Part shown: piece after piece, positions 1-64,000 of the stretch
Layout of the letters: each line of letters begins with the position of its first letter
Position numbering within the stretch: the first letter of the stretch is position 1
NCBI RefSeq assembly: GCF_024178165.1
Contig: NZ_JAMZIE010000003.1
Coordinates: forward strand, 372,001 to 436,000
DNA: 64,000 nt
Direction of reading: 5' to 3'
Source: Halohasta salina
Lineage (GTDB): Archaea > Halobacteriota > Halobacteria > Halobacteriales > Haloferacaceae
Program-made: the position numbers and the translations under genes
The notes under the pieces: model-generated
The model's database searches: none
Told to the model about the DNA's origin: nothing
The model's input: the letters and a program-made list of their open reading frames with translations, nothing else

Positions 1-212
<212 letters not shown>

Positions 213-216
<4 letters not shown>

Positions 217-1808
217 TGCTCACCCTCCTCGATCCGGTCGATCGCAGCCAACACGCCGTCCATCTTCTGTTCGGTCTCCTCGTATTCGGAGGTCGGGTCG
301 CTGTCGGCGACCAATCCGGCCCCCGCTTGGACGGTGATCTCGTCGGCGTCGCCGCTGTGGTCGATAGTCGCGGTGCGGATCACGATGGCCAACTCGGCGT
401 CGCCGCTCCACGAGAAGTAGCCGACGCCGCCGCCGTAGACGCCCCGTGGCGTCAGTTCGAGGTCGTCGATGATCTCCATCGCGCGAACCTTCGGCGCGCC
501 GGTCAGCGTCCCGGCGGGGAACGTCACCCGGGCGGCATCGAAGGCGTCGTACTCTTCGGCCATGCGGCCCGTGACGGTCGACTCGATGTGCTGGACGTGG
601 CTGTATTTGAGGACGCTCATGAACTCCTCGACGGTGACGCTGCCGGGTTCGGAGACCCGCCGGACGTCGTTGCGCGCGAGGTCGACGAGCATCGTGTGTT
701 CGGCCCGCTCCTTGCCGTCGGCCAGCATCTCCCCCGCAAGGCGGCGATCCTCGACGGGACTGGTCCCCCGCGAGCAGGTGCCCGCAATCGGGTTCGAGAC
801 GATTTCTCGCCCCTGCACGGAGACGAGGGTCTCGGGACTTGCCCCGACGATCGACAAGTCGTCGTGAGACATGAGATACATGTACGGCGAGGGGTTGATC
901 TCCCGCAGTGCTTTGTAGAGACCGATCGGGTCGACCTCGCCGGTGAGCTGGCGGCGACGGGAAATGACGCCCTGATAGATGTCGCCGTCGAGGACGTGCT
1001 GTTTGGCCGTTCTGACGGCCGCTTCGTACTCGTCTTGTGGGCCTGCGGTCTCGCCGGTACGCGAGAAGCCGCCCGGCTCAGGGTCGGTCGCTGCCGCGAG
1101 CGTTTCGGCAATGTCGACTGCCTCTTCCCGCAGTGCGTCGTAGGTCTCGCCGGGATCGTCGTCGGGCGCGATGACGGGCGTGAACACCAGTTGAACCGTT
1201 CCTTCAGCGTCGTCGAAGACGACCGTCCGGGTCGTCAGCGCGAACTGGGCATCGGGTAGGCCTGAGTCGGGGCGGTCGAGCCCGACGTCTTCGAGCACGA
1301 GGTCGTAGACGGTCTCGTGGGCGAGGAAGCCGACGAGTCCCCCGGAGAGTTGTCGACGATCCGTCTCGGGGAAGCCGACGCGGTCAATGGCAGGCAAGCC
1401 GCGGCGGAGGCGGTCCAAGACATCCCCTTGGGTTTCGGCCTCGCCCGCGTACGCGTCGACCAGTAAGTCCGCTGCCGGACCGAGGTGGTCGACCTCGGTG
1501 CGGTCGGGGTACACCGAGACGATGGCCTCGGGATCGTACCCCACGAAGGAGTAGCGGGCGTGGCGCTCGGCGTCGGTGTTGGGCGCGAAGGCTCCGTCAG
1601 GGTCCGAGGAGGCGGTCTTGTCGGCGCTTTCCAAGAGGAAATTGTAGGGACTCCGGTCGGCCAGCGCGGCGTAGGCCGCCAGTGGCGAGGTGTCGACATC
1701 CAGCGTCACCGCCAGGCGGGCGACGACTGGTTCCTCATGTTCGCCGACGAGGTCGACGAACGCCCCCCGCTCGCGGTCGAGGCTGATCCGGTCGGTTGCG
1801 GTGCTCAT
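213..1808 (-). CDS. trpE: Anthranilate synthase component I
   Basis: Converts chorismate plus ammonia to anthranilate, the first committed step of tryptophan synthesis, as a complex with TrpG. The 531-residue length fits the family. An N-terminal FLLES motif near residues 56-60 matches the LLES element that binds tryptophan in feedback-inhibited TrpE proteins. The C-terminal chorismate-binding domain has PIAGTCSRG, ERAEHTMLVDLARND and FPAGTLTGAPK. It overlaps trpF by four bases at its start and trpG at its stop. The LLES motif and the operon distinguish it from the pabB-like gene at the other end of the window. Confidence 0.95.
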
Positions 1809-2452
1809 ACCGGCACCTCCAGTTCGCGGCCCGCGTTCTGGACGAACGTGGCGAGGGCGGTGTGGTCCTTCCGGCCGGGATCGCGTTCGACACCCGAGGC
1901 CACGTCGACCGCGAACGGCGCGGCCGTCCGCACCGCTTCGGCGACGTTGTCCGGCGTGAGGCCTCCAGCGAGGATGACCGGCGAGGTGAGTGTTTCGGCG
2001 AGGGTGCCGGTGGCCTCCCAGTCGTGGGTCTCGCCGGTGCCGCCAGCGCCCTCCTTGCTCGTCGAGTCGACGAGAATCGCGTCGGCCGCGGCGTCGAGTT
2101 CGTGGGCGCGCTCGGTGTCCGTGTGGTCGATCGCCGGGATCACTTTGATCCCGGTTTCGGCACGGATGTAGCCGATGTCGTCGGCGTCGAACTCCCCGTG
2201 GAGCTGAATCGCGTCGGGACGGATCGCGCGGATGAGGTCGACCGCGTGGTCGGCGTCCTCGGGCATCGTCACGAGCGTCGCGGTGACAAACGGTGGGACT
2301 TCGGCGACGAGTTCGGCGGCGGTGCCGCGATCGACCTCGCGGGGTGTGTCGACCGAGACCGCTGAGATGATCCCCACGGCGTCGGCTCCGGCCTCGATGG
2401 CCGCCCGGAGGTCGGCGGAGTCGGTGAAACCACAGATCTTGACGCGCGCCAT
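1805..2452 (-). CDS. trpF: Phosphoribosylanthranilate isomerase
   Basis: Catalyses the Amadori rearrangement of phosphoribosylanthranilate in tryptophan synthesis. The 215-residue protein opens with ARVKICGFTDSADL, where the KICG cysteine is the conserved general base, and continues as a single TIM barrel. QLHGE and the late ILAGGLTPDNV phosphate-binding segment are visible. The ATG shares one base with the trpD stop and the stop overlaps trpE, so it is a middle gene of the trpDFEG operon. Confidence 0.94.
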   Translation of the reverse strand: MARVKICGFTDSADLRAAIEAGADAVGIISAVSVDTPREVDRGTAAELVAEVPPFVTATLVTMPEDADHAVDLIRAIRPDAIQLHGEFDADDIGYIRAETGIKVIPAIDHTDTERAHELDAAADAILVDSTSKEGAGGTGETHDWEATGTLAETLTSPVILAGGLTPDNVAEAVRTAAPFAVDVASGVERDPGRKDHTALATFVQNAGRELEVPV

Positions 2453-3468
2453 TAGGCCTCCACGTCGGCTTCGGCGGTCTCGCGCAGGGCCTCCAGCTTG
2501 GCTTCGGCCCCGCCGTCGTCGATCGCCTTGGCGGCGGCTTCGACGCCGTCTGTGAGTGAGTCGGCTTCGCCCGCCACGTAGATCGCCGCGCCCGCGTTGG
2601 CGAGGATGAGGTCGCGTTTGGCTCCCTGTTCCTCGCCAGTGAGGATGGCTTCGAGATCGGCGGCGTTTTCTTCCGGTGTGCCGCCCGCCACGTCGGCGAT
2701 GGGTGCCGAATCGAGGCCGAGATCCTCGGGCGTGAGCGTGAACTCCTCGATGGAGTCGCCCGCTACTTCGGCGACCGTGGTTTCGTCGTGGAGGCCGATC
2801 TCGTCCATCCCCGAGCCGTGGACGACAAGCGCGCGGTCGACGGGCATCTGGGTGAGCGCGCGGGCGATCACGGGCACGAGGTCGGGGTCGTAGACGCCGA
2901 GCAGTTGGGCGTCGGCCGCGGCGGGGTTCGTCAGCGGGCCGAGGACGTTGAAGATGGTGCGCATCCCCAGCTCCTTGCGCGGGCCGATGACGGCTTTCAT
3001 CGCGGGGTGGAAGACGGGCGCGAGCATGAAGCCGATGCCGTCGGTCTCGATGGCCGATTCGACGGCTGGCGGTTCGGCGTCGACCGTGACACCGGCGACT
3101 TCGAGGACGTCCGCGCTCCCGGAGGAGGAGGACACCGAGTAGTTGCCGTGTTTGGCGATGGGGACGCCCGCGCCCGCGGCGACGATCGCGCTGGTCGTCG
3201 AGACGTTGATCGTGTCGTAGTCGTCGCCGCCGGTGCCACAGGTGTCGACCAGCGGCGTGCGGTCGGGTTCGATCGTCCGGGCCGCATCACGCATCCCCTG
3301 TGCGAACCCCGCGATCTCGGTTTCGGTCTCGCCTTTGGCCCGGAGCCCCGACAGCAGCGCGCCGATCTGGGCCTCGGTGGCGTCTTCGAACACGAGGCTG
3401 GCCGCCTCGCGTGCCTCGTCCTGTGTCAAATCCTCGCCCTCGGTCACTCGCCGAATATAATCCTGCAT
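2452..3468 (-). CDS. trpD: Anthranilate phosphoribosyltransferase
   Basis: Transfers the phosphoribosyl group of PRPP to anthranilate, second step of tryptophan synthesis. The 338-residue length is typical. The CGTGGDD glycine loop (about residues 77-83), the KHGN...SSSGSAD segment and a later GPLTNPA stretch are the PRPP- and anthranilate-binding hallmarks. It is the first gene of the operon; its upstream region carries a TRP-box-like inverted repeat. The chosen ATG gives the usual N-terminus, with an early helix rich in Glu and Asp. Confidence 0.95.
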   Translation of the reverse strand: MQDYIRRVTEGEDLTQDEAREAASLVFEDATEAQIGALLSGLRAKGETETEIAGFAQGMRDAARTIEPDRTPLVDTCGTGGDDYDTINVSTTSAIVAAGAGVPIAKHGNYSVSSSSGSADVLEVAGVTVDAEPPAVESAIETDGIGFMLAPVFHPAMKAVIGPRKELGMRTIFNVLGPLTNPAAADAQLLGVYDPDLVPVIARALTQMPVDRALVVHGSGMDEIGLHDETTVAEVAGDSIEEFTLTPEDLGLDSAPIADVAGGTPEENAADLEAILTGEEQGAKRDLILANAGAAIYVAGEADSLTDGVEAAAKAIDDGGAEAKLEALRETAEADVEA

Positions 3469-3499
3469 TGTTAGTCACCAGTGTATGAGTTCGTCTTGT

Positions 3500-3519
3500 A
3501 ATGTACAACTCTGTACATT
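3500..3519 (-). promoter_or_regulatory. TRP-box-like operator of the trpDFEG operon
   Basis: A perfect inverted repeat, arms AATGTACA and TGTACATT with a four-base spacer ACTC, lies 32-51 bases upstream of the trpD ATG. Each arm holds the self-complementary hexamer TGTACA. This hexamer is the consensus TRP box bound by the TrpY repressor of Methanothermobacter (known from that system). An A/T-rich TTTTAC stretch just upstream on the minus strand (about 3524-3531) is a possible TATA element, placing the repeat over the likely start of transcription. Binding by a haloarchaeal TrpY homologue is inference. Confidence 0.5.
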
Positions 3520-3548
3520 GGTAAAACGTTGTCGCCCATACGAACGAT

Positions 3549-3961
3549 CAAGGCGTGATAGCATTTTGCATGGTAGCTGGCTGCGTAGCAGTGGGCTGTC
3601 GACTGCAAAACACTAGAAAAAACCCCGACAGGCTCCGGTCGAGGGTGGTTCGAGATGCCGAAGGCGTCTCGTCATCACGAGACGCTTTGCTCTCTCGAAC
3701 GACCTCGCTGCGCTCCTCACTCCGCTGCGGTGTCTGCTCACGGCTGCACCGTTCGCGTGGGCCGAGGCGCGCAGCGCCTCGCGCCTTGCGTCGGCCGCCT
3801 TCCCGGAGCATGGGGGCTTTCTACGTCTCAAAAAACACGATTTCTCCGGTATAAGAAGCACAATCGTACTATGAGAGAAATCGCCAACCGGAGCGGAGAT
3901 TCGAAACGTTCAATTACGTCCCCCGGATACGATAGGATGCGTTCGAAAGCACAACCGGACC
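3549..3961. other. Non-coding stretch between trp operon and tRNA-Val
   Basis: About 410 bases with no ORF that I accept; the open frames are GC-rich arginine/serine translations without motifs. Several local inverted repeats occur, such as AGACGCC/GGCGTCT-like and GAGGCGCGCAGCGCCTC at about 3764-3780, which may act as terminators or attenuating structures. No mobile element ends are visible. Confidence 0.4.
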
Positions 3962-4036
3962 GGGTTTGTGGTCTAGTCTGGTTATGACACCTCCTTGACA
4001 TGGAGGAGGCCGGCAGTTCAAATCTGCCCAAACCCA
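3962..4036 (+). tRNA. tRNA-Val(GAC)
   Basis: A 75-nt cloverleaf: acceptor GGGTTTG pairs with CAAACCC, discriminator A at 4036, anticodon stem CCTCC/GGAGG closing the loop TTGACAT with anticodon GAC, and T arm GGCAG-TTCAAAT-CTGCC. No CCA is encoded. The last bases serve as the left attachment site of the integrated element and the gene remains intact after integration. Confidence 0.96.
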
Positions 4037-4037
4037 T
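4020..4037 (+). repeat. Left attachment repeat (attL) in tRNA-Val 3' end
   Basis: Eighteen bases (AAATCTGCCCAAACCCAT) covering the 3' side of the T arm, the acceptor strand and one base beyond the tRNA-Val gene recur at 31168-31185 with one mismatch. Tyrosine-recombinase elements commonly integrate into tRNA 3' ends and leave such direct repeats. Confidence 0.8.
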
Positions 4038-4107
4038 CACCTTATAAGCGGAATCGTACAACGGTAGCAACCCCTTATTACAGACGGCTCTGCCGTGGGG
4101 GTGGCCG

Positions 4108-4239
4108 ATGAGTCGCGCTGCAGAAACCGCGGACCTGCCGGATAGAGAGTCTATTCGGCCGATCTGCGACTTCTGCGGCGGTCGGATCACAGACGACGAC
4201 CAGTGCCCAGCACGTGATAAAGGGGACTGCCGGCCATGA
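4108..4239 (+). CDS. Small zinc-binding protein (43 aa)
   Basis: The first ORF after attL encodes 43 residues with a CDFC pair at about 20-23 and further Cys at 33 and 41, so a small zinc site is plausible. Its stop overlaps the next ATG (ATGA), which supports it being a real gene at the head of the left-arm operon. No family is recognised. Confidence 0.6.
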   Translation: MSRAAETADLPDRESIRPICDFCGGRITDDDQCPARDKGDCRP

Positions 4240-4664
4240 ACCCGCTCGACTTCGCTCAGGAGCGCCGGGAGTCGACGGCCAGCTGGCAGCGAGCCGACCC
4301 CACGGAGGCACTGATCGAGCGGATAGCGTGGGACACGTGGCTGGTCACACTGCCGGATTCGGAAGACTGCCACGAAGTCACGCTGCACCGAGATCACGGC
4401 GCACTCATCGGAGAGTGCGAACTGAGGCACGAAGACGATCGGTGCCCCGCTCGCAAGTACAACGACGCCGACAAACCCTGTGCCCATCTCTGCACGATCC
4501 TGAAGGCGACGCTGTTCAACGATCCCGACATCCGCGGTTCGTCGATCGAGGTTTTCGATGTCAGCGATGTTGGGATGGCGTCGGCTGACACTCACATCGA
4601 GTCCGCGATGGCTGGAGATCGCGATCCAGTCGCTACCGACGGCGGACCGGAGGTGCGACAATGA
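4236..4664 (+). CDS. SWIM-type zinc finger-like protein
   Basis: The 142-residue protein has a central Cys/His cluster, GECELRH...RCPARKY...CAHLCTI, resembling the CxC...CxH arrangement of SWIM zinc fingers, which bind DNA or proteins. The C-terminus is acidic and disordered. It is coupled by ATGA overlaps to the genes on both sides. The SWIM label is by pattern only; the exact role in the element is unknown. Confidence 0.6.
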   Translation: MNPLDFAQERRESTASWQRADPTEALIERIAWDTWLVTLPDSEDCHEVTLHRDHGALIGECELRHEDDRCPARKYNDADKPCAHLCTILKATLFNDPDIRGSSIEVFDVSDVGMASADTHIESAMAGDRDPVATDGGPEVRQ

Positions 4665-5491
4665 CGAACCCTTGTTTCGAGTGGATCAACTGGAACTCCC
4701 TTCGTCAGACAGCACGAAGCGCTGTCAGACAAACTAAAAACGCACTCACAACCGTATTGGGTGCTGAAACGGTCGAATCGGCGTCTGTCAGACACCCCTC
4801 CCCCGTGTCGCCACATCCCTCTCCGTCAGGTGCGAGCGCCTGTCTACGCGATCATAAAGCGGCGCGCGATGGGGGCGCACACACGCGCGAGGCCGGCACC
4901 GTCGACCGCGGCGACGGGATCCGGGCCGATGGCGGCTCAAAGCGGTTCACTGTTCGGGTCACCGATCCGGAGATTGTGGCGGCGCTGGATGATGCCGACT
5001 CGCAGTCAGACGCGATTCGGACGGCGCTCCGGCAGACGTACGGCGGCGAAGGCAGTCGAAAAGACGACGTCGACGTGCCGGCGAAGGCACTCGATGCCTA
5101 CGACGAGTTGGTGGAGTTCGTCGGGATCGAGGCCGAGATTGATGAACAGTCCGCGCTGTCGCTGATCGCCCAAGACCTCCAGATCAAGAAAGAGGCGGCG
5201 AAGAAGGTGGCGATCGCACCGCTCGAAAGTGCCGGATACGTGACTGTCAGGGGCTCGAAAGTGGTCGTGCATCAAGAGCCGGGCGAGCACTACGACCGGT
5301 CGACAGGGCATCACGACATCGTAGATTTCAAAGATGGACTCACGGTCGGCACGAAGTTCGGCTGTCGCCGCTGCGGCCGAGTGGCCCGCCACAAACAGCA
5401 CATCAAAACGCGACCGTGCAAGGTCGTGGGCGTCGACGCGTCTGCGGACGCATCGGCAGCGACTGCGGGAGGTGAGCCGGCAGATGACTAA
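4661..5491 (+). CDS. Putative DNA-binding protein: RHH-like segment, helical domain and C-terminal zinc finger
   Basis: A 276-residue protein. Residues 1-90 look low-complexity and may be partly untranslated if an internal start is used. A segment KRFTVRVTDPEIVAAL...SDAIRTALR resembles a ribbon-helix-helix (beta strand then two helices). A helical region with a wing-like end (ESAGYVTVRGSKVVV) follows, and a C-terminal CRRCG...H..H...C cluster may bind zinc. The layout suggests a sequence-specific DNA binder such as a regulator or partition/replication accessory factor. The stop overlaps the next ATG by 8 bases. Confidence 0.55.
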   Translation: MTNPCFEWINWNSLRQTARSAVRQTKNALTTVLGAETVESASVRHPSPVSPHPSPSGASACLRDHKAARDGGAHTREAGTVDRGDGIRADGGSKRFTVRVTDPEIVAALDDADSQSDAIRTALRQTYGGEGSRKDDVDVPAKALDAYDELVEFVGIEAEIDEQSALSLIAQDLQIKKEAAKKVAIAPLESAGYVTVRGSKVVVHQEPGEHYDRSTGHHDIVDFKDGLTVGTKFGCRRCGRVARHKQHIKTRPCKVVGVDASADASAATAGGEPADD

Positions 5492-6116
5492 CATCGACTG
5501 GCCAGTTGCCTTCGAACGAACTGATGCGGTCGACCGCGAACCGAACCGGTCGTTCGAGGCGACGATCGCCGACACGACGCGCGACATCGCTACGGAGATG
5601 GATCGGATGGACGTCGACGAGTGGCGGGCGTCGACTGGATCCGGTGGGCCTCACACAAAACCGTCCGGAATGCCGAAACACAGCGCGAACCCAGACGATC
5701 CGGGGTTCGTGCTGTACTGGACGAAAGACGGCGAACAGTACGCAGTGGCCTGTGACGCCTCGCCAAAGCTCCGGGACAACGTGCGGTACTGCTACAAGTG
5801 GATCAACGAGACGCGGATGCGGTCGAACCGGCCCGTCGAAACAGGCGATAGCGAGTTCGCTACGGCACGGCTGCCGAGCGGTGACGAAGAGGCGACAACA
5901 GCCGACCCACCGGCTCACATCGTGCTCGACGTCGACCGGGATGCAACGCCGGCAGCGGTAGAATCGGCGTTCCGAGAGAAAGCCCGAGAAGTGCATCCGG
6001 ATGCTGGTGGTAGCGAAGAAGCGTTCAAACGAGCCCAGCGAGCGAAAGAGCGGTTGCTACCTGACGAACCGGAGTGTGTGACTGACGGCGGCGTCGACAT
6101 GGAGGACAAGCAATGA
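5484..6116 (+). CDS. J-domain (DnaJ-like) protein of the mobile element
   Basis: The 210-residue protein ends in a recognisable J domain: ATPAAVESAFREKAREVHPDAGG with the HPD tripeptide at about 171-173, then KRAQRAKERLL. J domains stimulate Hsp70 (DnaK) ATPase, so this protein probably recruits host DnaK. The N-terminal 140 residues contain FVLYWTKDGEQYAVACDAS and YCYKWINETRMR and are of no family I know. J-domain proteins are known to help replication or morphogenesis of some viruses; that role here is inference. The start at 5484 overlaps the previous stop. Confidence 0.7.
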   Translation: MTNIDWPVAFERTDAVDREPNRSFEATIADTTRDIATEMDRMDVDEWRASTGSGGPHTKPSGMPKHSANPDDPGFVLYWTKDGEQYAVACDASPKLRDNVRYCYKWINETRMRSNRPVETGDSEFATARLPSGDEEATTADPPAHIVLDVDRDATPAAVESAFREKAREVHPDAGGSEEAFKRAQRAKERLLPDEPECVTDGGVDMEDKQ

Positions 6117-6313
6117 GGAATCCCGAAGGGCTGACGCGAGACGAGCATTACCGGCCGATCCAGTGTGTGAACTGCGATGCGACGGCTGATCTGAAGGCGC
6201 GTGGCGCGTCGTGTCCGGCTGAGATCGGTTGGCTACATCGGCATGATGGCAACGAGGTTAAGAACTACTGCCCGGACTGTCGCGGGGTAGTCGAAGTCGA
6301 CGGAGAGCGATAG
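6113..6313 (+). CDS. Zinc-ribbon microprotein (66 aa)
   Basis: Two CxxC pairs, CVNC near residue 18 and CPDC near residue 53, with an intervening Cys and His residues, make a small zinc ribbon. It overlaps the J-domain gene by four bases. Such proteins are common in haloarchaeal viruses and plasmids; the function is unknown. Confidence 0.65.
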   Translation: MRNPEGLTRDEHYRPIQCVNCDATADLKARGASCPAEIGWLHRHDGNEVKNYCPDCRGVVEVDGER

Positions 6314-6324
6314 GAGGACCACTA

Positions 6325-6714
6325 ATGTCAGAATCAGATGATGCTTTACCCGGACGAGTAGACGAGTACAGTGGAGACAGCGATATGGTCACGTTCGAGC
6401 GGGTCAGCGTACCTGAGCCAGCTGTACGTATCGAACAAGTCGGAGAAGACCCCGACATCCGCTACCGGTACGAGTGGGATGAGCGTGGCGAACCGACGCC
6501 AGAGCAGTTTGAGCGAGTCACTAACCTCGAAGTCAAACTCGCCGTGATGATGAACGATCTTGACGGCGAGGTTCTGGAGCAGGCCCACACCGTCCTCGAC
6601 GAGCTGGCAGAACTCCAGCGGGTGATGTGCGGCGAGCGCGATCTCGACAGTGTGCAAGAACAGCAAGTACTGATGGGCAACATCGACGGCCTACCAGAGG
6701 TTGAGAGCCGATGA
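6325..6714 (+). CDS. Hypothetical acidic protein (129 aa)
   Basis: Acidic protein with a predicted helical second half (EVKLAVMMNDLDGEVLEQAHTVLDELAELQRVM) that could form a coiled coil or dimer. There is a GAGG ribosome-binding sequence 5 bases upstream of the ATG, in the 11-base gap after the previous gene. No recognised domain. Confidence 0.6.
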   Translation: MSESDDALPGRVDEYSGDSDMVTFERVSVPEPAVRIEQVGEDPDIRYRYEWDERGEPTPEQFERVTNLEVKLAVMMNDLDGEVLEQAHTVLDELAELQRVMCGERDLDSVQEQQVLMGNIDGLPEVESR

Positions 6715-6944
6715 GTGACCTACCCGGAGACGTTACCTGTCTACGATCTGCCCGATGGGTGCCGAAAAATCACACTCCGCACAAAGAAACCGGTCGTTCT
6801 TTTTGTGGACGTAGGTTTCCTGGCATCCGCAGTTTGGACAGCTGTACTTACTCTCGTCGAGCATACTTTTCGGGGGCATCATCAGGCGGTGGATTGTCCA
6901 CCGATATAATTGCTCGCCTACCAGGGGTGGTTCAGCGTGCCTGA
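6711..6944 (+). CDS. Doubtful ORF coupled to the preceding gene (77 aa)
   Basis: It starts with an ATGA overlap, and the first 35 residues (VTCLRSARWVPK..., CGRRF) look like the Cys/His beginnings of small haloarchaeal element proteins. The remainder is low-complexity and lies opposite a minus-strand zinc ribbon. It may be a truncated or frameshifted copy, or non-coding. Confidence 0.3.
   Translation: MSDLPGDVTCLRSARWVPKNHTPHKETGRSFCGRRFPGIRSLDSCTYSRRAYFSGASSGGGLSTDIIARLPGVVQRA
6733..6882 (-). CDS. Zinc-ribbon microprotein on the opposite strand (49 aa)
   Basis: From an internal ATG the minus strand encodes SCPNCG...FLCAECDFSAP, a well-spaced two-CxxC zinc ribbon of the type seen in TFIIS- or transposon-associated ribbons. 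The frame opens further upstream to 6969, but that part lacks motifs. It directly opposes the plus-strand ORF at 6711, so only one of the two is likely to be functional; the ribbon pattern favours this one. Confidence 0.45.
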   Translation of the reverse strand: MMPPKSMLDESKYSCPNCGCQETYVHKKNDRFLCAECDFSAPIGQIVDR

Positions 6945-7188
6945 AAGACCTGGAGACGTAGAACATCACGAACCCGGAAGTTGGGGAGGCTGCGACGGTT
7001 GTGGGTCGTCACTCAAACGACCAACCCATCGGATCGGAGCCGAGGACCTATGCGGCAGCTGCTACGGCGAGGAGCGTGGTTACATTGCCCAGCGAGCAAC
7101 CTACAGACGGAATATAGTAGTTTTATTCGACAATATCGACATAACTAACATAAAAACAGCAATCAGTGATACAGATAAAATACATTGA
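6937..7188 (+). CDS. Zinc-ribbon protein (about 83 aa)
   Basis: The core CDGCGSSLKRPTHRIGAEDLCGSC places two CxxC pairs about 20 residues apart, a clear treble-clef or ribbon zinc site. A GTG at 6937 overlaps the preceding stop; an ATG at 6910 is an alternative. The C-terminal 25 residues are encoded by A/T-rich DNA unlike the ribbon part, so the reading frame may have been extended by a recent junction. Confidence 0.55.
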   Translation: MPERPGDVEHHEPGSWGGCDGCGSSLKRPTHRIGAEDLCGSCYGEERGYIAQRATYRRNIVVLFDNIDITNIKTAISDTDKIH

Positions 7189-7214
7189 TAAACCACCCGC
7201 GAGCAGAGTATTGT

Positions 7215-7571
7215 ATGGAGATTGACGACCCACAGTTGGCGGAGTTCTTAGATCGGTTACGAGAGAAAGGCGTAGAACCTGTTTCAATCGACCCACTAAC
7301 AGGCGATAACGGGGTCTTTGGAGTCGAGACAGAACTTACCATTAATGATGAATCCTTCACGGGAGAGGTAGACTATGAAGTGAAGAATAACGGTATCCGA
7401 TACTTCTTCTTAGAAATATACCTTGACGAAGACGACGAACGCAAACCTGTTCTCGATGAATCGAGTGCTGGCGAGATCGATCACCTCCTATACGAGTATA
7501 AACCAGAACGAGAAGAGATCGAGGACACTCTGGAGGTACTGGAAGATGCCTATTCCGAAGTTTACGAGTAG
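7215..7571 (+). CDS. Hypothetical acidic protein (118 aa)
   Basis: Opens MEIDDPQLAEFLDRLREKGVEP and is strongly acidic, with an alternating-strand middle (VFGVETELTINDESFTGEVDYEV) and a helical C-terminus. The ATG at 7215 is preferred over one at 7185 because the latter adds a Cys-containing unconserved-looking tail. Lower GC than its neighbours to the left. No family recognised. Confidence 0.6.
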   Translation: MEIDDPQLAEFLDRLREKGVEPVSIDPLTGDNGVFGVETELTINDESFTGEVDYEVKNNGIRYFFLEIYLDEDDERKPVLDESSAGEIDHLLYEYKPEREEIEDTLEVLEDAYSEVYE

Positions 7572-7731
7572 TCCAGCCAGACCGCCACAGCCACCGCTGT
7601 TATACACACTTCTTCAGACGCCAGAGGGCTACCACACCACAAGTAGAGTTGCCGACCAAGTAGGCTGTTCACGAACCAGCCCCGACGAACAGGTTGTTCG
7701 TAACTGGCTATTTATCTCTAAGTTTAGCGTA

Positions 7732-7905
7732 TCAAATAGAGATATCTAGTCCAATGAGTTTGGCAAACGTACCGATTGCCGCAATGGCAGTAATCGCGAA
7801 CCACACTTGAATCATCCACAGTTGACCGATCTCAAGAAGAACAATCGCCAGAACGAACCAGCCAACGGTTCCACCCGCAATTTCTCTTCCGTGTTCTAAG
7901 AACAT
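7732..7905 (-). CDS. Small two-helix membrane protein (57 aa)
   Basis: The minus strand encodes MFLEHGREIAGG then two hydrophobic helices (GWFVLAIVLLEIG and VWFAITAIAAIGTFAKL) separated by a short polar turn. The composition and clean start and stop support a real small membrane protein. It is convergent with the ORF at 7215 across a 160-base gap in which I see nothing firm. Confidence 0.55.
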   Translation of the reverse strand: MFLEHGREIAGGTVGWFVLAIVLLEIGQLWMIQVWFAITAIAAIGTFAKLIGLDISI

Positions 7906-8038
7906 GGGCGATATTCATTTGTAGAAACATAAATAACCATCACGGACTTCGCATTTCTATACAAGCACGAAACGAATCGGGCAGATTCTCTCGAATCTTC
8001 CACGAAATCAACGCCATAGAGAACTGATGTATGCGCCT

Positions 8039-8068
8039 AATATTTTTATACGATGTGGACAGACATCG
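8039..8068 (+). promoter_or_regulatory. TATA element with adjacent palindromic operator
   Basis: An A/T-rich AATATTTTTATAC (8039-8051) fits an archaeal TATA box. It abuts a perfect inverted repeat, CGATGT-N6-ACATCG (8051-8068), which would sit between TATA and the expected start of transcription near 8072-8077, the classic position of a steric-blocking archaeal operator. Confidence 0.5.
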
Positions 8069-8076
8069 TTGAGAAC

Positions 8077-8138
8077 CCCCCTACGCCTCAGAAGAGGCTG
8101 ACCGGGCAATGGTCGACTAGGGGGCTTCAGGAGTGAAG
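8077..8138 (+). ncRNA. Structured leader RNA: three-way junction plus Shine-Dalgarno hairpin
   Basis: P1 is CCCCCTA (8077-8083) with TAGGGGG (8118-8124). It encloses P2, GCCTC-AGAA-GAGGC (8085-8098), and P3, GACC-N7-GGTC (8100-8114), giving a compact three-way junction that would begin within a few bases of the predicted transcript start. A following hairpin CTTCA-GGAG-TGAAG (8125-8138) puts the GGAG ribosome-binding sequence of the next ORF (ATG at 8142) in its loop. All pairs are perfect Watson-Crick. A riboregulatory leader or a small stable RNA is inferred; it matches no riboswitch class I can name. Confidence 0.45.
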
Positions 8139-8141
8139 CGA

Positions 8142-8333
8142 ATGTCACAATCGGATGCAAGCAATGCTAGGAGAACTATGATTGCGACCACGACTTCAGC
8201 CGGTATCGCGCAAAAGTGGTTTCGATCACGAGGGGCAGCAGTGAGTGATCTTGACAGTGATAGACAACCAGAACGGATCAACAATCACGACTGTGAACCT
8301 TTCACTGACCGGCAAGTGCGGGGGTGGGGGTAA
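8142..8333 (+). CDS. Hypothetical basic protein (63 aa)
   Basis: Begins MSQSDASNARRTM and has a short basic stretch (KWFRSRG) and a polar C-terminus. The ATG is 8 bases after GGAG, which lies in the loop of a hairpin; a GTG at 8133 in frame is an alternative. The stop overlaps the next ATG (TAATG). No family recognised; the gene's interest lies in its structured leader. Confidence 0.5.
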   Translation: MSQSDASNARRTMIATTTSAGIAQKWFRSRGAAVSDLDSDRQPERINNHDCEPFTDRQVRGWG

Positions 8334-8524
8334 TGTCCGAAGCTCAAGGACGGACACCGCTCGAAGACGCCACCGACGACCGCGAAGATGCTGTGCGAGC
8401 ATGGGCGGCCGAGTACGTCCAAGACGCTCGTGTGGAGTTGATAACTGATGAATTCGCGGACATAGAGCAGGCCAAGCGGGATCTAAGGGCTGCACTACAC
8501 GTACTCGAAACAGAAATAGAGTAG
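8333..8524 (+). CDS. Hypothetical helical protein (63 aa)
   Basis: Acidic, mainly helical (EDAVRAWAAEYVQDARVELITDEFADIEQAKRDLRAALHVLETEIE read in parts), lacking Cys or membrane segments. Translationally coupled to the preceding ORF by a one-base overlap. Possibly an antitoxin-sized or adaptor protein, but nothing in the sequence proves a partner. Confidence 0.5.
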   Translation: MSEAQGRTPLEDATDDREDAVRAWAAEYVQDARVELITDEFADIEQAKRDLRAALHVLETEIE

Positions 8525-8611
8525 CCAAATATGCTACAGGCGTCAACGATATCGAAGTCTGCAGCTACTGCCGTCTACGTATACAGGCTTCGCTGAAAAT
8601 CGGCTTCCGGT

Positions 8612-8827
8612 TCAGATGTCCTTAATACCCCGATAGAGGATATAGGCAAATGCACCGAGTACTGGTGGGATGATGGGAGCAATCTCAGCTAACGACGACA
8701 CGTTGTCTGGGGTAGACAAAGCCGTGATCGCTACTAAGAGCACGACTGCGACGATGATGGTAACGCCGTACCCCAGATTAGTTGCGAACTTTCGCTCGTC
8801 TGAAGGCTCCGGCGTCACTTCTACCAT
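8612..8827 (-). CDS. Small two-helix membrane protein (71 aa)
   Basis: A charged N-terminus (MVEVTPEPSDERKF) is followed by two hydrophobic helices, GVTIIVAVVLLVAIT and IIPPVLGAFAYILY, ending in a short basic tail. It is divergent from the membrane protein at 8913, with an A+T-rich shared promoter region (8828-8912). Function unknown. Confidence 0.6.
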   Translation of the reverse strand: MVEVTPEPSDERKFATNLGYGVTIIVAVVLLVAITALSTPDNVSSLAEIAPIIPPVLGAFAYILYRGIKDI

Positions 8828-8912
8828 ATGTAGAACACTGTACTAACCTCAAATGAGTCTTATGTAACGTCGCTTATATCAATTTAAGTATCGGCCACGA
8901 AAATACGGGGGT

Positions 8913-9629
8913 ATGTCGTCCGAGGTATCGTCGATTGCACAATCCCAACTTGATTTGTATGACTTCTTCAGCGTCCTCCTACCGGGTGCTTATTTTTTGA
9001 TCACTCTGATTCCAGTGGTACCAACTTCGCTACCGTTTGGAACAGCCTCAACGGCAGCGGTGTTATTAGTAGGCGGTTATGTTGTCGGCCGGGCACTCCA
9101 CACGGCGGCAGAATCATATGACAAAATCTTCAATGTCCCCAGTAATCGGGAGACATTCATTAATGCGATCACGGATGAGGATATTGATATCTTGAGCGAT
9201 GAAATGATAGATCGGTTCTATGGGACCGCAAAGGCTGATTCCGGACTGGCGATGCCATATGATCGACGCACAGCTGGCGATAAAGACCTAAGCGCCTTGT
9301 ATGTATATGTCCGGTCGCAATTGTATCAGCATGGTAATGTCCGGTCACAGAGTTTCCAAGCAATTTATGCGTTCTATAGGAGCACATACCTTGCGACACA
9401 GCTTGCAGTGGGCTGTTATTTGATATATGCCATTGGACAGGCGGTAGGATACTGGTCGGGAGTTGGGGGTTATTCAACGTACATCGGAGGATTGGATATA
9501 CAAGCAGGAACTATACTACTCAGTGCGGAGGTGCTATTCGTGATAGGTATGCTAACATTGCATGATGCAAAAGAGGATTATCGAAAATATTACATAGAGT
9601 ATCTAATTGTAGATTATCTTTCTAAATAG
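8913..9629 (+). CDS. Four-helix membrane protein, possible cargo or defence effector
   Basis: The 238-residue protein has two N-terminal hydrophobic hairpins (LLPGAYFLITLIPVV and AAVLLVGGYVVGRAL), a soluble middle of about 90 residues, and two C-terminal helices (LAVGCYLIYAIGQAVG and ILLSAEVLFVIGMLTL). The opening LDLYDFFSVLLPG resembles an N-terminal motif I recall from uncharacterised membrane proteins of prokaryotic defence loci; that link is recollection, not proof. Its low GC and isolated promoter (TTATATCAATTTAAG upstream) suggest later acquisition by the element. Confidence 0.6.
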   Translation: MSSEVSSIAQSQLDLYDFFSVLLPGAYFLITLIPVVPTSLPFGTASTAAVLLVGGYVVGRALHTAAESYDKIFNVPSNRETFINAITDEDIDILSDEMIDRFYGTAKADSGLAMPYDRRTAGDKDLSALYVYVRSQLYQHGNVRSQSFQAIYAFYRSTYLATQLAVGCYLIYAIGQAVGYWSGVGGYSTYIGGLDIQAGTILLSAEVLFVIGMLTLHDAKEDYRKYYIEYLIVDYLSK

Positions 9630-9853
9630 CTGATGGATGGACTGAGTGATCTAATCGTGTCGAGTTTCCAGAATTCGCACGGTGGCCGGTGAATCGCGTC
9701 CATGGTCTGTAAGGGCGACGTAGTGACTGCGTTCTTATCTTAACCAGCATGCTCAGCTTGTCGTCGACGTTGTTGCAGATTGAACGATTCCAACGGCCAA
9801 ATCAAACTGTTTCTCGCGGGCTGTGCCGATTATGATGTTCGACCGTTGCCGCG

Positions 9854-10888
9854 CTACGACGGCCACCATTGCCGGGTCTCTGGGTCACGGCTGGTCAACT
9901 CATCGGGCAGCACACCCTCTTCTTGCGAGCTAAACACATATGTAGTCCAACGACCGACGTGCCACGCCACGTAATCTTGATTCACGTCTGATTGGACGAC
10001 AATATTGACTGTTGAATAAGTCTCGACTGCATCATCAGCATCAGGATCGAATCCGTCATATGTGGCTCTCGATACCCCCGACTCGACTTCGTCGACAATC
10101 TGAATTACGAGATCGGCCTCTGATTCGTCGGTAACTTTCTCAAAAGAGACATTCGACGGTACAATTTCACTTTCGCCTCGGTTATAGTAGCTCCAGACGT
10201 CATCGAGCTCCCCGCGCTCGTAGTCGTTGAGGCTGTGTTCGCTCTCGTTGTAGTAGACGCTGATCGTCTCTGATTCAAACGGATTGACCCGCTCAGTGGC
10301 GTTCGGTTGCAGTGTCGTTGCCACCGTGCTGGTTTTATTCATCACCGGCCAGCTGTCAGTATCATTGTGTGTCAAACCAAGCGTATGGCCGATTTCATGT
10401 GTAATGACGTCAATGGTGCTGGAGTCGTTTAGTGATGTGACAATCTCAACTCGTTCGGGCCGTTCGAGGGCCTCGCCAGTCTGGTTGTAGATCGGCGCGC
10501 AGCCTAGCAAAGGCTGCTCAGTGTCGTAGTACAATTCACTGCCGCACTGATTAATTTCGTCGACGATGTGGACTGGGACATCTGGGTCATCGGCAGTGGC
10601 ATCATAGACAAACCGGCCGTCCCAGCCTACCGTTTCGAGATCTCGATTCCAACGGGCTAACGATTCTTCAATGAGCGGTTGGTAGTCTCTGTCGTTAGGC
10701 TGGTCAACGATGCTGACAGTGATTTTTTGTGTCTCCCAAGGGTTCTGCGGCGGTGGATCGCCCAACACGCCGCCAGTCTGTGGCTCTGTCTCGTCTGGAC
10801 CAACCGGATCCAACTGAGCACCACCAGCACATCCCGTTAAGAGTAGACAGGCAGCAATAGCGACAGCAGTCAGCCGTTGTCGTTTCAC
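9854..10888 (-). CDS. Matrixin-like zinc metalloprotease lipoprotein
   Basis: A secreted lipoprotein of 344 residues. The lipobox LTGC ends at Cys20. The mature part has the metzincin zinc motif HEIGHTLGLTH (residues 164-174) with catalytic Glu165, and a downstream Met in PVMN (about 183) that can form the Met-turn. Together these place it with matrixin or astacin-type proteases. The C-terminal 130 residues are acidic and of unknown fold. It would act at the outer cell face. It may cleave surface glycoproteins to aid entry, exit or exclusion of relatives; that is inference. The promoter region is A+T-rich. Confidence 0.8.
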   Translation of the reverse strand: MKRQRLTAVAIAACLLLTGCAGGAQLDPVGPDETEPQTGGVLGDPPPQNPWETQKITVSIVDQPNDRDYQPLIEESLARWNRDLETVGWDGRFVYDATADDPDVPVHIVDEINQCGSELYYDTEQPLLGCAPIYNQTGEALERPERVEIVTSLNDSSTIDVITHEIGHTLGLTHNDTDSWPVMNKTSTVATTLQPNATERVNPFESETISVYYNESEHSLNDYERGELDDVWSYYNRGESEIVPSNVSFEKVTDESEADLVIQIVDEVESGVSRATYDGFDPDADDAVETYSTVNIVVQSDVNQDYVAWHVGRWTTYVFSSQEEGVLPDELTSRDPETRQWWPS

Positions 10889-11021
10889 ACCTACATATCA
10901 CTGTGAGAGGTCAAAAAGAATACGTTTAGCCTTTAGCTATCCTCTACGTAGGCGACAGCCGCGAGCGGGGATTGGTTTTTCGTCGCTCAGTTTCGGCAAC
11001 CATGGAAACGCCATCAAAACA

Positions 11022-11057
11022 TGAATGTTTGACTCTACTAATAGACTCGAACATTCA
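11022..11057. repeat. loxP-like inverted repeat upstream of a tyrosine recombinase
   Basis: Arms TGAATGTTTGACTC and GACTCGAACATTCA match at 12 of 14 positions as an inverted repeat and flank an 8-base spacer TACTAATA. This is the geometry of tyrosine-recombinase core sites such as loxP. The outer part CGAACATTCA recurs once more at 11121-11130, inside the recombinase gene. A regulatory operator is the alternative reading. Confidence 0.45.
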
Positions 11058-11092
11058 AGTGGCTGGGTACTGTGTCTCTTTATATACCCACC

Positions 11093-11710
11093 ATGCCACA
11101 AACAACGGATTCGACAGAAACGAACATTCACTATCTCAAGCCATCGCAGGTAGAGGCGATGCGTGATGCAGCCTTCCACGGCTCTTACGGCCAGCGAGAT
11201 GATGCAATCGTGACTATACTTTACGACACTGGCCTTCGACGAGCCGAACTGTCGGCGGTCAACCGCGATATGCTCGATCTCGATGCCGGAGAGCTACGTA
11301 TCCCAGCTGGGATACAGAAAGACTATCCAAACGACAACACGCCCAGCCCCGTCACGTTTAATCTCGATCCCAGTGGCGAGCTACGTACCGAGCGGGCGCT
11401 TCGGTCCTACCTGAGTAACCGTGACGACGATAGTAGTGCCCTGTTTCCGAGCCGCAAGAGCGACCGAATGACTGGCAAGGGTTTGAATGAAGTCGTGAAA
11501 CGGCTCGCTGCCGAGGCTAAAGTACGACCCTACCGTAGCGACGGCCGCGGCGACGCAGACAATGTGACGGCACACACGCTCCGGCACAGCGTTGCATGGC
11601 GGATGCTCCGGGCCGAAGAGGGAAACACAATATACGACGTTCGAAACCGCCTACGCCACTCGACAGTGCTCACGACTGAGCGACGGTACGATCACTTCCA
11701 AACAGTATAG
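11093..11710 (+). CDS. Catalytic-domain-only tyrosine recombinase (XerC/D-like)
   Basis: A 205-residue recombinase that starts almost at the catalytic domain and lacks the N-terminal core-binding domain of normal Xer or phage integrases (about 300 residues). The catalytic set is visible: Arg49 in GLRRAEL, HTLRH (His161, Arg164), His189 in RLRHS and the nucleophile Tyr199 in RRYDHF. A TATA-like TTTATATACC lies just upstream. It is a second recombinase, separate from the element's integrase, and probably acts on local sites (dimer resolution or inversion); the inverted repeat 36 bases upstream is the obvious candidate. Confidence 0.8.
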   Translation: MPQTTDSTETNIHYLKPSQVEAMRDAAFHGSYGQRDDAIVTILYDTGLRRAELSAVNRDMLDLDAGELRIPAGIQKDYPNDNTPSPVTFNLDPSGELRTERALRSYLSNRDDDSSALFPSRKSDRMTGKGLNEVVKRLAAEAKVRPYRSDGRGDADNVTAHTLRHSVAWRMLRAEEGNTIYDVRNRLRHSTVLTTERRYDHFQTV

Positions 11711-11798
11711 AATCTGTTGTGGTTCTGTAGAGAGAACACCATTGGCTCAAAATTTATATCGTTTACCGTGGTATTCTTGCACAGGAGGTGACCGACAC

Positions 11799-11870
11799 AT
11801 GACGGATCAAGACTTCATCAGAATTGGTATCGGCGGGTTGGTGCTTCTATCCTACGCCGCCCTGTTCTAA
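11799..11870 (+). CDS. Tiny membrane peptide (23 aa) with strong ribosome-binding site
   Basis: MTDQDFIRIG followed by IGGLVLLSYAALF, one membrane helix. The upstream AGGAGGTGA (11783-11791) is a nearly full match to the archaeal anti-Shine-Dalgarno sequence, with 7-8 bases to the ATG, rare in a window where most genes are coupled or leaderless. This supports real translation of a very short peptide. Confidence 0.45.
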   Translation: MTDQDFIRIGIGGLVLLSYAALF

Positions 11871-11902
11871 CTGGCGTTGCCAGCGAATCACAACAGAAAA
11901 AA

Positions 11903-12178
11903 TCAATCAGAACTCAGCACGTCACCAGCCAGTGAGTTTTCAGCGGCTTCGGTGATCGTCGGCAGCTCGCCAGTCTCGTCCGGCAGACGCACAACGTAGC
12001 ACCGGGGACCGAGGTAAGAGAAGTCGACCCGTTGTTCGTCCAACTCGCTAAGGTCGACGTCTCCGAAGTCGCGTTCGATGGCCCACTTCGGCACCGTCAC
12101 CCGAGCGCTGGTGCCGCTCGTCTGGAGTTCTTGGTTCGCCGCGCGTCGGCCGCTCGATCGGTTCTGTTGTGTCGACAT
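11903..12178 (-). CDS. AbrB/SpoVT-like small DNA-binding protein (91 aa)
   Basis: From the ATG at 12178 the protein reads MSTQQNRSSGRRA, then TSGTSARVTVPKWAIERDFG and an acidic C-terminal half with CYVVRLPD. The VTVPKWAI pattern resembles the swapped-hairpin strand of AbrB-type regulators (usual form VTIPKxIRE). It is divergently transcribed from the structural operon at 12349, and repeated CATTG(A/T)ATCCCA motifs lie between them, so autoregulation and control of that operon is likely. The longer frame to 12349 would cover its own operator and is less credible. Confidence 0.55.
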   Translation of the reverse strand: MSTQQNRSSGRRAANQELQTSGTSARVTVPKWAIERDFGDVDLSELDEQRVDFSYLGPRCYVVRLPDETGELPTITEAAENSLAGDVLSSD

Positions 12179-12190
12179 ATGATTCGATAC

Positions 12191-12257
12191 CATTGTATCC
12201 CACTTAAGACGTTCTCGCGGCACCGTCGAATCCCATTGAATCCCATCGGAGTGGGAG
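12191..12257. promoter_or_regulatory. Direct repeats, probable operator between regulator and structural operon
   Basis: CATTGTATCCCA (12191-12202) and CATTGAATCCCA (12234-12245) are near-identical and start 43 bases apart, about four helical turns. A further GAATCCCAT lies at 12228-12236 and an inverted GTGGGA-like copy near 12251. They lie immediately upstream of the AbrB-like gene on the minus strand, the first copy only about 13 bases from its ATG. Multiple phased half-sites are typical of a cooperative repressor. Confidence 0.5.
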
Positions 12258-12348
12258 AAGAGTAACAGCGTCGGGCCTGATTTTAGGTAGGTCAGCAGTT
12301 GGTCGGCCGCATGCGTGGAACTCGCCGGGGGGCCAGCCTTTGAGGGCA

Positions 12349-12504
12349 ATGGTTCCAGACGACCGCTTCAGCGAAGACTCAGACACGAGCCCCGTCCCGA
12401 CCGTCAGGATCGGTCGCTACCGCGATCGCGTCGGCGACGATCTCGACCGTCTCGCAGCAACCCCACACTCCATTCCTGACACGTACCCCTACCCTTCATC
12501 ATGA
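12349..12504 (+). CDS. Small protein heading the structural operon (51 aa)
   Basis: A 51-residue polar protein (MVPDDRFSEDSD...TVRIGRYRDRVGDDLDRL) whose stop overlaps the ATG of the next gene (ATGA). The overlap pattern is the same as in all following genes, so it is probably the operon's first gene. No motif recognised. Confidence 0.5.
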   Translation: MVPDDRFSEDSDTSPVPTVRIGRYRDRVGDDLDRLAATPHSIPDTYPYPSS

Positions 12505-13988
12505 GAATTAGACAAGTAGCAACGCTGTTCCTCGTCGCCTCGATGGTACTGACCGCGGCGGTCGGACCGGTGGCGGCACAGCAGCAGACGACACAGATCA
12601 ACCCGGACGCATCGGCAGCACAGAATCCCTACATCAGCGCGGACGTGACGGTCGACGCCTTCGACCGTTCGGCAATGGAGCCGGGACAGTATGAAGACGA
12701 CAGCGGTGAGATCGCCACACTGCCGGCAGTCGTCGACAAGTCCGACGACGTCGACGATCTCGGCACGGGCGAAGTGAACCCGTATCACTTCGTTGCCTCT
12801 GATATCGAGTTCGCCGACGCGGCGGGCTTCCCGAACTCGGAGGGCAACGTCTCGGCAGTCCACAACGAAAGCCGATGGTCGACGGACACGTCGGCATCGG
12901 CGGGCTCGATGACGGTCGCTGACTCGTCGACGGCTCCCGGCGTTGAGTCGCTCGAAGTCTCGACATCCAGTCAGTCGAGCGGTGACACGGCAGTGGCGTC
13001 GTTCTCCGATGTCTCGATTGACAGTGACGTGGAGAAACGCTACCTCCAGGCCATCGCTGACGTGTCGGCCGACAGCGGTGCGACTGTTGAGATCCGAGCC
13101 GTTGATGCTGACGGCGACTACGTGGCGATCCTGAACGGAACGACCGGCGAAGGCGTCGTCGACCAGGAACAGATCGGGAAGCTCTCGGTCAGCGGCTCTG
13201 GTGACGGTTCGATGAGTGAGGTGCAGTCGATCGAGGTCGTCATCAGTGACGGCGACGCGACGGTCGACGTTTCGGCGCTGAACGCGGACAAATCCAGCGA
13301 GTGGACGCTGGGTGACGAGCGGATCCAAAACCCCGACAACAGCGACGAATTCGACACTGAGACGGTGACGGATCACGACGGCGGCCAGATCCAGATCCAC
13401 GATATGTCGACGCTCGGACCGGCATTCGAGGATGCGACGATCTCCGATCTGACCATCCCGATGGACTTCCGCGCTGCCGACCTGGAAGCGGATGCAAACG
13501 AGGTGAACGTCACGTTCTCCGAAGCTCCGGAATACCCGTCGTTCGACCAGAAGCAAACCGCGCGGTACCGGATCGAACTGCCGGACGCCTATGACCTGAG
13601 CTACGCGAACGCCGAACTCCGACAAGAGTCGAACATCCCGAACAGCCGCTACCAGTCAGTGGACATCCTTGAAGGGGCCTCTGACACGAACTTTAGCGAC
13701 CTGAGCGGCTGGGTCGACGTGCTTGACCAGATCGGCTCCAGCGGCGAGGATGTCGTGCTTGACGACACGATTCAGCCCGGCCAAGAAATCGCCTACAAGA
13801 GCGTCACGCTCGTGACTGGCGATGAAGCGAGTGAAGTGCAGAACGTTGCCGAAGGGATCGTTGGCATGACCGGCAGTAGTGGCGGGGTCTTCGGAGCGAT
13901 CTCCGGATTCTTCGGAACGATCTGGGGCAAGATCACCGGCGCGGCGACAGTCGTGCTCGGCGGCTCGCGACTCTTCGGAGGTGACTAA
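12501..13988 (+). CDS. Secreted surface protein A of the element (495 aa), spike candidate
   Basis: An N-terminal signal peptide (RIRQVATLFLVASMVLTAAVGPVAAQ) precedes an acidic ectodomain of about 430 residues rich in Ser, Asp and Thr with alternating-strand character and a few N-x-S/T sites. The last 35 residues (GGVFGAISGFFGTIW...AATVVLGG) are hydrophobic and could anchor it. This is the layout of a haloarchaeal virus spike or vesicle surface protein (N-terminal signal, beta-rich body, C-terminal anchor). Neighbours are small membrane proteins coupled by overlaps. The spike role is inference; sequence family unknown. Confidence 0.65.
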   Translation: MRIRQVATLFLVASMVLTAAVGPVAAQQQTTQINPDASAAQNPYISADVTVDAFDRSAMEPGQYEDDSGEIATLPAVVDKSDDVDDLGTGEVNPYHFVASDIEFADAAGFPNSEGNVSAVHNESRWSTDTSASAGSMTVADSSTAPGVESLEVSTSSQSSGDTAVASFSDVSIDSDVEKRYLQAIADVSADSGATVEIRAVDADGDYVAILNGTTGEGVVDQEQIGKLSVSGSGDGSMSEVQSIEVVISDGDATVDVSALNADKSSEWTLGDERIQNPDNSDEFDTETVTDHDGGQIQIHDMSTLGPAFEDATISDLTIPMDFRAADLEADANEVNVTFSEAPEYPSFDQKQTARYRIELPDAYDLSYANAELRQESNIPNSRYQSVDILEGASDTNFSDLSGWVDVLDQIGSSGEDVVLDDTIQPGQEIAYKSVTLVTGDEASEVQNVAEGIVGMTGSSGGVFGAISGFFGTIWGKITGAATVVLGGSRLFGGD

Positions 13989-14431
13989 TGAGCGCCTCCG
14001 GTTCGGGTCTTCCGAGTGCGTCGAACCTGCTCGATCGAGCCCGCGGCCGGGGACTGACGAGCATCGCCAAACAGGGACTCGGTAGTTGGGTGCTTGCGGT
14101 GATCACCGCTGGCGTCACCGGTCTCCAGAGCCTCCTGCAACTGCTGCTCGTTCCGGTCGACCTGATGGTCGAGCTGGCGAATGCATCGGTCGCGGCGTTC
14201 TTCCTCGAACCGTTCGGGATCGTCACGTCCGGCGCGTCGACGACCGCCGAGGCTGTCTCGGATTTCGGAATCTTCGGGCTACTCGTCGCTGTCGGTATCG
14301 TGCTGGCGACGATCTACATCATCGCCCAGTTCCTCGAACGCGAAGACACGACCGACGTGCCGATACCGGGATTCATCGTCGACCCGCCGCTGCCGGGAAT
14401 CGGCGTCGAAGAAGAAGAGCAAGAGGACTGA
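13988..14431 (+). CDS. Membrane protein, two to three helices (147 aa)
   Basis: Overlaps the previous stop by one base. After a polar, Arg-containing start it has hydrophobic segments SWVLAVITAGVTGLQSLLQLLLVPV and FGIFGLLVAVGIVLATIYIIAQFL, then a proline-rich and very acidic tail (EEEEQED). Suited to an internal membrane or scaffold protein; no family recognised. Confidence 0.6.
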   Translation: MSASGSGLPSASNLLDRARGRGLTSIAKQGLGSWVLAVITAGVTGLQSLLQLLLVPVDLMVELANASVAAFFLEPFGIVTSGASTTAEAVSDFGIFGLLVAVGIVLATIYIIAQFLEREDTTDVPIPGFIVDPPLPGIGVEEEEQED

Positions 14432-14474
14432 CTAATGCGCCGGACCCGCCCCCAAACCGGAGGTGGTCGACCGT

Positions 14475-14825
14475 ATGAGTAGCCTCGGCGATACGCTACG
14501 CAACCGGTTTTTGAACGCACAAAACCGAATCGAGTGGGCCGATCTCGCTGGTGCAGTGACCGGAGCGGTGACGCTCCAATGGTTCCGCGGCGGGGCCGGC
14601 ATTCCGCTCGGCATCGGTCGGGGAATCGGACGTGTCTTCGACGGGATCTCGTCGAGCATCAGTGACGGCGTGTCGCTGTTGTCGACAACACTGGTGAATC
14701 AGGCTGATGCAGCGTTCGGGCCGGCGGATTTCGGAGTGTTTTCGCTCCCGGTTTCGCTGGTGCTGATCCTCATGAGCATTGCTATCGTCGTTATCGGATT
14801 CCAGCAGGTGGTTTTCGATGAGTGA
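14475..14825 (+). CDS. Small membrane protein (116 aa)
   Basis: The basic N-terminus (MSSLGDTLRNRFLNAQNRIEW) resembles an amphipathic membrane-facing helix. It is followed by a Gly-rich hydrophobic region and a strong C-terminal helix, FSLPVSLVLILMSIAIVVIGF. ATG at 14475 is preferred to a GTG at 14463. It overlaps the next gene by 8 bases. Confidence 0.6.
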   Translation: MSSLGDTLRNRFLNAQNRIEWADLAGAVTGAVTLQWFRGGAGIPLGIGRGIGRVFDGISSSISDGVSLLSTTLVNQADAAFGPADFGVFSLPVSLVLILMSIAIVVIGFQQVVFDE

Positions 14826-15324
14826 TGACGATAGCACTGGACTGCTATCACTGCTGACAGACGGACAGCTTGAGACGCTGCTGGAGTTCGTCAGCAATCC
14901 GGGAAAGTTCATTCGTGGGTTCATTTTCGGGAGCCTGCTGGCGGGCATCGGCGATGTGCTGACTCCGATCTTCGAGGCGATGCAGTTGCTAATACTCGGA
15001 TCGAAGCCAGCGGAGTTCGGTGCTCCCAACGAGACATGGGGGATCGCTGATGTGCCTGTCGTGATCGGTGGCGTCATTGGGGATACAGCGGGCTCAATGA
15101 TCCTGTTGGTCTTCGAGGCTTACGCGGCAGTGCTGCGTGCACTGATTCCATCAGTCGGATCTCCACTCGTTGCCCCGCTGGCAGCGTTAGCACTGGTGTT
15201 CACTGGCGTCGTGATCTTCCGCGTCATCGGGCCAACAATCCTCACTGCAACGCAGGCGCTGCTCGAAGCGATCCCGGTCGTCGGCGGTCCGCTGGCAACC
15301 ATCCTGGGAGAACTCAGATCATGA
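14818..15324 (+). CDS. Polytopic membrane protein (168 aa)
   Basis: After a short acidic start and an amphipathic helix there are several hydrophobic segments: FIFGSLLAGIGDVL, VVIGGVIGDTAGSMILLVFEAYAAVL and LAALALVFTGVVIFRVIGPTIL. The size and four-helix pattern are comparable to the internal membrane protein class of enveloped haloarchaeal viruses, but no sequence similarity can be claimed. Confidence 0.6.
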   Translation: MSDDDSTGLLSLLTDGQLETLLEFVSNPGKFIRGFIFGSLLAGIGDVLTPIFEAMQLLILGSKPAEFGAPNETWGIADVPVVIGGVIGDTAGSMILLVFEAYAAVLRALIPSVGSPLVAPLAALALVFTGVVIFRVIGPTILTATQALLEAIPVVGGPLATILGELRS

Positions 15325-15608
15325 ACTGGAAAGGACTCATCAAGAACCCGGTAGCGTGGCTGACCGGTGGTCTCGGCGGCGTGTTTCTATTCGATCCGAC
15401 GGTGATAACGGCGCTGCTCGCGGCGCTCTGGTCGAGCGCGGGAACGCTGTTCACGGCCGCATCGGTCGCGGCGTTCACCGTGATCCCGCAGGTCGACGCA
15501 CTGTCGTCGATCGAGGAAACGGCCGTGGCGATCGCGGTTGTGGCTGGCGGGATCTACCTCGCCAAGCTGGGCTACCGGATACTCGACAGCTACACAGACA
15601 GACTATGA
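15321..15608 (+). CDS. Small membrane protein (95 aa)
   Basis: MNWKGLIKNPVAW starts an amphipathic segment, followed by three hydrophobic helices (LGGVFLFDPTVITALLAAL, LFTAASVAAFTVI, ETAVAIAVVAGGIYLAKLGY). Four-base overlaps on both sides show tight coupling. No family recognised. Confidence 0.6.
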   Translation: MNWKGLIKNPVAWLTGGLGGVFLFDPTVITALLAALWSSAGTLFTAASVAAFTVIPQVDALSSIEETAVAIAVVAGGIYLAKLGYRILDSYTDRL

Positions 15609-15676
15609 AACGCAACACACGAAACGAGACAGACTGGCATCGACGTGCAACCGAAGCAGCAGAGAGGGGACCATGA
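15605..15676 (+). CDS. Micro-ORF in the structural operon (23 aa)
   Basis: MKRNTRNETDWHRRATEAAERGP is a short basic peptide with ATGA overlaps at both ends. The perfect overlap geometry suggests at least a translational coupler that keeps ribosomes moving from the previous gene to the next; an independent function is unproven. Confidence 0.4.
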   Translation: MKRNTRNETDWHRRATEAAERGP

Positions 15677-16095
15677 TAGACGGGTCTCTCTCGTCTCCCT
15701 GGATTCCGGTGGCAGCGTTGATAGCGTTGCTGCTGGTCTACTGGCTGATCGACGAGTTGGGCGAGGCAGAGGACCGCGAAGAACTGGCCGCAGGCGTCGG
15801 TCGACGGGCGTCGGGAGCGGTGCAGGCCGGCGCACGGAACACTCGTCGGGCCACGGTCGGACTGGCCGGACTCGGTGCGGCCCTCGGCGTCGAGGCGATG
15901 CAGCTGGGCGCTGGGCTCAACGAAGTTCTTGGCGGATTCCCGGTCGTGTTGGGCCACGTGATCTATGGCGGGATATCGCTGCTGGGAATCGGCGGCTACA
16001 TCCCGTTCGACGCTCAGTTAGCGGGGTTCACGTTCGTGTTCGTGACCGCGATCGCGCTCGTACTGCGAGCGACAAACGACCCGGAGGAGATCTGA
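15673..16095 (+). CDS. Membrane protein (140 aa)
   Basis: An N-terminal helix (WIPVAALIALLLVYWLI), a charged loop (DELGEAEDREEL), an Arg- and Ala-rich amphipathic region, then VVLGHVIYGGISLLGIGGYIPF and AGFTFVFVTAIALVLRA. Three membrane segments with the basic loop inside are likely. Coupled to both neighbours. Confidence 0.6.
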   Translation: MIDGSLSSPWIPVAALIALLLVYWLIDELGEAEDREELAAGVGRRASGAVQAGARNTRRATVGLAGLGAALGVEAMQLGAGLNEVLGGFPVVLGHVIYGGISLLGIGGYIPFDAQLAGFTFVFVTAIALVLRATNDPEEI

Positions 16096-16356
16096 ATGTC
16101 AGAGAAGACACCCCCGACGGTGAAAACGCTCCGACTGTCGAGATCGTGGCCGCAGATCCGACTCGACGAACGGCGCGAGCATCGGGCCGAGTTCCGGGAC
16201 ACGGCCGCGCTCGGACTGCTGTTTGCGCTGATGTCGGTCGGGGCTGGAGCAGCAGCCCCGGCGGCAGTGATGTCGCTGTTCGCGGGCGTGCAAGCGACCC
16301 GTTGGTGGGTCTACCGAGACCTCTACGCAACGGACACTCAGGAGGCGGCTGAGTAA
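16096..16356 (+). CDS. Small membrane protein (86 aa)
   Basis: A highly basic, arginine-rich N-terminal half (LRLSRSWPQIRLDERREHRAEFR) is followed by one hydrophobic hairpin (ALGLLFALMSVGAGAAAPAAVMSLFAG). The positive domain could contact DNA at the membrane inner face. The preceding stop is directly adjacent. Confidence 0.55.
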   Translation: MSEKTPPTVKTLRLSRSWPQIRLDERREHRAEFRDTAALGLLFALMSVGAGAAAPAAVMSLFAGVQATRWWVYRDLYATDTQEAAE

Positions 16357-16358
16357 CT

Positions 16359-18845
16359 ATGACCCGCCGGATCGCGGTCGTGGTGGCGGTCGCTGTGCTG
16401 CTGGTCTCGGCCGTTGGTCCGGCAGCGGCAGCCCAGCCCGAGGCTAACGGCACCGTGTCGATAACGGCTACTCCAGCCAGTGACGGCAGCAGCTACGACT
16501 ATCGGATCAACGACGAGTCATCTGTCTCTAACTTTACTGTTGAGCTGGCTGGAAAGACCAAATCCAGACAGCAAACCGACTCACGCACACTAACCAGTGC
16601 GACAGATATCTCGGTCGATGTCGGAGGCACAACGCAGCCCACAAACGCGTCGATCTCTGTCGAAGGGTCCCAACTCAACCAATCTTACAGTCAGAGTCTT
16701 AACAGCAATCTCGGATATACGACGACCTTCGACGCTGGAGATATCAATACGGTCGAGTCGGTCAACATGTCCGCATATTCGTCGTCAAACGACGACGGTG
16801 GAAGTGCAACGCTCAAAATCAACGGGACCGACATGGGGTCCCACTCGTGGGCATCCGGAGAGGAGTCGTTTAAGACGTTTAACGATGCGACTGTCTCTGA
16901 TATCGGGGGAGCGATCCATGTCGAGCTGGTTGTCTCGGGAACGCTCTCGACGGCGACCGATGTCGAGCCGGACTTTATTTTCTCGACTCCGGATCCGGAC
17001 AGCATAACGGTCTCGACCTCTCAATCGACGACTGACCTCGGATCAGGCGGGTCGACAGGTCTTGACCTCGGTCTCGGATCGGAAACAATATCGGTCGACT
17101 TTGCACACGGACAGGTCGAATCGTCGATCGTTTGGAATGAGCACTCGGAGACGGTCGACCCGACGATCGATGTTAACGGCAACACAGCCGGATATGATGG
17201 GACGCTCGGAGACGGCGAGACGACGAGTCTCAACGTCGACCCGGCGTGGATCGTCGGCGGGCGCAACAACGTCTCGATATCGACAAACTCCCCAACCGAT
17301 GGACCCGAGTCGGTGGTCGGACTTGATTATCAACACACGGCTTCACGAACTATTAACACGACCGCGACATCAACGCAGTTCGAGAGTTCTTATAACGTCA
17401 GTCACACGTACCGAAACGCAACTGAGAACGCAACGGTGTTGCTGCCGTTCAGTTCGGATCGAATCGTTGAGGTCTATAATCTGGAATATCGTATTGATGA
17501 CGGCTCTTGGACCAAAATAGATGATTCGGACTACCAGTTCGACGGATCGGAGATAACGGCCGATATTTCGGCAGCCTACGGCAGCGAGCTGCCAGAAGAC
17601 TCGACTGTCGACGTCCGATCAACCGGCCGGAAAATCGAAGTTGAGAACGGTTCGGTAACAGTGACAGAGGCAACCGCCCCCGGCGATGAACTCGACACCC
17701 AGCTCCGTGTCGACTCAAAGTCGGATGGGTTCCAGATCAACGTCGGACCGACTGAATCTGGCAGTCGCGTGCATTACGGCCTGTCCGATCAATTCGGCGG
17801 CTCCGGCCCCGACGGGTCGGCGGTGATCGAGGCCAACGGCGACCAGCATGTGCAATTCCCGAACGCGCTGGCTGGCGATTCGGTCCGGATGCAACATCTC
17901 AAAACGCAGGTGATTCCAAAGTCCGGCGACGTTCGGATTACAGTCCAAGAAGCCGGCAGCGACCCGAAAATAGATGTCTCGCCCGGTCCCGGCGGCGAGG
18001 GCGATCCGGTCGACATCAAATACTACCGAACACAGAGCGGCACCGAATATATCCTCGAATCGCTGACGCAGGGGATCGTGCTTGATAGCGACGTAGCCAA
18101 CTCTCCCGCGATCTTCAGCGACGACGACAGTGCAGAGACGTGGCTGATCAGTCTGGGGTCAGTCACCGACGATGGCTCCACAGAGTCAGACAGCGGTATC
18201 ATCGGACCCGTGCAGACGAACAGCGGCTTCGAGATTCCGTTCGGCGGCCCACTGCCGGCGCTGGCGGCACTGCTGGGCGTCGGGCTGACGGCAGCCGTCT
18301 ACTGGAGCGGCCGTGACGGGTTCGGGACACTCCGGCGCGTCGGATCGCGGGCTGGCTCGGCCACACGCTCGTCAATCCCGGTGATCGGCGGCGTGCTGGG
18401 TCGACTGGTCAGCGGTCTACTGACGCTGCTGAGTCTCGGCGGGTCCGGGCTCGTGCAACTGGTGCAGTTCCTTCGAGCCCGGCCGACACTCGGCACGCTC
18501 GTCAGCGTCGGGCTGGTACTCGCGTCAGTCGTCAGCGGCGTCGTGCCGGTCCCACAAGGAACCACAGTGGCAATCTTCGCGGTGGCGGTCCCGCTGGTGT
18601 CGTTCGTCGTGCTCCGGCGGCTCGATGAGTTCTCGCCGCTCGTGTGGGGAGCCACGTCAGCAATCGGGCTGATCGTCTCGCTGGTGTTGCTCGGCGTCGA
18701 GTTCGGCGGGCTCATCAACGAACAGACGAGCCTGATCCTTGCCGTTGGTGGTCTCTATATCGCGTATCAGGCCGTGCAGGCGTACCGTGAAGGCAACATC
18801 ACGCAATTCGTGATCCCCGGTCGACGCGGGGGTGACGGACAGTGA
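16359..18845 (+). CDS. Large secreted multi-helix membrane protein B (828 aa), spike or fusion candidate
   Basis: A signal peptide (RRIAVVVAVAVLLVSAVGPAAAAQ) is followed by about 590 residues of Ser/Thr/Asp-rich ectodomain with many N-x-S/T sites and beta-rich pattern. The last 210 residues contain about six membrane helices (for example PALAALLGVGLTAAVYW, LGTLVSVGLVLASVVSGVV, TVAIFAVAVPLVSFVVL, LILAVGGLYIAYQAVQAY). The ectodomain gene half has lower GC and different codon choice than the membrane half, suggesting a modular swap of the surface domain. It is the largest product of the operon and a likely receptor-binding or membrane-remodelling protein; function is inference. Confidence 0.65.
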   Translation: MTRRIAVVVAVAVLLVSAVGPAAAAQPEANGTVSITATPASDGSSYDYRINDESSVSNFTVELAGKTKSRQQTDSRTLTSATDISVDVGGTTQPTNASISVEGSQLNQSYSQSLNSNLGYTTTFDAGDINTVESVNMSAYSSSNDDGGSATLKINGTDMGSHSWASGEESFKTFNDATVSDIGGAIHVELVVSGTLSTATDVEPDFIFSTPDPDSITVSTSQSTTDLGSGGSTGLDLGLGSETISVDFAHGQVESSIVWNEHSETVDPTIDVNGNTAGYDGTLGDGETTSLNVDPAWIVGGRNNVSISTNSPTDGPESVVGLDYQHTASRTINTTATSTQFESSYNVSHTYRNATENATVLLPFSSDRIVEVYNLEYRIDDGSWTKIDDSDYQFDGSEITADISAAYGSELPEDSTVDVRSTGRKIEVENGSVTVTEATAPGDELDTQLRVDSKSDGFQINVGPTESGSRVHYGLSDQFGGSGPDGSAVIEANGDQHVQFPNALAGDSVRMQHLKTQVIPKSGDVRITVQEAGSDPKIDVSPGPGGEGDPVDIKYYRTQSGTEYILESLTQGIVLDSDVANSPAIFSDDDSAETWLISLGSVTDDGSTESDSGIIGPVQTNSGFEIPFGGPLPALAALLGVGLTAAVYWSGRDGFGTLRRVGSRAGSATRSSIPVIGGVLGRLVSGLLTLLSLGGSGLVQLVQFLRARPTLGTLVSVGLVLASVVSGVVPVPQGTTVAIFAVAVPLVSFVVLRRLDEFSPLVWGATSAIGLIVSLVLLGVEFGGLINEQTSLILAVGGLYIAYQAVQAYREGNITQFVIPGRRGGDGQ

Positions 18846-19051
18846 TGGGGCCGATTCAGTTCTCGTACAAGTTCGGCCAGACGCTCGGTGTCGGCGCGGC
18901 TGGCTGGCTCGGGTCGACCGTTCTCCAAGGACTGGTAACGTCGATACTGGCCGTTCCGGCGCTCACGCAAGCATCCTACCAGTTCGGCCATGTCCTGAGT
19001 ATCGTCGTCGGCGTCGCCGCGGCCTACCGATACGGAGGGTTCGGCGGATGA
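18845..19051 (+). CDS. Small membrane protein (68 aa)
   Basis: The start overlaps the previous stop (TGATG) and the stop overlaps the next ATG. Glycine-spaced hydrophobic helices (LGVGAAGWLGSTVLQGLVTSIL and VLSIVVGVAAAYRY) make a helical hairpin. No family recognised. Confidence 0.55.
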   Translation: MGPIQFSYKFGQTLGVGAAGWLGSTVLQGLVTSILAVPALTQASYQFGHVLSIVVGVAAAYRYGGFGG

Positions 19052-20781
19052 GACGTCGACTGCTCGCGGTGCTGGCAGTGCTGGCGCTGCTGACTACGAT
19101 GCTCGCAGCCGCCCCGGCGGCCGGCCAGTCTGAGGGCTACTCGCTCGACGAGCTGAAGCAGGACGGAACGCACTACGCCGTCGATGGCCAGCGACTCGTC
19201 CCGTCCGAAAACCGGATGTACTGGCTGGAGTTTGAGCCACCGAATCAGCCGTGGCAGTCGGTTACGAAGGCAGATAACGGCCCGAAGTTCGGCAGCGGTC
19301 AGACACTGCAAACGAACACGATCCATCTGCGAACGATGCTGGCGTCGACGGGAACCGAAACGCGGACCGTCAAAATTGTCTCGTGGCAGAAAGGCAGTAA
19401 AACGGTTCGTAACGGCAACACGACGACAAGCCAGCCGGTCGCCGTCAACGTCTCGACGACGACCCAACAGGTGAACTTCGAGCCGATTCAGGGCGTCGCC
19501 GAAGTCGATCTCCCGCAACACGACGAGCCGCACCAGATCACGATGTGGGTCGAGGGCGCGTCGGACGAAGCCCGCTGGCGGTTCACCCACGAGTCGGTAG
19601 CGACGACACAGCCGATCAACGTCGACGACTACTCGGACTTCGTGATGCTCGCGGGGGCGTTCGTGATCCTCCCGGCGGTCGCCATGCAAGGCTACGGCTC
19701 CCGGAAAGTTCGAGACGCGATCGACAGGGCCGCCAAAGGGCCGGGTCACGGGTTCCTGTACTACGCAATCTCGATCACGGTGCTCACTGGCGGGCTGCTG
19801 GCGTTCGCGTACACGCAGCTGGCCGAGATCATCGTGGCCGCGCCGATCGTGCTCGGCGGCTACGTGGCGCTCGTGTCGACGGGCTACACGCTGGCGACCC
19901 ACGAGGGCCAGGCCGAAGAGAAGCTGTTCTGGCAGCCGCACATCGAGAGCGTCGAGTCATTCTCGACGGCGAAGTTCCCCTCGGTCGGCAGCGGCGATGC
20001 TGACGACTCACTCGATTTTAGCGAGGACATGCCTTTCGGGACGATGCAGGCCTACAACGTCGTCGACGAGGGGCAACGTGGGCTCTCGGTGATCCGCGAC
20101 GGCTGGCTGCCGTTCCTCGCTCGGATCAAAGGCGGCCGGGCGAAGATCGAGAACGCCCATGAGCTGACGACGCGGTTCTCGCTGTTCGACAGTGAGTGGG
20201 ACGAATGTTTCATCGTCGACCCCGAGGCCGACACACTGATCGACTACAAGCCGCCGGGACTCCGCCTGAAGACGCCGGAGTTCGATACGTGGCGGGAGGC
20301 GCTCTGGCCGGTCGGGATCGCGGTCGGCGTCATCGGTGGAACGTGGTGGGCTGCCCAGCAGTACGGGGCCGTTGCGTGGGCAACGCTGCTGCTCGCGGCT
20401 GCGGTGTACGTGTGGGTGTACGCGGTCGAAGGCACGGACTCATACTGCCGCGTTGAGCCCGCACCTGCGGCCATGCGGCCGGTACTGGCGTCAATGCTCG
20501 TGATGAGTGTCGGCAACCGTGACGCCCACCGACTCCAGGACGCCGAAGAGTTCGCGTGGAAGGCGCTGGCCCAGCAGGAGGACGTGAAGGCCGATCACCT
20601 TCGCCGCGGCGACCAATCGAACGTTGAGGCCGCCTTCGGATCAGCCGCTGGCGATACTGCTGACGAGGACGATGTCGACAGCGACTCTGTTGAGTCGGCG
20701 GATGTCGATCGCCTCGAAAGTGACACCGGCGGCGGCGATATCCGCGACCTCTCGGATCCACGGGAGGATGACGATGAGTGA
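19048..20781 (+). CDS. Secreted membrane protein C of the element (577 aa)
   Basis: The ATG at 19048 gives a signal peptide (RRRLLAVLAVLALLTTMLAAAPAAGQ); the longer upstream frame overlaps the previous gene and lacks a signal, so it is rejected. An ectodomain of about 180 residues precedes membrane helices FVMLAGAFVILPAVAM, YYAISITVLTGGLLAFAY and IVAAPIVLGGYVALVS. A soluble domain of about 170 residues, two more helices near residues 425-470, and an acidic C-terminal tail follow. Alternating outside and inside domains suggest a transmembrane assembly protein linking surface proteins to the internal ATPase; that is inference. Confidence 0.65.
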   Translation: MRRRLLAVLAVLALLTTMLAAAPAAGQSEGYSLDELKQDGTHYAVDGQRLVPSENRMYWLEFEPPNQPWQSVTKADNGPKFGSGQTLQTNTIHLRTMLASTGTETRTVKIVSWQKGSKTVRNGNTTTSQPVAVNVSTTTQQVNFEPIQGVAEVDLPQHDEPHQITMWVEGASDEARWRFTHESVATTQPINVDDYSDFVMLAGAFVILPAVAMQGYGSRKVRDAIDRAAKGPGHGFLYYAISITVLTGGLLAFAYTQLAEIIVAAPIVLGGYVALVSTGYTLATHEGQAEEKLFWQPHIESVESFSTAKFPSVGSGDADDSLDFSEDMPFGTMQAYNVVDEGQRGLSVIRDGWLPFLARIKGGRAKIENAHELTTRFSLFDSEWDECFIVDPEADTLIDYKPPGLRLKTPEFDTWREALWPVGIAVGVIGGTWWAAQQYGAVAWATLLLAAAVYVWVYAVEGTDSYCRVEPAPAAMRPVLASMLVMSVGNRDAHRLQDAEEFAWKALAQQEDVKADHLRRGDQSNVEAAFGSAAGDTADEDDVDSDSVESADVDRLESDTGGGDIRDLSDPREDDDE

Positions 20782-21562
20782 GCAGTATCGCCGACCGGCT
20801 GAAGCCCAGCTCCCGCAGACGCTCCGGGCACTTCGGCAGGATCTGCTCGACGGCTTCGAGAGCCGCAAGGCGGTGTTGCTGTGGCTCCAGGAGTTGGCGA
20901 TCTCGACACTCGGGCAAGTAGCCACGGCCCGATACGCTGACTTCGCATACGAGTTCCGGCCGGACACGAACTATCACGAGGGCGTCGTGTTGTCTGCCTT
21001 CCTGACGCCCGCCGCTCGGAGTCGAAACCTCGCTGATGACGTTGCCAGTCGCGCCCGACAGCAGTGGGCGGCGAACGTGATCGCACCGATCCAAACTCGG
21101 ACGTTCCGATCGATCAGGAATCAGGCGACCGAATACGTCGGCAGCGATGATGACACCGACGAGCCCGGATACGACCCGGATGAACAGACGATGGCAGTGC
21201 GTCCGGCGCTCGAAGAACTCCACGTCCACCAGCAGGAAACACTTCGGCGCGTTCTCGGAACCGGACTCGAAGACCGTGCGGATATCCTCGATTGGGGTGA
21301 CGACCTGATGCTGGCGACCCGCGGCGAACCGGTCAGTGACGGTCGCGCTCCAGGAGAGTTGATCCGCGATCTCCACAACGACCCCAGCGGCGACCGGATC
21401 ATGTGTTCGGCCGATCCGGCGTGGCGAATGCACCGTCAGCTGTGGGTCTGCCGGAATCTGCTCCCGGCGTTCAACCGTGCTGTGCAAGACATGACCGACC
21501 GCTCGATCGAGGAGCCACAGACCGATACGACACCCGACGACACTGGAGGATCTCACCTATGA
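20774..21562 (+). CDS. Soluble protein upstream of the ATPase (262 aa)
   Basis: No membrane segment; mostly helical, with Arg- and Gln-rich stretches (LPQTLRALRQDLLDGFESRKAVLLWLQEL) and a late CSADPAWRMHRQLWVCRN segment. The start overlaps the previous gene by 8 bases and the stop overlaps the ATPase ATG. Its position suggests an ATPase partner or DNA-binding adaptor; no family recognised. Confidence 0.6.
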   Translation: MSEQYRRPAEAQLPQTLRALRQDLLDGFESRKAVLLWLQELAISTLGQVATARYADFAYEFRPDTNYHEGVVLSAFLTPAARSRNLADDVASRARQQWAANVIAPIQTRTFRSIRNQATEYVGSDDDTDEPGYDPDEQTMAVRPALEELHVHQQETLRRVLGTGLEDRADILDWGDDLMLATRGEPVSDGRAPGELIRDLHNDPSGDRIMCSADPAWRMHRQLWVCRNLLPAFNRAVQDMTDRSIEEPQTDTTPDDTGGSHL

Positions 21563-22716
21563 GCAAGTCCCAACAGAGTACCGACCCAACGACAGTTGAA
21601 GAGTTCCTGAGAAAGCTACCCGACGCGGACTACCGAACGATCCAAGGCGGCGAGGGCCAGCAGTGGACCGACGCCCGTGCGATCCGCGAAGAGTTCGGTG
21701 TTGCGCCGTACAACCCCGAGCAGTTCGACGAGCGCGCTGAAGGGCTCGTCCCGGATCTGCTGACCCACAGTTGGGACCCGCCGTCACACATGAAAGCCGG
21801 CGGTACTGACCTGCTGGCGACGGGGAAGCCCGGAACCGGGAAGTCGACGCTCGCTATTCATCTGGCCGTTCGGCTGATCGACATCAACAACGAACGGCTG
21901 GTCTGGCGCGGGTCGGCCAGCCGCTCGGAGTGGCTACCGCTGGCCCCGTGGGTGACGCTGGTGTTGCCGGAGACAACCGAATACAGCGCTCGGTTCGTCC
22001 CGCGTCGACCGACTGACGAGACGATCGACATCCCGAAGATAGAGCAGCTTGAGGGCCGCGTAGTTCGAGAAATCAAACGCTACCGGAACCCACGGCATCT
22101 AAACGAAAAGATTCTGGAACCGGGGCAGGTCCACGTCGTCTACCCGGATCCTGAAATGCAAGGGTGTCAGGGGCTGCTCGAAGATGCTGCCGAGAAAAGC
22201 TACGATCTCCCACAGGGTAGGGAGACGCTGTTCCATCCGGACGATCCCGATAACCACTGGTGGTTCGCGTGGGTGCTGGCTCGCGTTGAGCACGGCCCGC
22301 ACAAGTGGACGACGCTGATGCTTGACGAGATCGGCGACATCGCCGAGCAGGCAGCGCGGAAGGATTCGTTCGGCAGCTACCAGAAAGTCCAGCTGCTGCG
22401 CGATGCGTGGGTGGATGCGCGGAAAATGGGGCTGACGATCTTCGCCTTCGGTCACTCGGAGAAGGATATCCACTCAATGATCCGGCGAAAAATTCGCTGG
22501 CGCGTAGCGATGAACGGATCGGCGAACCCGACAACTGCCAGCGATGTGGTCGGATTCGACTCGGTAAAGATGAACTACGACCACACGTCGAGCTACGATG
22601 TCGGCGAGGGCCTGATCTACTCCGAACAGAACTTCGAGAAAAAAATCACGTGGGACGACTACGATATCCCAGTCAGTCACAAGCTGAAACTCGAAACCGT
22701 GGGTGATCGTCGATGA
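21559..22716 (+). CDS. P-loop ATPase of the membrane module (385 aa)
   Basis: Walker A is GKPGTGKST (residues 89-97) and Walker B TLMLDE (252-257), followed by a sensor-like IFAFGHSE (about 294-301). The nucleotide-binding core is flanked by an N-terminal region of 85 residues and a C-terminal DYDIPVSHKLKLE. It resembles DNA-pumping or assembly ATPases (FtsK/HerA-like or the NTPase of pleolipoviruses) in position and size rather than in a diagnostic motif; a Zot-like class is also possible. As the only energy-providing enzyme in the operon it probably drives DNA loading or membrane assembly. Confidence 0.75.
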   Translation: MSKSQQSTDPTTVEEFLRKLPDADYRTIQGGEGQQWTDARAIREEFGVAPYNPEQFDERAEGLVPDLLTHSWDPPSHMKAGGTDLLATGKPGTGKSTLAIHLAVRLIDINNERLVWRGSASRSEWLPLAPWVTLVLPETTEYSARFVPRRPTDETIDIPKIEQLEGRVVREIKRYRNPRHLNEKILEPGQVHVVYPDPEMQGCQGLLEDAAEKSYDLPQGRETLFHPDDPDNHWWFAWVLARVEHGPHKWTTLMLDEIGDIAEQAARKDSFGSYQKVQLLRDAWVDARKMGLTIFAFGHSEKDIHSMIRRKIRWRVAMNGSANPTTASDVVGFDSVKMNYDHTSSYDVGEGLIYSEQNFEKKITWDDYDIPVSHKLKLETVGDRR

Positions 22717-22874
22717 TCCGAGGGTCCGGGTTCAGAACTCGGTCGACTCGAGCTCGGTTCGGCTGGCTGTCGGACTGGCTACGCGCGCGTATATGGACTG
22801 GCGGCCCCCCGGCCCCCCGTGCGCAGGTGCGAACGAGCGAGCGAGCAAACGCAGGTGATCAGCGATGGTGCTGA
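22713..22874 (+). CDS. Small basic protein (53 aa)
   Basis: Starts in an ATGA overlap with the ATPase stop and runs 10 bases into the next gene. It is arginine-rich (FRTRSTRARFGW, DWLRARIW) and could be a nucleic-acid-binding peptide, or simply keeps translation coupled. Low complexity limits confidence. Confidence 0.4.
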   Translation: MIRGSGFRTRSTRARFGWLSDWLRARIWTGGPPAPRAQVRTSERANAGDQRWC

Positions 22875-23143
22875 CCGAACTCGTCGAAATGGCGATCGAG
22901 GCAGTCGGCGGATTGATCGGAGCCCACGGATTCAAAGCCGGACTGGTGGCGACCTCGCTGGTCGTGCTGTATCACGGCCACTCTATCCTGTCGTTCATCC
23001 AGACAGCGATCCAGACGGCGCGGATCGCGTTCTTCGGTGCGGCGGCGGTCGCGCTGCTGCTGATCGTCGGTGTCTCGATGGGCTGGCTGTCAGTCGGCTC
23101 GTTGCCGACGCTGCCGCTACCGCTCGTGGGGATATGGGCATGA
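22865..23143 (+). CDS. Small membrane protein (92 aa)
   Basis: Helical membrane segments GLVATSLVVLYHGHSILSF and RIAFFGAAAVALLLIVGVSMGWL with little polar sequence. Four-base overlap with the next ORF. The pattern resembles the other small membrane genes of this operon. Confidence 0.55.
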   Translation: MVLTELVEMAIEAVGGLIGAHGFKAGLVATSLVVLYHGHSILSFIQTAIQTARIAFFGAAAVALLLIVGVSMGWLSVGSLPTLPLPLVGIWA

Positions 23144-23253
23144 GTGCGAGCCCGGACGCGGAACTGGTCGCGTGCGTCAGGTGTGCAGCCGCGGCCGCCC
23201 ATCCGAACGGGAACTACGCTGATCGCTGTCCGAACTGCGGCCGTCGACGGTGA
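23140..23253 (+). CDS. Zinc-ribbon microprotein ending the operon (37 aa)
   Basis: Two CxxC pairs, CVRC and CPNC, about 17 residues apart in a 37-residue protein, with a basic end GRRR. The ATGA overlap with the membrane protein gene supports it. It closes the run of plus-strand genes; the next gene is on the other strand. Confidence 0.55.
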   Translation: MSASPDAELVACVRCAAAAAHPNGNYADRCPNCGRRR

Positions 23254-23316
23254 CGGCCTGACCTATTCCTCGGAATCTCGAAAATCGAATCTGAGCCGAT
23301 TTTGAGTGTCTGTGAT

Positions 23317-23880
23317 CTAGTTACTTTCCGAAATATTCTCTTCAGGTCGCTTAAGCGGAAGGTCGCTCTTGTGGACGATTGCGAGCTTCGAGTCGATCCC
23401 CTGAGCGGTTTCTATTCGATCTAAAATCTCGCGTGCGGTCTCAAGCTCGGCCGTCTCCTCAAAGTCGTCATCGTCTGCTTCTGCTCGTGCTTCACAGCGC
23501 GCGATATAAAACTTGAACCGGGTATCAGTCCCGGTGGTGGTCCAGACAGCATCTTGTGTGCCACTGATTTGCTCTTGCCACAACTCGATAATAGCGCGGA
23601 TTTCATCGCGGCGGTCTTCAGGAGAAGGTACTGAATGACCTGTACGATCTTCAACGACTTGATCGAATTCCTCTCGGCTAAGTAGCGGTAGCTTGTCCCA
23701 ACCGTCAGGTGCGTTACGTTCTATTTCTAAGAGCCGATGGATGTCATCAAGTTCGTCTTGGTGAATGACAATTGGACGCCCTGTACCGTACGTATGACGT
23801 GGAAATCGCTCTTCGCGTTCCGGCTGGATATCTTCGAGAGAGGGTTCGCTTGACGCGATAAGGTCACTGATCCAACTCAT
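23317..23880 (-). CDS. Hypothetical protein of the lower-GC block (187 aa)
   Basis: Acidic, soluble, with helical N-terminus and VWTTTGTDTRFKFYIARCEARAEADDD in the middle. It is downstream of the methyltransferase and GHKL ATPase on the same strand (183-base gap), so it may be the third component of that module, although the gap allows its own promoter. No nuclease or toxin motif is seen. Confidence 0.55.
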   Translation of the reverse strand: MSWISDLIASSEPSLEDIQPEREERFPRHTYGTGRPIVIHQDELDDIHRLLEIERNAPDGWDKLPLLSREEFDQVVEDRTGHSVPSPEDRRDEIRAIIELWQEQISGTQDAVWTTTGTDTRFKFYIARCEARAEADDDDFEETAELETAREILDRIETAQGIDSKLAIVHKSDLPLKRPEENISESN

Positions 23881-24063
23881 TAAGAAGCACGACGTTCACC
23901 GCTCATATCAATCTTCGGAGATACTATAACGAGGTCCTTTTCGATGTACTGTGTTGGAGATGGTCGGCAAAGAGAATATGAGCAAATGAAAGGCGGCTGC
24001 TGGACTCGATACGTCACGGTCAGCGCTCAATCGTACCGAACTCTACGGGATATAGATCAATTG

Positions 24064-25146
24064 CTATTTGTTGGGAGCTGAAACGGTATTATCACGCTCA
24101 GGTGGGTCTAAGTCAACTCCGATACCACTCAAACCAAGTTCTGCAGCAACGTCGACGGTCGTTCCACTCCCGCAAAATGGATCAAGGACTCGACCAGGGA
24201 CAGTTCTCGAATTACAATCACACTCAGACCACCCTGCGGTTGTTTTCACTTGTGAGAAAGTGAATTCTCGGAAATACCCGCCAAGGACTTCCTTCGCCTG
24301 AGCAGCTAATTCTTCCGTATTTGAAGCATTCTTTCCGCTTCCATTCTGTACTTCCTTTCCTTTACCAGCATCAGATATTCCTGTTGCACGGACTGCTTCG
24401 ATATGTTCCTCAGTTAGATCCGAGGCTTCGTAGATGTCCATAGCCCGTTTCGACTGATACCGGTCAGGATTCAATTCAGTCAGAGATTTTTCAAGAATAC
24501 GTTCTCTTGGCTTGCCACAGTTACTGCATACAGCAGGGGGACAGGCTGCCACCAAACAACGCTCGACGAGTTCCGATGGATAGGGAGCAAGGTGGGTATC
24601 ATTCTGATCATGAGGAATCTTCCAAACGTCGATAGGATCCTCATAGCGATTCTTGTAACCATATTTATCGAAATAATAGTCTGTGTTAGGGGGTGTCAGA
24701 TAGAAAATCGTCTCATGACGCCCAGTAAACCGGTTTTGAGCAGAGGTAGGAACACCATTAGGTTTGTGCCAGATAATTTCGTTTCTGACCCTCCAATGAC
24801 GCTCTCTCGCTTTCTGTACTAGCTTCCATGGAATGCCCATTCTGCTTCGATTTTTGTACTTATCTCCAACATTAAGGAAAATTGATCCAGTATCTCGTAG
24901 TACTCGCTCCCACTCATCAAGACATTCCATGAGTGATGAAATATACTCCTCAGGGGTTGACTCTTGACCGATTTGGTCCGCAAGGCCGTAGTCGCGCTTC
25001 TGAAAATAAGGAGGAGACGTGATTATTAGATCAACACTGTTATCATCAACAGGGAGGTCTCTCGCGTCGCCCGGTTGGAAATCATGTTTTGGAGGGTCAT
25101 CTGTCGACGGGTACTGTAGGTCATCAAACCCATCCATGTTAGACAT
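24064..25146 (-). CDS. DNA methyltransferase, SPPY type (beta class)
   Basis: The 360-residue protein has the catalytic TSPPYF motif near residue 43-48 and the AdoMet-binding DPFCGSGTT near 322-330. This order, catalytic before AdoMet motif, defines beta-class amino-methyltransferases; SPPY favours N4-methylcytosine but N6-adenine is possible. A middle insertion has CSNCGKPRER and a later CDC, a potential zinc site in the target-recognition region. It lies 42 bases downstream of a GHKL ATPase gene with no recognisable nuclease nearby. The gene has clearly lower GC than the element around it, so it looks like acquired cargo. Confidence 0.88.
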   Translation of the reverse strand: MSNMDGFDDLQYPSTDDPPKHDFQPGDARDLPVDDNSVDLIITSPPYFQKRDYGLADQIGQESTPEEYISSLMECLDEWERVLRDTGSIFLNVGDKYKNRSRMGIPWKLVQKARERHWRVRNEIIWHKPNGVPTSAQNRFTGRHETIFYLTPPNTDYYFDKYGYKNRYEDPIDVWKIPHDQNDTHLAPYPSELVERCLVAACPPAVCSNCGKPRERILEKSLTELNPDRYQSKRAMDIYEASDLTEEHIEAVRATGISDAGKGKEVQNGSGKNASNTEELAAQAKEVLGGYFREFTFSQVKTTAGWSECDCNSRTVPGRVLDPFCGSGTTVDVAAELGLSGIGVDLDPPERDNTVSAPNK

Positions 25147-25188
25147 TGTATACTGGGTCGTCTCGTCGAAGATATTTGAGAATTGTGA

Positions 25189-27453
25189 TTAATATGTTAT
25201 CTGTTTCAATTTGTCATCGGTGATCGTTTGATCAAGGAATGACTGTGCTACTCCCCTCATTGTCGTCTCAACAACTTCAACAGGGTCGATCTCTTCCCAC
25301 TGTGGGTCATCCTTTGTTTCCTGCTCAATTTCAATATATTGGCCCACAGAGAATAGTATCATACCCAGCTTGTAGGTTTGTTTCACATACGTTTTACCAC
25401 TTTCTTTGAGGTTGTGCCGCTGGCGGAAATTAACGTATGGAGCACTATCTTCGTTAATATATAGCGTCATGTCGTTCTCTGGTCCGGGGTATAGACGAAC
25501 AATCGAATGTTCGTCCATATCGTATTCGTCCCAATCCTCTTCTCCAATAAAGTGGGCATCCGGAAGTTCGTATCCTGCAGCACCCTCATTTTGGTCTTTT
25601 GGCGTATTCGTTTTTGTTTTTTCGACAGGTTCGGTCACTTCTACGGTGATTGTCTGAGACATGGAACCTGTCCCTTGAGTTGGTGAGACAGTAACCTCCA
25701 TATTGACTTGATTACCTGGCGAGAAAGCATCTGGAGGGTCAAATCTCAGGCTAAGTACCCCATTCTTGAGTCGCTTCGATTTGACCATTGACGGTAGAGA
25801 AACATCTACCGAACCCCGGTCCTTGTCGCGGGTGAGATAATCATTGGTAGCATCAAGCTCGAATCGCTGGAGAGAAGTTTTGTTTTCAGGGATTTGGACC
25901 GTGTATTGGTCCTCATTGTCATTGTTCTCCCAAATATCGTAATCCGAACGCGAGCGATATTTTTTAATTATATTGAATTCACTGGGGTAGAAATTCCCCT
26001 CATAATCAGCCTCTTCCTCCCCCTGTTTATCGATCGTTGGTGTCTTCTTACCTTCCTTCAGATACCCTTTGAGTGATGGATTCCGCCGGAGGATATCATC
26101 GAGAATATCCTCTTCGAGATCCTCTGATTCTTCCTCTATATCTTTAGTCCGACGACGTTCCTCTTCTTCAAGGAGTATTTCGTTTGATTTGAGAAGGTCT
26201 TCGAGTTCCGATTTGAGAACTTTCGAAGGATCCTTGTTTTGCAAACGATCCCGAGAGGGTTTGAATAAGTCAACTACGTCTGCATCGTTGATATCAGAAA
26301 AGTCGATGACAACCAATGTGTCATTCGAGATACGGCGTAGATTACAACGTCGCTTGAGGAATGTCTGCCCTTGATCTCCGTGGGTTTGACCATTGTATGT
26401 GAAGAGAATAGCTTGTTTAGTCTGCTTTGCACCAGTTACGAAAGACTCTGTGACCTTCTCTGACAGACCAATTTCCTTCAACTGGTCCTTATCCTTGAAC
26501 AAGAAAATGTTGACATTTTTTGTACCAAGCACATCATTATCGAAGGTGTGCTCAATACGGTCGTGATCTTGTAGGTATTGTTTTTTGTCCCATATGCTGG
26601 GAAGTAGGCCCTCTGTTTTCGGAGCACCATAAGAGTCCCCGTAACGAGTTTCGTTGAGCCGAATTGGCACAGGAGATTCAACTACATAGCGTTCAAGACG
26701 ATGTCTAAACCGTTTTGTAATTGTGCTCTTTACTTCGCTCTCATAGTTGAAACATTTTATATACGTTCCCTGTTCTCTGTCTGCGAGTTTCCCAGAAAAT
26801 TGAGGAGGTCGACCATTTACCGTTAAATATTCATAGCGTGTTTTTTCACGGTTCTGACGAATGATTGACCACGACCACTTACCGGGTTCATCAAAAGCAG
26901 ACGATGCAATGAATTTGTAGCCTCGCTCACCACAAAATGGCAAAACCCCCGTCGACCCCATCCCGTATTTTCCCTGCAAGAAATCGAATTCTTGTTTGAT
27001 TTCCCCCGGTGTAAGTACATTTAAGAATGTATGTTCAAAGTCTGATTGTGTCTGTCCACACCCGTTATCATACAATGTGAGAGAGAACGGGCCGTTTTGT
27101 TCGCCGTGTGCGGTCACCTCGATCTCATCTTCTTCTTTATCAATGAGATCATTGGCAGCCTCTTCCAATGACGAGTATTCGTCGCCTTCGTACTCGTCAC
27201 CGAATTTCTCAAAAAACGCACGCAAGATTATAGCATCAATTGAATTGACGACTAACTCAGTAAATGCCGCCATCGCGTCTGCCTGCTGGTTTTCGACAAT
27301 ACTGTAATTGTTTGGCTCCCGCCCTAGCGGTATCCACTCTGCCTCTGGGTGCTCGTCGAGTTCGTGGAGAGTTTCGGCGATCGATTGTTCTGCGTGTTTC
27401 TCCTCAATGAATTCTGTCGCCAAATTATGGGGGTCAAGGGCAGGGGTAGACAT
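25189..27453 (-). CDS. GHKL-type (Hsp90/MORC-like) ATPase (754 aa)
   Basis: The N-terminal ATP-binding Bergerat fold is explicit: ELVVNSIDA (N box, Asn70), DNGCG (129-133) and GKYGMGSTG (161-169). Residues about 190-420 fit the following transducer domain, with a charged helical segment (EEEERRRTKDIEEESEDLEEDI). A C-terminal beta-rich half with DPPDAFSPGN and TVSPTQGTGSM comes after it. Prokaryotic GHKL ATPases of MORC/MutL type are known partners of methyltransferases in defence operons, commonly with a nuclease or Z1 protein, neither of which is visible here. Probably an ATP-driven sensor or clamp in a restriction-like system; the exact type is unassigned. Its gene is A+T-richer than most of the window. 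Confidence 0.8.
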   Translation of the reverse strand: MSTPALDPHNLATEFIEEKHAEQSIAETLHELDEHPEAEWIPLGREPNNYSIVENQQADAMAAFTELVVNSIDAIILRAFFEKFGDEYEGDEYSSLEEAANDLIDKEEDEIEVTAHGEQNGPFSLTLYDNGCGQTQSDFEHTFLNVLTPGEIKQEFDFLQGKYGMGSTGVLPFCGERGYKFIASSAFDEPGKWSWSIIRQNREKTRYEYLTVNGRPPQFSGKLADREQGTYIKCFNYESEVKSTITKRFRHRLERYVVESPVPIRLNETRYGDSYGAPKTEGLLPSIWDKKQYLQDHDRIEHTFDNDVLGTKNVNIFLFKDKDQLKEIGLSEKVTESFVTGAKQTKQAILFTYNGQTHGDQGQTFLKRRCNLRRISNDTLVVIDFSDINDADVVDLFKPSRDRLQNKDPSKVLKSELEDLLKSNEILLEEEERRRTKDIEEESEDLEEDILDDILRRNPSLKGYLKEGKKTPTIDKQGEEEADYEGNFYPSEFNIIKKYRSRSDYDIWENNDNEDQYTVQIPENKTSLQRFELDATNDYLTRDKDRGSVDVSLPSMVKSKRLKNGVLSLRFDPPDAFSPGNQVNMEVTVSPTQGTGSMSQTITVEVTEPVEKTKTNTPKDQNEGAAGYELPDAHFIGEEDWDEYDMDEHSIVRLYPGPENDMTLYINEDSAPYVNFRQRHNLKESGKTYVKQTYKLGMILFSVGQYIEIEQETKDDPQWEEIDPVEVVETTMRGVAQSFLDQTITDDKLKQITY

Positions 27454-27597
27454 AGCCCATCATATGTAGAATACACATAATAATATACCGGATGTTCAAT
27501 GATAGCTGAAACATATAGAAATGGATAATAACAGCTATCTATTCGCCCATTTCGTAAAGAACTGATTTTAAATTGTAAGCTGTGACCACGAGACCTC

Positions 27598-27723
27598 ATG
27601 TCGACCGAGAACCGTCAAGAGTGGATAGAAACAACGCATCAGTACCTACGAGCCCGCTACCACCGCGTTCAGGCCCGCGACCGGCGTGGCAGAGTGTCGG
27701 CATCGAGATCGCCATCCAAGTAG
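27598..27723 (+). CDS. Doubtful short ORF (41 aa)
   Basis: MSTENRQEWIETTHQYLRARYHRVQARDRRGRV... is basic and helical, preceded by a TATA-like GATTTTAAATTG 30 bases upstream. Its 3' end overlaps the convergent repressor gene by 55 bases. It could be the beginning of a truncated gene. Confidence 0.3.
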   Translation: MSTENRQEWIETTHQYLRARYHRVQARDRRGRVSASRSPSK

Positions 27724-27944
27724 AGATAGCCGATAGTAGTCAACTCAAATATCGACGCACCCTCGTAGATCGGTGCGATCAACCCGCAGTCGACCAATGC
27801 CTCACACCGTTCGAGAATCCGATCTTCGGACGCCGTGAACCGGAAACTACGACTCATTGTCGACGGGGATGCCCAACCACTCTCATCAAGATGCTCGATG
27901 ATCCGCTCGTCGAGCTGGTGCATCCATGAAGCCGACTTTCGCAT
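27669..27944 (-). CDS. PhiH1 repressor-like winged-helix protein 1 (91 aa)
   Basis: Starts MRKSASWMHQLDERIIEHLDE and continues as a winged helix (SPSTMSRSF..., RCEALVDCGLIAPI, FELTTIGYLYLDG). This matches the repressor type first seen in halophage PhiH. It follows an upstream paralogue with a 3-base gap; both share MRxSxxWM openings. Probable role: keep the element silent. Confidence 0.7.
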   Translation of the reverse strand: MRKSASWMHQLDERIIEHLDESGWASPSTMSRSFRFTASEDRILERCEALVDCGLIAPIYEGASIFELTTIGYLYLDGDLDADTLPRRSRA

Positions 27945-27947
27945 CTG

Positions 27948-28259
27948 TTAGCCCTCCTGTTTCTCAGAGGTTCCCCCAACCGATTCGTTACCGTTCTCAT
28001 CAACACGAACCCAGTTCTGGGTATCCAGTTTTCCGTCCAGATATGCCTCTCCGTCTTCAGTTATAATGTACACCCCATTTCCCAGATGCTTAACAAGGCC
28101 TTCCTCAGCGAGTTTCTTACAACGCTTGTGGACATATTGACGAGAGTAGTGAATTGGGGCATCATTCTTCATTTTTGTAGGAGAACCAGAATCGTGTTCT
28201 CGGATGTATTCTAACACCCGATCATCTACAATCGTCATCCAATCTCCAGAGTGGCGCAT
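27948..28259 (-). CDS. PhiH1 repressor-like winged-helix protein 2 (103 aa)
   Basis: MRHSGDWMTIVDDRVLEYIREHDSGSPTKM, then YSRQYVHKRCKKLAEEGLVKHLGNGVYIITEDGEAYLDG, is a clear winged-helix of the PhiH1 repressor type. First of the tandem pair and divergent from a PadR-like gene across a GTTAAC-bounded inverted repeat. The pair may be a two-component lysogeny switch or a duplicated immunity function; that is inference. Confidence 0.78.
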   Translation of the reverse strand: MRHSGDWMTIVDDRVLEYIREHDSGSPTKMKNDAPIHYSRQYVHKRCKKLAEEGLVKHLGNGVYIITEDGEAYLDGKLDTQNWVRVDENGNESVGGTSEKQEG

Positions 28260-28298
28260 ATCTTCTATGGTTTTCCTTGTTGCCTAAATTATCTGTTT

Positions 28299-28342
28299 GT
28301 TAACATTGGAGACTATAAGATACTCAGAGATTCTCCGTTAAC
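28299..28342. promoter_or_regulatory. Inverted repeat in the divergent repressor / PadR-like promoter
   Basis: Two GTTAAC hexamers (28299-28304 and 28337-28342) flank an interior GGAGA...TCTCC inverted pair. TATA-like ACTATAATAG (28341-28350) serves the plus strand and CTTATAGTC serves the minus strand. The position between divergent genes suits an operator of the winged-helix repressors. Confidence 0.45.
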
Positions 28343-28494
28343 TATAATAGACAGCGGTGAACAAGGTGTACCCACGGGACCGCTGCGAGACACTGTTGGC
28401 ACTGTGAGATTGGTCGGTGACGCGGTGGGTGCTGGAACACCCGCCGCGTTACGGTTCCGCGGTTTGCCCCATGCAATCCGCGAAAACCACGGGG

Positions 28495-28956
28495 ATGAAA
28501 CCCCGCACGACAGACGACGTAACGAACGCAAATAACCGCTGTCACTGCGGAGCCGCAGCCGACGGCGTCGACGCGCGAACCCGAACGCCAGTGTGTAGCG
28601 AGTGCGCTGGGTTGTCGATCATTGCCGACGGTGGCGTTCAGTGGTACGACCTCAGCGGGTTCCAACTCAATCTTCTCCGCGAGATCGTCGACTCCGAGAA
28701 GCCGAGCGGCCAGACCATCAGGCGGAACCTCGAAGCCCGAACAGGCGACCGGATCAATCACGGACGGTTGTACCCGAACCTCGATGAACTGGTCGACCAC
28801 CAACTCGTCGAGAAGGGCGAGCAGGACCGACGGACGAACTACTACGAAGTAACCGACGCTGGTCGACGGCTGGCCGAGCAGATCGCCGACGACTTCGATC
28901 ATGCGACGACCCAACCGCTGGCGGCCGCGACCGACGGAGGGTCGACGGATGAGTGA
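28495..28956 (+). CDS. PadR-like winged-helix protein with N-terminal zinc ribbon (153 aa)
   Basis: From ATG 28495 the protein has CHCGAAADG...CSECAG, a small zinc ribbon, then a winged helix: LSGFQLNLLREIVDSEKPSGQTIRRNLEARTG, HGRLYPNLDELVDHQLVEKGEQDRRTNYYEVTDAGRRL. The LYPNLDELV...GRRTNYYEVTDAG pattern is that of PadR-type regulators. The ATG lies in the loop of a GGGG/CCCC hairpin. Divergent from the repressor pair and first gene of the integrase operon, it probably controls excision or induction. Confidence 0.72.
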   Translation: MKPRTTDDVTNANNRCHCGAAADGVDARTRTPVCSECAGLSIIADGGVQWYDLSGFQLNLLREIVDSEKPSGQTIRRNLEARTGDRINHGRLYPNLDELVDHQLVEKGEQDRRTNYYEVTDAGRRLAEQIADDFDHATTQPLAAATDGGSTDE

Positions 28957-29167
28957 CGAAACCAAAGGCGGCCTGACGGTCGACCTCGATGCCGACGACC
29001 TCCAGCACCTGATCAGACACGGCCGGTCACAAGTCACGAAGGAGATCGGCCCGATCGAAATCAAAGTTCGCTGTGATCCAAAGGTGATCCACCGGATCGA
29101 CATGATCGATCCGAGCGGCGACACGTCGACGATCGCCGAAGCCGAATCCGGGGGTGAAGGATCGTGA
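28949..29167 (+). CDS. Hypothetical small protein (72 aa)
   Basis: An ATG at 28949 overlaps the previous stop by 8 bases; the open frame upstream is rejected. The protein has LTVDLDADDLQHLIRHG and IEIKVRCDPKVIHRIDMID, a likely alpha/beta mini-domain. The next gene starts at an overlapping GTG. No family recognised. Confidence 0.55.
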   Translation: MSDETKGGLTVDLDADDLQHLIRHGRSQVTKEIGPIEIKVRCDPKVIHRIDMIDPSGDTSTIAEAESGGEGS

Positions 29168-29403
29168 GCGACGAGAACGCGTTTTCGATCACGACCGAGC
29201 TAACCCGCGGAACGTCGACCGACGACCGCGACAAAATCAAGGCGACTGTCGAGGCCGAGGATATGGACGAGTTGGAAGCTCGGCTCGACAAAATCAAACA
29301 GCGACTCGAAGGCTGGGCCGCTGAAATGCGGGATATCCAGCCGGATAATCGTGGAAGCGGGCTACACGATGAGCAGACCGGACTCGACGAGGTGGAAGCA
29401 TGA
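29164..29403 (+). CDS. Small helical element protein (79 aa)
   Basis: Starts with GTG overlapping the prior stop. A beta strand (FSITTELTRGTSTDDRDKIKATVEAE) is followed by a helix (DMDELEARLDKIKQRLEGWAAEMRDIQP). I recall this strand-helix pattern as recurrent in haloarchaeal viruses and plasmids, without a known function. Confidence 0.6.
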   Translation: MSDENAFSITTELTRGTSTDDRDKIKATVEAEDMDELEARLDKIKQRLEGWAAEMRDIQPDNRGSGLHDEQTGLDEVEA

Positions 29404-29519
29404 CTCGTCATTACGGCCGGTTTGAACTGGCGCTGATGCAGTGTCGGACAGCCCTCGCGGCCGATCCGATTCTGTGGCGCCACTGGCAGCGACTCAACGA
29501 CACGGAGGGCTACCTATGA
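29400..29519 (+). CDS. Microprotein (39 aa)
   Basis: MTRHYGRFELALMQCRTALAADP then ILWRHWQRLN. Both ends overlap neighbouring genes by four bases (ATGA), matching the rest of this string. No motif. Confidence 0.5.
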   Translation: MTRHYGRFELALMQCRTALAADPILWRHWQRLNDTEGYL

Positions 29520-29620
29520 ACCGGTGGTGTGGTCGCTGCGGATCGAAGCTCGTCACCGAGACGACACAGGGCGGTATCCCGCATCGCGTCTGCCCGACGT
29601 GCGGGGGAAACGATGCCTGA
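29516..29620 (+). CDS. Zinc-ribbon microprotein (34 aa)
   Basis: MNRWCGRCGSKL and CPTCGG provide two CxxC pairs, the minimum for a structural zinc ribbon. The start overlaps the previous stop (ATGA) and the end overlaps the next start by 8 bases. Confidence 0.5.
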   Translation: MNRWCGRCGSKLVTETTQGGIPHRVCPTCGGNDA

Positions 29621-29843
29621 GACGACCGCAGTTGGCACCGCGCCGAACGTCGACATGAGCGCGGTCGACACGACGACGCCGTTCGAGCGCGACGTCGATA
29701 GCCACCGCGTGGTGTCGTGCTACTGCTGTCGCTGCGGGGAGACGGCAACGATCCTCGCCGAGCCGGGCCGGACCCACGAGTGGGAACACGCCCGGCGACA
29801 CCCGACCCACGTCGTCGACTACTGGCGGGAAGACGAGTCATGA
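29613..29843 (+). CDS. Zinc-finger-like protein (76 aa)
   Basis: Uses the ATG at 29613 (MPETTAVG). The cluster CYCCRCG, followed by HEWEHARRHPTH, has enough Cys and His for a zinc site. Coupled to the next ORF by overlap. Function unknown. Confidence 0.55.
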   Translation: MPETTAVGTAPNVDMSAVDTTTPFERDVDSHRVVSCYCCRCGETATILAEPGRTHEWEHARRHPTHVVDYWREDES

Positions 29844-30106
29844 GCACCGACCAGCAGGAACTGGCGAGTGGTGTCGACGGGAAGCGGGTCGACTGCTGTC
29901 CCAACTGCGGGTCGACTCGGCAACTCTCTCGTCGCGTGCCGTCATCGCCGCTCTCGCCGCACGACGACTCGGCCGACAAGTATCGGTGTGGAGCGTGTCG
30001 GTGGACTGGCGACAGCCTCGACGAGCGACCAGCGCAGCAGAGTTCGGGGAACGTCCACGGGACTGCTGAGAAGCTGCTGAAAGCCAACGCGGAGGACTGG
30101 CCATGA
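29840..30106 (+). CDS. Zinc-ribbon protein before the integrase (88 aa)
   Basis: From ATG 29840: CCPNCGSTRQL and, 25 residues later, YRCGACRWTG, a classic two-CxxC ribbon; C-terminus polar. Overlaps the integrase ATG by four bases, so it is co-translated with the integrase and may act as an excision or directionality factor. That role is inference from position. Confidence 0.6.
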   Translation: MSTDQQELASGVDGKRVDCCPNCGSTRQLSRRVPSSPLSPHDDSADKYRCGACRWTGDSLDERPAQQSSGNVHGTAEKLLKANAEDWP

Positions 30107-31155
30107 GCGACGCGCCGGACCTCTCGCCACAGGAGGCAGTCGACCGCTGGCTCGATCGGGCCTCACTCGATCGGGCTGCCCAGACGATCGCGGGCTACCG
30201 GGGACAACTCCGGCACTTCGTTCGCTGGGCGAACAGCGAGGGCATCGACTCGGTTGCCCAGCTGGACCCGTGGGACATCGAGACCTTCGAGACCCACCGT
30301 CGCGGGAACGATCTCGCGGCGATCACGCTGCGGAACGAACTCGGGACGCTGCGGCAACTGCTCGACTACTGCGCCCGGATCGGCGTGGTCGACGATGAAC
30401 TGCCGGAGTCGATAGAGTTGCCGAAGGTGTCGGCCGACGACCAGACCGACGAGACGATTCTGGAACCGCATCGTGCCAAATCGTTATTGGATGTCTACCG
30501 GAACGGTGACGAGGACTATCCACGCGGCCATGCCTTCCTCGAATTGGCGTGGTACACCGGGGCGCGGATGGGCGGACTGCGAGGCCTCGATCTCGGTGAC
30601 GTCGACTTCCAGGAGGGATTTGTTCGCTTCCGGCATCGACCGGAGACAGGGACGCCGTTGAAGAACGCCTACGACGGCGAGCGCGTCGTCGGGATCAGCC
30701 AGCCAGTCGTTGATGCACTCACCGACTACGTTGCTGAGGACCGTCCCGATGTCACCGACGATCATGGTCGACAACCGCTGTTCGCCACGATGCACGGCCG
30801 GATTAGCCTGAACGTGCTACGGACGAGCTGTTACTACGCGACGATCCCGTGTCGGTTTCGATCCTGTCCGCACGGGAAGGACCGCGACAGTTGTGACTGG
30901 ACGACTCAGGCAGATGCATCGAAGTGTCCGTCATCACGGTCGCCACACCAGATCCGCTCAGGATCGATTACGTGGCAGCTTGACCGCGGCCTGCGGGCCG
31001 ACGTTGTGGCCGAACGAGTTAACGCGAGCGTCGAGATCATCGAACAGCACTACGATCAAGCATCGGATCTCGCGGCCTATGAGAGACGCCGTGAGAAGCA
31101 TCTGAGCAAACTCGGATTTCAGACAGAAGATGACAACGAGGAGGAAACAGCATGA
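30103..31155 (+). CDS. int: Tyrosine integrase of the element (350 aa)
   Basis: A full-length phage-type tyrosine recombinase. A SAM-like N-terminal core-binding domain (residues 10-100, QTIAGYRGQLRHFVRW) precedes the catalytic domain with Arg155 (YTGARMGGLR), His282 and Arg285 (PHQIR) and nucleophile Tyr317 (EQHYD). A Cys-rich insertion near 250-275 (CRFRSCPHGKDRDSC) is like those I recall from haloarchaeal integrases. It ends 12 bases before the attR repeat and is the last gene of an overlapping operon. It should catalyse integration into, and excision from, the tRNA-Val 3' end. Confidence 0.92.
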   Translation: MSDAPDLSPQEAVDRWLDRASLDRAAQTIAGYRGQLRHFVRWANSEGIDSVAQLDPWDIETFETHRRGNDLAAITLRNELGTLRQLLDYCARIGVVDDELPESIELPKVSADDQTDETILEPHRAKSLLDVYRNGDEDYPRGHAFLELAWYTGARMGGLRGLDLGDVDFQEGFVRFRHRPETGTPLKNAYDGERVVGISQPVVDALTDYVAEDRPDVTDDHGRQPLFATMHGRISLNVLRTSCYYATIPCRFRSCPHGKDRDSCDWTTQADASKCPSSRSPHQIRSGSITWQLDRGLRADVVAERVNASVEIIEQHYDQASDLAAYERRREKHLSKLGFQTEDDNEEETA

Positions 31156-31167
31156 TCCAAACCGACG

Positions 31168-31185
31168 AAACCTGCCCAAACCCAT
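31168..31185 (+). repeat. Right attachment repeat (attR)
   Basis: AAACCTGCCCAAACCCAT matches the tRNA-Val 3' end at 4020-4037 with one mismatch (17 of 18). It lies directly after the integrase stop and marks the right end of the element. Bases beyond it do not match the sequence to the right of attL. Confidence 0.8.
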
Positions 31186-31195
31186 ACTGCATTTG

Positions 31196-31213
31196 AAGAA
31201 CGTCGTTCTTTTT
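31196..31213 (+). terminator. Hairpin and T-run terminator (probably the original tRNA-Val terminator)
   Basis: AAGAA-CGTCG-TTCTT followed by TTT forms a palindrome with a T-run. It lies 10 bases right of attR; if the element excised, it would sit right after tRNA-Val. At present it would terminate the integrase operon. Confidence 0.5.
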
Positions 31214-31394
31214 ACCCATCTTCGTTCAGTGCCCCAGAGAGGGCTGTAGCCCACATCGACAACACCGCAGTCCACGGTTTTCAGACGAATACGTCCGCGA
31301 CTGATTATAGAACAGAAACATTCGAAAAACTGTATTACTATTCTCAATGGATTACCTGATGCTATATATAATAAAATTCATACTGTAAATAGGT

Positions 31395-31565
31395 TTAACT
31401 ATGTCCTTCCTGTTGTCCTGATTGGATAGTTGTGATCCCGGTGACTACACTCATCGGGATCGCTTCCCTATCCAGTCCCCGCTGGCCCCCACTCCCTCCG
31501 CGTTCGGCCGCACTGCGCGGCCATTGGTCTCTCCGGCATCGGCCCCCTCCCCGGAGAGGCCATCC
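31395..31565 (+). ncRNA. Candidate structured RNA with three hairpins
   Basis: Three perfect or near-perfect stem-loops follow each other. GGATAG/CTATCC encloses GATCCCG/CGGGATC (31424-31473). GGCCGC-ACTGC-GCGGCC lies at 31506-31522. TGGTCTCTCCGG pairs with CCGGAGAGGCCA (11 of 12) at 31525-31562. A strong TATA-like CTATATATAATA at 31363-31374 would start a plus-strand RNA near 31395. The region also lies downstream of the minus-strand pilin-like gene, so it could be that gene's terminator. No RNA family assigned. Confidence 0.3.
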
Positions 31566-31609
31566 GTTTTGTGATTGAATTCCTCACAGACCACCCGAGC
31601 GACCGGTCG

Positions 31610-33136
31610 TCAGTTCGGGTCGACCCTGACCTCGTTGTGGCTGACGTGAAGGTATTTCAGAAGGTCGGCCGCGCCGGTGAGTTCGACGGTCGTTTCGGCC
31701 AGCGATGACTTGTACTCCAGATTGAAGTTCCCCTTCACGTCGAGACTGTTGGCGACGATCGAGCCGACGATGTCGACGGTGCCGCTGGTCTCGATATCGG
31801 CGTCGGGGGCGTAGACGATCGCCTCGATCCGGACGGTGCCGCCGCCGCTGGAGTCATCGAGGAATCCATTACCGATGAACAGCCGGTTCCGCGCGGGTTC
31901 GGCGTCGACACTGGCCGTTCCCAGATAGCCGTTGCCGTCGGCGTTGAACGAGTCGGCGACGTAGTACTCGACGTGGTGATCGGAGCTATCGGTCACCGTC
32001 ACGTCGTTGTTCTGGATGTCGAACTCGCCGTCGACGATGATCGTCACGTTCCCACTGCTGGTGTCGATATCGAGGTCATCGGTGAGGACGAGATCACCGT
32101 CGATGTAGTAGGTGCCGGCATCGATCGACCCACCGGACGCAGAGAGACTACCGTTGCCGGTGCCGTCGGCTTCGGCGGTTGCGATCCGGTTGTCGATCAG
32201 TGGGTCGGCCGACCGGTGGGGGGTGAAGTCCTCGACCGGTTCGTCGATGTCGGCGCTGCCTTTCGCCTCGTAAAACGTCTCGACCGACAGCGCGTTGTCG
32301 AAGGTCTCGGTGTCGGGGACGACCAGCCGCGACACGACCGTTCGATTCGAGTGGTAGATCTCGGTCTCGCCCTCGGTGCGCTCGTCGAGGAACGCGTACC
32401 AGCCCTGATAGTAGTCGCTTTGGATCTCGATTTCGATCGTTCCCGACTCCAGCGGCGTCGACACCCCGGGGACGGCGTCTTCGGCCACCGTAACGGGCGT
32501 GATCCGGCCGTCGGGCCGGCCGCCGATGACACCCTCGCCGGTGACGTTGATGATCGGCAGCGTCAGGGTCGTCCCGCGGTAGTGGTACTCCGGCGGCGAG
32601 GTCATCCGGCTTGCGTTGCCCTGTTTCGTCCAGATCCCACCGCCCTGATAGGCGATCTCCCGGTCCTCGCCGACGTAGACGAGCGCCCCCATCGTGGTCC
32701 GGTTGTCGTTGAGCAGTTCCCGGTCGCTGCCGGTGGCGTTGTACACCCGTATCGACCCCGCGTCGGGGCGGACCGCCAGCGTCCCCTCCTGCATCGCCCC
32801 GAGGCTGAACCGCTGGGAGTCCGCATCGCCCAGCGCGACGAGGCTGATCTTCGAACTCATGTGTGCCATCCCGGTTTCGACGTTGGTCGACTCCGCATCC
32901 GAAATCAGATCGCCGACTGCCACCCCACCCAGCGCCAGCGAGGTGCCGATCACCGTCATCGACAACCCGAGAATCAGCACGGTTCCCAACACCTCCGACT
33001 GGCTCCGCTCGGCACGCCCGAACCGACGCGATCCGTCGACCCCCGTCGGTCCCTCGGGATGGCTGTCGCCCGACTCGCGGCGTGTCATCGTTGTTCGTAG
33101 CCACCCGGCGAGCCCGCGGGGTTCCATATCCGACAA
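31610..33136 (-). CDS. Pilin-like secreted protein with class III signal (508 aa)
   Basis: Near residues 43-75 the protein has RSQSEVLGTVLILGLSMTVIGTSLALGG, the archaeal prepilin-type motif (polar residues, then QSEVLG and a hydrophobic helix), processed by a PibD-like peptidase. The long extracellular part has beta-helix-like repeats toward the C-terminus (SGNVTIIVDGEFDIQNNDVTV, VDIVGSIVANSLDVKGN). It resembles the large pilin-domain (DUF7289-like) proteins of haloarchaea. The first 40 residues are basic and probably cytoplasmic, or the true start is internal. Likely an adhesin or surface structure component. Confidence 0.75.
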   Translation of the reverse strand: MSDMEPRGLAGWLRTTMTRRESGDSHPEGPTGVDGSRRFGRAERSQSEVLGTVLILGLSMTVIGTSLALGGVAVGDLISDAESTNVETGMAHMSSKISLVALGDADSQRFSLGAMQEGTLAVRPDAGSIRVYNATGSDRELLNDNRTTMGALVYVGEDREIAYQGGGIWTKQGNASRMTSPPEYHYRGTTLTLPIINVTGEGVIGGRPDGRITPVTVAEDAVPGVSTPLESGTIEIEIQSDYYQGWYAFLDERTEGETEIYHSNRTVVSRLVVPDTETFDNALSVETFYEAKGSADIDEPVEDFTPHRSADPLIDNRIATAEADGTGNGSLSASGGSIDAGTYYIDGDLVLTDDLDIDTSSGNVTIIVDGEFDIQNNDVTVTDSSDHHVEYYVADSFNADGNGYLGTASVDAEPARNRLFIGNGFLDDSSGGGTVRIEAIVYAPDADIETSGTVDIVGSIVANSLDVKGNFNLEYKSSLAETTVELTGAADLLKYLHVSHNEVRVDPN

Positions 33137-33338
33137 TTGGTCCCGTTCCTGATAAACACTCTCACAATCCGATCAGTCGGCCGGTATTCCGGTCGACCGG
33201 TCGACGGTGCCGAACGTATCGAGGGATTGATTCGTACGGAGCGGGCTCGGGATCGACGACGCGAGCCTATCGGATACGGTGACAACCACACAAATTGCCA
33301 ATATTTTGATTGTTTCTGATGCGGTACTCACAGGAGGT

Positions 33339-33608
33339 ATGGCCGAAAAGACACACCACGAAACCACGCTCTCACAGTCGGAAGCCGCGGCGTATCTCCA
33401 GACGCTCGGGAACGATCTCGCGGCGGAGTCCGGGTCCTGGCTCGTCCCAGTCGGGAACAAGGAGGTCACGGTGCACCCCGACACCCAGCTTGATCTGGAG
33501 GCGACCGTCGACGAACGCTCGCGGCTGCTCGGCGACGATATCACCGAAGTGACCGTTCAGTTACGCTGGACGGACCGCGAGGAGTCGGCGGGAGGCGAGG
33601 GGGAATGA
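33339..33608 (+). CDS. Amphi-Trp domain-like protein (89 aa)
   Basis: The start HHETTLSQSEAAAYLQTLGNDLAA followed by WLVPVGNKEVTVHP and a closing VTVQLRW fits small amphi-Trp domain proteins, which are common in haloarchaea and of unknown function. ATG 33339 is preferred because a TATA-like CCAATATTTTGATTG lies about 30 bases upstream, as in leaderless haloarchaeal genes; the frame to 33279 would cover this promoter. It overlaps the next gene by four bases. Confidence 0.65.
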   Translation: MAEKTHHETTLSQSEAAAYLQTLGNDLAAESGSWLVPVGNKEVTVHPDTQLDLEATVDERSRLLGDDITEVTVQLRWTDREESAGGEGE

Positions 33609-33976
33609 TCCTACAAGCGACCGCCGCAGGGTCGATCATCGTCCTGCTGGTCAACCTGCTTATCGGAACGGTCGCCATCTACGCCGGTGCGCGGCTCGTC
33701 ATCGATGCCGACACTGGGGTGGGACGGGCGGCCGTCACGGCGCTGCTGGGCGCGCTTGCGTGGGCGCTGGTGAGCTTTTTCGTCGGCTGGATTCCCCTGC
33801 TCGGCCCGCTGCTCACGCTTTTGGCGTGGATCGGGATCATCAACTGGCAGTATCCCGATGGGTGGGGGTCGGCTGCCGGCATCGGGCTGGTCGCGTGGCT
33901 GATCTCGGTCGCCGCCCTCGTCGTGCTCAGCAGCGTCGGACTCGTCGGGATCGAGGCCCTCGGCGTGCCGGCCTAA
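33605..33976 (+). CDS. Membrane protein (123 aa)
   Basis: Four hydrophobic helices: SIIVLLVNLLIGTVAIYAG, AVTALLGALAWALVSFF, PLLGPLLTLLAWIGII and GIGLVAWLISVAALVVLSSV. Coupled to the amphi-Trp-like gene and convergent with the S9 peptidase gene across 18 bases. Common in haloarchaea as far as I recall; role unknown. Confidence 0.7.
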   Translation: MILQATAAGSIIVLLVNLLIGTVAIYAGARLVIDADTGVGRAAVTALLGALAWALVSFFVGWIPLLGPLLTLLAWIGIINWQYPDGWGSAAGIGLVAWLISVAALVVLSSVGLVGIEALGVPA

Positions 33977-33994
33977 CGGCAGGCCGTTGCCCGC

Positions 33995-35818
33995 CTATGT
34001 GACGTGCTCGGCGAGGAACTCGACGATCGCCTGATAGGCCTCAATCCGGTTTCCCAGCTTGGTGATCCCGTGGCCCTCGTCGTCGAAGACGAGTTTCTCG
34101 ACCGGCACCCCTTGCTCGCGGGCCTCGTCGGCGATCTGTTCGGCCTCGTCGACCGGCACCCGAGGGTCGTTTTCGCCGTGGAGGACGAACAGCGGCGCGT
34201 CGATCGCCGCCACCCTGTTGATCGGCGAAATCGACTCCAAAAAGTCCCGGTCCTCGTCGAGCGAGCCGTACTCGGCTTCCCGGAGTTCGCGCCGCCACTC
34301 ACCGGTGTTTTCGAGGAACGTGACGAAGTTGGCGATGCCGACGATGTCGACGCCCGCCGCCCACAACTCAGGATACTCGGTCAGCGCCGCCAGTACCATG
34401 AAGCCGCCGTAAGAGCCACCCATGGCGACGATCCGGTCGGGGTCGACCGCGGGATGATCGTGGAGCCACTCGACGGCCGCTTTCAGATCCCTGACCGAAT
34501 CCATCCGGTTTTCCACGTCGTCGAGGGCTGCATACGACTTGCCGTAGCCCGACGACCCCCGGACGTTCGGCTCGAAGACGGCATAGCCGTTGGCCAGCAG
34601 GTACTGTTTGACGCTGTTGAACGAGGGTCGGCGCTGTGATTCGGGGCCGCCGTGGATGTCGACGATCACGGGCGTCTCGCTCGTGCCGGTATCCGTTTCG
34701 GGGAGCGCGAAGAACGCCGGGATCTCCCGGCCGTCGAACGTCGGGTAGTGGACCAACTCGCTTTCGACGAACGTCTCGCGTGTGATCCCGGCGGTCGGCG
34801 CGTCGGTCCAGCGTTCGGTTTCGCCCGATCGGATGTCGACGACGTAGACGTTGGCGTTCTCGGTGTCGGCCGTCAGGGTGACCGCAAACCGGTCGCCGTC
34901 GGGGCCGAAGCTGACGCCGCCGGAGACGCCCCGCGGCAGGTCCGGATCGGGGAACGGATCGATCCGGTCGGGGGCAACGAGTTCGCCCGCGGTCCATTCC
35001 GTGTAGCCGTCGACGTTCCGCCCGTAGACGATCCGCCGGGACTCCTCGTCGACCGCCAGCCCGCCGACGTTCCACTCGTCGCCCGCGTGGTCCCGGCGCT
35101 CGGTGTCGACGATGGTGAACTCCCCGGCGTCGACCGCGAGCCGTTCGAGCCGGAGCGTGTCGGTTGCCCGGTCGGTGACGAGATAGACGTGCTCGCCGTC
35201 CGGCCCCCAGTTCGGGCTGTTGTACCGCACCCGTCCCTCGTGGGGTGTCAGGTGGTCGACCTCGCCGGACTCGACATCGAGGGTGTAGAGGTCGCCGTCG
35301 TACCCCGAGTAGGCCTGATGGACGAGCAGTTGGCTGTCGTCGGGACTCCACCCTGCAAGCGAGAGCCAGCCGTCGCCCTCGTAGACGCGTTCGGCCTCGT
35401 CGCCGGCCGCATCGCGGTCTTGGACGTAGACGTCGAAGACGGACTCATCGCGGCGGTTCGAGGCGAAGGCGAACTGCTCGCCGTCGTGGCTCCAGCCGCC
35501 CCACCGGTGTTTGGCGTCGGGATGCTGAGTGAGGTCCGTGATCGTCCCGTCGACGAGATCCAGTCGGTGGAACTGGGTCCGTTCGTTGCCGCCGGTGTCC
35601 GTGCCGAAGACGACTTCCTGCCGTTCGGGCGAGTAGTCGGCGAAGGTGACTCGCTCCTCGAAGAAGGTGTGCTGGTCGGGCCACGCGCCCGCTGCGGTGA
35701 GACTCCAGAGCTGTGGCGTCCCGGTCGTATCGAGGCGGAAGCAGAGCCGGTCGCCCTCGGGGCCGAAACTCGGCCCGTAGGCGCTCCGAACGTTGAGGTA
35801 GCGTTCGATCCCGTACAT
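33995..35818 (-). CDS. S9 family prolyl oligopeptidase-like serine peptidase
   Basis: A 607-residue cytoplasmic peptidase. Residues 1-360 form a beta-propeller with WD-like repeats (SPDDSQLLVHQ, NSPNWGPDGEHVYLV). The alpha/beta-hydrolase domain has GGSYGGFM with the nucleophile Ser near 470, Asp near 551 in NDPRVP and His near 583 in DEGHGI. It fits the acylaminoacyl-peptidase/dipeptidyl-peptidase branch. No signal peptide. It is divergent from the glycosyltransferase gene. Confidence 0.9.
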   Translation of the reverse strand: MYGIERYLNVRSAYGPSFGPEGDRLCFRLDTTGTPQLWSLTAAGAWPDQHTFFEERVTFADYSPERQEVVFGTDTGGNERTQFHRLDLVDGTITDLTQHPDAKHRWGGWSHDGEQFAFASNRRDESVFDVYVQDRDAAGDEAERVYEGDGWLSLAGWSPDDSQLLVHQAYSGYDGDLYTLDVESGEVDHLTPHEGRVRYNSPNWGPDGEHVYLVTDRATDTLRLERLAVDAGEFTIVDTERRDHAGDEWNVGGLAVDEESRRIVYGRNVDGYTEWTAGELVAPDRIDPFPDPDLPRGVSGGVSFGPDGDRFAVTLTADTENANVYVVDIRSGETERWTDAPTAGITRETFVESELVHYPTFDGREIPAFFALPETDTGTSETPVIVDIHGGPESQRRPSFNSVKQYLLANGYAVFEPNVRGSSGYGKSYAALDDVENRMDSVRDLKAAVEWLHDHPAVDPDRIVAMGGSYGGFMVLAALTEYPELWAAGVDIVGIANFVTFLENTGEWRRELREAEYGSLDEDRDFLESISPINRVAAIDAPLFVLHGENDPRVPVDEAEQIADEAREQGVPVEKLVFDDEGHGITKLGNRIEAYQAIVEFLAEHVT

Positions 35819-35900
35819 GGGCGTACGTCGCGGGCCGTCGACAAACCGTTTCGGGTTGGATCGCCGGGGTTTTTACTGCCCGCATCCCTCGCTCGGAACG

Positions 35901-36974
35901 ATGCGTGTCGCGTTCGTCTCGCTGTATACGCTCCATACGCGTGACACGTATGTAACCCGCCGGCTGGCCCGGCTCTCCGGCCTGCTGGCCGAGCGCGGCC
36001 ACGACGTCCACGTGCTTTGCGGGCGGTGGTGGGACGGCTCCCACCCGACCTTCGAGCAGGACGACATCACCTATCGGGCGGTCGACGGCGACTTCTCCTC
36101 GAAGCTGTTCGTCTCGAAGCTACCCTTCGCGCTCCGGCGGACCGATCCCGACGTCGTCCACGTCCCCAACAGCCCTGTCGGCCACGCCAGAGCGGCCAAA
36201 ACCGCCTGTCGGCTCCTTCGAACGCCCGTCGTCGTCGACTGGTGGGCCGACCGCGTCGGCGAATCCGACAGCGACTACCGGAAACTCGCCCGGAGCGCCG
36301 ACGCGCTCGTCGCGCCCTCCGAGACGGTCAAAACCGTCGTCCGGGGCCACGGCGCACCCGAGGACGCCGTTTCGGTGATCCCGCCGAGCATCGACTTCGA
36401 ACTCGTCGAGTCGGCGACCCCCGACGACCAGGTCGACTACGTCTACAGCCGCCGACTCGACGCGGACGCCAACGTCGAGACGTTCCTGCTCGCGCTGGCC
36501 GAACTCCGCGAGCGGGAGTGGAACGCCGCCGTCATCGGCTCCGGCCCCGCCCTCGACGACGCCAAACGAACCGCGAGGGATCTCCGGATCGAGGATCGGG
36601 TCGCCTTCCCCGGCGAACTCCCGGAGGCCGAACGGGTCCCGATCCTCAAGGGAGCCCACGTCTTCGCCCAGACGGCCACTCACGAGCCGTTCGCCACCGA
36701 ACTGCTGTGGGGGCTGGCCTGCGGCTGTGTCGGTATCGCCGAGTACCAGACCGACTCGGCGGCCCACGAACTTATCGAACGCAAATCTCGACTGCCCGAC
36801 ACCCGAGGGAGCATGGTCTCGTCGCCACAGGAACTGGCCGACGAGATCGTCGACGCCGAGCGGTTGGCACACCGAACGGTCAACGCGAACTACGACCGGT
36901 ACGACCACGATCCGGTCACCGACTGCTACCTCGACCTCTACGAGGCCGTCGTCGACGACTACGGCTTCTTCTGA
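35901..36974 (+). CDS. GT4-type glycosyltransferase
   Basis: The 357-residue protein starts MRVAFVSLYTLHTRDTYVTRRLARLSGLLAERGHDVHVL, the Rossmann strand-loop-helix of GT-B transferases. A WWADRVGESDSDYRKLARSADALVAPSETVKTVV segment follows, and in the C-terminal half EPFATELLWGLACGCVGIAEYQ, the donor-sugar binding region of GT4. ATG 35901 is chosen over an upstream in-frame start because it sits 20-30 bases after a T-rich promoter and gives the expected N-terminus. Donor and acceptor are unknown; surface glycan synthesis is likely. Confidence 0.85.
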   Translation: MRVAFVSLYTLHTRDTYVTRRLARLSGLLAERGHDVHVLCGRWWDGSHPTFEQDDITYRAVDGDFSSKLFVSKLPFALRRTDPDVVHVPNSPVGHARAAKTACRLLRTPVVVDWWADRVGESDSDYRKLARSADALVAPSETVKTVVRGHGAPEDAVSVIPPSIDFELVESATPDDQVDYVYSRRLDADANVETFLLALAELREREWNAAVIGSGPALDDAKRTARDLRIEDRVAFPGELPEAERVPILKGAHVFAQTATHEPFATELLWGLACGCVGIAEYQTDSAAHELIERKSRLPDTRGSMVSSPQELADEIVDAERLAHRTVNANYDRYDHDPVTDCYLDLYEAVVDDYGFF

Positions 36975-36991
36975 GCGCGCCGGCCGGTGCT

Positions 36992-37070
36992 GTAGTCTCT
37001 CACTACCCTCTCGATTCCGATCGGTAGTCGCCGACTACTACCCGGATACTGGTCGGTAGGAAGTTCCTAC
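36992..37070. terminator. GTAG/CTAC inverted repeats between convergent genes
   Basis: Between the convergent glycosyltransferase and tmcA genes lie GTAG-N7-CTAC (36992-37006), GTAGTCG-C-CGACTAC (37024-37038) and GTAGGAA-G-TTCCTAC (37056-37070), the last two perfect 15-base palindromes. They may stop transcription in both directions or bind a protein. Confidence 0.4.
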
Positions 37071-37073
37071 GGC

Positions 37074-39350
37074 TCATTCGTAGCGCTCGCGCTCGGCTTC
37101 GGCGACCGCGCCGCCGAAGACCGCACAGAACGTTCGGGCAACCGCTCCCATCTCGCGCATACACTGGCTGGTCGACGCATAGTCGAGCGCCTCGGCGACC
37201 GACGCCCACGGCTCCCCCTGCAGTACCTTGCGGATCAGGAGGTGAGCCTGTCGCTCGGTCAGTTCGTCGACCGGTCTCGACAGGGCCGCCAGCGAGAGCC
37301 TGCGGAACACCCCCGGTGCGGCCTCGTAGGTCCCCGGCCCGTAGCCGACGCCGGCGACGACCTGCCACTCCCGATCGGTGAGGTCGAGGTCGCCGCCCGT
37401 CGGCGGTCCGGCGGCCGCGAGGAGTTCACGGACGACGTCCGGGTCGACGTCCGAGAGGACATCACACAGCATGGGGCCGATCCGCTCGCGGAGCCGGGCG
37501 GTGTGGCGGTCGACGAGTTCGCGGCCCGCGGCCGAACTGGGCCGGAGCATGAGCGCCGAGTGCTCGCCGCTGCGGTCGTTGGCCGTGATCGAGAGGTGGA
37601 CCGGCCGGTAGTCGTTGGCCCGCCAGAAGCCGACCAGCCGTGGGGTCGCCCCATAGCCGACGCCGAACCAGTCGACCGCGTCGGCGAACTCCGCATGACA
37701 CCGCTCCAAGAGGTACGAACCGAGGCCTTTCGAGCGGGCGGCGTGGTGGGTGGCGATCCGCATCACCCGGTAGCCGACCAGTCCGGCGGCGGCCTCGTCC
37801 CGGAGTTGGCTGGTCAACACGTCCGGCAGCATGTTGCCGCGGACGCGCTGGCCCTCGTAGATCGACGCCCGGAGGTCGGCGTCCAGTCCTCCCTCGCGGG
37901 CGAGGACGGCCACCGAGACGACGTGGCCGGAGACTTCGAGCGCGCACACTTCCAGATTGGGAGCGTCCAGCAGCCGGACTAAATCGGTCGGTTCGGTCCG
38001 GTAGTGAGCGACTACTAACAAGCCGAAGACCGACCGGAGGAGCTGTTCGTCGCCCGCGAGCTCGTCTTGGGTGAGTCGGCGGTAGTCGACGCGTTCGGGA
38101 GTCGCCCCCGCGACCAGTTGGTCGACCGGCGGGGCGGCATCCAGCAGCAGCGTCCGGAACAACCACGACTCGACGGGGTCGCCGCGGGCGTACCGGATCG
38201 GCTCGGCGAGTTCGACGGTCTCGATGCGGTGGTGGCTCTCGGCCAGCCGGTCGCGGAACCGGACGTCGAACCCCCGACCCGTCCCCTCGTAGCCGTGGAC
38301 GGTCGTACAGAACGCCGCCGCCGGAGCCGCCAGTAGCGATTCGAGGCGGTCGACCGGGATCGCGGCAGCCTCGTCGGCGATGACGACGTCGACCGTCTCT
38401 GCGAGCGGCGTTGCTTCCGGCGGAGTGCGGAACCTGATCCGACCGCCTGTCGAGGCGGTGAGCCGCGGGGAGTCGGTGTTCGCGGCCGTCGACAGCACGT
38501 CGAGCCGGTCGAGGAGCCGCTCGGCACGGGTGAAGATCGGCGCGGCGTTGTCGAAGGCGGGAGCGGTCACGAGCACGTCGCGGCCCGCGGCCGCAAGCGA
38601 GCCAGCAGCCAGCCCCGCCGCGCTGGATTTCCCGCGTCCCCGATCGGCTTCGAGCACGACGGCGTGGTCCGGCTCCGAGAGCGCCGACAGGTGGGCGACG
38701 GCGCGGGCTTGGTCGTCGGTCAGGCAGGCCGCGAACGCGGCGGTCGGAAACGGCGTTTCGCGCCGGTCGACCGACCGGCGGCTCGCCCCCTCCGGCCGAT
38801 CAGCCGGCGGCTGTGTGAGCCCGTCGCGGTCGACGGTGATCGACACCGCGTCGGCGTCGTCGTCGGCTTCGAGTTCGGCGATGGCGACGCCCGGATGGGT
38901 CGAGAGCGTCTCGACCAGTCGGTGGCGAAACCGGTTGCCGACCGCCGAGCGGTCGAACGGCGGGACGGCGACCCGGTCGACAAGCGCCTCCAGCCGGGTG
39001 GGAATCTCGGCCAGCGGCGGCGTGAGCAAGACGAGCAGGCCGCCGCCGTCGACCGCGCCCGCGACTTGACCGAGCGTGTTCGCCGAAAAGTCCGCGTGGC
39101 AGTCGAGGACGACGATCTCGCGAGTGGTGCCGAGGAGATCACCGGCACCGGTCGGCGGCAGTCGGTGAAACCGGAACCCCTCGCGTGTGGTGACGAAACT
39201 CACGTCCTCCGGATCGACGGCGGTCGATTCGACGACACTGTAGGCGGCGTCGATACCCGCTTGCCGCGGACCAGCCAACACCAGCAGCCGACGTTCGTTG
39301 GCTCGGCAGGCCTCCGCACGAAGGTCGCCGGCGAGTTCGGCGAGAGTCAT
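37074..39350 (-). CDS. tmcA: tRNA(Met) cytidine acetyltransferase
   Basis: A 758-residue enzyme that uses ATP and acetyl-CoA to form N4-acetylcytidine in RNA. An N-terminal domain is followed by an RNA-helicase-like module: Walker A near residue 247 (EADRGRGKSS) and Walker B-like VVIADEAAAIP. A GNAT acetyltransferase domain comes next (MRIATHHAARSKGLGSYLLERC) and then a C-terminal RNA-binding domain. This order is diagnostic of TmcA/NAT10 proteins, and archaeal versions can modify rRNA as well as tRNA. A monocistronic gene on the minus strand. Confidence 0.93.
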   Translation of the reverse strand: MTLAELAGDLRAEACRANERRLLVLAGPRQAGIDAAYSVVESTAVDPEDVSFVTTREGFRFHRLPPTGAGDLLGTTREIVVLDCHADFSANTLGQVAGAVDGGGLLVLLTPPLAEIPTRLEALVDRVAVPPFDRSAVGNRFRHRLVETLSTHPGVAIAELEADDDADAVSITVDRDGLTQPPADRPEGASRRSVDRRETPFPTAAFAACLTDDQARAVAHLSALSEPDHAVVLEADRGRGKSSAAGLAAGSLAAAGRDVLVTAPAFDNAAPIFTRAERLLDRLDVLSTAANTDSPRLTASTGGRIRFRTPPEATPLAETVDVVIADEAAAIPVDRLESLLAAPAAAFCTTVHGYEGTGRGFDVRFRDRLAESHHRIETVELAEPIRYARGDPVESWLFRTLLLDAAPPVDQLVAGATPERVDYRRLTQDELAGDEQLLRSVFGLLVVAHYRTEPTDLVRLLDAPNLEVCALEVSGHVVSVAVLAREGGLDADLRASIYEGQRVRGNMLPDVLTSQLRDEAAAGLVGYRVMRIATHHAARSKGLGSYLLERCHAEFADAVDWFGVGYGATPRLVGFWRANDYRPVHLSITANDRSGEHSALMLRPSSAAGRELVDRHTARLRERIGPMLCDVLSDVDPDVVRELLAAAGPPTGGDLDLTDREWQVVAGVGYGPGTYEAAPGVFRRLSLAALSRPVDELTERQAHLLIRKVLQGEPWASVAEALDYASTSQCMREMGAVARTFCAVFGGAVAEAERERYE

Positions 39351-39572
39351 GCGGGAGGTTTCGATGGCCGACGCAAGGCTCTTTCCCTGTCGACCCTCCC
39401 ACGCAGTGGCTCTGTACCACCTCCTGTAGCCGATCCGACAGCGTCTCGCCGGTCACGTATTAGTATACTGGTATAAAGCGCGTGTTTGGCGGTGATGGTC
39501 TCGAAGGATTGGAGCTATGAGTGGCCCAAACGCCTTTTCGGCTGGGCGTGGCCCAATACAGTAGATTGACAA
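39351..39572 (+). promoter_or_regulatory. Upstream region of the four-gene operon next to the gvp genes
   Basis: A TATA-like GGTATAAAG (39471-39479), preceded by TATTAGTATAC, could start a transcript near 39500, about 75 bases before the first ATG. A direct repeat GTGGCCCAA occurs twice about 23 bases apart (39522-39530 and 39545-39553), between this box and the gene. No other gene is supported in this stretch. Confidence 0.35.
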
Positions 39573-40535
39573 ATGTCTTATACGTACATCAGACGACTGC
39601 GCCGCGCAGCACCGACACCCGTTTTGAGCGCTCCGCGTGCTGGGTTCGCCGACACGAGTGGCAGCCGTGCGGACGGTGCGCAGTCGACCGCGGCTGGTGA
39701 GGGGACCGTCGACCGTCGACTGCTCACTGATGGCGGCGAGGAGCGTTCCGAATCCGAGGCCGAGGGTAGTGAGGGCGGCGACGAGGAGATGCAACAATCC
39801 GAACAGGGAGACGCCGGCGAGGAGCAGTCCGAGGTCGAAGGCGACGAGGGAGGGGGCAGCGATACCGAGATGGCACCCCCCGAACCGAAGGGCGAAGCCG
39901 GTGTCGAAGAGGCTGAGGCGGAAGCCACCGAGGAAGAAGAGGCCGAAGAAGCAGCACCCGAGGAGGCGGAAGCCGAACGACCAGCGGCCGAGGAGGAAGC
40001 CCCCGAGGAGGCCGAGGAAGGAGAGACAGTCGACGTCCCCCAGAGCGATGTCGAAAGCGTGGGCGCGACGGACGACGAGAGTACGACGGTCCTGTTTCTC
40101 GATCTCTACGGGTTGGACCTCGACCTGCTCGGGCTCGAAATCGAACTCCATCAGCTCGTGTTGGACGTGTTTGCGACCGAGGGTGACGGGAACCTGTTGG
40201 GGAACCTGCTGTCGGCGGTCGCCGGGCTCACCGACCCCGGTGGGCTGTCGGATCTGTTCCCCGAGGCCTCGGATCTGCTTCCCGAGGGTGGCCTCTCGGG
40301 GCTGCTCCCCGGTGGCGGCTCGATCAAGAACGCCCTCGGTCTCGGCGGGGGAGAAGACGACGGGGAGGGAGCGGAGTCCGGCGGATTCGTTTCCTCGGCA
40401 GCCAGCAGCCTCCGGGAGTCGGTTCCCAGCGTACCGATCAAACAGCTCCTGATCGAGGTGATCGCCGGGGTCATCAAACAGTTGCTCGAATCACCCGAGA
40501 AGGAGGCCGAGGACGCCTCCGGTGAGGGGACATGA
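39573..40535 (+). CDS. Acidic gas-vesicle-locus protein 1 (320 aa)
   Basis: Short basic start (MSYTYIRRLRRAAP), then about 120 residues of extremely Glu-rich low-complexity sequence. A folded part follows: TTVLFLDLYGLDLDLLGLEIELHQLVLDVFA, GNLLGNLLSAVAGL, Gly/Leu-rich repeats, and an end helix VPIKQLLIEVIAGVIKQLLE. The LLGNLLSAVAGL segment resembles a domain I recall from uncharacterised bacterial and haloarchaeal proteins. First of four genes joined by overlaps and convergent with gvpO. It may coat vesicles or act as a scaffold; unproven. Confidence 0.65.
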   Translation: MSYTYIRRLRRAAPTPVLSAPRAGFADTSGSRADGAQSTAAGEGTVDRRLLTDGGEERSESEAEGSEGGDEEMQQSEQGDAGEEQSEVEGDEGGGSDTEMAPPEPKGEAGVEEAEAEATEEEEAEEAAPEEAEAERPAAEEEAPEEAEEGETVDVPQSDVESVGATDDESTTVLFLDLYGLDLDLLGLEIELHQLVLDVFATEGDGNLLGNLLSAVAGLTDPGGLSDLFPEASDLLPEGGLSGLLPGGGSIKNALGLGGGEDDGEGAESGGFVSSAASSLRESVPSVPIKQLLIEVIAGVIKQLLESPEKEAEDASGEGT

Positions 40536-40879
40536 GCGAGACCAACGGGCGGATCGACTACCGTCGACTGGTCCGGGATATCGATTACGCCAGCGCCGTC
40601 GAGGGCACCCGCTTCGAGCAGTACACCGGCGACACCGAGGGCGGTCTCGGCAGCGTCTTGGGTGGCTGGCTCGGGGCCATCCTCGGCCGGTTCGTCGGCA
40701 TGGCACTGGGGCAGGTGGCCCAAGAACTGCTGGTCGACGAACTGTTCGGCGGTGAGGAAGACACAGAGCCCGCTGTGGAGGCGGAAGGCGGCGAGACTGG
40801 GGCGGGCGAGACAGCCGACGAGGGAGGCGACACGTCGGTCGACAGCGATGCGGACTCCCCGGAGGCGGATGCGGAATGA
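40532..40879 (+). CDS. Gas-vesicle-locus protein 2, glycine-rich amphipathic (115 aa)
   Basis: A polar N-terminus (IDYRRLVRDIDYASAVEGTRFEQYTG) is followed by LGGWLGAILGRFVGMALGQVAQELLVDELFGG, an amphipathic glycine-zipper-like helix pair, and a 40-residue acidic tail. The helix could contact membranes or the hydrophobic vesicle wall. Coupled to both neighbours by ATGA overlaps. No family recognised. Confidence 0.6.
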   Translation: MSETNGRIDYRRLVRDIDYASAVEGTRFEQYTGDTEGGLGSVLGGWLGAILGRFVGMALGQVAQELLVDELFGGEEDTEPAVEAEGGETGAGETADEGGDTSVDSDADSPEADAE

Positions 40880-41490
40880 GCGGGTCCGACACGCTCGAAC
40901 TGATCGAGGAGAACCTTCCGGAGGGGTTTCGAGACGACCTCCGGGAAAGCGACCTCGGCACGCAGGTCGGTGGGAGCTACGGTGAGCAGGCGGGCCGTCA
41001 GCTCGGCCAGCAGATCGGCACGACGGTCGAACGACGGTTTCGATCTAGACTCGATGCTGGCACAACAGTCTGGCGGGCACTCGTCGCTGCGTTTGAGGCC
41101 CTTCCGGCGGCGATACTCCACGCGCTACGTGAGAACGCCTCTCCCCGCAGGGCCGTCTCGAACCTCAAATCACAGCTCGAAACCGAAGCGAAATCGCTCG
41201 TCAGTAACGCGGAAGCCGAGGCCAGTGGGGCCGCGACGGGGGCCGCCGACGCGTCGACCGAGAGAGCTGACTCGGTGCCCGGACTGCCGGACAACGTCTC
41301 GAAGCTTCGTGAGGAGACGATCCGTGACCTGCTGGGGGTGATGTCGTACCGCGAGCTACAGTCGACCGCCAAGGAACTCGGCGTCACAGCCAACCGGAGC
41401 CGCGAGGCGATCGTCGAGGACGTCGTCGAGCAGGTCTCGGGCGGTGACGACGCGGAACACAAGGCGGCCGAGGGGGACGCCGAGTCCTGA
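40876..41490 (+). CDS. Gas-vesicle-locus protein 3 with C-terminal SAP/Rho-N-like motif (204 aa)
   Basis: The N-terminal half has GSYGEQAGRQLGQQIGTTVERRFRS, a helical region similar in style to the glycine-rich helix of the preceding protein. The C-terminal 55 residues (LRDLLGVMSYRELQSTAKELGV...REAIVEDVVEQV) fit a helix-extended-helix like SAP or Rho N-terminal domains, which bind nucleic acids or proteins. Its stop is followed directly by the next ATG. Role in gas vesicles is inferred only from position. Confidence 0.6.
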   Translation: MSGSDTLELIEENLPEGFRDDLRESDLGTQVGGSYGEQAGRQLGQQIGTTVERRFRSRLDAGTTVWRALVAAFEALPAAILHALRENASPRRAVSNLKSQLETEAKSLVSNAEAEASGAATGAADASTERADSVPGLPDNVSKLREETIRDLLGVMSYRELQSTAKELGVTANRSREAIVEDVVEQVSGGDDAEHKAAEGDAES

Positions 41491-41491
41491 G

Positions 41492-42271
41492 ATGGGAGCC
41501 AACACCCAACAGCAGGTCGACGCACTGCTGGCCGACCTCGCTGCGACGGTCGACCCCGAGCAGCCGACCGGCGACGCTGACCCATCCGACCCGGAGGAAA
41601 TCGGTGGGATTGCCGACCGGGCCGACGAACTCCTGTCGTCGACCGCGCTCTCGGCCGTTGCGGCTGCGACGGGGCTCGGCGACGGGACCGACCCCTCGTC
41701 GTCGGTGCCGAAAGCCATCGCCACGGGCGATCCGAAGGACGTTGCGGCGCTCCGGGCGCTGCTCACGCTGGCGAAGCTGTCGACTGCTGACGACGACCGG
41801 GCCGACGAACTCGTCTCGGAACTGGCGTCGCTCGTCGAGACCGCACAGCTTTCCCCGGCCGAGGAGCGGACCAACGACGCTGCGGCTACGGTAGATGCTG
41901 AGACAATTGACGCTGCTGAGACAGCCGACGGTACAGCGGCCGACGAGGAGTCATCTCTCCGAGAGCGGCTGCAGTCACAGCTCGACGAGACCCAAGCCCT
42001 CTTCGACGGACTGCCAGCAGATGGGCTTACCGAGGGAAGCGACGGGGCCGATTCCGGTACGGAACCGGGCGGTGACGACGCGGAGCCGGGTACCGAGACG
42101 GAGGACCAAGCGGTCGACCAGTCGACCCGGTCCCGCGATGGCACGCGGTGGCGGCCCGGCGGCGGACAGCGATCGATCCATTCGACGGTTCCGGGAGCCG
42201 GTCGACGGGATATCGGCCGCCGCCCCGGTCGGTTGTCGACGATGCGTGGGTCGACGGTCTCGAACCGGTAG
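41492..42271 (+). CDS. Gas-vesicle-locus protein 4 (259 aa)
   Basis: Helical and acidic (QQQVDALLADLAATV, PKDVAALRALLTLAKLS, ELVSELASLVETAQLS), ending in an Arg-rich tail with HSTVPGAGRRDIGRRPGR. A similar tail, VSTVPRGVRH...RRRIYGRR, is present in the 324-residue protein between gvpH and gvpJ, and both have long Leu-rich acidic bodies. The two may be distant paralogues. ATG 41492 is used; the frame opens further upstream inside gene 3. It ends 5 bases from the convergent gvpO stop. Confidence 0.6.
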   Translation: MGANTQQQVDALLADLAATVDPEQPTGDADPSDPEEIGGIADRADELLSSTALSAVAAATGLGDGTDPSSSVPKAIATGDPKDVAALRALLTLAKLSTADDDRADELVSELASLVETAQLSPAEERTNDAAATVDAETIDAAETADGTAADEESSLRERLQSQLDETQALFDGLPADGLTEGSDGADSGTEPGGDDAEPGTETEDQAVDQSTRSRDGTRWRPGGGQRSIHSTVPGAGRRDIGRRPGRLSTMRGSTVSNR

Positions 42272-42276
42272 CCGTC

Positions 42277-42939
42277 TCACTGCTGGCTGGGGCCGGTGTC
42301 GCCCCGTCGGTACTTTTCGAGCCGCCGGTAGCCGATGACCTCGCCGCTTTCGTCGAGTTCGATCTCGTACTGGCCGAGGATGTCCTGTGTGTCGGGCACC
42401 GATCGGCGCTCGATGATCTCGACGACTGCGCGCCACGAGTCGTCGGTCCGTGAGACCTCGACGATCCCATCGAGACTGCGGCCGATCACGTCGGTCGACA
42501 GCTCGATCACCTGATTCCTGACCTCGATGATGCTCGCCGTGTCGCCCTCGCCATCCGGTGAGGACGCCGATTCGCCGTCCGCTCCGGCACGCTCGGCGTC
42601 GCGCTTCTCGTCCGGTCGGGGTTCGACACCGACATCGCCTGTCTGTTCGGCGACCGCCTCCTCGTCGGCGTCGGCCTGCGCGGGCTCCGAAGGCGTCGCC
42701 TCGTGTTCCTCGCTTTCGTCGTGTGCTCGGGCTTCCTGCGCGTGGGTATCCTCGCCGGTGTCAGTCGACTCGGACGCCGAGTCGGGCTCGGACGTCGGCT
42801 CCGACTCGACTTCGCTCGTCTCCTCGGGGTGGTCCCGTTCGGCGGCCTGCTCGGTCTCGGAGCCGCCATCCGTGCGTACGACTCTCCTGTTGGTCGTGTT
42901 CGGTTCCTCGGTGTCGTTGCCTCCGGTCTCGTGTACCAT
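42277..42939 (-). CDS. gvpO: Gas vesicle protein GvpO
   Basis: The C-terminal 100 residues (ASIIEVRNQVIELSTDVIGRSLDGIVEVSRTDDSWRAVVEIIERRSVPDTQDILGQYEIELDESGEVIGYRRLEKYRRG, read in parts) are the GvpO domain. The N-terminal 115 residues are acidic low-complexity, longer than the roughly 120-residue halobacterial GvpO. GvpO is one of the eight proteins needed for vesicle formation in Halobacterium. It lies 79 bases after gvpA and is probably co-transcribed. Confidence 0.85.
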   Translation of the reverse strand: MVHETGGNDTEEPNTTNRRVVRTDGGSETEQAAERDHPEETSEVESEPTSEPDSASESTDTGEDTHAQEARAHDESEEHEATPSEPAQADADEEAVAEQTGDVGVEPRPDEKRDAERAGADGESASSPDGEGDTASIIEVRNQVIELSTDVIGRSLDGIVEVSRTDDSWRAVVEIIERRSVPDTQDILGQYEIELDESGEVIGYRRLEKYRRGDTGPSQQ

Positions 42940-43018
42940 GGTGAGTGTCCAAAATATCAAGACAGTGGTCGTCGGTGGCTGGACAGACTGTCTCGGATCC
43001 CCTCGATCGGTCGGCGGA

Positions 43019-43303
43019 CTACGTTGCCTCGGGGTACTGTGCCTGCGTCGCGGGCGTCCGGCGGATTTCGAGGTTCTCCAGATCCTCCAGACTCCCCTCC
43101 TCGGTCACCTCTTCGATCTTCGATATCTCGGCGGCGTAGTGGAGGAACGTGTCGACCGAGGCCACCACGACCCGCGCCTCGATGGTGAGGATCTCGATCC
43201 CGACGACCGAAATCCGCGCCCAGATGTCGATGACGACTCCCTTGTCGAGGATGCGGTCGAGCACGTCCGCCAGACTGTCCGCACCGGGTCGGTCTGATGC
43301 CAT
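43019..43303 (-). CDS. gvpA: Gas vesicle structural protein GvpA
   Basis: The main ribbed-wall protein. The signature [48 protein letters not shown] (in parts) is nearly invariant in GvpA. With 94 residues it exceeds the usual 76-79; the extra length is in the tail after TEEGSL. It diverges from gvpF, and the region between them holds both promoters. An AGGAG ribosome site lies about 12 bases before the ATG. Confidence 0.96.
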
Positions 43304-43561
43304 GCTAGTGGCCTCTCCTGTCAGCTATTTAGGCATCGTGGCCGTAAATACCGAATATTCGGGTTAAATCCATCTATGGCCCGAAAAACACGGATATAGA
43401 CTATTCAAATGGATCGTCTGTAACTAATTCGTACCATTTCGCCGTCACTATTTAGCACGTCGGCGTGGTACGGTTTCCAATCCGATGAGATACGAATCGC
43501 CCACCCCGGAACCCGTGTTGGACTGCCGACTGATCACCCGGGCAGCCGGTCGGACGTCGGG
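43304..43561. promoter_or_regulatory. Divergent gvpA / gvpF promoter region with a 12-bp palindrome
   Basis: Contains the perfect palindrome CCGAATATTCGG (43351-43362), about 50 bases upstream of the gvpA ATG, where it overlaps or flanks the probable core promoter. TATA-like GATATAGACTATTCAA (43394 onward) and TATTTAGCACG (43449) are possible gvpF-side promoters. The halobacterial GvpE activator site is not recognised and no gvpE is in the window. Confidence 0.4.
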
Positions 43562-44191
43562 ATGAGTTCGAACCGCTACACCTACGGCGTCATCGAGCAG
43601 GCACCGCTCGATATCGACGTGACGGGCGTCGACGGCGCGCCGATCGACACCGTCGACTACCGGTCGCTGTCGGCGGTCGTCAGCGAGATCGGAACGATCG
43701 AGCCCGAGCGAACCGACGAGAACGCCGCCGCCCACGACGAGGTCCTGCGTGCGGTCCTCCAGTCGGACGGCGGCCGGACGATCATCCCGATGCGGTTCGG
43801 AATGGTATTCAAAACCGAGAACGCACTCAAAAACGTCCTCCGCAACGGGCGCGTCGCGTTCCGGCGGTCGCTCAACGATCTCGACGGGATGGTCGAACTG
43901 GGGGTCAAACTCGTCGCCAAGGAGGGATCGACCGTCGACCGTCGCGCGGTCGTCGAGGACGTGGCCACACGACTCCGCGCGGTCGCCGACACCGAAGCGG
44001 GCAACGATCTCTACAGCGACCGGCTGGTGTTCAACCGGGCGTATCTCGTCGACCGCGCCGATCAGCCCGCCTTCGAGGAGACGGTCGCGGCGATTCGAGA
44101 CGCCTACGACGACTCGCTGCTCGTCCAGTACAACGGGCCGTGGGCCCCCTACAACTTCGTCGACATCGAGATCGGCGCGGAGGGTCGCTGA
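43562..44191 (+). CDS. gvpF: Gas vesicle protein GvpF
   Basis: GvpF/GvpL family, 209 residues. It opens RYTYGVIEQAP, has PMRFGMVFKTENAL in the middle and ends NGPWAPYNFVDIEIG, the closing motif of the family. It is a minor wall-associated protein that binds GvpA and is essential for assembly in Halobacterium. First gene of the gvpFGH-JKLM operon; its stop overlaps the gvpG ATG by one base. Confidence 0.93.
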   Translation: MSSNRYTYGVIEQAPLDIDVTGVDGAPIDTVDYRSLSAVVSEIGTIEPERTDENAAAHDEVLRAVLQSDGGRTIIPMRFGMVFKTENALKNVLRNGRVAFRRSLNDLDGMVELGVKLVAKEGSTVDRRAVVEDVATRLRAVADTEAGNDLYSDRLVFNRAYLVDRADQPAFEETVAAIRDAYDDSLLVQYNGPWAPYNFVDIEIGAEGR

Positions 44192-44442
44192 TGTTCGTCA
44201 TAGACGACCTGCTGATCAACCCCGTCGTTTCGATCCTCGAAGGGATTCATTCGATGGCGATCAGCGAGCTGTACGACACCACCGAGATCAAAAACGAGAT
44301 CAAGGAAAACAGACTGCTGTACGAACTCGGCGAGCGGTCGGAAGCCGAGTACGAACGGCGGAACGGGGAACTCGAAGCACAGCTCGAAATCGCGCGTGAA
44401 GCACACGAACAGACACGCGGTAAAGTCGAGGTCATGCGATGA
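44191..44442 (+). CDS. gvpG: Gas vesicle protein GvpG
   Basis: An 83-residue helical protein: MFVIDDLLINPVVSILEGIHSMAISELYD, then a charged coiled coil (EIKNEIKENRLLYELGERSEAEYERRNGELEAQLEIAREA). This is typical of GvpG. Required for vesicle assembly in Halobacterium as an accessory protein. ATG 44191 is used, coupled to gvpF. Confidence 0.92.
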   Translation: MFVIDDLLINPVVSILEGIHSMAISELYDTTEIKNEIKENRLLYELGERSEAEYERRNGELEAQLEIAREAHEQTRGKVEVMR

Positions 44443-44939
44443 CAGATACACACCCACCACCTGACGACCGAGATACCGATCAGCCCCGATCAGATGACTC
44501 TCACTCCGGAGGGGGCGGTATCTCGGGACTGCTCAGACAGCTTCTGGACACGCTCCAGCGACTCGACGAGTCCGGCCGCTCGGTCGAGCGTGGTCGAGGT
44601 CGTCGACGGGCCGGCGAGACGGCGTTCGAATACGAGTACAGTGTCAATATCGGGCTCGGCGGGGATGACACGGCCGACAGCGCCGAGCCGGACCACCCGG
44701 TTCGTGTTCAAGAGACACTCGACGGCGCGAGTGTCACAGTCGACCTCCCGGCGGTCGACCCCGAGACGCTCCGGGCCGGTGTGGACGGTCGACGGCTCGT
44801 GGTGGCGGCCGACGACGAGCGGCTGGCGCGGGTCACGCTTCCTAAGGCGGACTATACGGTCCGAACTGCCACCTACAACAACGGGGTCTTGGAGATCCGG
44901 CTGGCAGGCGGCGATTCGGAGGTGACAGTCGATGACTGA
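44439..44939 (+). CDS. gvpH: Gas vesicle protein GvpH (Hsp20-like)
   Basis: The N-terminal half is polar with GGGGISGLLRQLLDTLQRLDESGRS. The C-terminal 100 residues have a small-heat-shock alpha-crystallin character: FEYEYSVNIGLGG, VTVDLPAVDPETLRAGVDGRRLVVAADDERLARVTLP, NNGVLEIRL. This agrees with GvpH, a chaperone-like regulator that stabilises other Gvp proteins and is dispensable in Halobacterium. It overlaps gvpG by four and the next gene by eight bases. Confidence 0.88.
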   Translation: MTDTHPPPDDRDTDQPRSDDSHSGGGGISGLLRQLLDTLQRLDESGRSVERGRGRRRAGETAFEYEYSVNIGLGGDDTADSAEPDHPVRVQETLDGASVTVDLPAVDPETLRAGVDGRRLVVAADDERLARVTLPKADYTVRTATYNNGVLEIRLAGGDSEVTVDD

Positions 44940-45906
44940 CTCCGAGGAGGGGCTGCTCGACGTGGAGGCCGTCGACGATCTCGGCCTCGACGACGTCGAC
45001 AGCATCGAAGCGCTCGATACGGACGCCCTCCCGAATGCCAGTGAGCTCGATCTCACACAGCTCGGTCCGCTTGCCGAGTTGGCGATCTCGGTACTCGAAT
45101 CGGTGACGGAGGGCGAGGACGACCCGGCGGCGGGGAAGCTACAGGCCCTCTTGCACCTCGTCTCTCTCATTCAGGGCGTTCTCGAGACGACCGATACCGA
45201 CGAACTGCTCGCTACGCTCGACCTCGACGAACTCGACGAGGTTGTCGACCTCGACTCGCTGCCCGAGGCGCTCGAATCCGGCGAGATCGGCGATGCGGTC
45301 GAACTCGAGAACCTGCGCAAGCTCATCGAGTTCGGTCAGCTCTGGCAGACGGTCGACCTCACCGAACTCGTCGGGTCGAAAGACGAGATCCGCGAGACCG
45401 TCGACTCACTCGCCGGCGACGATGGCAACGGCGACAGAGGGCTGCTCGACGGGCTGGAGATGCAAGATCTCACCGGTGGCGGCGACAGCGAGATCGCCGA
45501 CGGGCTGACCGACCCCGAGATGATGCAGGCAGCGACACAGGCCCAACTCGAACGGGAAATCGAGGGGTTTCGGGAGCGGTTAGTCGAAACCCACGCCCGC
45601 CTCGACGAGCTTCGTGACGCGAACGAACGGCGGTTTGCCGGCGCCGACCAGCCGAGTTCGCGGAATCCTACGGCCGTCTCGACGCTGACGACCCACACCG
45701 GTCCGCCGAGCGACGCCTCACAGGTCTCGACGGTGCCACGGGGCGTGCGCCACTCGACGGGACCGAGCCGCCGCCGGATCTACGGTCGACGGTTCGACAC
45801 ACTCATAGCAGAAACACAGGCCACCGACGCCGAGGCCGACGAACAACCGGTCGACAACGAGGAACCGAGCGACAACGCGGCTGATGAGAGGGGTGAGGAT
45901 CGATGA
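44932..45906 (+). CDS. Large acidic protein in the gvpI position (324 aa)
   Basis: Position between gvpH and gvpJ is that of gvpI, but GvpI of Halobacterium is about 144 residues and basic. This protein is 324 residues and very acidic, with repeats of Leu-Asp-Glu character (DLDELDEVVDLDSLPEALESGEIGDAVELENLRKLIEFG) and a helical stretch QAQLEREIEGFRERLVETHARLDEL. An Arg-rich part STVPRGVRH...RRRIYGRR near 265-285 resembles the tail of the protein at 41492-42271. It may be a much expanded GvpI or a replacement. Overlaps with both neighbours show co-translation. Confidence 0.6.
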   Translation: MTDSEEGLLDVEAVDDLGLDDVDSIEALDTDALPNASELDLTQLGPLAELAISVLESVTEGEDDPAAGKLQALLHLVSLIQGVLETTDTDELLATLDLDELDEVVDLDSLPEALESGEIGDAVELENLRKLIEFGQLWQTVDLTELVGSKDEIRETVDSLAGDDGNGDRGLLDGLEMQDLTGGGDSEIADGLTDPEMMQAATQAQLEREIEGFRERLVETHARLDELRDANERRFAGADQPSSRNPTAVSTLTTHTGPPSDASQVSTVPRGVRHSTGPSRRRIYGRRFDTLIAETQATDAEADEQPVDNEEPSDNAADERGEDR

Positions 45907-46373
45907 GCGGCGCTGGCCCGATGCGGAAGAAGGACTCACTCGCCGATGTCGTCGAGATGCTGCTGGACAAGGGGATCGTCGTCAACGCCGACATCATCGT
46001 CACCATCGGCGAGACCGAACTGCTGGGCATCCATCTCCGGGCGGCGATCGCCTCCTTCGAGACGGCCGCCGAGTACGGCTTGGAGTTCCCAGACGGCACC
46101 GACACCGACCGGATCGAGGAGATCACGGGTCGACGGAACAGTCTCGAAACGATCCGGGCGACCAGCGGCGAGCCGGACATCGTCGACGAGTCCGACGAAA
46201 CGGCGACGTGGACCGTCCGCCCGCCGGTGGTCGTCCGCGAAGACGCCGCCGCAACGCGGCCACCGGACGACGAATCGGACGCGACGGCTGCCGAGGCCAC
46301 TGATGCGGGCGAATCGTCGTCCGAGGATGACGCCGAGACAGCCACAACGGAGGAATCGGATGGAAGCGATTAA
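45903..46373 (+). CDS. gvpJ: Gas vesicle protein GvpJ
   Basis: GvpA-family protein: SLADVVEMLLDKGIVVNADIIVTIGETELLGIHLRAAIASFETAAEYGLEFPDG, followed by a polar acidic tail of 80 residues. GvpJ is a minor homologue of GvpA, needed in assembly and possibly located at the tips. A Met at 45921 is an alternative start. Overlaps gvpK by 14 bases. Confidence 0.93.
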   Translation: MSGAGPMRKKDSLADVVEMLLDKGIVVNADIIVTIGETELLGIHLRAAIASFETAAEYGLEFPDGTDTDRIEEITGRRNSLETIRATSGEPDIVDESDETATWTVRPPVVVREDAAATRPPDDESDATAAEATDAGESSSEDDAETATTEESDGSD

Positions 46374-46767
46374 TCTCGACGGCGACGAGGCGAGCGACGG
46401 ACTGTTGGCGCTGGTGATCGCGGTCGTCGAACTCCTGATCGAGGCGCTCGAAGGCGAGGCGATCCGCCGGATGGAGTCGGGGTCGCTGACTGACGAGGAG
46501 ATCGAGCGACTCGGCAGCCAACTCGCGGCGCTCCACGAGGAGGTCGACCGGCTGAAAGCCGACACCGAACTCGAAGACGACGTCTCACAGCTCCGAACCA
46601 GCCTCTCGGATCTCGTCGAGGACGCCATCGAGCGCGTCGACGACGAGCCACACCCCGGATTCGCGTTTCTCGACGACGCGAACACGCCGTCGCCGGAGCA
46701 CTCCGAGCCGCCGGATCAGCCGGCCCAACCCGACCAATCACCGACCTCGTCGGAGGGCGAGGAATGA
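46360..46767 (+). CDS. gvpK: Gas vesicle protein GvpK
   Basis: The 135-residue protein contains LLALVIAVVELLIEALEGEAIRRMESGSLTDEEIERLGSQLAALHEEVDRL, the conserved GvpK core, with an acidic extension. ATG 46360 is inside the gvpJ end; the longer frame is a shadow of gvpJ. Essential accessory protein in Halobacterium. Confidence 0.92.
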   Translation: MEAINLDGDEASDGLLALVIAVVELLIEALEGEAIRRMESGSLTDEEIERLGSQLAALHEEVDRLKADTELEDDVSQLRTSLSDLVEDAIERVDDEPHPGFAFLDDANTPSPEHSEPPDQPAQPDQSPTSSEGEE

Positions 46768-47600
46768 CCGAAATCGACCAGGGACGGTATCTCTACTGTC
46801 TGGTTTATCTCCCGTCGGCGGATTACGTCGCCGACCCCGACTGGTCGACCGAGGGCATCGCGGACGAACCGGTCTCGGTCGTCACCGCCGGAGACGTGGG
46901 TGCGGTCGTCCACGCCTGTGATTCGCTGTACGATACCGACGACCCCCAGACGATCCAGCAGTGGCTGTTGAGCCATCAGCGGGTCGTCGACGAGGCGAGC
47001 GAGGCCTTCGGGACGCCGATCCCGTTCCAGTTCGATACGATCCTGACCGGCGGCGACGAGGCGCTGGCCGACTGGTTGGAGACCGAGTCCGACCGGCTCG
47101 AACCCGAACTCTCGGCACTGGCTGGCCACCGGGAGTATCGCGTGGAGATCACCCATCACGAAGACGCTCGCTCGGAGATCACCGCGGCCGACGAAGCGTT
47201 GTCGACGCTCCGCCAGCGGATCGACGACGCCGACTCGGGGACCGCCTATCTGCTCGAACAGCAGTACGAAACGGAGATCACCAAACGGCTCCGCCAGCAC
47301 CGACGGCAGCAAGCCCGGTCGATTGCGGATCGGATCGCCCCTCACGTCGCAGCGCTCGAATCGCTCGGCACCCGCCGATCGACGGGCGTCGACATCGATA
47401 CCGGCCGCGAGGACGAGCCCGAACCGATCGCCCGGTTAGCCGTGCTGGCGACCGACGAGGGAGCCGACGCGCTGGGCGAGGAACTCGACTCGGTTGCCGC
47501 CGAGCCGGGTGTCGAAGTACGGTTTACCGGGCCGTGGCCGCCGTACACGTTCGCCCCGACAATCGACAGTCAGGGAGGAGGGGATGGAGCCGACCGCTGA
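46764..47600 (+). CDS. gvpL: Gas vesicle protein GvpL
   Basis: GvpF/GvpL family, 278 residues: GRYLYCLVYLPSADY at the start, PIPFQFDTIL in the middle, LEQQYETEITKRLRQHRRQQARSIADRI and the ending FTGPWPPYTFAP. GvpL contacts most other accessory Gvp proteins and is essential in Halobacterium. Overlaps gvpK by four and gvpM by 17 bases. Confidence 0.93.
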   Translation: MTEIDQGRYLYCLVYLPSADYVADPDWSTEGIADEPVSVVTAGDVGAVVHACDSLYDTDDPQTIQQWLLSHQRVVDEASEAFGTPIPFQFDTILTGGDEALADWLETESDRLEPELSALAGHREYRVEITHHEDARSEITAADEALSTLRQRIDDADSGTAYLLEQQYETEITKRLRQHRRQQARSIADRIAPHVAALESLGTRRSTGVDIDTGREDEPEPIARLAVLATDEGADALGEELDSVAAEPGVEVRFTGPWPPYTFAPTIDSQGGGDGADR

Positions 47601-48042
47601 CTCCGAGGACGTGATCGTCGACCTGCTGGACGTGCTGCTCGAAAAGGGGGTCGTCCTCGAAGCCGACGTCGTCATCGGGGTCGCCGATATTCCGCTGGTG
47701 GGGATCAAACTGCGGGCCGCGATCGCGGGGCTGACGACGATGCGTGAGTACGGCATGTTCGAGGAGTGGGACCTCCAGCAGCGCCGTCAGCGACGGTCGC
47801 ACCAACCCATGCCGGGTGGCTCGATGACCGGTCGACCGAACCCACGGCGACCGCGTGATCCCGAGACGGAGCCGACTGTGGCCAGCGGTCGACCCGCCGA
47901 GAGTAGCCGTCCCGACGGGTCGGCCCGCCCGCGCCACCGTGATCGGCCGGCCGAAACCCGTCGACCGGCTGGCCAGTCGGAGGACGCGCCCGTATCCGAA
48001 ACCGACGGTGAGGCGCGGGCGGAGACGCCCGAAGAGGAGTAG
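47584..48042 (+). CDS. gvpM: Gas vesicle protein GvpM
   Basis: GvpA-family protein: VIVDLLDVLLEKGVVLEADVVIGVADIPLVGIKLRAAIAGLTTMREYGMFEEW in the first 70 residues. A basic and proline-rich tail of 75 residues is longer than the 84-residue halobacterial GvpM. Last gene of the operon; ATG 47584 is used. Confidence 0.92.
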   Translation: MEPTADSEDVIVDLLDVLLEKGVVLEADVVIGVADIPLVGIKLRAAIAGLTTMREYGMFEEWDLQQRRQRRSHQPMPGGSMTGRPNPRRPRDPETEPTVASGRPAESSRPDGSARPRHRDRPAETRRPAGQSEDAPVSETDGEARAETPEEE

Positions 48043-48120
48043 CAGCCGCCGAGCATGCCGGCTCGGCCGGTGGTCGGCAATCGGCGTCGACGGCGGCGGC
48101 TCTGCACGTAAAATACGGAG

Positions 48121-48191
48121 TGGGACTGCCGAGAGTCGAACTCAGGTCCTACGGACCCCATCCGCAGAGGATACCACTACCCCACAGTCCC
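48121..48191 (-). tRNA. tRNA-Pro(GGG)
   Basis: Minus-strand 71-nt cloverleaf: acceptor GGGACTG/CAGTCCC with discriminator A, anticodon stem TGCGG/CCGTA with loop ATGGGGT giving anticodon GGG, T arm CTGAG-TTCGACT-CTCGG. No encoded CCA. The D arm is short (GGGT...ATCC). Confidence 0.9.
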
Positions 48192-48277
48192 GCAGTTCGA
48201 AGCATGCGAGTGAATCGTTTAAGCCCTTCGTTTCTCCGACCCGCCTCTGTCGTGCGATCTCTCGCCGTGAGACGGGG

Positions 48278-48580
48278 CTACGCGAACCACTCACACAGCG
48301 TCTCGTGGGCCCCGATCACCATCGAGGGCACGACGATCATAAACAGGTGTTCTTCGATGGGGATTTCGGCCACGTCGACGCCCGTCCGGAGGGGGATTTC
48401 GAAGACGCCGGCTTCCAGCGTGTACCGGTCCCAGAGGTATCCCAGCGGATACAGCGCGAGGATCGTCCGGGCGGCCCGCCGCTCGGCACCGCTCCGCCGG
48501 AGCAGCGCCGCCGCCACCACTCCCCAGCACAGTTCGGTCACGAGGTAGGTGTACCGACCCAACACCGAGATGTCGACCAT
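48278..48580 (-). CDS. Stand-alone lycopene cyclase-type domain protein (100 aa)
   Basis: Three hydrophobic helices (YTYLVTELCWGVVAAALL, ILALYPLGYLWDRY, EEHLFMIVVPSMVIGAHETL) and the motif FEIPLRTGVDVAEIPIEEHLFM resemble the lycopene cyclase domain. Normal archaeal CrtY has two such domains fused; this has only one. It may need a partner or have a different isoprenoid substrate. Downstream, in transcription order, of a small ORF and a UbiA-family prenyltransferase. Confidence 0.65.
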   Translation of the reverse strand: MVDISVLGRYTYLVTELCWGVVAAALLRRSGAERRAARTILALYPLGYLWDRYTLEAGVFEIPLRTGVDVAEIPIEEHLFMIVVPSMVIGAHETLCEWFA

Positions 48581-48620
48581 ACCTCGTCACGACAGCACAG
48601 CAACAAAAATCCGCCGGCGG

Positions 48621-48737
48621 TTACTTCCCTTTCGGCCGCTCGGTCCAGAGTTCGGACTCGAAGATCAGCTTCGTCGGCGTGGTCGTTCGGCGCTCGGTGT
48701 CCGTGTCGGTCGGCTCGGGTCGTCGGTCGGAGGCCAT
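48621..48737 (-). CDS. Small hypothetical protein (38 aa)
   Basis: MASDRRPEPTDTDTERRTTTPTKLIFESELWTERPKGK in parts: polar with a conserved-looking C-terminal KLIFESELW. A TATA-like TTATATATCC lies about 35 bases upstream, suggesting that it starts a transcript that continues into the lycopene cyclase-type gene 40 bases downstream. Confidence 0.45.
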   Translation of the reverse strand: MASDRRPEPTDTDTERRTTTPTKLIFESELWTERPKGK

Positions 48738-48804
48738 CTTGTATGTTATTGCCACACATGGATATATAATTCTTTGTGTGGCATGAAAACAGGTATCTCA
48801 ACTG

Positions 48805-49656
48805 TCATTCGAGCGGTTGGAGCCACGCTGCGACCACGAGAACGGCCAAAAAGAGGTACGATCCTCGGATCAACAGCATCGTCGCGTGTTTCGCGTCGGC
48901 CCGCCGAGCGACCGCCAGCACACCCCCGAAGACCGCCGACGCGCCCGCGGCCATCAGGGGGAAGACGCCGATGACCGCCAGCAGGACGACGGCAGCCATC
49001 CCCGCGACCATCAGCAGATGGGCGAATCGCCTCGCCTGCCGGCGGCCGAGGACCACCGCCACGGTCCGCTTGCCGATCGACCGGTCGTAGGCGTAGTCGG
49101 TGGCGTCGTCGACCGTCTTGATCCCACAGAGGATCGTCGTGAAGACGACCGCGTAAGCGACGACCGGCACCGTCAGCGTCGACGTCTGCACGTAAAAGCC
49201 GCCGAGCAGCGCGATCCCGATCCCTGCGGGGTAGCCCGCGGTCGCGCCGACCGGGTGGAGATCCAACTGCGGGGCATGCAGGTAGCCGATCACCCATCCC
49301 GGTAGGGTGAGCAGTGCGGCGACGGGGTCGACCAACACGCCGAGGGTGAGACAACCGCCAAAGAAGGCCGCGGAGGCTCCGGCGAGGCCGACCCGGCAGC
49401 CGCGGGCCGACAGCGGATGGTCGTCGTCCTCCTCCCGGAGGTAGAAGTCGACGTAGCCGTCTTTCAGGTGGGCGACGTACAGCGCACAGAACGCCGTCGC
49501 CATATGGAGGATCGCAAGCGGGACCGCGAAGTCGACCGCCAGCACGGCCCCGAACGCCGAGGCGGCCACCGGCGGCAGCATGAAGACGGGATGGATCTGG
49601 GAGCCGAAGGCTTCGAGGGCCGCAGTCGGCCCCTCACCGTGGCGGGCGAGCGACAT
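48805..49656 (-). CDS. UbiA-family prenyltransferase-like membrane protein
   Basis: About 283 residues with eight hydrophobic helices. The two Asp-rich loops expected of UbiA enzymes are present in altered form: LKDGYVDFY in the first and KTVDDATDYAYDRSIGKRT in the second. UbiA enzymes join isoprenoid diphosphates to aromatic or lipid acceptors. With a lycopene cyclase-type neighbour, a role in carotenoid (bacterioruberin) or lipid synthesis is plausible. ATG 49656 is preferred over an upstream start. Confidence 0.75.
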   Translation of the reverse strand: MSLARHGEGPTAALEAFGSQIHPVFMLPPVAASAFGAVLAVDFAVPLAILHMATAFCALYVAHLKDGYVDFYLREEDDDHPLSARGCRVGLAGASAAFFGGCLTLGVLVDPVAALLTLPGWVIGYLHAPQLDLHPVGATAGYPAGIGIALLGGFYVQTSTLTVPVVAYAVVFTTILCGIKTVDDATDYAYDRSIGKRTVAVVLGRRQARRFAHLLMVAGMAAVVLLAVIGVFPLMAAGASAVFGGVLAVARRADAKHATMLLIRGSYLFLAVLVVAAWLQPLE

Positions 49657-49714
49657 GTGACTCCCTGACGACACGTTCCGCAAAGAGTGTTCCCCCGCTG
49701 ACGGCGATGAAAAC

Positions 49715-50626
49715 TCAGACCAACACGCGTTCGAGGTCGACGACAGTTCCGCTGTCGGCGTCGGGATCGCCGGTCATCGTCCCGAGACAGACCGCACTCC
49801 CGTCGGGCGTGTAGCAGGCGACGAGCGCGCCGTCGTCCGCATCGTCGGCGTCGATCACTCCCGGCGCGTACACCGGCGCACCGGTGGCGACCTGCCGGGC
49901 CGCCGAGGGGGCGATCTCGACGCGTGGGAGGTGGGTCAGCGCACGCTCGGCGGGCTGGACAATCTCCCGCAGGGATCCCTCGTCGCCCTCGCGGGCGAAT
50001 TTGAGGGCGTCGACGAACGTCTGGAGGTTCACCAGCGAGGTGTCGTCGAAGGGGTCGGTCGCTGTGCGGCGGAGGTGGCCCATGTGTGCGCCCGTGCCGA
50101 GGGCCAACCCGAGGTCGTGACAGAGTTTGCGGACGTAGGTCCCGCTTTCACACTGGATCCGGATGAGGGCTTGGCGCTCGCTTTGATCGAGCAGTTCCAG
50201 TTCGTGGATCTCCCGGACGCGGAGCCGTCGGCTCACAGCGCTCTTCCGGGGCGGTTTCTGGTAGAGCGGGGCCTCGAACTCCGCGAGCACCGATTCGAGG
50301 TTCGTGGGCGCGGGGCCGTGGAGTTCGAGCACGGCGACGTACTCCTTGCGGCCTTCGAGGAACACCTGCGCCATCCGTGTGGCCTCGCCCAGCAGCATCG
50401 GGAGACACCCCGTGACTTTGGGGTCGAGGGTGCCGGCGTGGGCCGCGCGGTCGACGGTCGGCCCCTCGGGAGCCAGATCGGTCGCGGCGTCGGCCGCCAG
50501 ATCCCGGACCCAGCCGGCGACCTGATGGGCCGAGGGGCCGGCGGGCTTGTCGAGGTTGACGACGCCGAAGGCGAGCAGTTCGGCGGCCGAGCGATCCTCG
50601 GGCGGGGCGCGGAGGGGGTCAGTCAT
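49715..50626 (-). CDS. cbf5: tRNA/rRNA pseudouridine synthase (Cbf5/TruB family)
   Basis: 303 residues with GVVNLDKPAGPSAHQVAGWVRD, the catalytic HAGTLDPKVTG (Asp68), PLYQKPPRKSAV and IQCESGTYVRKLCHDLG, then a C-terminal PUA domain. Archaeal Cbf5 acts with H/ACA guide RNAs, Nop10, Gar1 and L7Ae. Nop10 is also in this window at 56271. It follows cmk with a 12-base gap, an arrangement common in haloarchaea. Confidence 0.92.
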   Translation of the reverse strand: MTDPLRAPPEDRSAAELLAFGVVNLDKPAGPSAHQVAGWVRDLAADAATDLAPEGPTVDRAAHAGTLDPKVTGCLPMLLGEATRMAQVFLEGRKEYVAVLELHGPAPTNLESVLAEFEAPLYQKPPRKSAVSRRLRVREIHELELLDQSERQALIRIQCESGTYVRKLCHDLGLALGTGAHMGHLRRTATDPFDDTSLVNLQTFVDALKFAREGDEGSLREIVQPAERALTHLPRVEIAPSAARQVATGAPVYAPGVIDADDADDGALVACYTPDGSAVCLGTMTGDPDADSGTVVDLERVLV

Positions 50627-50638
50627 CGTCCCGTGTCA

Positions 50639-51217
50639 TTAGAACTCGTAGACGACGTCTTCGACGGGTGCTTTCCCCTCGTCGACGGCGGGATCGTAGG
50701 CCTCGACGGCGGTCGCCAAGACGTGCTGCATCGATTCGGGCCCCCACCGGGCCGTGTTGAACGTCAGATCGTATATCGTGAGATCGGCGATCTCGATGTT
50801 GTAGTACTCCTCGTACCGAAGTGACTCGCTGTCCTCACGGCGCGAGGTCTCCCGCCGGGCGACGTCGACCGGTTTCCCTTCGCGGTCGGCAATCCGCTCG
50901 GCGCGGACCTCTTGGGGGGCGTCGAGCCAGATCTTGATGTCGGCGTGGTCGGCCGCCAGCCACCCTGCAAGACGGGACTCCAGCAACACGTCGTCGCGGT
51001 CGACGGCGATATCGCGGAGCCGGCGGTCGAGATCCCGGTCGATCTGGTCGTCCTCCTCGGCCAACTCGTTGAACTCGACGGGCGAGAGCCCACGCTCGGC
51101 GGCCAACTCCCGGAAGATGTCGCCGCCGCTGACGTGGTCGAGATCGAACCGATCGGCCAGCGCCGCGGCATTGGTGCTCTTGCCGCTGCCGGGCGGCCCA
51201 GAGACGGTAAGTAACAT
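50639..51217 (-). CDS. cmk: Cytidylate kinase
   Basis: Phosphorylates CMP and d[27 protein letters not shown] has the P-loop [26 protein letters not shown] and ESRLAGW match the archaeal CMK type. The 192-residue length fits. Upstream of cbf5 in the same direction. A Met two codons earlier (51223) is also possible. Confidence 0.93.
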
Positions 51218-51312
51218 ACCCACTCTCTCGGGGTCCGGCTAAAAGAGATTGTCCTTCCGTCCGACTGTGGGCTGGGCTCCCGTCGCATACCGCACGGGAG
51301 TCGACGAAGAGA

Positions 51313-51852
51313 TCAGGAGAGCTGGGCGGCGATATCGGCCTCGGTGATGATCCCGACGGTGCTGCCGCCCTCGGTGACCATCACCGCCTTGTAGTGTTCC
51401 AGCAGGTTCCGTATCTCGTCGACGGTCGCGTCGGTCGCTACCGTCGGGAACGACTCGCTCATCACCTCGCTGACCGGGTGGTCGCTGACGTCCTCGCCGG
51501 CCCGAACCACGTCGCCCTGACTGATCGAGCCGACCGGAATCCCGTTCTGCAACACCGCCAACTGCGAGTAGGCCTCGGCCTCCATCGTCTCGACGGCCTC
51601 CCGGACCGAGTCGTCGGGCGCGACGCTGACGACCGACTCGTGCATCAGATCCGCCGCCCGCACTACCTCGCCTTCGGCCTCGTCTAAGGCGTTGACGATC
51701 CGCCGGAGCGTCGACAGCCGGGGGTCGACGTCGCCGCCCTCGATCCGGGCGATCAGCGGCTGGGAGACGCCCGCGGCCTCCGCGAGCGAACTCTGGGTCA
51801 ACCCGAGGGCGGTCCGCCGCTCCCTGAGATCCTGTGGCGTCGGCAGTTCCAT
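51313..51852 (-). CDS. HTH (XRE) and double CBS domain regulator
   Basis: Residues 1-60 form a Cro/C1-type helix-turn-helix (LRERRTALGLTQSSLAEAAGVSQPLIARIEGGDVDP). Two CBS domains follow: LMHESVVSVAPDDSVREAVETM and VMSESFPTVATDATVDEI. CBS pairs bind adenosyl ligands and could tie transcription to energy state. This fusion is common in archaea. It has its own promoter, with GGTTATT just upstream. Confidence 0.9.
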   Translation of the reverse strand: MELPTPQDLRERRTALGLTQSSLAEAAGVSQPLIARIEGGDVDPRLSTLRRIVNALDEAEGEVVRAADLMHESVVSVAPDDSVREAVETMEAEAYSQLAVLQNGIPVGSISQGDVVRAGEDVSDHPVSEVMSESFPTVATDATVDEIRNLLEHYKAVMVTEGGSTVGIITEADIAAQLS

Positions 51853-51901
51853 ACCGGCAATAACTCAGGGTTATTTGAAAAGCTTTCGTCGGGCGCGCGG
51901 A

Positions 51902-52261
51902 TTACTCGGCGTCGTCTTCTTCGGTCTCGACGACGTCGATCACCGACAGCGGGACGTCACGGAGCGCGCCGCCGACCTCGCTTTTGGCGATCCGGGAGGC
52001 GTGCTCGACGCTGTCGGCGTTGAAGATGTCGATCTCCAACAACAGCCCGACGAGGGCTGTGTCGGCGGCGATAAACGCCGAGTCGAACGGCTCGCCGCAG
52101 GCCGGACAGCCGGTGACGCCGACCTCGACGTCGACGTACTCCTTGCCCTCCTGATTGAGCCGCTTGCCCGCCGAACTGACCGCGACCCCGATCGCATCGT
52201 CGACGTCCTCGACATCACGAACCAACCACGCCGCCTCCATCGCAACGAGATAGTTACTCAT
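51902..52261 (-). CDS. DUF555-family protein (119 aa)
   Basis: MSNYLVAMEAAWLVRDVEDVDDAIGVAVSSAGKRLN, a central CPACGEP zinc-type pair and VALVGLLLEIDIFNAD-like core match the conserved archaeal DUF555 (UPF0212) family as I recall it. Function unknown. Monocistronic on the minus strand. Confidence 0.8.
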   Translation of the reverse strand: MSNYLVAMEAAWLVRDVEDVDDAIGVAVSSAGKRLNQEGKEYVDVEVGVTGCPACGEPFDSAFIAADTALVGLLLEIDIFNADSVEHASRIAKSEVGGALRDVPLSVIDVVETEEDDAE

Positions 52262-52547
52262 TACCCGACCGACGGGCCGGAGGGTTTCGTGTCTTGTGGT
52301 TCAGCCGCGCCGATCGTAGGTGCCGTGGCACCACCCGCCACAAATAGGCGCAAGGCAGCGGCTGGATTCTCATAAGTTATGACAATCTCTCCGATTGGCC
52401 ACCCTGTTTACCGCCCACGCTACCGTCGACACCCACCCCATTTGGATTCGATCCAACTACAGTTTAATCGCATGACAGCGCCGGGTTCGTCGGTTCCGCC
52501 GTCGGAGAAGGTTTATATACTACTACACGAGCAGGAGAGGTACGGAT

Positions 52548-52718
52548 ATGATCGAATCGGTTACGCGGCTCACCGTGTTCGCCCTGTACCAGTTTACCGT
52601 CCTGCTCGGGATCCTCCTGCTGCCGGTCGCGCTTGCGGCCCGCCGGATCGGAATCACCCTGCCGGTCGACGACCTCATCGAGCGGCTGGATTCGGCCTAC
52701 GACCGAACGGCTGCCTAA
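52548..52718 (+). CDS. Small single-helix membrane protein (56 aa)
   Basis: MIESVTRLTVFALYQFTVLLGILLLPVALAARRIG then a polar tail. A GTTTATATACTA TATA-like box lies about 35 bases before the ATG and a GGAGAGG sequence in between. Located upstream of a hydrolase gene with a 42-base gap. Conserved function unknown. Confidence 0.6.
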   Translation: MIESVTRLTVFALYQFTVLLGILLLPVALAARRIGITLPVDDLIERLDSAYDRTAA

Positions 52719-52760
52719 CAGTCCACCAATTACTATACTGCTGGTCGCCCTACAAGGGGT

Positions 52761-53723
52761 ATGAAACTCCGGACGCTGTTCGGCTCGGCGATCGCCGGGC
52801 TCGGTGGGATCGTCGCGGTCAACCGCCGGCTACGGTCGACGGCCGACCTCCCGCCGGCCCTCGACGGTCGCCAAGAGACCTTCCGATGGCGTGGCCTCGA
52901 CGTCGCCTACACCGAAGCCGGCGACGCCGAGGCCCCCGATCTCGTCTTGCTCCACGGCATCAACGCCGCCGGTTCCAGCGGCGAGTTCCGCGAGATTTTC
53001 GACGCACTGGCCGACGACTACCACGTCATCGCCCCCGATCTCCCCGGCTTCGGCCGGTCGGATCGCCCGCCGCTGTCTTACTCGTCGACCCTCTATACGG
53101 AGTTCGTCGACGACTTCCTCGCGGAGTTCGATTCGCCCGCGGTCGTCGCCTCCTCGCTGACCGCCGCCTACACGCTGGGCGCGCTTACCGAGGCGGGGGC
53201 CGACCACGCCGTCAGCGACCTCCTCCTCATCTGTCCGACCGCCATCGGTGGCCCCCAGCCGCCGAAGGGGTGGCTCCGGGAGTTGATTCGGGCTCCCGTT
53301 GTCGGCGAGGCTTTCTTCAACCTCATCGCCTCGAAACCCTCGATCCGATACTTCAACGCCGACCACGGCTACTACGATCCGACCAACGTGACCGAAGAGT
53401 GGCAGGACTACGAGTGGGAGACTGCCCACCAGCCGAACGCCCGGTTCGCCCCGGCGTCGTTCATCAGTGGCTACCTCAACAGCGACGTCGACCTCGCCGA
53501 CGCCATCCGGAGCCTCGAGGCCCCCACGACGATCCTCTGGGGCCGGGATGCCGACATCACACCGCTGTCGGACGGTCGGGAGTTGGCCGACGAAGCCGAC
53601 GCGACGCTGGTCGTCTTCGACCGGGCACTCCTCCTCCCGCACGTCGAGTTTCCCGCGGAGTTCCTTGAGGTGGTCAACGACCGGCTCGACGCCGATGCGA
53701 CCACCGAACGGCCCGCCGACTGA
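52761..53723 (+). CDS. Alpha/beta hydrolase
   Basis: 320 residues with LVLLHGINAAGSSGEFREIFDAL, VIAPDLPGFGRSDRPP and a late WGRDADITPL and HVEFP, the fold and acid/His regions of the family. The nucleophile elbow is unusual: the expected G-x-S-x-G segment reads VVASSLTAAYTLG, still with a Ser. The N-terminal FGSAIAGLGGIVAVNRRL may be a membrane anchor or signal. Substrate unknown. Confidence 0.85.
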   Translation: MKLRTLFGSAIAGLGGIVAVNRRLRSTADLPPALDGRQETFRWRGLDVAYTEAGDAEAPDLVLLHGINAAGSSGEFREIFDALADDYHVIAPDLPGFGRSDRPPLSYSSTLYTEFVDDFLAEFDSPAVVASSLTAAYTLGALTEAGADHAVSDLLLICPTAIGGPQPPKGWLRELIRAPVVGEAFFNLIASKPSIRYFNADHGYYDPTNVTEEWQDYEWETAHQPNARFAPASFISGYLNSDVDLADAIRSLEAPTTILWGRDADITPLSDGRELADEADATLVVFDRALLLPHVEFPAEFLEVVNDRLDADATTERPAD

Positions 53724-54116
53724 TCAGGCCGGCCGGAAGACCACGAGTCGGTCGTCGGTCGTCTCGCGCGTTTCGACAGTGACACCGACCTCGTCGCCGA
53801 CAGCGACCGATTCGGGGTCGACTCCGCGGACGATCCCGGTAACTGCGACCGGCCCGAAGTCGGCAACTGCACTGACGTAGGGCGTATCGTCGTCGAACTT
53901 CGTCGCCCCGACGTGGACGACCGTGTAGGTCTCGATCGAACCGGTCTCCGGGAGTGGCTCCCGTGAGAGGTCGGTCGACCCCGAGTGCGGACAGACCCGC
54001 CGCGGCGGCAGCGAGCCGTGACCCTCGGGCGACCGGAGGTAGAACCCCTCACCCGCGTCGATGGCGTCGAGCCACTCGTCGTAGGTCACCGCCTCGTCGC
54101 GGATATGGTGTGTCAT
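53724..54116 (-). CDS. OB-fold (DUF35-type) acyl-CoA partner protein
   Basis: 130 residues opening with a zinc-ribbon-like helix region (TYDEWLDAIDAGEGFYLRSPEGHGSLPPRRVCPHSG) and then an OB fold (SIETYTVVHVGATKFDDDTPYVSAVADFG). Such proteins bind thiolases and channel acyl-CoA intermediates. The ribbon here is incomplete, with only one clear Cys. It overlaps the thiolase stop by four bases. Confidence 0.82.
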   Translation of the reverse strand: MTHHIRDEAVTYDEWLDAIDAGEGFYLRSPEGHGSLPPRRVCPHSGSTDLSREPLPETGSIETYTVVHVGATKFDDDTPYVSAVADFGPVAVTGIVRGVDPESVAVGDEVGVTVETRETTDDRLVVFRPA

Positions 54117-55279
54117 CGGTCCACCTCCAGTACGTGGACGACCGCACTTGCGACGGTGCCACCCGCATTGTGGGCGACACCGACGGTGGCGTCGTCGACG
54201 GCATCGCTGTTGGGGTGATCCCCGCGCAGCAGCCGGGTGATCTCGGCGATCTGACTCCCGCCGGTCGCGCCGACCGGGTGGCCCTTCGCCTTCAATCCAC
54301 CCGAGAGGTTGATCGGTGTCTCGCCGTCGGCGGTCGTCCGGCCCTCGCGGGCCGCCGCGATCCCCTCACCCGGCTCGAAGAGCCCGAGCCCCTCGATTGC
54401 GAGGACTTCGGCGATAGTAAAGCAGTCGTGGACCTCCGCGAAGTCGACGTCGGCGGCGGTGATTCCGGCCTCGTCGTAGGCCTCGGCGGCGGCGATTTCG
54501 GTGGCCGGCGTCTGGGCCATCTGCTCGCGATCCTGCAGCGCGAGGTTGTCGCCGCCCTGTCCGCTGCCGGTGATCGAGACGGGAGCCTCGATATCGTTAG
54601 TCGCCGCATACTCTTCGGAGACCAACAGCACGGCGCTCGCGCCGTCGGTGATCGGGCAGGCGTCGTAGAGATGCAGTGGCGTAGCGACCGGCGGACTGTC
54701 GAGGGCCTTTTCCAGGCTGATTTCAGTCTGGTACTGGGCGAACTCGTTGTCGACGGCGTTGGCGTGGTTCTTGACCGCGATGTGCGCGAGATCCGCCCGA
54801 TCCCCGCCGAACCGCTCGAAGTACGCTCGTGCCATCAGGGCGTAGGCGCTCGGGAAGGTGACGCCGGCCCGTACCTCGTAGAGTTCGTCGGCCGCGATCG
54901 CCAGCGCCGCAGTTACCCGGCCGGTGTCGAGCGTGGTCATCCGCTCCATCCCGCCGGCCAACACGACGTCGGCCTCCCCCGAGCGGATCGTCCGAACCGC
55001 CTCCCGAACCGCGACGCCGGCGGAGGCACAGGCCTCCTCGTAGCGCGTGGCCGGACACGAGAGGCCGGCGGCCTCGGCCATCAGCGGGGCTTGGTGGCCC
55101 TGTTCCTCGGCGAGTGCGCCCATGAAGTTGCCGTAGTTGAGCTGGTCGACCGCCGCCCGGTCGACGTCGGCGTCCTCGAAGGCCGCCAGTGCGGCCGACG
55201 CGAACAACTCACGTCCGGCGCGGTCGCCGTGGGCACCGAAGGGGGTCAGCCCGACGCCGGCTACTCGGACAGATGTCAT
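54113..55279 (-). CDS. Thiolase family protein
   Basis: 388 residues of the acetyl-CoA acetyltransferase / SCP2-thiolase branch. The catalytic Cys lies in EEACASAGVAVREA near residue 85. Later segments VHDCFTIAEVLAIEGLG and GGLKAKGHPVGATGGSQIAEI carry the active His and the GHPxGATG motif. Archaeal thiolases of this type, with an OB-fold partner, condense acetyl-CoA in the mevalonate route or act in fatty-acid metabolism. Forms a two-gene operon with the DUF35-type gene. Confidence 0.9.
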   Translation of the reverse strand: MTSVRVAGVGLTPFGAHGDRAGRELFASAALAAFEDADVDRAAVDQLNYGNFMGALAEEQGHQAPLMAEAAGLSCPATRYEEACASAGVAVREAVRTIRSGEADVVLAGGMERMTTLDTGRVTAALAIAADELYEVRAGVTFPSAYALMARAYFERFGGDRADLAHIAVKNHANAVDNEFAQYQTEISLEKALDSPPVATPLHLYDACPITDGASAVLLVSEEYAATNDIEAPVSITGSGQGGDNLALQDREQMAQTPATEIAAAEAYDEAGITAADVDFAEVHDCFTIAEVLAIEGLGLFEPGEGIAAAREGRTTADGETPINLSGGLKAKGHPVGATGGSQIAEITRLLRGDHPNSDAVDDATVGVAHNAGGTVASAVVHVLEVDR

Positions 55280-55402
55280 ACCGGCCCGTCGTACCGGACG
55301 GTGTAAAACCTTGGCTCAGGCCCGCTCACCGGTCGGCTCGTCTGACAACTCGCCCGACCGGTCGACGAAAGTGCCGGCCCAATTGAGGAAAGTAGATGAA
55401 TG

Positions 55403-55492
55403 CTACCGACACGGTAGTTAGCGAATACCCACACGTAGCCTACGATATCACCCACGTAGTCTACAACTACCAACCGGTAGGCGGTGGCTACC
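55403..55492. repeat. Cluster of four GTAG/CTAC inverted repeats
   Basis: CTACCG-ACA-CGGTAG (55403-55417), GTAG-C-CTAC (55435-55443), GTAG-T-CTAC (55456-55464) and GGTAG-N7-CTACC (55476-55492). The middle two are part of a direct repeat CACGTAG(C/T)CTAC with 21-base spacing, two helical turns. The cluster lies between the PAC2 gene end and the thiolase start, upstream of the thiolase promoter or downstream of PAC2. Confidence 0.5.
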
Positions 55493-55498
55493 CGGCGA

Positions 55499-56266
55499 TC
55501 AGCCGATGTAGCGGAGTTCGTCGTCGGGCAGCACCTGCTGTTGCTGTTGGGACTGCATCTCTTGGATCTTGCCGACGACCTCCTCCATCTCTTCGGCGCG
55601 GTCCTCCAGGGAGCCGACGTCGACCTCGAAGCCAAGGACCTCCTGTAAGACGTCGAGGACCGCCTTGGCGCTCTTGGGGTCGACGAGGTAGCCGCTGGTC
55701 TCGCCCATCAGGCAGGTAGCATCGAGGCCGCGGCGCTCGCCGAGGCCCAGAAGCAGGCCGCTGACGCCGACGATCCCGCCGGCTGGCTCGTCGCTGCGGA
55801 ACTCGACGTCTGCGGCTTCGAGCGGCGGTTTCAGATCGGCGTCGGTCACCGCTCCCAGCACGGTGTACTCCTCGACGAGTTCGCCGGTGGGGACCCCACC
55901 CAGCGCGTAGGCGTGGTCGACGTCGAAGGAGTCGGCGACATCGAGGAACGCCGAGGTCAGCGTGTAGTGGCCAGCGTTGGTCGAAGCCTGATGGTCGCCG
56001 GTCAACACCAACAGATCCGCGGCGTCATCCGGCGTCTCGATGGCGTGGAACGCGGCGGCGGTGAGGTCGGTGACGCCCGCGTCGTCGACAGTCACTTGTG
56101 GGGGAAACTCGGCGGCGTACACCCGGCGTACGAGTTCGCTGTCGAACTCCTCGACGAGGTGTTCGGCGACGAGTTTGCCGATGTGGCCGACGCCCGGCAG
56201 GCCTTCGATGAGTACCGGATCGGAGAGCGAACGCTCCGCAACGTGTTCGATATCGATCTCGTCCAT
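55499..56266 (-). CDS. PAC2-family (proteasome assembly chaperone-like) protein
   Basis: From ATG 56266, 255 residues: VLIEGLPGVGHIGKLVAEHLVEE, LLVLTGDHQAST, YALGGVPTG and GETSGYLVDPKSAKAVLDVLQE are characteristic of archaeal PAC2 proteins related to PbaB. The C-terminal helix is glutamine-rich (MQSQQQQQV). It follows nop10 by four bases in the translation cluster. A proteasome-assembly or ATP-independent chaperone role is assumed from the family. Confidence 0.87.
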   Translation of the reverse strand: MDEIDIEHVAERSLSDPVLIEGLPGVGHIGKLVAEHLVEEFDSELVRRVYAAEFPPQVTVDDAGVTDLTAAAFHAIETPDDAADLLVLTGDHQASTNAGHYTLTSAFLDVADSFDVDHAYALGGVPTGELVEEYTVLGAVTDADLKPPLEAADVEFRSDEPAGGIVGVSGLLLGLGERRGLDATCLMGETSGYLVDPKSAKAVLDVLQEVLGFEVDVGSLEDRAEEMEEVVGKIQEMQSQQQQQVLPDDELRYIG

Positions 56267-56270
56267 GCCC

Positions 56271-56453
56271 CTACTCGCGAGCGCGCCGCTTAAGAGCCCG
56301 TCGGTACTCCCCGTAGGGATCTTCGGGGCTGAAGGGGGCTGGCGCGCTGTTTTCTGTCGGTCCGCCGCAATCGGGGCAGGTCTCGCCGAGGCTGTAGACC
56401 GGCCGGTCGTGTTCCGACGCCCACGCCGCACAGACGCGGATGTCGGATTTCAT
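56271..56453 (-). CDS. nop10: H/ACA ribonucleoprotein protein Nop10
   Basis: 60 residues with MKSDIRVCAAW...YSLGETCPDCGGPTENSAPAPFSPEDPYGEYRRALKRR. The zinc region and APAPFSPEDPYGEYRR are standard for archaeal Nop10, which supports Cbf5 in RNA-guided pseudouridylation. The first Cys pair is degenerate (only Cys8). Directly follows aIF2-alpha. Confidence 0.94.
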   Translation of the reverse strand: MKSDIRVCAAWASEHDRPVYSLGETCPDCGGPTENSAPAPFSPEDPYGEYRRALKRRARE

Positions 56454-57254
56454 CTACTCGTCGTCTTCGCGGCGCTCGCGGTGGTAGTCGCCGGCCCCGC
56501 CGGCGGATTCGATGGCGGCCGTCGCGCGGTCGGCGCTGGCTTCGAGTTCCTTTTCGGCCGTCTTGTAGTCGGGGGCCCGGACCTTGATCCGGTACTCCGG
56601 CGAGCCGACGTAGGACACCGACAGCTCGATCTCCGGTGGGATCTCGCCGTTGCCCTCGGCGGCCTTCAGTGCCTCCTTGACCGCGTCGACGCCGTCGCCG
56701 GCCGGACACTCCAGATCGACGTAGCCGGTGACGTTGACGTAGGGCACCGAGACGTTCTCGCGGGCGGTCTCGACGATCGCCTCGATCTCGTCGTCGTCGA
56801 GGTCGGTCTCGTCGAGGGCCTCCTCGCCGTGGATCGCCGCCTCCTCGAAGGCGTCGTACAGCGAGTCGTACTCAGCGAGCAGGCCGTTGGCGACCGCGCT
56901 GTAGGTCTCGTCGTCGACGTCCTCGCCGAGGGCGAGCAGCATCCAGTTGTCGGCCTTCTGCTCGTTTTTCCACTCCTGGATCGTCTCCTTCCGCTGGTGT
57001 TCGTTGACGTCCTTGATCGAGAGATCGATCTGCTCGGAGCCCTCCTTGACGTCGAGGACTTTGGCGACGACCGTCTGTCCCTCGCGGACGTGGTCGCGGA
57101 CGTTCTTGATCCAGCCGGAGGCGACCTCGCTGATGTGGGCGAGCCCGCGTTTGTTTTCGTACTCTTCGAGGTCGACGAAGACGCCGAAGTCGGTGATCTC
57201 GTCGACTTTGCCGACGACGAGGTCACCCGGTTCGGGCCAGCCACTGTATTGCAT
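56454..57254 (-). CDS. eif2a: Translation initiation factor aIF2 subunit alpha
   Basis: 266 residues. S1 domain: [45 protein letters not shown] helical middle domain and a C-terminal alpha/beta domain ([31 protein letters not shown]) follow. Part of the ternary complex delivering initiator tRNA, whose gene is also in this window. Co-directional with rps27e upstream and nop10 downstream. Confidence 0.95.
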
Positions 57255-57269
57255 GGTGTATCGGGTCCG

Positions 57270-57443
57270 TTATCGCGCTTCGACAGTTTCGACGATCTCG
57301 TGGTCGATCTCGGCCATCCCGCCGGTCGGGACCGCGAGGGTGGTACCGCAGACCGCACAGGAGACGGTCGTCGCGGCCTTGCCGAAGACGATCTGTTCGT
57401 TCTCGCAGTCGCCACATTTCACGCGGACGTAGGTTCCTGCCAT
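57270..57443 (-). CDS. rps27e: 30S ribosomal protein S27e
   Basis: 57 residues, MAGTYVRVKCGDCENEQIVFGKAATTVSCAVCGTTLAVPTGG in parts: the C4 zinc ribbon CGDC...CAVC of S27e. ATG 57443 is chosen; the longer frame upstream overlaps L44e. Two bases separate it from rpl44e. Confidence 0.95.
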   Translation of the reverse strand: MAGTYVRVKCGDCENEQIVFGKAATTVSCAVCGTTLAVPTGGMAEIDHEIVETVEAR

Positions 57444-57445
57444 TG

Positions 57446-57730
57446 TTACTCCTGGAAAGTGAGTCGGCCGGCGCGCCATCCCTCGCGCATGTGGGCCTTG
57501 CCGCAGTCGCTGCACCGGTAGGTGAGGTTGGTCTTCTTGGTGGGTTTGTCGCCACCGGGCACCTTCGAGAACTTCCCGCTGTTGCCGATGGTCGAGGTCT
57601 GGCGTTTGCGCTGACGGTCTTGGACCTTCTTCATCCCGGTCGAGCGACCGGTGCGGACCTTCTCGACTTCGTGTTCGTGGTGGGCGTCACAGTGCGGACA
57701 GTACGTATTCATTCGGCGTGGCATTTCCAT
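57446..57730 (-). CDS. rpl44e: 50S ribosomal protein L44e
   Basis: 94 residues: [34 protein letters not shown]... and [22 protein letters not shown]. Zinc pairs CPHC and CSDC are present. ATG 57730 is used; the preceding 54 codons of open frame are not part of the gene. First gene of the L44e-S27e-aIF2alpha-Nop10-PAC2 cluster. Confidence 0.95.
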
Positions 57731-57939
57731 AGTGAGATCTACCTTGGCGGTGGTTTGGCACCGGCCGTTAAAACCCGTTTGGTTCGAGCCGCCCGCAGGA
57801 CCCCGATTTCGTGGGATCTCCTCCCATACACCGACCGCGTCGACGCTCCCGCTTGTCGGTTGGCGAAGCTCCCACCTGTTGTCGGCTGACAAGTGTCGAA
57901 TGTCGAAGCCGTTAAGCCTCGACCGGTCGAATCGCGAGT

Positions 57940-58206
57940 ATGCAGCAGCTCATCGTCAACGGGGACCCCGGTATCCGTAAGGGCGCGATCATCAACTACG
58001 ATGGGGAAGAGCAGGTCTGCTTCGGCATCCAGCGACAGGGCGACTGGCACGGCCCCGACGAGGTCCAGCTGTGGTGTACCATCGGCACCGAGGACGAACA
58101 CGAAACCTACGAAAAACGCGAGTACGTCCCCCACTGGCTGGAGGTCGACACGATCGACGCCGACGCCCTCGACGTCGTCAAGGCCCGCAGCAAACTCTCG
58201 GTCTGA
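57940..58206 (+). CDS. HAH_0734-type conserved haloarchaeal protein (88 aa)
   Basis: [49 protein letters not shown]... and [14 protein letters not shown] are recalled as a small haloarchaea-specific family. Probably cytosolic; the role is unknown. Divergent from rpl44e across a 209-base region that should contain both promoters. Confidence 0.75.
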
Positions 58207-58255
58207 TCCGGGTTTCAGTCACCGCTGGACGCCCCTTTTACGGTAACACTCCGCG

Positions 58256-59239
58256 TCAGAACACCGCCGTCAGTACGGCCAGCGACAGGCTACTGCCGAT
58301 TACCAGCGACAGCAGGACGACGCCGATCGGTCGCAGGCCGGTGTTCCGGAGCTTCCCCAGATGGATCTCGCTCCCGAGGCCGACGAAGGCCACGCTGAAC
58401 AGCCAGCTGTAGGTGGTGTCGATCGCCGCGAGCTGTGTCGGCGAAAACAGACTGAGGCTCGCAAAGACGGCGAGTGCGAGGAATCCGAATATGAACGTCG
58501 GGAACTCCTCCCAGAGCGTCCGCGCCGAGAGTCGACCGTCGGCTTCCGTCCGCGCGTAGGCGGCTGCGTAGGCGACCACGACGACCCCGATCAACGCGTT
58601 TCGGGCGAGCTTCGTCAGCGTCGCCCACTGTCCGGCCACCTCCGAGTAACTCACACCCACGGCGACGACCGGTCCCGTCGAGAACATGCTCACACCGGTC
58701 CAGATGCCGAAGACGACATCCGAGAGCCCGAGCAGTTCGCCGGCGATCGGGTAGACGACGAGCGTCACCGCATCGAACAGCAGGACCGTCGCCGCCGCAT
58801 AGGCGATCTGGTCTTCCCGCCCACGAACAGCGCCGCCAACCGCGACGACCGCCGAGACCCCACAGATCCCAGCGCCCGCCGCGAGCAGCGAGCCGAGCTT
58901 GTCGTCGAGACCGAACACACGCCGTGAGAGCAACTCGACAACACCGATGGTGAGCCCAGCCACCGCTACCACGACCAGCAGGACAGCGACACCGGCCTCA
59001 CGAATCGTCCCGAGCGTGAGCGACGCACCCATCAGCACGATGCCGCCGGCGAGCCAGAGGTTGTGTGTCCCGAGACCCGGTTCGTAGCGGTCCGGCACAC
59101 CGGGGCCGTTTACCAGTACGGCTCCGATCCCGATTGCCACAAGCAGCGAGGGAACGCCGGTGACCCTCGCGATTGCTCGCGAGAGTATCGCGCCACCACA
59201 GAGCACCGCAACACCGGGTAATAGTCGTGTGAGCCGCAT
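58256..59239 (-). CDS. YeiH-family membrane transporter (putative sulfate exporter type)
   Basis: 327 residues with about ten membrane helices. AVLVNGPGVPDRYEPGLGTHNLWLAGGIVLMGASLTLG and LAAGAGICGVSAVVAVGG match the YeiH/UPF0324 family, with its GICGxSA motif. Members are annotated as putative sulfate exporters; substrate evidence is weak. The C-terminal FVGLGSEIHLGKLRNTGLRP is also family-typical. Confidence 0.85.
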   Translation of the reverse strand: MRLTRLLPGVAVLCGGAILSRAIARVTGVPSLLVAIGIGAVLVNGPGVPDRYEPGLGTHNLWLAGGIVLMGASLTLGTIREAGVAVLLVVVAVAGLTIGVVELLSRRVFGLDDKLGSLLAAGAGICGVSAVVAVGGAVRGREDQIAYAAATVLLFDAVTLVVYPIAGELLGLSDVVFGIWTGVSMFSTGPVVAVGVSYSEVAGQWATLTKLARNALIGVVVVAYAAAYARTEADGRLSARTLWEEFPTFIFGFLALAVFASLSLFSPTQLAAIDTTYSWLFSVAFVGLGSEIHLGKLRNTGLRPIGVVLLSLVIGSSLSLAVLTAVF

Positions 59240-59514
59240 TACGTCCCCACGGTACGTCCCGACGCCAGTGGTTCGACACCACTGCGTTGTCGGTCACGAC
59301 AGGAACTCCCCGGGTGTGACCGGTCGACAACAGCACGATACCCCCAGTGATCGGTCGACATCTATCTCGGTGCACACACGGCGGTCGTAACTGGGTATCG
59401 GTTCCGCCGTCGACGCGCGAGAACGCGCGTTCGTGGGAGGCTGTGACTCGGTCGAAACTGCCATACTGCGGTTGAATCATAACCCTTAACCGTAGCTGCG
59501 GCATTCGATTTGGT

Positions 59515-59589
59515 AGCGGGATGGGATAGCCAGGAGATTCCGCCGGGCTCATAACCCGGAGATCGGTAGTTCAAATCTACTTCCCGCTA
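59515..59589 (+). tRNA. Initiator tRNA-Met(CAT)
   Basis: 75-nt cloverleaf: acceptor AGCGGGA/TCCCGCT with A1-T72, discriminator A, anticodon stem CCGGG/CCCGG around CTCATAA, T arm GGTAG-TTCAAAT-CTACT-like. Three G-C pairs next to the anticodon loop and the A1-T72 pair identify the initiator. No CCA is encoded. Confidence 0.95.
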
Positions 59590-59694
59590 CTCTAACAGGT
59601 CAGTTTTAGTGGTACTCTGTCTCTTGCGGCAGTTACACGCATATCCGAGACATTCGTCGGGCCGAGTAGAAGCGCATTTTCCGATCACTCGATT

Positions 59695-60114
59695 TCAGAA
59701 CTCGTAGTTCGACTTCGAGCCCAGATCGTCCTTCGCGGTCTCGATCTCGCCGGTGCCGACGAACTCGTAGTCGTCGTCGACCAGATACACGTCGCCGTCC
59801 TCGACCCCGACCTCGATCTCGTTCAAAAACGCCCCTTCACACGGGCCGAAGGTGCAGCGGCCGCTGTCGGCCTCGAAGTACGCGCCGTGGTTCGTACAGA
59901 TCACCTCGCCGTCGCGCATCTCCGCGCCCGATCCCTTGTCGAGTTTGATGTGGGTGAAGTGCTGGCAGTAGTTGAGCCAACTGACGACGCCCTCGTCGTC
60001 GTGAAGCAAAATCGCCTCCTTCTCCTCGTCGCCGTCGACCGGCCGCACGCGGAACAGGAAGGTCGTCTCCTCGGGCACATCGTCGACCGACACGATCCGG
60101 CTCGCGGAATGCAT
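59695..60114 (-). CDS. Rieske-type iron-sulfur protein
   Basis: 139 residues from ATG 60114. Cluster ligands are in NYCQHFTHI (Cys, His) and VICTNHGAYFEADSGRCTFGPCEG (Cys, His), the usual CxH...CxxH spacing for a [2Fe-2S] Rieske centre. The ferredoxin-like form, lacking a membrane helix, suggests a soluble electron carrier or a subunit of an oxygenase/nitrite-type enzyme. Confidence 0.85.
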   Translation of the reverse strand: MHSASRIVSVDDVPEETTFLFRVRPVDGDEEKEAILLHDDEGVVSWLNYCQHFTHIKLDKGSGAEMRDGEVICTNHGAYFEADSGRCTFGPCEGAFLNEIEVGVEDGDVYLVDDDYEFVGTGEIETAKDDLGSKSNYEF

Positions 60115-60186
60115 TGTCGGTGACTGTCGACTGTGAGCCTTTAACGATACGTTTTCCAACAGCTGGCCGCCGGCTGCTGTCGATTA

Positions 60187-61353
60187 TTATACCACAACTG
60201 GTAAGAGGGTAAAAAAGAGGTACGACAGCCCAAGCGCCACCGTCGGGCCGATGATCCACATCGAGAGGTATTTGGCGATCGCCCGGGGCCGAAACAGCTC
60301 CCCGGCGTCCAGCGTCGACTGCTGTTCGCGTTCGCCGATCTCCCGAACTGGCGCGTCGGGTTCGGCAGTCAGCGCTCCGGTGGCGATCTCGGCGTCGACC
60401 TCCCCGCGGATCGCCTCGCCGACGGTGATCGGCCGGGTCGCCCGCCCCCAGCCGAGGCCGACGATGGTCATCACCATCCCCATCACGAGGCTGATCGGGA
60501 TGCCGATCGACGAGAGGAACGTGGTGATCGTCGCCGCGACGAACATGACGATCAGCGCCGCCAACAGCGGGATGTCGCTGAGTTCGGTGCCGACCGACTG
60601 CATGGTCCGCCGGGCGATGGTGAAGCCGCCGACCCCGATGGCAACTGTCGCCAGCAGGATGGCGCGGTTCGCATCGAGCGCGCCGCTGCTGACCAGCGGG
60701 GCGACCGCGTTCGGGACGTTGCTCGCGCCCGCGCTAAAGGACATATAACACCCGATAGCGAGGACAGCGAGCGTGCTGACCAGCTCGCGGCCGGTCGTGT
60801 TCGGCCCGAGCGAGAGTGTCGGGCGTAGGCCGCGTCGACCCACCGAAAGGAGCGGACCGGGAGTCGTACTCACGTCGATCTGAGCGTCGAGGCCCGGATA
60901 GAAGTAGCGGCCGATGATCCCGCCGATCCAGAAGCCGATGACAGGGGTGACGAACCACCACGAGACGATCTCGCCCATCGTCGCGTAGTTGAGCGTGTCG
61001 GTCGCCAACCCGAGGCCGGCGATCGCACTGACGGTGGTCATTGATGTGGGGATCGGGACGCCGAAGACGTTGGCGATCAGGATGCCGAGGCCGATGAAAA
61101 ACAGGACGGCGACCCCTGCCGGGAGCGAGATCTCGATGGTGATGATGTCGCCGCTGAGTGTCTCGATGACGTTGCGGCCGACCGTCCAGCCGCCGAGAAA
61201 GACGAACCCGACCATCAGCCCGGCGGCGGTCACCTTGCGGAGGACGCCCGCGCCGACCGCCGGCCCCCACGCGATACCGGTAGAGGAGCCACCGATATTG
61301 AACCCGACGAACAGCGAGGCGAGCACCCCCGCGGTCAGCACCGTGACGACCAT
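60187..61353 (-). CDS. PiT-family inorganic phosphate transporter
   Basis: About 388 residues with ten membrane helices. FVGFNIGGSSTGIAWGPAVG and the late SFSAGASNVPNAVAPLVSSG are the repeated GANDVANA-like PiT motifs in haloarchaeal form. Takes up phosphate with a cation. ATG 61353 gives the first helix directly; an in-frame GTG at 61419 overlaps the pabC stop and is the alternative start. Confidence 0.88.
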   Translation of the reverse strand: MVVTVLTAGVLASLFVGFNIGGSSTGIAWGPAVGAGVLRKVTAAGLMVGFVFLGGWTVGRNVIETLSGDIITIEISLPAGVAVLFFIGLGILIANVFGVPIPTSMTTVSAIAGLGLATDTLNYATMGEIVSWWFVTPVIGFWIGGIIGRYFYPGLDAQIDVSTTPGPLLSVGRRGLRPTLSLGPNTTGRELVSTLAVLAIGCYMSFSAGASNVPNAVAPLVSSGALDANRAILLATVAIGVGGFTIARRTMQSVGTELSDIPLLAALIVMFVAATITTFLSSIGIPISLVMGMVMTIVGLGWGRATRPITVGEAIRGEVDAEIATGALTAEPDAPVREIGEREQQSTLDAGELFRPRAIAKYLSMWIIGPTVALGLSYLFFTLLPVVV

Positions 61354-61415
61354 ACACTCACGGACGACGACAAGCCGCAAGTAGCTAGCGGTCGTCTCGT
61401 GGCCTGTGGGTCGAC

Positions 61416-62324
61416 TCACTCGTAGGAGTCGGCTTCGACCCGCAGGTCGAACAGTCGCGACAGCAGCGTCGTCACCGGTCCGGCAGCCGTCCCGGTCGAC
61501 CCCTCACTCTCTTCGTCACCGATCGAGAGCCCGTCGACGGTCTCGACGGGCCGAAGCTCCCACGTCGAATTGGTGAGAAACACCTCGTCGGCACTGCGGA
61601 TCTCTGCGGGCGTGTACTGGCCCTCCTCGACCGGAATCCCCTCCTCGCGGGCGAGTTCGAGCACCACCCTGCGGGTGATTCCCGGGAGGACGGGTCCGTC
61701 GAGGCTCGGTGTCCGCAAGGCGTTGTCCCGGACGAAAAACAGGTTGCTCGTCGCGCCCTCGGTGACGTGGCCGTCGGCGTCGACCATCATGGCCTCGTCG
61801 GCCCCCGTGACGCGGAGTTCGAGTCGGGCGAGGATGCCGTTGAGGTAGTTGTGGGTCTTCGCGCGGGCGGGGATCGACGCGTCGGGAACGCGCTTGGTTT
61901 TGACCGTCTGGAGCGTCGCCGGCCCATCCCAGACCGGCTGGCTCCCCTGCCCACCCCGTGGTAGTTCGCTAACGATGACGACGACCGTGGGGTCGACCTC
62001 GGTATCGGGCGTCAGTTTGCCGGGCTGGACACCACGGGTGATCGACAGCCGGACGTAGGCCTCCCGAAGCTCGTTGGCCGCGAGCGTCTCGTCGACGCGC
62101 TGCCGAAGGCCACCCGCCGAGAGACCATGATTCAGCCCGAGTACGTCGCAGGTCTCAGCGAGCCGGTCCATGTGGGCATCCCACTCGAAAACCTCGCCAC
62201 CGTAGGCCCGCATCGTCTCGAAGGCCGCGTCGCCGTACAGAAAGCCGCGATCACGGACGTTGACCGTCGCCTCGTCGGCCGCTACGAGGTCGCCGTCGAC
62301 ATGATATAACAGCTCCTCAGTCAT
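61416..62324 (-). CDS. pabC: Class IV aminotransferase, probable aminodeoxychorismate lyase
   Basis: 302 residues of the PLP-dependent BCAT/ADCL fold: DRGFLYGDAAFETMRAYGG, AKTHNYLNGILARLE (PLP lysine in the ARAKTHNYL segment), VTEGATSNLFFVRD and FLTNSTWELRPV. Linked to pabA and pabB by overlaps, so conversion of aminodeoxychorismate to p-aminobenzoate is likely; a branched-chain aminotransferase is the alternative. ATG 62324 overlaps the pabA stop. Confidence 0.87.
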   Translation of the reverse strand: MTEELLYHVDGDLVAADEATVNVRDRGFLYGDAAFETMRAYGGEVFEWDAHMDRLAETCDVLGLNHGLSAGGLRQRVDETLAANELREAYVRLSITRGVQPGKLTPDTEVDPTVVVIVSELPRGGQGSQPVWDGPATLQTVKTKRVPDASIPARAKTHNYLNGILARLELRVTGADEAMMVDADGHVTEGATSNLFFVRDNALRTPSLDGPVLPGITRRVVLELAREEGIPVEEGQYTPAEIRSADEVFLTNSTWELRPVETVDGLSIGDEESEGSTGTAAGPVTTLLSRLFDLRVEADSYE

Positions 62325-62964
62325 CGTCGACCGCCTCACACAACTGGACGAAGTTTTCGACCATCCGCTTGCCGTCGTCGGTCAGGATGCTTTCGGGGTG
62401 GAACTGGACGCCGAACTGCGGTTTCCTGCGGTGGCGAACCCCCATCACGACCGCGCGGTCGTCGGTCGTGTGGGCGGTCTCGACCAGTTCGTCGGGAAGA
62501 TCGGCGCGGTCGACACACAGCGAGTGGTACCGACCGACCCGAAGGCGCTCCGGGAGGCCCTCGAAGAGTCCCTCGCTGTCGTGGCTGATTTCCGAGGGTT
62601 TGCCGTGGACCACATCGGGTGCGTGACCCACGGGCGCACCGAGGGCCGCACACAGTGCCTGATGGCCGAGACAGACCCCGAATATCGGCCGGTCCAGATC
62701 GAAGACGTCCATCGAAACACCGGCCGACTGCGGGGTGCCGGGCCCCGGCGAGAGGACGATCCCGTCGGGGTCGAGCGCGCGGATCGCCGCGAGGTCGACC
62801 GCGTCGTTACGCCGGACAGCGACCTCGCCGGCGAACTCGCCGACGTACTGGACGAGATTGTAGACGAACGAATCGTAGTTGTCGACCACCAGCATTCGGG
62901 GGCCGCCGTCGGCGAGTCTGTCGACGATCCTCTCGATAGCCGACGCCGACTCGGTGGCGGTCAT
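62317..62964 (-). CDS. pabA: Aminodeoxychorismate synthase glutaminase subunit
   Basis: 215 residues of class I amidotransferase: [37 protein letters not shown], the nucleophile in [14 protein letters not shown], and [18 protein letters not shown]. It pairs with the pabB-like subunit and lies in a pab-type cluster; a second trpG is the alternative. Overlaps pabC by 8 and pabB by four bases. Confidence 0.88.
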
Positions 62965-64000
62965 TCGGCGGCCTCCTCGATCGTCAGCCGGCCGGCTTCG
63001 AGGGCTTCGTCGATGGCGGTGATCAGCGCCCGCCCCTTGGCCATCGTTTCGTCGAACTCGGCGTCGGGGTCCGAATCGTCGACGATTCCCGCGCCGACGC
63101 GGAGCCGATACCGGTCGTCGTGCCGCGTTAGCGTCCGAATAACGATATTGAGTGTCGCTCGGCCGTCGAAGCCGAACACGCCGATGCTGCCGGTGTAGGG
63201 GCCGCGCTGGGTCGGCTCCAGTTCGTCGATGATCTCCATCGTCCGCGGCTTGGGCGCGCCGGTGATCGTCCCGCCGGGGAAGACGGCGGCGATGGCGTCG
63301 GCCAGCGACCGGTCCGCTCGGAGCCGTCCCTCGACCACCGAGACGAGATGCATCACTTCCGAGTAGCGGTCGACCCGCCGGTACTCGCTTACCCCGACGC
63401 TACCGAACTCGCTTACCTTCCCGAGATCGTTCCGTTCGAGGTCGACCAACATCGCGTGTTCGGCCCGTTCCTTGTCGTCGCTGCGGAGTTCGGCCTCGAA
63501 GGCGTCGTCGGCCTCGGGGGTACGGCCACGAGGCCGCGTTCCGGCGATGGGCTCGGTCACCAGTCGATCCCCCTCGCGTTCGAGGAGGAGTTCGGGGCTG
63601 GCGCTGACGAGGTCGACGCCCGCCCAGCGATCGTCTCCGCGCCCGGAGAACTCCACCAGACCGGCGTACGGCGCGGGGTTGACCCGCCGGAGGGCGTCGT
63701 AGGCTTCGACCGGGTGGACGGCCGCCGGGGCGGTCAGACACTGCGAGAGGTTCGTCTGAAACGTGTCGCCGTCGCGGATGTACGCCTGTATTTGTCGGAC
63801 TCGGTCGGCGAACGCCGCCCGCCCGCACTCGCTTTCGAACGTGGCTTCGGTCGCCTCGACCGGTGGTTCGCCCACCTCGGGATCGCCCTCGACGGCGGCC
63901 GTTGCGAGCGATCGCGCCCGGTCGACCGCCCGATCGTAGATCGCATCGAGGGCGGTCTCGTCGGCCAGCGCTTCCGCCGGCAGTTTCGGACAGCAGGTTA
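62961..64000 (-). CDS. pabB: Aminodeoxychorismate synthase component I, N-terminus cut by window end
   Basis: The open frame continues through the window edge (an early segment reads [18 protein letters not shown]), so the gene is partial. The chorismate-binding domain is complete: [73 protein letters not shown] and [18 protein letters not shown]. The part that would hold a TrpE-type LLES motif is outside the window, so PabB rather than TrpE is inferred from pabA and pabC next to it. Confidence 0.87.

Follow-up and report, generated by a model that had tools for sequence, protein, structure and literature searches.

The window analysed here, a stretch of 64,000 nucleotides, carries at 39573-42271 four co-directional genes on the forward strand, named B1 to B4, which end convergently beside a gas vesicle (gvp) gene cluster. 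The coordinates of all genes and features are given in Table 1. A codon model, for which the window and related sequence served as training data, scored all four open reading frames as coding, and a comparison with genomes of the same genus showed purifying selection on each of them, with dN/dS values of 0.14-0.44 for the set and of 0.14-0.23 for B1. An earlier note on this DNA had described a four-gene operon of overlapping genes separated from gvpO by 5 bp. The operon and the gap were both confirmed, with the gvpO stop at 42277. The overlaps were confirmed in part: B1 shares 4 bp with B2, as does B2 with B3, and the ATG of B4 at 41492 lies 1 base past the B3 stop, so that B3 and B4 would overlap only if B4 started at an upstream GTG. 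Scans of B1 to B4 against Pfam, NCBIfam and PHROG gave nothing above cut-off.

The neighbouring cluster is of the same GvpC-less kind as those of Natrialba magadii, Haloterrigena turkmenica and others. No GvpC match was found in the window genome with a haloarchaeal GvpC profile (E ≤ 0.001), and no GvpN above the family cut-off. Clusters without GvpC have been noted previously (PMC3403918, PMC4390858), and that of N. magadii is also described as lacking GvpD and GvpE (PMC3403918). Elsewhere in the window there is a tRNA-Asn at 14642-14734, and the segment 12543-31155 contains short forward-strand open reading frames without known function, the last of them integrase-like (30103-31155); judged by eye, this segment could be a provirus.

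Table 1. Genes and features of the B operon and the adjacent gvp cluster
Feature	Coordinates	Strand	Description
B1	39573..40535	+	320 aa; acidic N-terminal half, conserved Leu/Gly core, C-terminal amphipathic helix
B1 core domain	40089..40250	+	VLFLDLYGLDLDLLGLEIELHQLVLDVFATEGDGNLLGNLLSAVAGL; common to secreted bacterial proteins
B2	40532..40879	+	115 aa; short, acidic, with glycine zipper
B2 glycine zipper	40649..40711	+	G40, 44, 48, 52, 56, 60
B3	40876..41490	+	204 aa; glycine-zipper helix, helical middle, SAP-like end
B3 glycine zipper	40957..41019	+	G28, 32, 36, 40, 44, 48
B3 C-terminal domain	41293..41454	+	Predicted SAP-like three-helix domain; residues 140-193, pLDDT 92-96
B4	41492..42271	+	259 aa; paralogue of long GvpI; Arg-rich tail with ST[MV] repeats
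B4 Arg-rich tail	42128..42271	+	STVP...STM; resembles GvpI tail
Gap	42272..42276		5 bp separating the stop codons of the convergent genes B4 and gvpO
gvpO	42277..42939	-	PF05800, E 7.7e-27
gvpA	43019..43303	-	PF00741
gvpF	43562..44191	+	Named from gene order and family clustering
gvpG	44191..44442	+	Named from gene order and family clustering
gvpH	44439..44939	+	PF05455, E 4.9e-11
Long gvpI (X5)	44932..45906	+	324 aa; B4 paralogue
gvpJ	45903..46373	+	NF046090, E 2.6e-39
gvpK	46360..46767	+	Named from gene order and family clustering
gvpL	46764..47600	+	Named from gene order and family clustering
gvpM	47584..48042	+	PF00741

Proteins encoded by the B operon

The descriptions previously given for the first three proteins, namely an acidic protein with a Leu/Gly core (B1), a glycine-zipper-like protein (B2) and a protein with a SAP/Rho-N-like end (B3), were upheld, the last as a SAP-like fold. 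B1 contains 25% Asp plus Glu, with a pI of 4.05, and its Leu/Gly core is conserved. The structural model of this core comprises four strands and a helix and is of low confidence (pLDDT 60), too weak for a fold search. Bacterial proteins with this core, mostly secreted-looking, come from Actinobacteria, a Bacillus relative and planctomycetes; in Nocardioides, Mycobacterium, Salipaludibacillus and planctomycetes the core is up to 55% identical to that of B1. The actinobacterial proteins differ from B1 by leader-like segments at the N-terminus and by cysteines both inside the core and on its flanks. The bacterial B1-core loci scanned (up to about 12 kb long) contained no gvp genes, and five of the bacterial relatives gave no match when scanned against Pfam. 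Since the secreted bacterial proteins with the core have no gvp genes nearby in these loci, it is the domain, and not the operon, that extends beyond gas vesicles. Eight bacterial loci with the core were recorded, and in the planctomycete proteins it is present as repeats.

B2 carries six glycines spaced exactly 4 residues apart, and B3 also has a zipper of this type. Across both families the glycine runs at period 4 have a median of 7, and runs of at least 4 arose in 2-3% of shuffles, with 3% for B2. Cross-matches among B1, B2 and B3 in a first iterative search were attributed to these common zippers and to acidic stretches, and separate profiles for the three proteins were used thereafter, with three aberrant loci excluded. 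The C-terminal end of B3 is predicted to adopt a SAP-like fold similar to the SAP domains of 3'hExo, DEK, Tho1 and SIZ1: a Foldseek search with the model placed SAP domains among the best matches, with an rmsd of 0.8-1.5 and E > 1 in every case. Unlike the known domains, it has no Pfam SAP match, and there are no data on nucleic-acid binding. Sequence searches of the PDB with the B1 and B3 profiles returned low-complexity or chance matches only.

Similar ends were also seen in other proteins. Two uS3-like ribosomal proteins (L250 4223-5170 and L251 4362-5330) end in the SAP-like motif of B3, and a tail-sheath-like protein (L249 4617-6353), which may belong to a contractile injection system, has a SAP-like insert resembling the B3 end, so that the presence of this end in B3 is no proof of DNA binding. 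The two uS3-like proteins belong to gvp-negative genomes (G021 and G217) in which the B3 profile had given matches; after reading the loci, these were rejected as true B3.

The earlier note had also considered that none of the four proteins is a known Gvp, which did not hold for B4. Alignment of B4 with long GvpI, near full-length, gave an hhalign probability of 99.6% (E 9e-24 over 243 columns), and the two share an Arg-rich tail with a double ST[MV]P motif; B4 is a GvpI paralogue and thus of known Gvp lineage, its closest known relation being GvpI of Halobacterium and Haloferax. The likeness of this tail to that of a protein inside the gvp operon had been noticed before and was confirmed, the partner being the long GvpI. 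Two or more ST[MVLI] motifs lie within the last 70 residues in 51 of 55 B4 proteins. The identity of the 44932-45906 protein itself rests on its C-terminal half, for which a match to the canonical short GvpI was obtained at each of 8 GvpC-type loci (E 1e-15 to 1e-18), which makes it a long GvpI. B4 differs from GvpI in three respects: the C-terminal signature RIYGRRF, present in the 44932-45906 protein, is missing; B4 is acidic (pI 4.07), whereas canonical GvpI is reported to be very basic (PMC7688916); and it is encoded in another operon and not between gvpH and gvpJ, the position held by the long gvpI. There is also a third gene for a long GvpI-like protein, seen at eight loci that are not linked to gvp; in several of them it adjoins a pdxS-like gene.

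Distribution, linkage and loss in Halobacteria

Using PF00741 we detected gvpA in 119 of 292 sampled Halobacteria genomes. The B1 profile (E < 1e-3) matched 95 of these 119 genomes and none of the 173 gvpA-negative ones (Fisher 2e-54), so that the check proposed in the earlier note, a phylogenetic profile against gvpA, was passed. With labels shuffled within families, for the 224 genomes with a listed family, log10 P was -16. The P values for the B1 associations are inflated, because genomes related by shared ancestry are not independent. A search with B3 gave matches in 82 of the 292 genomes.

Of the 60 haloarchaeal loci examined, the majority keep the order B1-B2-B3-B4, and B4 was found at fewer loci than B1 (49 vs 76). 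Beside B3 in two genomes of one genus B4 is missing and the fourth gene encodes an AI-2E transporter; the supposed B4 of two loci was removed, being actually such a transporter. The operon lies far from gvp in most genomes. By coordinate comparison, 19 of the 95 genomes with B1, spread over six families, have it no more than about 6 kb away from a gvp gene. At three loci belonging to two families, the gvpF-M operon itself contains B genes, with gvpH on one side and the long gvpI on the other.

Twenty-four gvp-positive genomes lack B1; GvpC was detected in 12 of them, and neither protein in the other 12. One genome in which B1 went undetected (G192) keeps B2-B4, in another (G156) a B2-like gene adjoins gvp, and in six others no B3 was found either. 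Given that several gvp-positive genomes are without B1, GvpC and B3, the B set is not universally required.

The distribution of B1 is nearly exclusive with that of GvpC. Clear GvpC (E < 1e-10) was present in 13 of the 80 gvp-positive genomes tested, and B1 occurs in 1 of these 13 vs 55 of the remaining 67 (p 5e-7). The sole genome with both, G005, gave six matches to the GvpA family and two to GvpN, which implies two gvp clusters; a GvpC-type cluster, a GvpC-less cluster and the B operon are seen there together. GvpN, present in 41 of the 80 genomes, does not show such a pattern with B1. It remains possible that the near-exclusivity of B1 and GvpC mirrors two cluster lineages and not a replacement of one by the other.

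A case of loss was found in genus g25, in the gvpA-negative genome G092. The genes flanking the operon share 87-94% DNA identity with those of its relative G034, and between them, at the syntenic site, the operon is reduced to fragments of about 0.6 kb in all. The third, unlinked gvpI paralogue is likewise cut down to a remnant at its syntenic site (L255, near 8305-8436). From these remnants, gvp, the B operon and the third gvpI paralogue were apparently lost in the same lineage.

Proposed function and alternative explanations

The earlier note had suggested a new accessory set for gas vesicles, and this is supported by the co-occurrence with gvpA, the proximity to gvp in a minority of genomes, the joint decay in one lineage and the GvpI ancestry of B4; on these grounds B1-B4 very likely constitute a gas vesicle accessory module. 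Considering that B1 is confined to gvpA-positive genomes and that GvpC is nearly always missing where it occurs, the operon also very probably belongs, though overlooked so far, to a second type of gas vesicle system in archaea. In its specific form our reading is that B1-B4 are the accessory module of gvp clusters that lack GvpC, GvpD and GvpE and carry a long GvpI, to which we assign a probability of roughly 0.6; the zipper periodicity and the purifying selection on the four genes also favour it. The B operon is not mentioned in the passages of PMC3403918 and PMC4390858 bearing on GvpC-less clusters, nor in the literature searched, which was mostly open-access and covered few subscription papers.

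That this module acts on the shell or its assembly, and in GvpC-less systems sets the shape or strength of the vesicles, is a proposal for which the odds appear slightly below even; the mechanism is inferred, and no experiment puts any B protein on a vesicle. The B proteins would act at the GvpA shell or at its assembly complex. B2 and B3 may oligomerise via their glycine-zipper helices, B1 would give a hydrophobic surface-binding core, and the acidic stretches would face outwards. B4 is envisaged to dock the B proteins to the GvpH/F/L complex in the manner of GvpI, which binds GvpH, F and L and whose deletion leads to extremely long vesicles (PMC7688916). As a result, the module would stand in for GvpC in controlling how strong, wide or long the vesicles become. 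GvpC is thus the proposed shell counterpart of the module, in line with the nearly exclusive distributions, and its deletion gives long, weak vesicles (PMC7688916); no GvpC match was obtained at the B genes. The roles in shell coating, clustering or anchoring put forward in the earlier note are likewise inferences only, without data on any of them.

The alternative that survives best is that the module positions vesicles and does not build the shell: the SAP-like end of B3 would bind DNA or another cell component and the zippers, together with B1, would hold vesicles together, serving clustering, anchoring or inheritance. This is possible, and in its favour are the SAP-like fold, the suitability of zippers for oligomerisation and the lack of linkage to gvp in most genomes, as expected of an add-on. 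Against it, SAP-like ends are not particular to B3, as the ribosomal and tail-sheath-like proteins show, and the location of B genes inside the gvpF-M operon in three genomes better fits a role in assembly. A regulatory function, with B3 and its partners replacing GvpD and GvpE, appears unlikely. SAP domains often bind nucleic acids, and gvpDE are reported absent from GvpC-less clusters (PMC3403918, PMC4390858); however, three of the four B proteins show no DNA-binding feature, B2 and B3 have long glycine zippers, and B4 is paralogous to GvpI, an accessory assembly protein. An indirect association, in which the operon serves some other trait tied to the habitat of gas-vesicle bearers, could draw on its usual separation from gvp and on the B1 core of secreted bacterial proteins, but is very unlikely in view of the absence of B1 from all gvp-negative genomes, the B genes located within gvp operons, the B4-GvpI homology and the decay at separate loci in G092.

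Returning to B1-B4 as an accessory module of GvpC-less clusters, the proteins would furnish gas vesicle engineering with new parts for the shell or its assembly. The co-inheritance of a mostly unlinked operon of new families with these clusters suggests that their known gene list is incomplete. Species with GvpC-less vac regions are reported to be Vac- in the laboratory for unknown reasons (PMC4390858). This counts against our reading, and it is a puzzle that the B operon makes testable. A bolder reading, which we regard as a possibility only, is that GvpC-less clusters, long GvpI paralogues and the B operon together build a different GvpA-walled structure. This may be small, coated or tethered and no flotation organelle, with the B proteins needed for it. 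If true, such a structure would explain why these strains are Vac- despite the persistence of their gvp genes.
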